Shown: positions 1-10,950 of the stretch, piece by piece
Numbering within the stretch: position 1 is the stretch's first letter
Layout of the letters: every line of letters starts with the position of its first letter
Origin: Candidatus Aenigmatarchaeota archaeon
GTDB taxonomy: Archaea > Aenigmatarchaeota > Aenigmatarchaeia > GW2011-AR5 > WALA01
Direction of reading: 5' to 3'
NCBI GenBank assembly: GCA_015523085.1
Contig: WALA01000033.1
Coordinates: 1 to 10,950, forward strand
DNA length: 10,950 bases
Notes under the pieces: model-generated
What the model saw: the letters and a program-made list of their open reading frames with translations, nothing else
Told to the model about the DNA's origin: nothing
The model's database searches: none
Translations under genes and position numbers: made by a program

Positions 1-1132
1 CATCAAATCCAAAAACGTCGAACGAAGCTCCGTCAACCGACTTCACAATGAACCTGTTGTTCCCGATTGTGACGACTCCTTGCGGGAGCTCATACGAGTA
101 AAAACCGGGTTCCGCCTCGCCGAACTTTTTCGTCACGACGCCGTTTGAGTTTATTATCTCGAGTTCGTACCCGCCGTCCGAGTACGTGCGGACTATTTGG
201 AACGACACCCGTCCGGGCTCGTACCTCAGATAGTCGTAGTCGTTTCCGTCGAAGTACACGTCCTTTTCAACCTGGCGCACAGCCGTTGTTATGTAATCCA
301 CTTCAATGAGGGCGCTTCCTTCGTATTCGCCGTTGTCCCCCGATTCAAATTTCACTTCGTTCTCGCCTATCTTTACGTCGCTCTTTGGAACGTCCACGAC
401 AAAGCTGTTTGTTTGCGGAGAGCCGTTGTAAACCAAGTTGCCGTTGAAGAACACGTTGATATTCCCTTTCGCCGCAACCAAATTTATCTTTATCTGAGCT
501 CTGCTTACCGACTTCACGCCGTCTGTGAGGTTGAACTTGAATACAAACGGCCTCTCATAATAGCGCTTCACTATGAGAGACGCGCCGGATATGTTGTAAA
601 GCGTTGGAGCCCACAAGCGCCACGAGGATGATTCCGGATAGAATATTATCTTCGTTTCATTTGCGAGCCATTCCTTTTTTATTGGTATTGAGTATGAGCC
701 GACGTCGTAAACGTCTTCGCCGACTATGAAATCGTTGACCATTATTTTCAGAGCTCCGTACCTGTTTGTGTCGGACACCGTGAAATCAATTGAAGACGAC
801 ACGTAATTTTTGAGGTCCGGATGCGCTGTCATGACTATGTACTTTTTCCCGAATAGGAGGCCGTTGTACACGCTCGTATCGTAGTAGCTGAATATCTGAT
901 TGTCCACGTCTTTTGACGTGTTGAAGTTCCTTATCCAAAACGTCTTCGCGGCGACAACGTCTTCCTTACCAACGTATCCGCTGCTTTGGTTGAAAATGGA
1001 TGTTGCCGGTGGAGGGGTCACGTTTCGTTGGGTGGGTGACAATGATGAAACGTCGGTCTTTACGCCGCTCATTAGGTAAATGAAAAATAGCAGCACAAGG
1101 CCGATTATGAACCATTTCAAAAAACTATCCAT
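1..1132 (-). CDS. Membrane-anchored, probably N-glycosylated surface protein (3' end cut by window)
   Basis: An open frame runs from the ATG at 1132-1130 to the window edge, giving 377 residues with no stop. The start is supported by AGGTGG at 1137-1142, four bases upstream. Residues 1-6 are a short head, 7-21 a hydrophobic segment (WFIIGLVLLFFIYLM) and about 29-45 a Ser/Thr/Pro linker, as in an uncleaved signal anchor with the bulk outside the cell. Seven N-X-S/T sequons follow the anchor (NVT, NQS, NTS, NET, NIS, NLT, NGS). Two stretches, about 98-190 and 196-285, have a similar beta-rich layout: an F-x-(V/L)-x-D start, a central short N-containing turn, then an N-E-(T/V)-K-I/F-like strand. 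They may be tandem beta-sandwich, lectin-like domains. I recognise no specific family. The gene is divergent from pelota with 62 bases between starts. The coding call is firm; surface location is inferred from anchor and sequons. Confidence 0.85.
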   Translation of the reverse strand, partial: MDSFLKWFIIGLVLLFFIYLMSGVKTDVSSLSPTQRNVTPPPATSIFNQSSGYVGKEDVVAAKTFWIRNFNTSKDVDNQIFSYYDTSVYNGLLFGKKYIVMTAHPDLKNYVSSSIDFTVSDTNRYGALKIMVNDFIVGEDVYDVGSYSIPIKKEWLANETKIIFYPESSSWRLWAPTLYNISGASLIVKRYYERPFVFKFNLTDGVKSVSRAQIKINLVAAKGNINVFFNGNLVYNGSPQTNSFVVDVPKSDVKIGENEVKFESGDNGEYEGSALIEVDYITTAVRQVEKDVYFDGNDYDYLRYEPGRVSFQIVRTYSDGGYELEIINSNGVVTKKFGEAEPGFYSYELPQGVVTIGNNRFIVKSVDGASFDVFGFD

Positions 1133-1160
1133 TTTTCCACCTAATATAATATGTCTCTCA

Positions 1161-1174
1161 CTATTTTATAAACT
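1161..1174. promoter_or_regulatory. TATA box region between the surface-protein gene and pelota
   Basis: TTTTATAAA lies at 1164-1172, centred about 26 bases upstream of the pelota ATG at 1195, so the pelota transcript would start at or next to its start codon (leaderless). Read on the other strand the same element is TTTATAAAA, about 36 bases from the minus-strand ATG, which would give a leader of about ten bases just long enough to hold AGGTGG. A second AT-rich stretch at 1142-1152 could instead serve the minus gene. Based on spacing only. Confidence 0.55.
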
Positions 1175-1194
1175 TAAAAAACGGTTGAATAATT

Positions 1195-2157
1195 ATGAAG
1201 ATAATTCACTACGACAGGAAAAGCGGCGAAATGAAACTCTCCGTGGAGACGCTTGACGATCTGTGGATGCTCAAAGACATCATTCAAAAAGGAGATGTCC
1301 TTAAGGGAAGCACAGTTCGGAGCATAGACATGTCAGGCAAGAAAGAGCGCCGCAAGATTTTCGTCGTTCTCGAGGCCGAGAAGTCGTCGTTCGGCTCAGA
1401 CGAACTCCGTGTTCAAGGACTCATAAAAGAGGCGTCCGAGGACATTCCACACGGCCATCACACGTTCGAGGTGCGCGTCGGCGATGTTTTCACGCTGGTT
1501 CACAAATGGAAGGATTACGAGATTGAACGCATACGGAGCTCATCGCACAAAATAAATCCCATTCTTGTCTGCGTTCTCGACGACGATGAGTGCGATGTTT
1601 TCGAGGTGTCGACGCGGATAAGGCGTCTTGCCCACTTCTCCGGAAGCTCCGGGAAGATGTATGCATCCGACAACGAGAAATATTACAAGGACATAATAAA
1701 CTTCCTGAAAAGCTCGGAAATCGAAACGGTTGCCATTGTCGGACCCGGATTCGCAAAGGAGCGCGTTTACAAAGGCCTGGAAAAGAAAAAATACATCGAC
1801 TCCGTGTCATCCACGGGCATAGTCGGACTCAACGAGGCGATTCGGCGCGGAATACTCAAAAGCGTCATGCGCGATTCAGAAATATCAAAGGACACGGATA
1901 TGATTGAAAAATTCTTCACGGAGCTCAAGAAAGACGGTCTCGTCGTTTACGGACGCGATGAAACCCTAAGAGCACTTGAAAATGGTGCAGTCGACATGCT
2001 TCTCATTTCCGATAGAATACTCCGCGAAAACGAAGACGTTCTCGAGAAGGCGAAACAGATGAGAACGAAAATACACATAATTTCCTCAAAGCATCCGAGC
2101 GGCGAGCAATTTTACAACTTCGGCGGCATAGGCGGATTCCTGAGATTCAAGTTGTGA
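1195..2157 (+). CDS. pelA: Pelota/Dom34 mRNA-surveillance and ribosome-rescue factor
   Basis: The 320-residue product is an eRF1 paralogue that, with an aEF1A-type GTPase and ABCE1, enters the empty A site of stalled ribosomes and splits them. The N-terminal Sm-like domain spans about 1-125, starts MKIIHYDRKSGEMKL and has the family's VGDVFTLVHKWKDYEIERI stretch at 95-113. The central domain (about 125-235) lacks the GGQ peptide-hydrolysis motif, as expected for Pelota rather than aRF1. The C-terminal domain (about 236-320) includes VVYGRDETLRALENGAVDML at 250-269 and ends with the characteristic HPSGEQFYNFGGIGGFLRF at 300-318. Length is slightly below the usual 340-360 for archaeal Pelota but all three domains are present. 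The start fits a TATA box 26 bases upstream and no ribosome-binding site, so a leaderless mRNA. It seems to be transcribed alone. Confidence 0.95.
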   Translation: MKIIHYDRKSGEMKLSVETLDDLWMLKDIIQKGDVLKGSTVRSIDMSGKKERRKIFVVLEAEKSSFGSDELRVQGLIKEASEDIPHGHHTFEVRVGDVFTLVHKWKDYEIERIRSSSHKINPILVCVLDDDECDVFEVSTRIRRLAHFSGSSGKMYASDNEKYYKDIINFLKSSEIETVAIVGPGFAKERVYKGLEKKKYIDSVSSTGIVGLNEAIRRGILKSVMRDSEISKDTDMIEKFFTELKKDGLVVYGRDETLRALENGAVDMLLISDRILRENEDVLEKAKQMRTKIHIISSKHPSGEQFYNFGGIGGFLRFKL

Positions 2158-2196
2158 GCTCCCTCAGTCCGCCCATAGGGTCTCTTCATAGGGAGC
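2158..2196. repeat. Inverted repeat directly after pelota
   Basis: GCTCCCT (2158-2164) and AGGGAGC (2190-2196) form a perfect 7-bp stem around a 25-base loop, beginning on the base after the pelota stop. Inside, CATAGGG occurs at 2174-2180 and again at 2188-2193 (last base differs). A second small inverted repeat, CAATC (2213-2217) and GATTG (2226-2230), follows. The first could be a 3' end-processing or termination hairpin, or a small structured RNA. No T-tract follows, so it is not a standard archaeal terminator. Confidence 0.4.
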
Positions 2197-2230
2197 AAAT
2201 GAAATTTATTGCCAATCGTTAAAAAGATTG

Positions 2231-2261
2231 ACTTGCATCAAGTGTTAATAGTTTTTTAAAT
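2231..2261 (+). promoter_or_regulatory. Inverted repeat plus TATA box upstream of the 2288 gene
   Basis: TTTTTTAAA at 2252-2260 is centred about 30 bases before the ATG at 2288, in the right place for a TATA box with a very short leader. Immediately upstream, ACTTG-CAT-CAAGT (2231-2243) is a perfect 5-bp inverted repeat with a 3-base spacer. It abuts the expected BRE position and so is a candidate regulator-binding site. The TATA box is moderately supported; the operator is a guess from position and symmetry. Confidence 0.45.
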
Positions 2262-2287
2262 GTTCGCAATGTAAAATAAATTGTGAT

Positions 2288-2965
2288 ATGATGTTCTGGG
2301 GAAAGAAGCGGGATAAAGAAAAGTCCATAGAAGAAATAAAAAAAGCTGTTTCTTCTCGAGACAACCCCGTGGACCACGGTGTCATAGACCTTGACATAGA
2401 CGACTTGTTTGGCCCGATGCCTTCAAAGCCCAAAGCCAAACCGCACGAAGGCGACATCAAGAATAATGTGAATAATAATGTAAATATTTCTAATAATGCC
2501 ACTCAAAACAATCATATTTCTCACAAGGGAACTGAAATGGCCACACCTGAAACAAATTCGGGGAAAGGCCCCGAATCATTTTCAGTGCCCCCAACCCCAC
2601 CGAAACATGAAATAGTTGGACACGAAAAAGTGAACAGCGGTCAAACCCCGCCGGTTTTCATAAAGCTCGATAAGTACAAGACAATAGTGAACACGATAAA
2701 TTCAATGCGCTCGTCAATATCTCACGTTCACGAGATTATGAACATCGCGAGCAGGATAGAGTACATGAGGAACAAAACATTCGAAGCCCTTGATGAGTCG
2801 TTGAAGAAGCTTGATGAAATGACCGCGTATCTTGACGCGACCCTCGTGCGTCCATCGGGGCTCGATGTGGAGCCGACAAAATTGACGACGAATGAGCTCA
2901 ACGAGTCGCTCGAACAATTGAAGAAAGAAATCGAGGACATCAAGAACATGGTAAAATCCATGTGA
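2288..2965 (+). CDS. Unrecognised protein with Asn-rich linker and C-terminal helical domain
   Basis: The 225-residue product matches no family I can name with certainty. Residues 1-22 are charged and helical, 33-41 carry an acidic patch (IDLDIDDLFG region), 57-76 are strongly Asn-rich and about 84-120 are Pro/Thr-rich, so the first half is probably disordered. Residues 121-225 look well folded: PPVFIKLDKYK, then predominantly helical, heptad-like sequence ending in LKKEIEDIKNMVKSM, probably a coiled coil or helical bundle. There is no signal peptide or membrane segment, so it should be cytosolic. Two ATG codons are adjacent (2288, 2291); GTGAT at 2283-2287 is too close for the first and slightly better for the second, so the start may be 2291. 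The gene appears monocistronic. An assembly or adaptor role is possible, but only from the layout. Confidence 0.8.
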   Translation: MMFWGKKRDKEKSIEEIKKAVSSRDNPVDHGVIDLDIDDLFGPMPSKPKAKPHEGDIKNNVNNNVNISNNATQNNHISHKGTEMATPETNSGKGPESFSVPPTPPKHEIVGHEKVNSGQTPPVFIKLDKYKTIVNTINSMRSSISHVHEIMNIASRIEYMRNKTFEALDESLKKLDEMTAYLDATLVRPSGLDVEPTKLTTNELNESLEQLKKEIEDIKNMVKSM

Positions 2966-2971
2966 CGCGTA

Positions 2972-2987
2972 AAAAATATTTAAATTA
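2972..2987 (+). promoter_or_regulatory. AT-rich promoter of tRNA-Leu
   Basis: ATATTTAAATTAT at 2976-2988 lies about 34 bases before the first base of the mature tRNA, just after the stop of the preceding gene (2963-2965). It is a good TATA box match and would place transcription start a few bases before the tRNA 5' end. Confidence 0.5.
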
Positions 2988-3046
2988 TTCTGCATCTAAA
3001 TGAATTAATCAAATGCGGAGGTAGCCAAGTTGGTCAAAGGCGCTAG

Positions 3047-3081
3047 ATCTTGAGTGTTGAGCGAAAAGCCGTGAAAGTGAA
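3047..3081 (+). other. tRNA-Leu intron 1 (35 nt, position 30/31)
   Basis: BHB reading: central helix CGCT (3041-3044) with AGTG (3076-3079), one G-U pair. The 5' bulge is AGA (3045-3047), cut AG|A; the 3' bulge is AAA (3080-3082), cut AA|A. The outer helix is only G3040-C3083 and G3039-U3084, so this is a relaxed BHB. A competing perfect 10-bp duplex (3046-3055 with 3082-3091) spans the 3' junction. This is the least certain of the five introns. Confidence 0.65.
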
Positions 3082-3088
3082 ACTCAAG

Positions 3089-3133
3089 ATCAACTTGTCC
3101 GTGAGCCATAAGGCAAGAGATGGCTTATGGGAT
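3089..3133 (+). other. tRNA-Leu intron 2 (45 nt, canonical position 37/38)
   Basis: BHB reading: central helix CTCA (3083-3086) with TGGG (3128-3131), one U-G pair. The 5' bulge is AGA (3087-3089), cut AG|A; the 3' bulge is ATA (3132-3134), cut AT|A. The outer helix is the anticodon stem once intron 1 is removed, since the 5' half is otherwise separated by 35 nt. Both bulges are identical to those of the tRNA-Cys intron. Inside, CCATAAG (3106-3112) and CTTATGG (3124-3130) form a 7-bp hairpin that partly competes with the central helix. Confidence 0.72.
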
Positions 3134-3147
3134 ATCTAGTCCCTTAG

Positions 3148-3172
3148 AGAATCGCCAACAGCGTTCGAGGAA
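3148..3172 (+). other. tRNA-Leu intron 3 (25 nt, in the variable arm)
   Basis: This is a clean BHB. The inner helix is GAA..CGC (3149-3155, one bulged T) with GCGTTC (3161-3166); the central helix is CCTT (3142-3145) with GAGG (3167-3170), one U-G pair. The 5' bulge is AGA (3146-3148), cut AG|A; the 3' bulge is AAT (3171-3173), cut AA|T. Removal turns a 40-nt variable region into an ordinary 15-nt leucine variable arm with a CCC/GGG stem. Confidence 0.85.
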
Positions 3173-3213
3173 TGGGTTCGTCGGTTCGAATCCGGCCCTC
3201 CGCATATTTCTTT

Positions 3214-3287
3214 GCACCGATGGTCTAACCTGGTTAGGACACGAGCTTCCCAAGCTCGTTATCCGGGTTCAAATCCCGGTCGGTGCA
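3214..3287 (+). tRNA. tRNA-Gly(CCC)
   Basis: The acceptor stem is GCACCGA/TCGGTGC with discriminator A at 3287. The D stem is GTCT/GGAC, the anticodon stem CGAGC/GCTCG and the loop TTCCCAA with anticodon CCC. The T arm is CCGGG-TTCAAAT-CCCGG. The gene is 74 nt, with no intron and no encoded CCA. It lies nine bases after tRNA-Leu, probably cotranscribed, and ends eight bases before the stop of the convergent membrane-protein gene. Confidence 0.96.
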
Positions 3288-3295
3288 TAGGAAAT

Positions 3296-3763
3296 TTAAT
3301 ACGTCAGGGATGCGAGGAAAACGAGAACGGAAATGAAAATCCCTATGGACACTGCGAGTGAAGAGCGCTCGTATGACATGTGCTCCACTTCTGATATCCC
3401 TATGAAAGTCGTGCTGAGAGCCCAAATGAGAGCAAGTATGGATACGTACGGTATCCATCCGAACAAGAGGAATGTTGTGCACGAATACGCGAAAACCATG
3501 AAGATTTTCTTCGTCGATTTTGCCCTCAATGATATCGCTGCGAGCGTGATAAGTCCGCCGGTTATTATGTACATCGCCCACGCGAACATGTATATGGCCA
3601 GGAATGATTCGAAAATTCCGATTTCCTTTGCGAAGCTACGCGTTGCAACGTAAAGTCCAGAGAACACAAGGTCTGATGCTGCAAACCACGCCAAGGATTC
3701 TTTCAGTGAGAGCTTCCTTTTGAAGAATTTTGTTGGCCTTACGATTAATTCGCGCAGTTTCAT
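3296..3763 (-). CDS. Yip1-family-like four-helix membrane protein
   Basis: The 155-residue product has a basic cytosolic N-terminus (MKLRELIVRPTKFFKRKLS) followed by hydrophobic segments at about 23-42, 53-78, 88-122 (long enough for two helices) and 134-153. The R-P-T-K-F-F start and the Y-x-x-x-x-x-L-L-F-G-W-I-P-Y pattern at 93-106 resemble Yip1-domain proteins (PF04893), small polytopic proteins common in archaea without a settled function. The start is supported by GGGTGATT overlapping the stop of the upstream gene. It is the last gene of the phosphoglucose isomerase operon, four bases after the 94-aa gene. The membrane nature is clear; the Yip1 assignment is from pattern resemblance. Confidence 0.82.
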   Translation of the reverse strand: MKLRELIVRPTKFFKRKLSLKESLAWFAASDLVFSGLYVATRSFAKEIGIFESFLAIYMFAWAMYIITGGLITLAAISLRAKSTKKIFMVFAYSCTTFLLFGWIPYVSILALIWALSTTFIGISEVEHMSYERSSLAVSIGIFISVLVFLASLTY

Positions 3764-3767
3764 TCAA

Positions 3768-4052
3768 TCACCCGAATATGCTTCCGAACCCGTTGATCGC
3801 TTTGTCCTCATTTTCTTTGAGTATTTTGAGGACTTCTTCTTTCTTGTCAAACTTTTCAATCATTCCCTCGCACAGCGTCTCCACCCTTTTCAGGACGTCT
3901 TCGGGTGCGTCGACAACAAGCACGTATCCCTCGCCGAGGTTCATCGTCGCGAGGTCGTGAAATGATATGCTGTGCCTTGATGTCGTGTCATCGCCTTTTA
4001 AAATGTTTTCGACTTTGTTCTTTTCGCCTTTGACAAGCCAAACCTCTTTCAT
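3768..4052 (-). CDS. Small conserved-looking protein of unknown function
   Basis: The 94-residue soluble protein (MKEVWLVKGEKNKVENILKG...) has no signal or membrane segment. The first half carries a beta-like start, a D-T-T-S-R-H-S-I-S-F-H-D-L stretch at 22-34 and the strand GYVLVVDAPEDVLKRVETL at 42-60. The second half is a charged helix, and the protein ends GFGSIFG. The strand-helix alternation suggests a small alpha/beta fold. AGGTG lies a few bases before the ATG. It sits between phosphoglucose isomerase (12-base gap) and the Yip1-like gene (4-base gap), so all three should be one transcript. I cannot name its family. Confidence 0.8.
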   Translation of the reverse strand: MKEVWLVKGEKNKVENILKGDDTTSRHSISFHDLATMNLGEGYVLVVDAPEDVLKRVETLCEGMIEKFDKKEEVLKILKENEDKAINGFGSIFG

Positions 4053-4064
4053 AAAAACACCTAA

Positions 4065-5219
4065 TTACTTTTTCCTCCTCTCATTTAAATTTCTAATCAA
4101 TTCGAACGTTATTTCCTTGCTGCGCTCCACTTCGGGCTGGTCGAATGGGTTCTGCCCTCGGACGATGGCCGAGTAGTACGCAAACATCTGCCAAAACGCG
4201 ATGAGCTCACCAATGGACATATCACTCACTTTATCCAATTCTAGAACGGCATATGGAATTCCGCGCTCGTGGGTGGTTCTCAGAACCCCTTCGAATTCAT
4301 AGTGAATGGACTTTGCCAGGTCAAGGCCGTTGAGAATTGACAATGACGACCCACGAACTTTCACATCGTTGAGCTTCTTCGGAACTCTTATTTCAATCTT
4401 CTCGTGGTTCTTGACTACTATGAAGAATCCAACCATGTTTTTTACGCCGCCGAAAAACCTTTGGTTCGTGTGATGCTGTGACTCGGGTGCTATCGCCGTT
4501 ACGATGGTTTGACCGAGCTCATTCTTTCCCGTGGTTTCGTGGACGAGCTGCGTTATGAGGTTCGTGAATCCCCCGAGGAGCTCCGAATATATTGGCATAA
4601 AGATCTCGTCGTACCCGACCTTCTCGAGCTCGAACATCGACTTGGCCAATTTGAAAATTCCGTTTTTCGCCTTTTTAGACGCGTACACTTTCCGCGCTCC
4701 TTTGAATATGCTTTCCGCGTCAAGGCCGCACACTAGCGCTGGAAGCAATGCGCACGATGTCATTCCCGCGAACCTACCTCCTATGTTCGGGTGCTCGACG
4801 ACGTCCCATTTCATCCGCATCGCGATTTCCTTGAGAGCTCCTCCACCCGTGACAGCGACCGCGTTCTTGTACCCACGTCCGACCAAGTAAAGCAAATCCT
4901 CCAAAACGCCGACCGTGTTCCCGGACTTGCTTACCGGAATGACGACGGTTTCACGCGGTCGAAACGAACGCGTCCGCTTGATCACTTCCGGCTCCATTGT
5001 GTCCAAAAGGGCAACGCGCTTTTTGCATTTGAGCGCACCGGCAATCGCCCGGAAGCTGTTTATTGAGCCGCCGTTTCCTATGACTATGACGTTTTTGAGA
5101 TTTCTGTACTTGCGTGCGACTTTTTTCATTTTGGAAAAGTCCGGCTTGTGCGCAGCGAACGGTGGGTCCTCCGGCACGCTTCCGCGAACGCTTGGGAATT
5201 CTCCGTAAACTCTAATCAT
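4065..5219 (-). CDS. pgi: Phosphoglucose isomerase (compact PGI/SIS superfamily form)
   Basis: The enzyme interconverts glucose-6-P and fructose-6-P in the cytosol. Visible motifs in order (384 residues) are GNGGSINSFRA at 48-58 (SIS glycine loop), the phosphate-binding SKSGNT at 97-102, GGRFAGMT at 147-154, QLVHETTGK with probable catalytic Glu228, QHHTNQ at 248-253 with probable catalytic His249, and NPFDQPEVERSK at 357-368 with Lys368. These match the PGI superfamily rather than the cupin-type archaeal enzyme. At 384 residues it is shorter than typical bacterial (about 450) or eukaryotic (about 550) PGI. A bifunctional phosphoglucose/phosphomannose isomerase is an alternative, but the intact QPEVERSK and QHxxxQ motifs favour PGI. 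It is first in a three-gene operon and divergent from galT. GTGAT lies just upstream of the ATG. Confidence 0.92.
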   Translation of the reverse strand: MIRVYGEFPSVRGSVPEDPPFAAHKPDFSKMKKVARKYRNLKNVIVIGNGGSINSFRAIAGALKCKKRVALLDTMEPEVIKRTRSFRPRETVVIPVSKSGNTVGVLEDLLYLVGRGYKNAVAVTGGGALKEIAMRMKWDVVEHPNIGGRFAGMTSCALLPALVCGLDAESIFKGARKVYASKKAKNGIFKLAKSMFELEKVGYDEIFMPIYSELLGGFTNLITQLVHETTGKNELGQTIVTAIAPESQHHTNQRFFGGVKNMVGFFIVVKNHEKIEIRVPKKLNDVKVRGSSLSILNGLDLAKSIHYEFEGVLRTTHERGIPYAVLELDKVSDMSIGELIAFWQMFAYYSAIVRGQNPFDQPEVERSKEITFELIRNLNERRKK

Positions 5220-5243
5220 GCTATCACAATTATATTTGTCGTG

Positions 5244-5293
5244 GCAATTATAAATTGATTTAAATCGTCACAACTATTCTTATTAGGGTGGTC
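5244..5293. promoter_or_regulatory. Divergent promoters of pgi and galT
   Basis: Seventy-six bases separate the two starts. ATTATAAAT at 5248-5256 suits the minus-strand pgi gene (TATA about 32 bases from the ATG). GATTTAAATC at 5257-5266, an exact palindrome, lies about 34 bases from the galT ATG. GGGTGGT at 5287-5293, two bases before the galT ATG, is a possible Shine-Dalgarno sequence at very tight spacing. Confidence 0.5.
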
Positions 5294-5295
5294 AT

Positions 5296-6225
5296 ATGAA
5301 TGAGATCAGGATAAATCCGCTTAATGGAAAGAAAATAATATTTTGCCCGGACAGAATGAAGCGCCCGAAAGACATAAAGATAGTACCGGCAAAGGAGAAG
5401 AAGAAATTCTGCCCCTTCTGCCCCGGTAATGAGGACAAGACACCGGATGAGGTGTTCCGCCTTGGGGGAAGGAAGTGGAAGACGCGCGTTTTTGAAAACG
5501 CGTTTCCAATCGTGAAGCCAGAGCTTGGCAGCGTTCATGGTGATTTTGATGTTCGCCCCGCTTTCGGGTATCATGAAATAGTCGTCGAGTCGCCGAATCA
5601 TTACAGCGATTTCAGGAACGTTTCCCACGTCAGAAACACGATAATCACGTACATAGCGAGGTTCAACGAACTCTCGAAGAAGAAACGGATACGTCACATT
5701 TCAATATTCAAGAATCACGGTGATGCTTCCGGAGCGTCGCTCAGGCATCCACACTCTCAGATAATGGCCATAGATTTCATTCCAGATGAGATGAGAACTG
5801 AGCTCAGAAATTCCAAGAAGATGAAAAAAGTGCTTTCCGTTGAATCGAAGTCCGAGCGTATGATAACGAAAACGGAACGCTTTGTGGTCTTCGCTCCATT
5901 TTTCTCAGAGTCACCGTACGAGGTTTGGATAGTTCCGAAGAAGAAAATGAGGAACATATCGCAGTTTGATGATGACCACGTCGATGAGATATCGAAATTG
6001 ATATCGACTCTCATGAAAGCCATGAAGTCGCTCCTCGGCGATTTCTCGTACAACCTCGTTGTGAAGCAGGTTTTGAAAGGCGATTATCACATGAGATTTG
6101 AAATTCACCCCCGCCTAGAAATACCGGCTGGATTCGAGATCGACACCGGTGCCGCGGTCAACACAGCGATTCCCGAAAAAGTTGCGGAGCTCATACGGAA
6201 AAAATTGCGCGGCAGAAAAGCTTAA
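5296..6225 (+). CDS. galT: GalT-family hexose-1-phosphate nucleotidylyltransferase
   Basis: The enzyme transfers a nucleoside monophosphate between an NDP-sugar and a hexose-1-phosphate through a covalent nucleotidyl-histidine. Motifs in the 309 residues are CPFC at 39-42 (zinc site), FENAFP at 66-71, the active-site block FKNHGDASGASLRHPHSQI at 138-156 with HPH at 151-153 (His153 the expected nucleophile), and in the second HIT half RFEIHPRLEIPAGFEIDTG at 267-285. Length is typical for archaeal GalT. The substrate could be UDP-glucose/galactose-1-P or ADP-glucose in related enzymes; the sequence does not decide. No galactokinase of the GHMP type is seen here, though a PfkB kinase lies downstream. 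The gene appears monocistronic, followed after 30 bases by tRNA-Cys. Confidence 0.93.
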   Translation: MNEIRINPLNGKKIIFCPDRMKRPKDIKIVPAKEKKKFCPFCPGNEDKTPDEVFRLGGRKWKTRVFENAFPIVKPELGSVHGDFDVRPAFGYHEIVVESPNHYSDFRNVSHVRNTIITYIARFNELSKKKRIRHISIFKNHGDASGASLRHPHSQIMAIDFIPDEMRTELRNSKKMKKVLSVESKSERMITKTERFVVFAPFFSESPYEVWIVPKKKMRNISQFDDDHVDEISKLISTLMKAMKSLLGDFSYNLVVKQVLKGDYHMRFEIHPRLEIPAGFEIDTGAAVNTAIPEKVAELIRKKLRGRKA

Positions 6226-6255
6226 TAAATGTTTGTGAAAATAATCATTAAACAC

Positions 6256-6425
6256 GCGGGCGTGACAGAACGGCCATGTGACCGGCTGCAGAGAAACCCT
6301 TTCTTAGAAAGAAAGGGTTTCATCGGAAAGAACAGCCACCCGATCTCTTGGAGAGAAAGGGTTTCGAAGAAGAGCAAAAACGTCGCAGATACCGGTATAA
6401 CCCGGTTCGACTCCGGGCGCCCGCT
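6256..6425 (+). tRNA. tRNA-Cys(GCA) with a 99-nt intron
   Basis: Acceptor arms GCGGGCG (6256-6262) and CGCCCGC (6418-6424) pair perfectly, with discriminator U at 6425 as expected for cysteine. The D arm is ACA-GAACGGCCA-TGT (6265-6279), the anticodon stem ACCGG (6281-6285)/CCGGT (6392-6396), the loop CTGCAGA with anticodon GCA, the variable loop ATAA and the T arm CCCGG-TTCGACT-CCGGG. Removing 6292-6390 leaves a 71-nt tRNA. TTAATAAAT at 6222-6230, overlapping the galT stop, is a likely TATA box. No CCA is encoded. Confidence 0.94.
6292..6390 (+). other. tRNA-Cys intron at 37/38 with a strong internal hairpin
   Basis: The BHB is textbook. The outer helix is the 5-bp anticodon stem; the central helix is CTGC (6286-6289) with GCAG (6385-6388). 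The 5' bulge is AGA (6290-6292), cut AG|A; the 3' bulge is ATA (6389-6391), cut AT|A. Inside, 6293-6305 and 6309-6321 form a perfect 13-bp hairpin with a 3-base loop. GAAAGGGTTTC occurs twice (6311-6321 and 6355-6365), so the 5' arm can pair with either copy. A second small stem is ATCGG (6322-6326)/CCGAT (6340-6344). I see no C/D or H/ACA box. Confidence 0.9.
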
Positions 6426-6434
6426 TCAAATTGC

Positions 6435-6475
6435 TTTTAAAGTTAACTGACAATAATATCAGAAAAAGCAGTGAT
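6435..6475 (+). promoter_or_regulatory. TATA box and ribosome-binding site of the phosphoribosyltransferase gene
   Basis: TTTTAAA at 6435-6441 predicts transcription from about 6464. GTGAT at 6471-6475, four bases before ATG 6480, matches the archaeal anti-Shine-Dalgarno sequence. This favours ATG 6480 over the in-frame GTG at 6471, which is the first codon of that same motif. Confidence 0.55.
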
Positions 6476-6479
6476 TTCA

Positions 6480-6989
6480 ATGAAACGGTACATTGGAGCA
6501 AGAGAATATATGAACATGCTCGGAAAGCTTTCGAAGAAAATAGAATCCGAGTACAAACCAGATGCCGTTCTCGGCATACTTCGGGGCGGAAAGTACCCGG
6601 CCATGTTTGTTTCTAAATATTTCGGCGTTCCGGAATTTGACATACGTGTGTCGTCGTACAGCGGAATGAAGCAGGGCAGCATCGTGGTCCATGGCAAGAT
6701 ACCAGACGAGATAAAGAAATACAGAAACGTCATTGTCATCGACGATTTGGTCGACAGCGGAAGAACCATAAAGGAGGTGAAAAACCTTCTCGAAAAGTAT
6801 CCGAGCGTGAATTTCAAGGTTGCCACGATTTTCATGAAACCAACAACGTCCGAAAGGCCAGACTTTTACGTTGAAGTCGATAGCAAGTGGATAGTATTTC
6901 CATACGAAGTTTCTTTTATCGGGGCGCTTTTCAAATTTTACTTCACCATGAATGAGGATAAATACATAGACAAATTCAAAAAACAATAA
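6480..6989 (+). CDS. Type I phosphoribosyltransferase, purine-salvage (Gpt-like)
   Basis: The enzyme would transfer a base onto PRPP. The 169-residue product has the PRPP-binding signature VIVIDDLVDSGRT at 84-96 and the PPi-loop region LGILRGGKYPA at 31-41. A C-terminal SKWIVFPYE (135-143) resembles the K-W-I-V/I-F-P-W-E segment of archaeal xanthine/guanine/hypoxanthine phosphoribosyltransferases, where an aromatic residue stacks on the purine. The base specificity cannot be read from this, so I give no gene symbol. Length is typical for the single-domain family. It stands alone between two tRNA genes, with its own TATA box and ribosome-binding site. The start at 6480 is preferred; 6471 (GTG) would add three residues. 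Confidence 0.9.
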   Translation: MKRYIGAREYMNMLGKLSKKIESEYKPDAVLGILRGGKYPAMFVSKYFGVPEFDIRVSSYSGMKQGSIVVHGKIPDEIKKYRNVIVIDDLVDSGRTIKEVKNLLEKYPSVNFKVATIFMKPTTSERPDFYVEVDSKWIVFPYEVSFIGALFKFYFTMNEDKYIDKFKKQ

Positions 6990-7000
6990 AAAGATAACCA

Positions 7001-7017
7001 CACAAAAATATTTTGTG
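7001..7017. repeat. Inverted repeat between phosphoribosyltransferase and tRNA-Thr
   Basis: CACAAAA-ATA-TTTTGTG is a perfect 7-bp inverted repeat with a 3-base spacer, 11 bases after the stop codon and 9 bases before the tRNA. It could be a termination hairpin, a protein-binding site or an AT-rich promoter element, although it is too close to the tRNA for a standard TATA box. Confidence 0.4.
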
Positions 7018-7025
7018 CATTTGAT

Positions 7026-7117
7026 GCCTCGGTAGCTCAGTTGGTAGAGTGGCTGCCTCGTAAGGAATTGGGTGTCGGGACAGCAGCAGGTCGAGGGTTC
7101 GAGTCCCTCCCGGGGCT
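7026..7117 (+). tRNA. tRNA-Thr(CGU) with a 19-nt intron
   Basis: The acceptor stem is GCCTCGG (7026-7032)/CCGGGGC (7110-7116), with one U-G pair and discriminator U at 7117, as in archaeal threonine tRNAs. The D arm is GCTC-AGTTGGTA-GAGT, the anticodon stem GCTGC (7052-7056)/GCAGC (7083-7087), the loop CTCGTAA with anticodon CGU and the T arm GAGGG-TTCGAGT-CCCTC. Removal of 7063-7081 leaves 73 nt. The tRNA ends one base before the stop of the convergent PfkB gene. No CCA is encoded. Confidence 0.95.
7063..7081 (+). other. tRNA-Thr intron (19 nt, position 37/38)
   Basis: BHB: outer helix is the anticodon stem, central helix CTCG (7057-7060) with CGGG (7076-7079), one U-G pair. The 5' bulge is TAA (7061-7063), cut TA|A; the 3' bulge is ACA (7080-7082), cut AC|A. 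The inner part is a 12-base loop with little pairing. It is the only one of the five introns without AG|A at the 5' cut. Confidence 0.87.
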
Positions 7118-7118
7118 T

Positions 7119-8084
7119 TCAAGCGTCAAGAATTCTTACCTTCGGCTTTTTCAATTTCAAGAACTTTTCGATTTCACTCTTCGTTGGTGTGCCTTCACGG
7201 GCCCCAACATACTTGCTCTGGACGTGAATTGCTCCTGCCGCGTAGGCGTATTTTATTATCTCCTCGGAGCTCATGTCATTCAGCACACCGTATATGAACC
7301 ACGCGGCGGATGTGTCTCCTGCTCCCGTTGTGTTCTTCACGTCTTGGACTCGAATTCCACTGACTCGGTAAATTCTCTTCCCGTCGAAATACGATATTCC
7401 ATCCGCTCCGTGCGTGACGAAGCATCTAATTCCGACCTTCTTCGCATTCTTTTCGAACTTGCCGAAGAGGAGCTCAAACTCGCCTTCATTCATTGCGCAA
7501 AATTTCGATTTCTTCACCATCTTCTTGACAGAGCTCTTGTGCTTGACTATCATCGTCCTACTGGGCGCGAAGAAGACATTTCCGTACCTGAAAACTTCCA
7601 TCGCAGAATCGACCGCCTTTCCTGTGAAGCTCGTTAAGTCGATGAGCTTTGCCGAAGAAATGAACTTTTTGTGCCTGGCAATTTCATTTTTTGTCAAGAG
7701 CGACGCTGCGCCGTGGTCGACTATCAGCGTCGTGTCCTTCGAGCGTTTTGATACGAGCACGAGCGTTCTGCCTATTTCAAGCCCACGACCTCTTATTATG
7801 TGACTGACGTCAACGTTCCTCTTCTTCAAATCCTCGATGGAGAAATCCGACAATCGGTCCGTCCCGACTTTGGTGAAGTAGCCCGTCTTCAGTCCGAGCT
7901 TTGAGAGATACGACACTGTGTTTCCCGACGAGCCACCCGCCCTTATGTAAATTTTTCCAGGCCTCTTCCTTCCAAGTGGGAACATTATGTAATTCTCAAC
8001 ACCGCGAGTTCCTGATTCGGTTATGTAGAATTTTGAGTCCGTGAATATGTCAACCGTCAAAGAGCCAATGCCTATAACATCCAT
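7119..8084 (-). CDS. PfkB-family (ribokinase-like) sugar or nucleoside kinase
   Basis: The 321-residue product has the ribokinase-fold hallmarks: IGIGSLTVDIF at 4-14, the glycine signature AGGSSGNTVSYLSKLGLKTG at 49-68, MNEGEFELL at 198-206 (the N-x-x-E Mg/Pi region) and NTTGAGDTSAAWF at 251-263 with the catalytic base Asp257. The usual D-T-x-G-A-G-D has Asn for the first Asp, a change outside the catalytic residue. About 65 residues follow GAGD, as in ordinary ATP-dependent PfkB enzymes. The substrate (ribose, fructose, nucleoside, adenosine or a sugar phosphate) cannot be assigned. The gene is divergent from the phosphohexomutase and likely leaderless: its ATG lies 24 bases from the shared TATA box. 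Confidence 0.9.
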   Translation of the reverse strand: MDVIGIGSLTVDIFTDSKFYITESGTRGVENYIMFPLGRKRPGKIYIRAGGSSGNTVSYLSKLGLKTGYFTKVGTDRLSDFSIEDLKKRNVDVSHIIRGRGLEIGRTLVLVSKRSKDTTLIVDHGAASLLTKNEIARHKKFISSAKLIDLTSFTGKAVDSAMEVFRYGNVFFAPSRTMIVKHKSSVKKMVKKSKFCAMNEGEFELLFGKFEKNAKKVGIRCFVTHGADGISYFDGKRIYRVSGIRVQDVKNTTGAGDTSAAWFIYGVLNDMSSEEIIKYAYAAGAIHVQSKYVGAREGTPTKSEIEKFLKLKKPKVRILDA

Positions 8085-8102
8085 AATTGGAATTGTATGC
8101 TA

Positions 8103-8112
8103 AATTTAAATT
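8103..8112. promoter_or_regulatory. Palindromic bidirectional TATA box
   Basis: AATTTAAATT is an exact palindrome centred at 8107.5. The minus-strand kinase ATG begins 23.5 bases to the left and the plus-strand mutase ATG at 8133 is 25.5 bases to the right, so one element has the right spacing to give a leaderless transcript in each direction. No Shine-Dalgarno-like sequence precedes either ATG, which agrees. Confidence 0.65.
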
Positions 8113-8132
8113 ATTTGAAAAGAACTTTCATC

Positions 8133-9500
8133 ATGGACAAACACATATTTATGGCCTATGACATACGCGGAATTTACCCAACGGAGCTCAATGAAGACGA
8201 CGCGTATAGAATAGGCCGCGCGTACGCTGACTTCTTCTTCTCGAGCAAATTGGTGAGGAAGAACATCTTTTCCGTCGGGCACGATATGCGCCTGTCGAGC
8301 GAACCTTTGAAAAAATCGCTGATATCAGGCATGCTCGATGGAGGCCTCAATGTTGTTGACATAGGGCTCGTTCCGACGCCTGTGCTTTACTTTTCCGTCG
8401 CCAACGGACTCGACGGCGGTGTTATGATAACCGCGTCCCACAACCCACCCGAGTGGAACGGATTCAAATTGCAAAAAAGCGGAGCGCTTCCTGTTTACAA
8501 TGGCGACGTCTCAAAGATAGGTGAGCTCGCGATGGGCGGATCGTTCAATGAGCGCGACCGCGGTGAGCTCACGAAGAAGGATTACGTTGAAGATTACGTG
8601 AACTACCTGTCGAATAAATTTGACCTTAATTTGTCCGTTGCGCTCGACATAGGAAACGGTGCTTTCGGAGAAATACCGAGGAGGGTTTTCGAGAACGTCG
8701 GGTGCTCCGTCGAGGCGATTTTCGAGCGCCCTGATGGAACGTTTCCAAACCATATCGCAGATCCGCACAAGATAGAAACGCTGGGCACGTTGAGAAAGGT
8801 CGTCTCTGAGCGCGGTCTTGACGTCGGATTTGCATTTGACGGTGACGGTGACCGTCTGGGCGTTGTGGACGAAAAGGGAAACGTCGTTCCAAGCGACCTC
8901 GTTCTAATGATGCTTGCAAGGGAGGCGTTGAAGCGCAAGAATGGAAACGTTGTCGTCGACGTCCGGTCGTCCATGGCGCTCATTGAAGACATCGTATCTC
9001 ACGGAGGCAATCCGATAATGTGGAAATGTGGCCACGCCTACATACTCGACAAGATCTTCGAGACGAACGCCGTCTTCGGCGGCGAGATAACCGGTCACAT
9101 GTACTTCCCGCTCGATTACTTTCCGTACGACGACGGCCTTTTCATGGCGCTTGAAGTGGCAAAAATAGTCGGTGATCTCAAGTCCCGTGGCGAAACGCTT
9201 TCCGAATACGTGAGCTCACTTCCCCGCTACATATCGAGCAAGGAGTACTCGTTTTCGTGCGACAACGACAAGAAGTTTGAAATCGTGAAGCGCATTTCCG
9301 AGGACGCCAAAAAACTCTACAAAGTCATCGACATAGATGGTGTCAGAATTGAGCTCGGTGATTCATGGGGAATAATACGCGCGTCAAACACGTCGCCGAA
9401 GATAAAGTGCAGATTTGAATCAAAAACGGAGCGCGGATTCGACGAGATTAAGAAAATAATTTTTGGATTTTTGAAAAAGTACGGTGTGGTGAATGAGTGA
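8133..9500 (+). CDS. Phosphomannomutase/phosphoglucomutase
   Basis: The enzyme is an alpha-D-phosphohexomutase that moves phosphate between C1 and C6 of glucose or mannose through a phosphoserine. All four signature loops are present in 455 residues: MITASHNPPEWNGFK at 98-112 with active-site Ser102, the Mg-binding DGDGD at 236-240, the sugar-specificity loop GGEITGH at 316-322 (usually GEMSGH; Glu and the final Gly-His are kept) and the phosphate-binding RASNTSP at 416-422. Length is standard. The Glu-containing specificity loop suits dual PMM/PGM use. I chose ATG 8133 (MDKHIFMAYDIRG) because the family starts just before YDIRG and the TATA box is 25 bases upstream. The in-frame ATG at 8097 would place the TATA box inside the gene. 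It overlaps the next gene by 8 bases, so the two are one operon. Confidence 0.94.
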   Translation: MDKHIFMAYDIRGIYPTELNEDDAYRIGRAYADFFFSSKLVRKNIFSVGHDMRLSSEPLKKSLISGMLDGGLNVVDIGLVPTPVLYFSVANGLDGGVMITASHNPPEWNGFKLQKSGALPVYNGDVSKIGELAMGGSFNERDRGELTKKDYVEDYVNYLSNKFDLNLSVALDIGNGAFGEIPRRVFENVGCSVEAIFERPDGTFPNHIADPHKIETLGTLRKVVSERGLDVGFAFDGDGDRLGVVDEKGNVVPSDLVLMMLAREALKRKNGNVVVDVRSSMALIEDIVSHGGNPIMWKCGHAYILDKIFETNAVFGGEITGHMYFPLDYFPYDDGLFMALEVAKIVGDLKSRGETLSEYVSSLPRYISSKEYSFSCDNDKKFEIVKRISEDAKKLYKVIDIDGVRIELGDSWGIIRASNTSPKIKCRFESKTERGFDEIKKIIFGFLKKYGVVNE

Positions 9501-10506
9501 ATTTTACGTCGGTGTCGACTCGACGATCGACAAGATAATTGAGTTCGACAACTTTGAGCAACTGAAATCGATTGGAAAGTATTGCAGGTTGGCGAAGAAG
9601 AAATTGAAGAGTGACAACGATTTTGCGCTTCGCATAAACGATCGTCTTGATCTCGATGGAGAACCTTACGTAGGCGGGAATGCTGCAATAGAATCTTCTA
9701 CGTTCAATTCGCTTGGGATGGACGTCGGCTTCGCTGGTGTTTACTCGGATGAAATTTTCAAAATCGACAGGAAGAAAACGAAAAATTTCATACCGACCAT
9801 ATCTGAAATTTCTAGAAAAACAAGCAGTGCCATATCGTACATTATACAAGTTCGCGGAGTACCGTCGCGATTCATTCTTGAGTACAAACCACCGAAAAGC
9901 TTTGACCTTGTGAAAAGGGTTTTGAAAAAAATCAGAATCAAGAAACCGAAATTTGTTTCCATTGTTGGATGGCACGCCATGAAATTTGACGATGAAATCA
10001 TAGAAATCATTAGAAGGATATCGGATTCTTCGATTGCATTCTCAGACCTCGTTCCTTTCAAACGGAGCGAACTGGACGTACTAAAATCAATACTCAATTT
10101 CAAAATAGTTTCGATGAACGAATCGGAGTACGCGATGGTTCGGAAGTTCATCGGCGATCGAAAAAAGATAATGAACAAATACGGCGTCAACATTCTTTTC
10201 ATACACACGCATTCGTACCAAAAAACTTACGTTAAGAACGAGAAGTGGAAAGATGCTGTGAGGCGAGCTCAGGAATTTTCCGTGGCCGCGGGAACGTATC
10301 GAGTAGAACGAATGTCGTATCCAACACAGAGATCGTTGAAAAGGATTTTGAGCACATCCGCGCCACGCTCGTCTTTTGGATCTAATTTCGTCAAAACGGA
10401 AACGATAAAGCCGCGCAGAGTGTTATCGACTGTCGGAGCGGGCGACGTAGCGTTTGCGTCATACATATTTCGCATTCTTAAGAGCGGGATTGAATTCCAG
10501 GATTGA
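9493..10506 (+). CDS. ADP-dependent glucokinase/phosphofructokinase-like kinase
   Basis: This is probably the archaeal kinase that uses ADP to phosphorylate glucose or fructose-6-P. Features in 337 residues are the N-terminal VGVDSTIDKII at 6-16 (compare G-x-N-T-N-x-D-A-I in the ADP family), VGGNAAIESSTFNSLGM at 60-76, VPSRFILEY at 123-131, MNESE at 208-212, FIHTHSY at 236-242 and LSTVGAGDVAFAS at 311-323 with the catalytic Asp318. Only 19 residues follow GAGD. In ADP-dependent kinases this motif is near the C-terminus, whereas PfkB enzymes carry about 50-65 more residues. It is shorter than classical ADP-GK/PFK (about 450), so either a compact relative or a divergent PfkB is possible. ATG lies within ATGAGTGA, overlapping the phosphohexomutase stop. 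The 3' end overlaps the convergent glycosidase gene by 48 bases. Confidence 0.75.
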   Translation: MSEFYVGVDSTIDKIIEFDNFEQLKSIGKYCRLAKKKLKSDNDFALRINDRLDLDGEPYVGGNAAIESSTFNSLGMDVGFAGVYSDEIFKIDRKKTKNFIPTISEISRKTSSAISYIIQVRGVPSRFILEYKPPKSFDLVKRVLKKIRIKKPKFVSIVGWHAMKFDDEIIEIIRRISDSSIAFSDLVPFKRSELDVLKSILNFKIVSMNESEYAMVRKFIGDRKKIMNKYGVNILFIHTHSYQKTYVKNEKWKDAVRRAQEFSVAAGTYRVERMSYPTQRSLKRILSTSAPRSSFGSNFVKTETIKPRRVLSTVGAGDVAFASYIFRILKSGIEFQD

Positions 10507-10950
10507 CCGGACTATCATCGCGGAGCCCCAAGCCTGAACCTTGCACCCAAGGACGTTTCCTCGATCGTCAAAGGTTTCCCCAACGCCCGGATAGCAAACT
10601 CTCTGCGTTCTCGCGAGCATTCTGAGATAATCATCACCGCGCTTTCCGTACATGTACTCCGCAATTGTCATCCACCCGGTCGTGAGGGACCATATCTGCC
10701 CCCGGTGGTAGTTTGAAAACGAGAATCTTGGGTCGCTCTTCGGAAGCGTGAGGACGCCGTACTTATCCGTGAGATTTTTCTCCACGAAATTTATTATCTC
10801 ATTTGGATGCGAGCTCAGTCCGAGTATAACGGGGACGAGCATGTTTGGCGTTGATGTCCTGTCTCCGAGAAAGTCGTCGTAGTACTCCCCGTTCCAGAAA
10901 AGGCGCTCGAAGTTTCTTTCCAACCTTTCGTAATCGACGGAGAACCCGAG
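10459..10950 (-). CDS. Glycogen-debranching-type glycosidase, C-terminal part (5' end cut by window)
   Basis: The frame is open from the window edge to the TGA at 10459-10461 (163 residues visible). An apparent TTG start at 10923 is only an internal codon, because sense sequence continues upstream. The protein resembles the C-terminal alpha/alpha-barrel of amylo-alpha-1,6-glucosidase/GDE-C (PF06202) and related six-hairpin glycosidases: LFWNGEYYDDFLGDRTSTPN, then a V-P-V-I-L-G-L segment, GVLTLPKSDPRFSFSNYHRG, GQIWSLTTGWMTIAEY and the closing CKVQAWGSAMIVRSILEF. It would hydrolyse alpha-1,6 branch points or related linkages of storage glucan. A GH63- or GH15-like enzyme is the main alternative. 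Its convergence on the ADP-dependent-kinase-like gene fits glucose release followed by phosphorylation. Confidence 0.8.
   Translation of the reverse strand, partial: LGFSVDYERLERNFERLFWNGEYYDDFLGDRTSTPNMLVPVILGLSSHPNEIINFVEKNLTDKYGVLTLPKSDPRFSFSNYHRGQIWSLTTGWMTIAEYMYGKRGDDYLRMLARTQRVCYPGVGETFDDRGNVLGCKVQAWGSAMIVRSILEFNPALKNAKYV

Follow-up and report, generated by a model that had tools for sequence, protein, structure and literature searches.

Why an archaeal tRNA-Leu gene should be interrupted three times, once at the non-canonical position between nucleotides 30 and 31, is the question raised by one locus in the 10,950-nt stretch analysed here (the window). The window is the entire contig C33 of genome G000 (431,682 bp in 65 contigs, 80.8% complete), which belongs to an archaeon of the Aenigmatarchaeota (DPANN), in agreement with the first-pass annotation, where the surrounding genes had been judged non-crenarchaeal. 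Among the genomes searched, the only other member of the genus is G001 (Candidatus Aenigmatarchaeota archaeon, contig WALQ01000015.1).

The anticodon-stem halves, CTAGA (3043-3047) and TCTAG (3135-3139), are separated by 87 nt, and 40 nt make up the variable region (3140-3179), as first described. Default ARAGORN without introns misses the gene. Removal of 3047-3081, 3089-3133 and 3148-3172 leaves 85 nt that ARAGORN, with introns disallowed, calls tRNA-Leu(caa); eight forms were tried in total, and under the same setting neither the unspliced form nor any of the six with one or two introns removed was called. The proposal of three introns of 35, 45 and 25 nt, with middle exon pieces of only 7 nt (3082-3088) and 14 nt, was therefore correct in its boundaries. 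With introns allowed, ARAGORN recovers the 35-nt or the 45-nt intron unaided once the other two have been taken out. A single-intron reading was rejected: with introns allowed, the program gives Ser(tga) for the window gene and Lys(ctt) for its copy in G001, both of them miscalls. When the orthologue in G001 is spliced at the three corresponding junctions, it too is called Leu(caa), and 84 of its 85 exon bases are identical. Its flanks are also shared, with pelota and a hypothetical gene upstream and tRNA-Gly(CCC) and a Yip1-like gene region downstream. The gene and its neighbours are laid out as follows.

1195..2157, forward strand: pelota gene, syntenic upstream neighbour (eRF1_1 and eRF1_3; 93% identical in G001)
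3015..3204, forward strand: tRNA-Leu(CAA) gene, whole precursor (Rfam RF00005, 38.8 bits; spliced form called Leu(caa); orthologue in G001)
3015..3046, forward strand: exon 1, with acceptor, D arm and positions 27-30 (spliced-form calls)
3047..3081, forward strand: intron 1, position 30/31, 35 nt; box C/D-like predicted Cm34 guide (motif, covariation and splicing tests)
3082..3088, forward strand: exon 2, 7 nt (positions 31-37, ACTCAAG), with C34 at 3085
3089..3133, forward strand: intron 2, canonical position 37/38, 45 nt (complementary central helix 3083-3086/3128-3131)
3134..3147, forward strand: exon 3, 14 nt (spliced-form calls)
3148..3172, forward strand: intron 3, variable arm, 25 nt (central helix 3142-3145/3167-3170; junction common to Leu(UAG), G015 and G022)
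3173..3204, forward strand: exon 4, with the end of the variable arm, T arm and acceptor (spliced-form calls)
3041..3079, forward strand: intron 1 central helix CGCU/AGUG, 3041-3044/3076-3079 (CGCA/UGCG in nine relatives)
3214..3287, forward strand: tRNA-Gly(CCC), intact, syntenic downstream neighbour (tRNA searches with ARAGORN and Rfam; synteny in G001)

Two further tRNA genes of the window are interrupted when ARAGORN is run with introns allowed. The tRNA-Cys(GCA) gene (6256-6425), missed by Rfam and by the default tRNA search, has a 99-nt intron similar to a portion of the one found in a tRNA of G001 (L117), and tRNA-Thr(CGT) (7026-7117) has a 19-nt intron.

All three introns of the tRNA-Leu(CAA) gene have AG^A as their 5' junction. 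The first-pass annotation described a 4-bp central helix flanked by 3-nt bulges at every junction; the helices are indeed complementary throughout, with one G-U pair apiece, but only intron 3 comes near a strict bulge-helix-bulge. The inner helix of intron 1 is weak, and intron 2 has no inner helix adjoining its 5' bulge. The central helix of intron 3 is present in the constrained lowest-energy fold, and that of intron 1 appears only if forced. The sequence of intron 2 is altered in G001 with its hairpin retained, and the G-U pair of its central helix becomes A-U there. The window gene is a pre-tRNA-Leu(CAA) with three bulge-helix-bulge-type introns, the motif being relaxed in introns 1 and 2.

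A possible reason for intron 1 lies in a perfect 10-bp inverted repeat (3046-3055/3082-3091), identical in G001, which makes the intron antisense to the anticodon loop of its own precursor. The elements that accompany it are the following.

3047..3056, forward strand: guide sequence preceding the D-like box (3047-3055, with exon base 3046, antisense to 3082-3091)
3057..3060, forward strand: D-like box UUGA, one nucleotide beyond the antisense (D1-C5 covariation)
3061..3069, forward strand: 2-bp kink-turn stem and loop (GC GAAAA GC), followed by a 3-nt bulge at 3070-3072 (sequence)
3072..3076, forward strand: C-like box UGAAA, in which A3076 pairs with U3057 in the guide fold or U3044 in the splice fold

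We take the order of UUGA, 2-bp stem-loop, 3-nt bulge and UGAAA to be a kink-turn layout with D and C boxes, in which sheared G-A pairs would be expected. The stem-loop layout is the same in G001 and similar in some other guides, while others have plain loops. G3052, five nucleotides upstream of the D-like box, pairs with C34 (3085), and by the target rule the nucleotide at this distance marks the methylated base (PMC2584109). The boxes depart from the CUGA and RUGAUGA consensus given in the same source, reading UUGA and GUGAAAG in the window; the guide of G004 has CUGA with UGAUG. The 35-nt intron holds one motif pair only, in place of a C/D and C'/D' set, and Rfam lists no C/D family here. 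Motifs of this type in intron 2 were rejected for the window, where they cannot be read, unlike in G001. All 23 genomes tested have a fibrillarin match above the cut-off, G000 among them (G000:C42:9881-10522, E 1.2e-86); the frame in G012 contains two stops. Intron 1 thus looks like a compact box C/D-like guide, predicted to give Cm34 of its own tRNA, and such an antisense element aimed at C34 may be the reason for the intron that the first-pass annotation missed.

The motif was then followed across genomes. A pattern search for the 30/31 intron in 156 genomes of the class gave 15 places, two of them not tRNA, leaving 13 tRNA-Leu(CAA) genes. An intron-blind Leu(CAA) pattern gave 58 places, of which 46 were examined (30 loci, and 16 of 28 others picked by eye as tRNA-like); 11 of the 30 and three of the 16 were discarded as not tRNA-Leu or stemless. 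The 32 remaining genes comprise 26 with a 37/38 intron and six without an intron beside the anticodon. Both patterns need exact letters and so miss variants. Antisense is present in 12 of 13 introns at 30/31 and the full guide motif in 11, where dinucleotide shuffles, which leave shared ancestry in place, expect 1.7 and 0.006; at 37/38 the counts are 16/26 and 9/26, against 4.3 and 0.02 by the same shuffles. The full motif is absent from 17 of the 26, including all nine intron-bearing genes of family f11. Since the 3' stem half is repeated within the guide, the 37/38 boundaries in G062 and G009 were placed manually; the boundary in G068 was extended by A38.

Covariation provides further evidence. 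The D1-C5 pair (U3057-A3076 in the window) is Watson-Crick in 37 of 39 guides, preselected for antisense and a D-like box and drawn from related genomes that are not independent; shuffled pairing gave a mean of 18.9 and never reached 37 in 100,000 trials. The C box was defined, blind to D1, by the first UGA lying 3 nt or more beyond D, and the pairs are T-A (24), A-T (9) and C-G (4). An additional pattern search that feeds this set is weak alone (82 places in 67 of 156 genomes, against 42 for the reversed-pattern control), and its loci were used only with a scripted stem and T arm (25/30), minus two that were unconvincing (L218, L242) and five duplicates. In the tRNA-Trp intron of G001, Trp being the known positive control, the first C-like box gives a C-A pair, not a Watson-Crick one.

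In G000 and G001, the fifth nucleotide upstream of D falls on C34 in all six precursors of Leu(CAA), Met(CAT) and Trp(CCA), and in none of the 12 other intron-containing precursors examined, a scan that included a single copy each of Leu(UAA) and Arg(CCT). Registers elsewhere were seen in Arg(CCT), at position 31, and in Ser(TGA), at position 39 and without a C box. Met(CAT) was assigned by reading, as ARAGORN with introns called it Ser. A pattern for a C34 guide after a CAT anticodon loop matched 78 places in 72 of 156 genomes, against nine in the control; among the loci read (L245-L274), 26 of 30 lie in a tRNA context and 23 of these have a Watson-Crick D1-C5 pair, a count biased by choosing the best C box. 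The matches are presumably introns of elongator tRNA-Met, although initiator Met and Ile(CAT) were not separated.

As a separate observation, the tRNA-Arg(CCT) introns of G000 (L014, G000:C21:4988-5098) and G001 (L128) have the same kink-turn layout, with CUGA and UGAGG. The antisense is AGGAGGTGAT, and its own-tRNA register in the G000 copy is the position 31 given above. AGGAGGTGAT would also match the 3' end of 16S rRNA.

The 30/31 intron is distributed over families f1, f3, f4 and f15 (13 genes). Its central helix is complete in 11 of the 13 and has three of four base pairs in G017 and G004; the letters are CGCU/AGUG in the window's genus (two genes) and CGCA/UGCG in nine others. The same three introns occur at the same positions beside pelota in G015 and G022 (f3), where the variable-arm intron keeps its hairpin with different letters. 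In G000 and G001 the Leu(UAG) paralogue contains the variable-arm intron as well. Read by eye, the tRNA-Leu(CAA) genes of G028 and G021 have introns in the D loop, at 30/31 and at 37/38, and those of G002, G007 and G012 (f2) have other introns and none at 30/31. Unusual insertions were noted along the way: D-loop insertions in tRNA-Leu(CAA) run to well over 100 nt in G021 (L097) and G025 (L161), and the gene beside pelota in G002 (L089/L145) has a T-loop intron, so that T-arm based tRNA finders miss it. The D box is broken in G015, the 30/31 intron of G063 has no guide, and G007 keeps the antisense with the D box lost. Because of the broken D box in G015, the guideless intron of G063 and the 17 of 26 37/38 introns without the full motif, the guide must be dispensable somewhere.

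In other families the same guide is located in the 37/38 intron, and two genera hold both arrangements: in g35 the guide is at 30/31 in G053 and at 37/38 in G062, and in g4 at 30/31 in G004 and at 37/38 in G009. Alignment of these pairs shows matching intron bodies and a 7-nt exon, ACTCAAG, that has switched sides. A short upstream piece of flank is common to G053 and G062; between G004 and G009, coding sequence matches on either side. The switch may have occurred by tandem duplication of the exon piece and intron, followed by loss; if so, the odd 30/31 position would follow from the duplicated or moved piece being positions 31-37.

Folding of the precursor with its acceptor and T stems constrained gives the guide:target fold as the best one (-67.1 kcal/mol), with the central helix of intron 3 formed. 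Forcing the central helix of intron 1 gives -63.0 kcal/mol, and a 10-bp helix between the D arm and 3088-3097 then arises unforced.

3026..3097, forward strand: possible switch helix, D arm 3026-3035 with 3088-3097, which spans the exon 2/intron 2 boundary

The helix might act as a fold switch. Its U3030-A3093 pair is replaced by C-G in G001, a single double change between two genomes, and the fold energies do not model kink-turns. If intron 2 were removed first, a 14-bp hairpin would lock intron 1. Some nucleotides take part in both the guide fold and the splice fold of intron 1; the two folds are mutually exclusive, so methylation and cutting would have to be sequential.

The explanation we consider probable, on sequence evidence, is that this three-intron pre-tRNA carries in intron 1 a C34 guide that would methylate before splicing. 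The 5' part of intron 1 would pair with the precursor's own anticodon loop, and L7Ae, Nop5 and fibrillarin would assemble on the single D/C kink-turn. C34 would be 2'-O-methylated, the precursor would shift to the splice fold, and an alpha-only splicing endonuclease would remove the introns.

The strongest alternative, though we think it unlikely, is that the guide acts solely in trans, on other precursors, once it has been excised as a circular intron (in which the order becomes C box, guide, D box). The tRNA-Trp intron guide has been shown to act between molecules (reviewed in PMC7994747 and PMC4090602), and trans action would be feasible here because the spliced tRNA still presents all ten target bases. 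A guide acting exclusively in trans fits poorly with guide and target remaining adjacent in cis on whichever side of the target the guide lies. It is a good deal less probable that the introns are three ordinary ones and the antisense hairpin of intron 1 is passive, masking the anticodon or pacing splicing. Such a hairpin is part of the lowest-energy fold, antisense by itself is seen in 16 of 26 37/38 introns, and G007 kept it after loss of the D box. However, a passive hairpin needs neither a fixed spacing to a UGA-type box nor the covarying D1-C5 pair (37/39), nor a C34 register that, of the precursors scanned in this genus, only those of Leu(CAA), Met(CAT) and Trp show.

The enzyme that would excise these introns was sought by profile searches. 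PF01974 finds no match in G000 (81% complete) and one in G001, a 194-aa single-domain subunit of alpha type; a hidden beta or epsilon subunit of G001 was rejected, as no second match turned up with PF01974 at E values up to 0.1, nor with PF02778 at values up to 10. The search covered 12 genomes that carry the 30/31 intron, all but G063; in 11 of them a single endonuclease match, no more, passes the cut-off and lies in an open frame of 180-241 aa, a single-subunit length, and G000 has none. The best solved-structure match of the G001 protein is 1A79, the M. jannaschii alpha4 enzyme, listed as narrow in specificity in Table 1 of PMC6379350. Given that listing, either the introns are good enough substrates or this alpha enzyme, probably a homotetramer, is broader. 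The first-pass annotation had suggested a broad-specificity epsilon-2 endonuclease of the ARMAN type, which now appears very improbable. The loop after YYG in G001 is four residues longer than in the 1A79 enzyme and equals the ARMAN-2 specific loop in length (ungapped), and within the order two f6 genomes possess an extra frame of 410-418 aa with two matches, but the single match of single-subunit length in 11 of 11 searched relatives and the lack of a second subunit in G001 by PF02778 argue against it.

Other features of this enzyme family were also recorded. The two-match frames of f6 (G006:C50, G011:C2) stand beside a single-domain alpha, and other families also contain frames of 404-455 aa. 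At the second Lys of the RKK stretch of 1A79, possibly the catalytic Lys, G001 and many of the relatives read have Arg and others Lys (L076 1307-1891, reverse strand; L016-L045).

That the locus is a decayed pseudogene is hardly credible, despite its unusual length and the failure of ARAGORN to find it, as the exons are kept almost unchanged in G001, the introns covary, and no second intact Leu(CAA) gene, which the first-pass annotation had named as a sign of decay, was found in G000 (81% complete) or G001 by the patterns used. The Leu D-arm pattern in G000 matches only Leu(UAG) and the window gene. An ARAGORN 'Leu(caa)' call at G000:C39 (L008) was rejected, being an intron-containing Gly(TCC) when read by eye.

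The C34 guide reading of intron 1 gives a non-canonical tRNA intron a job, and with it a testable reason for its retention. If true, it would extend intron-encoded guides from Trp, and the suspected Nanoarchaeum Met, to Leu(CAA) in many genomes of a DPANN phylum. The locus also offers an apparent case of an intron that changes its insertion site yet keeps its target, and it shows three-intron tRNAs co-occurring with single alpha-type endonucleases, though the review lists alpha4 as narrow (PMC6379350). A wider proposal, which we judge slightly less likely than not, is a self-editing pre-tRNA: the wobble-C tRNAs of Aenigmatarchaeota, Leu(CAA), Met(CAT) and Trp, would carry minimal, single-kink-turn C34 guides in their own introns, the Leu(CAA) guide intron would hop between sides of the 7-nt exon, and the D-arm/intron 2 helix would expose the splice fold to the alpha-only enzyme after methylation.

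Several known systems invite comparison. In the literature searched, from which subscription journals were mostly absent, no report of an intronic Leu(CAA) guide was found. PMC4090602 describes the archaeal tRNA-Trp intron as a unique example, and PMC2584109 states that Trp guides are always intronic and Met guides always exonic. Like the archaeal pre-tRNA-Trp guide (Cm34, Um39), the intron antisense described here meets its own C34 at the fifth nucleotide upstream of the D box. Unlike it, the guide sits in a Leu tRNA, with one motif pair, one target and non-consensus boxes, in a 35-nt intron at non-canonical 30/31, upstream of the target. In the tRNA-Met of Nanoarchaeum equitans, a C/D sRNA lies in a 66-nt intron and its guide role is suggested only as potential (PMC3491384); that case shares a DPANN host and a C34 tRNA whose intron harbours a C/D-like RNA, the tRNA here being Leu. 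A separate, free-standing Pyrococcus sRNA is predicted to target C34 of tRNA-Leu(CAA). It shares the predicted target nucleotide but is not an intron of its target, as only the Trp guide is among the four named in PMC7994747. Compared with ARMAN-2 and its epsilon-2 endonuclease, the YG loop of G001 has the same length, but the enzyme is a single-domain alpha and not three fused units. Multiple-intron tRNAs are known from Thermoproteales, such as the tRNA-Pro of Pyrobaculum islandicum, and 30/31 is a listed position (PMC4090602). The present gene resembles that tRNA-Pro in having three introns at non-canonical positions, and differs from Thermoproteales in its DPANN host, in a genus where only an alpha-type endonuclease was found, and in having one intron with what seems to be a second job.
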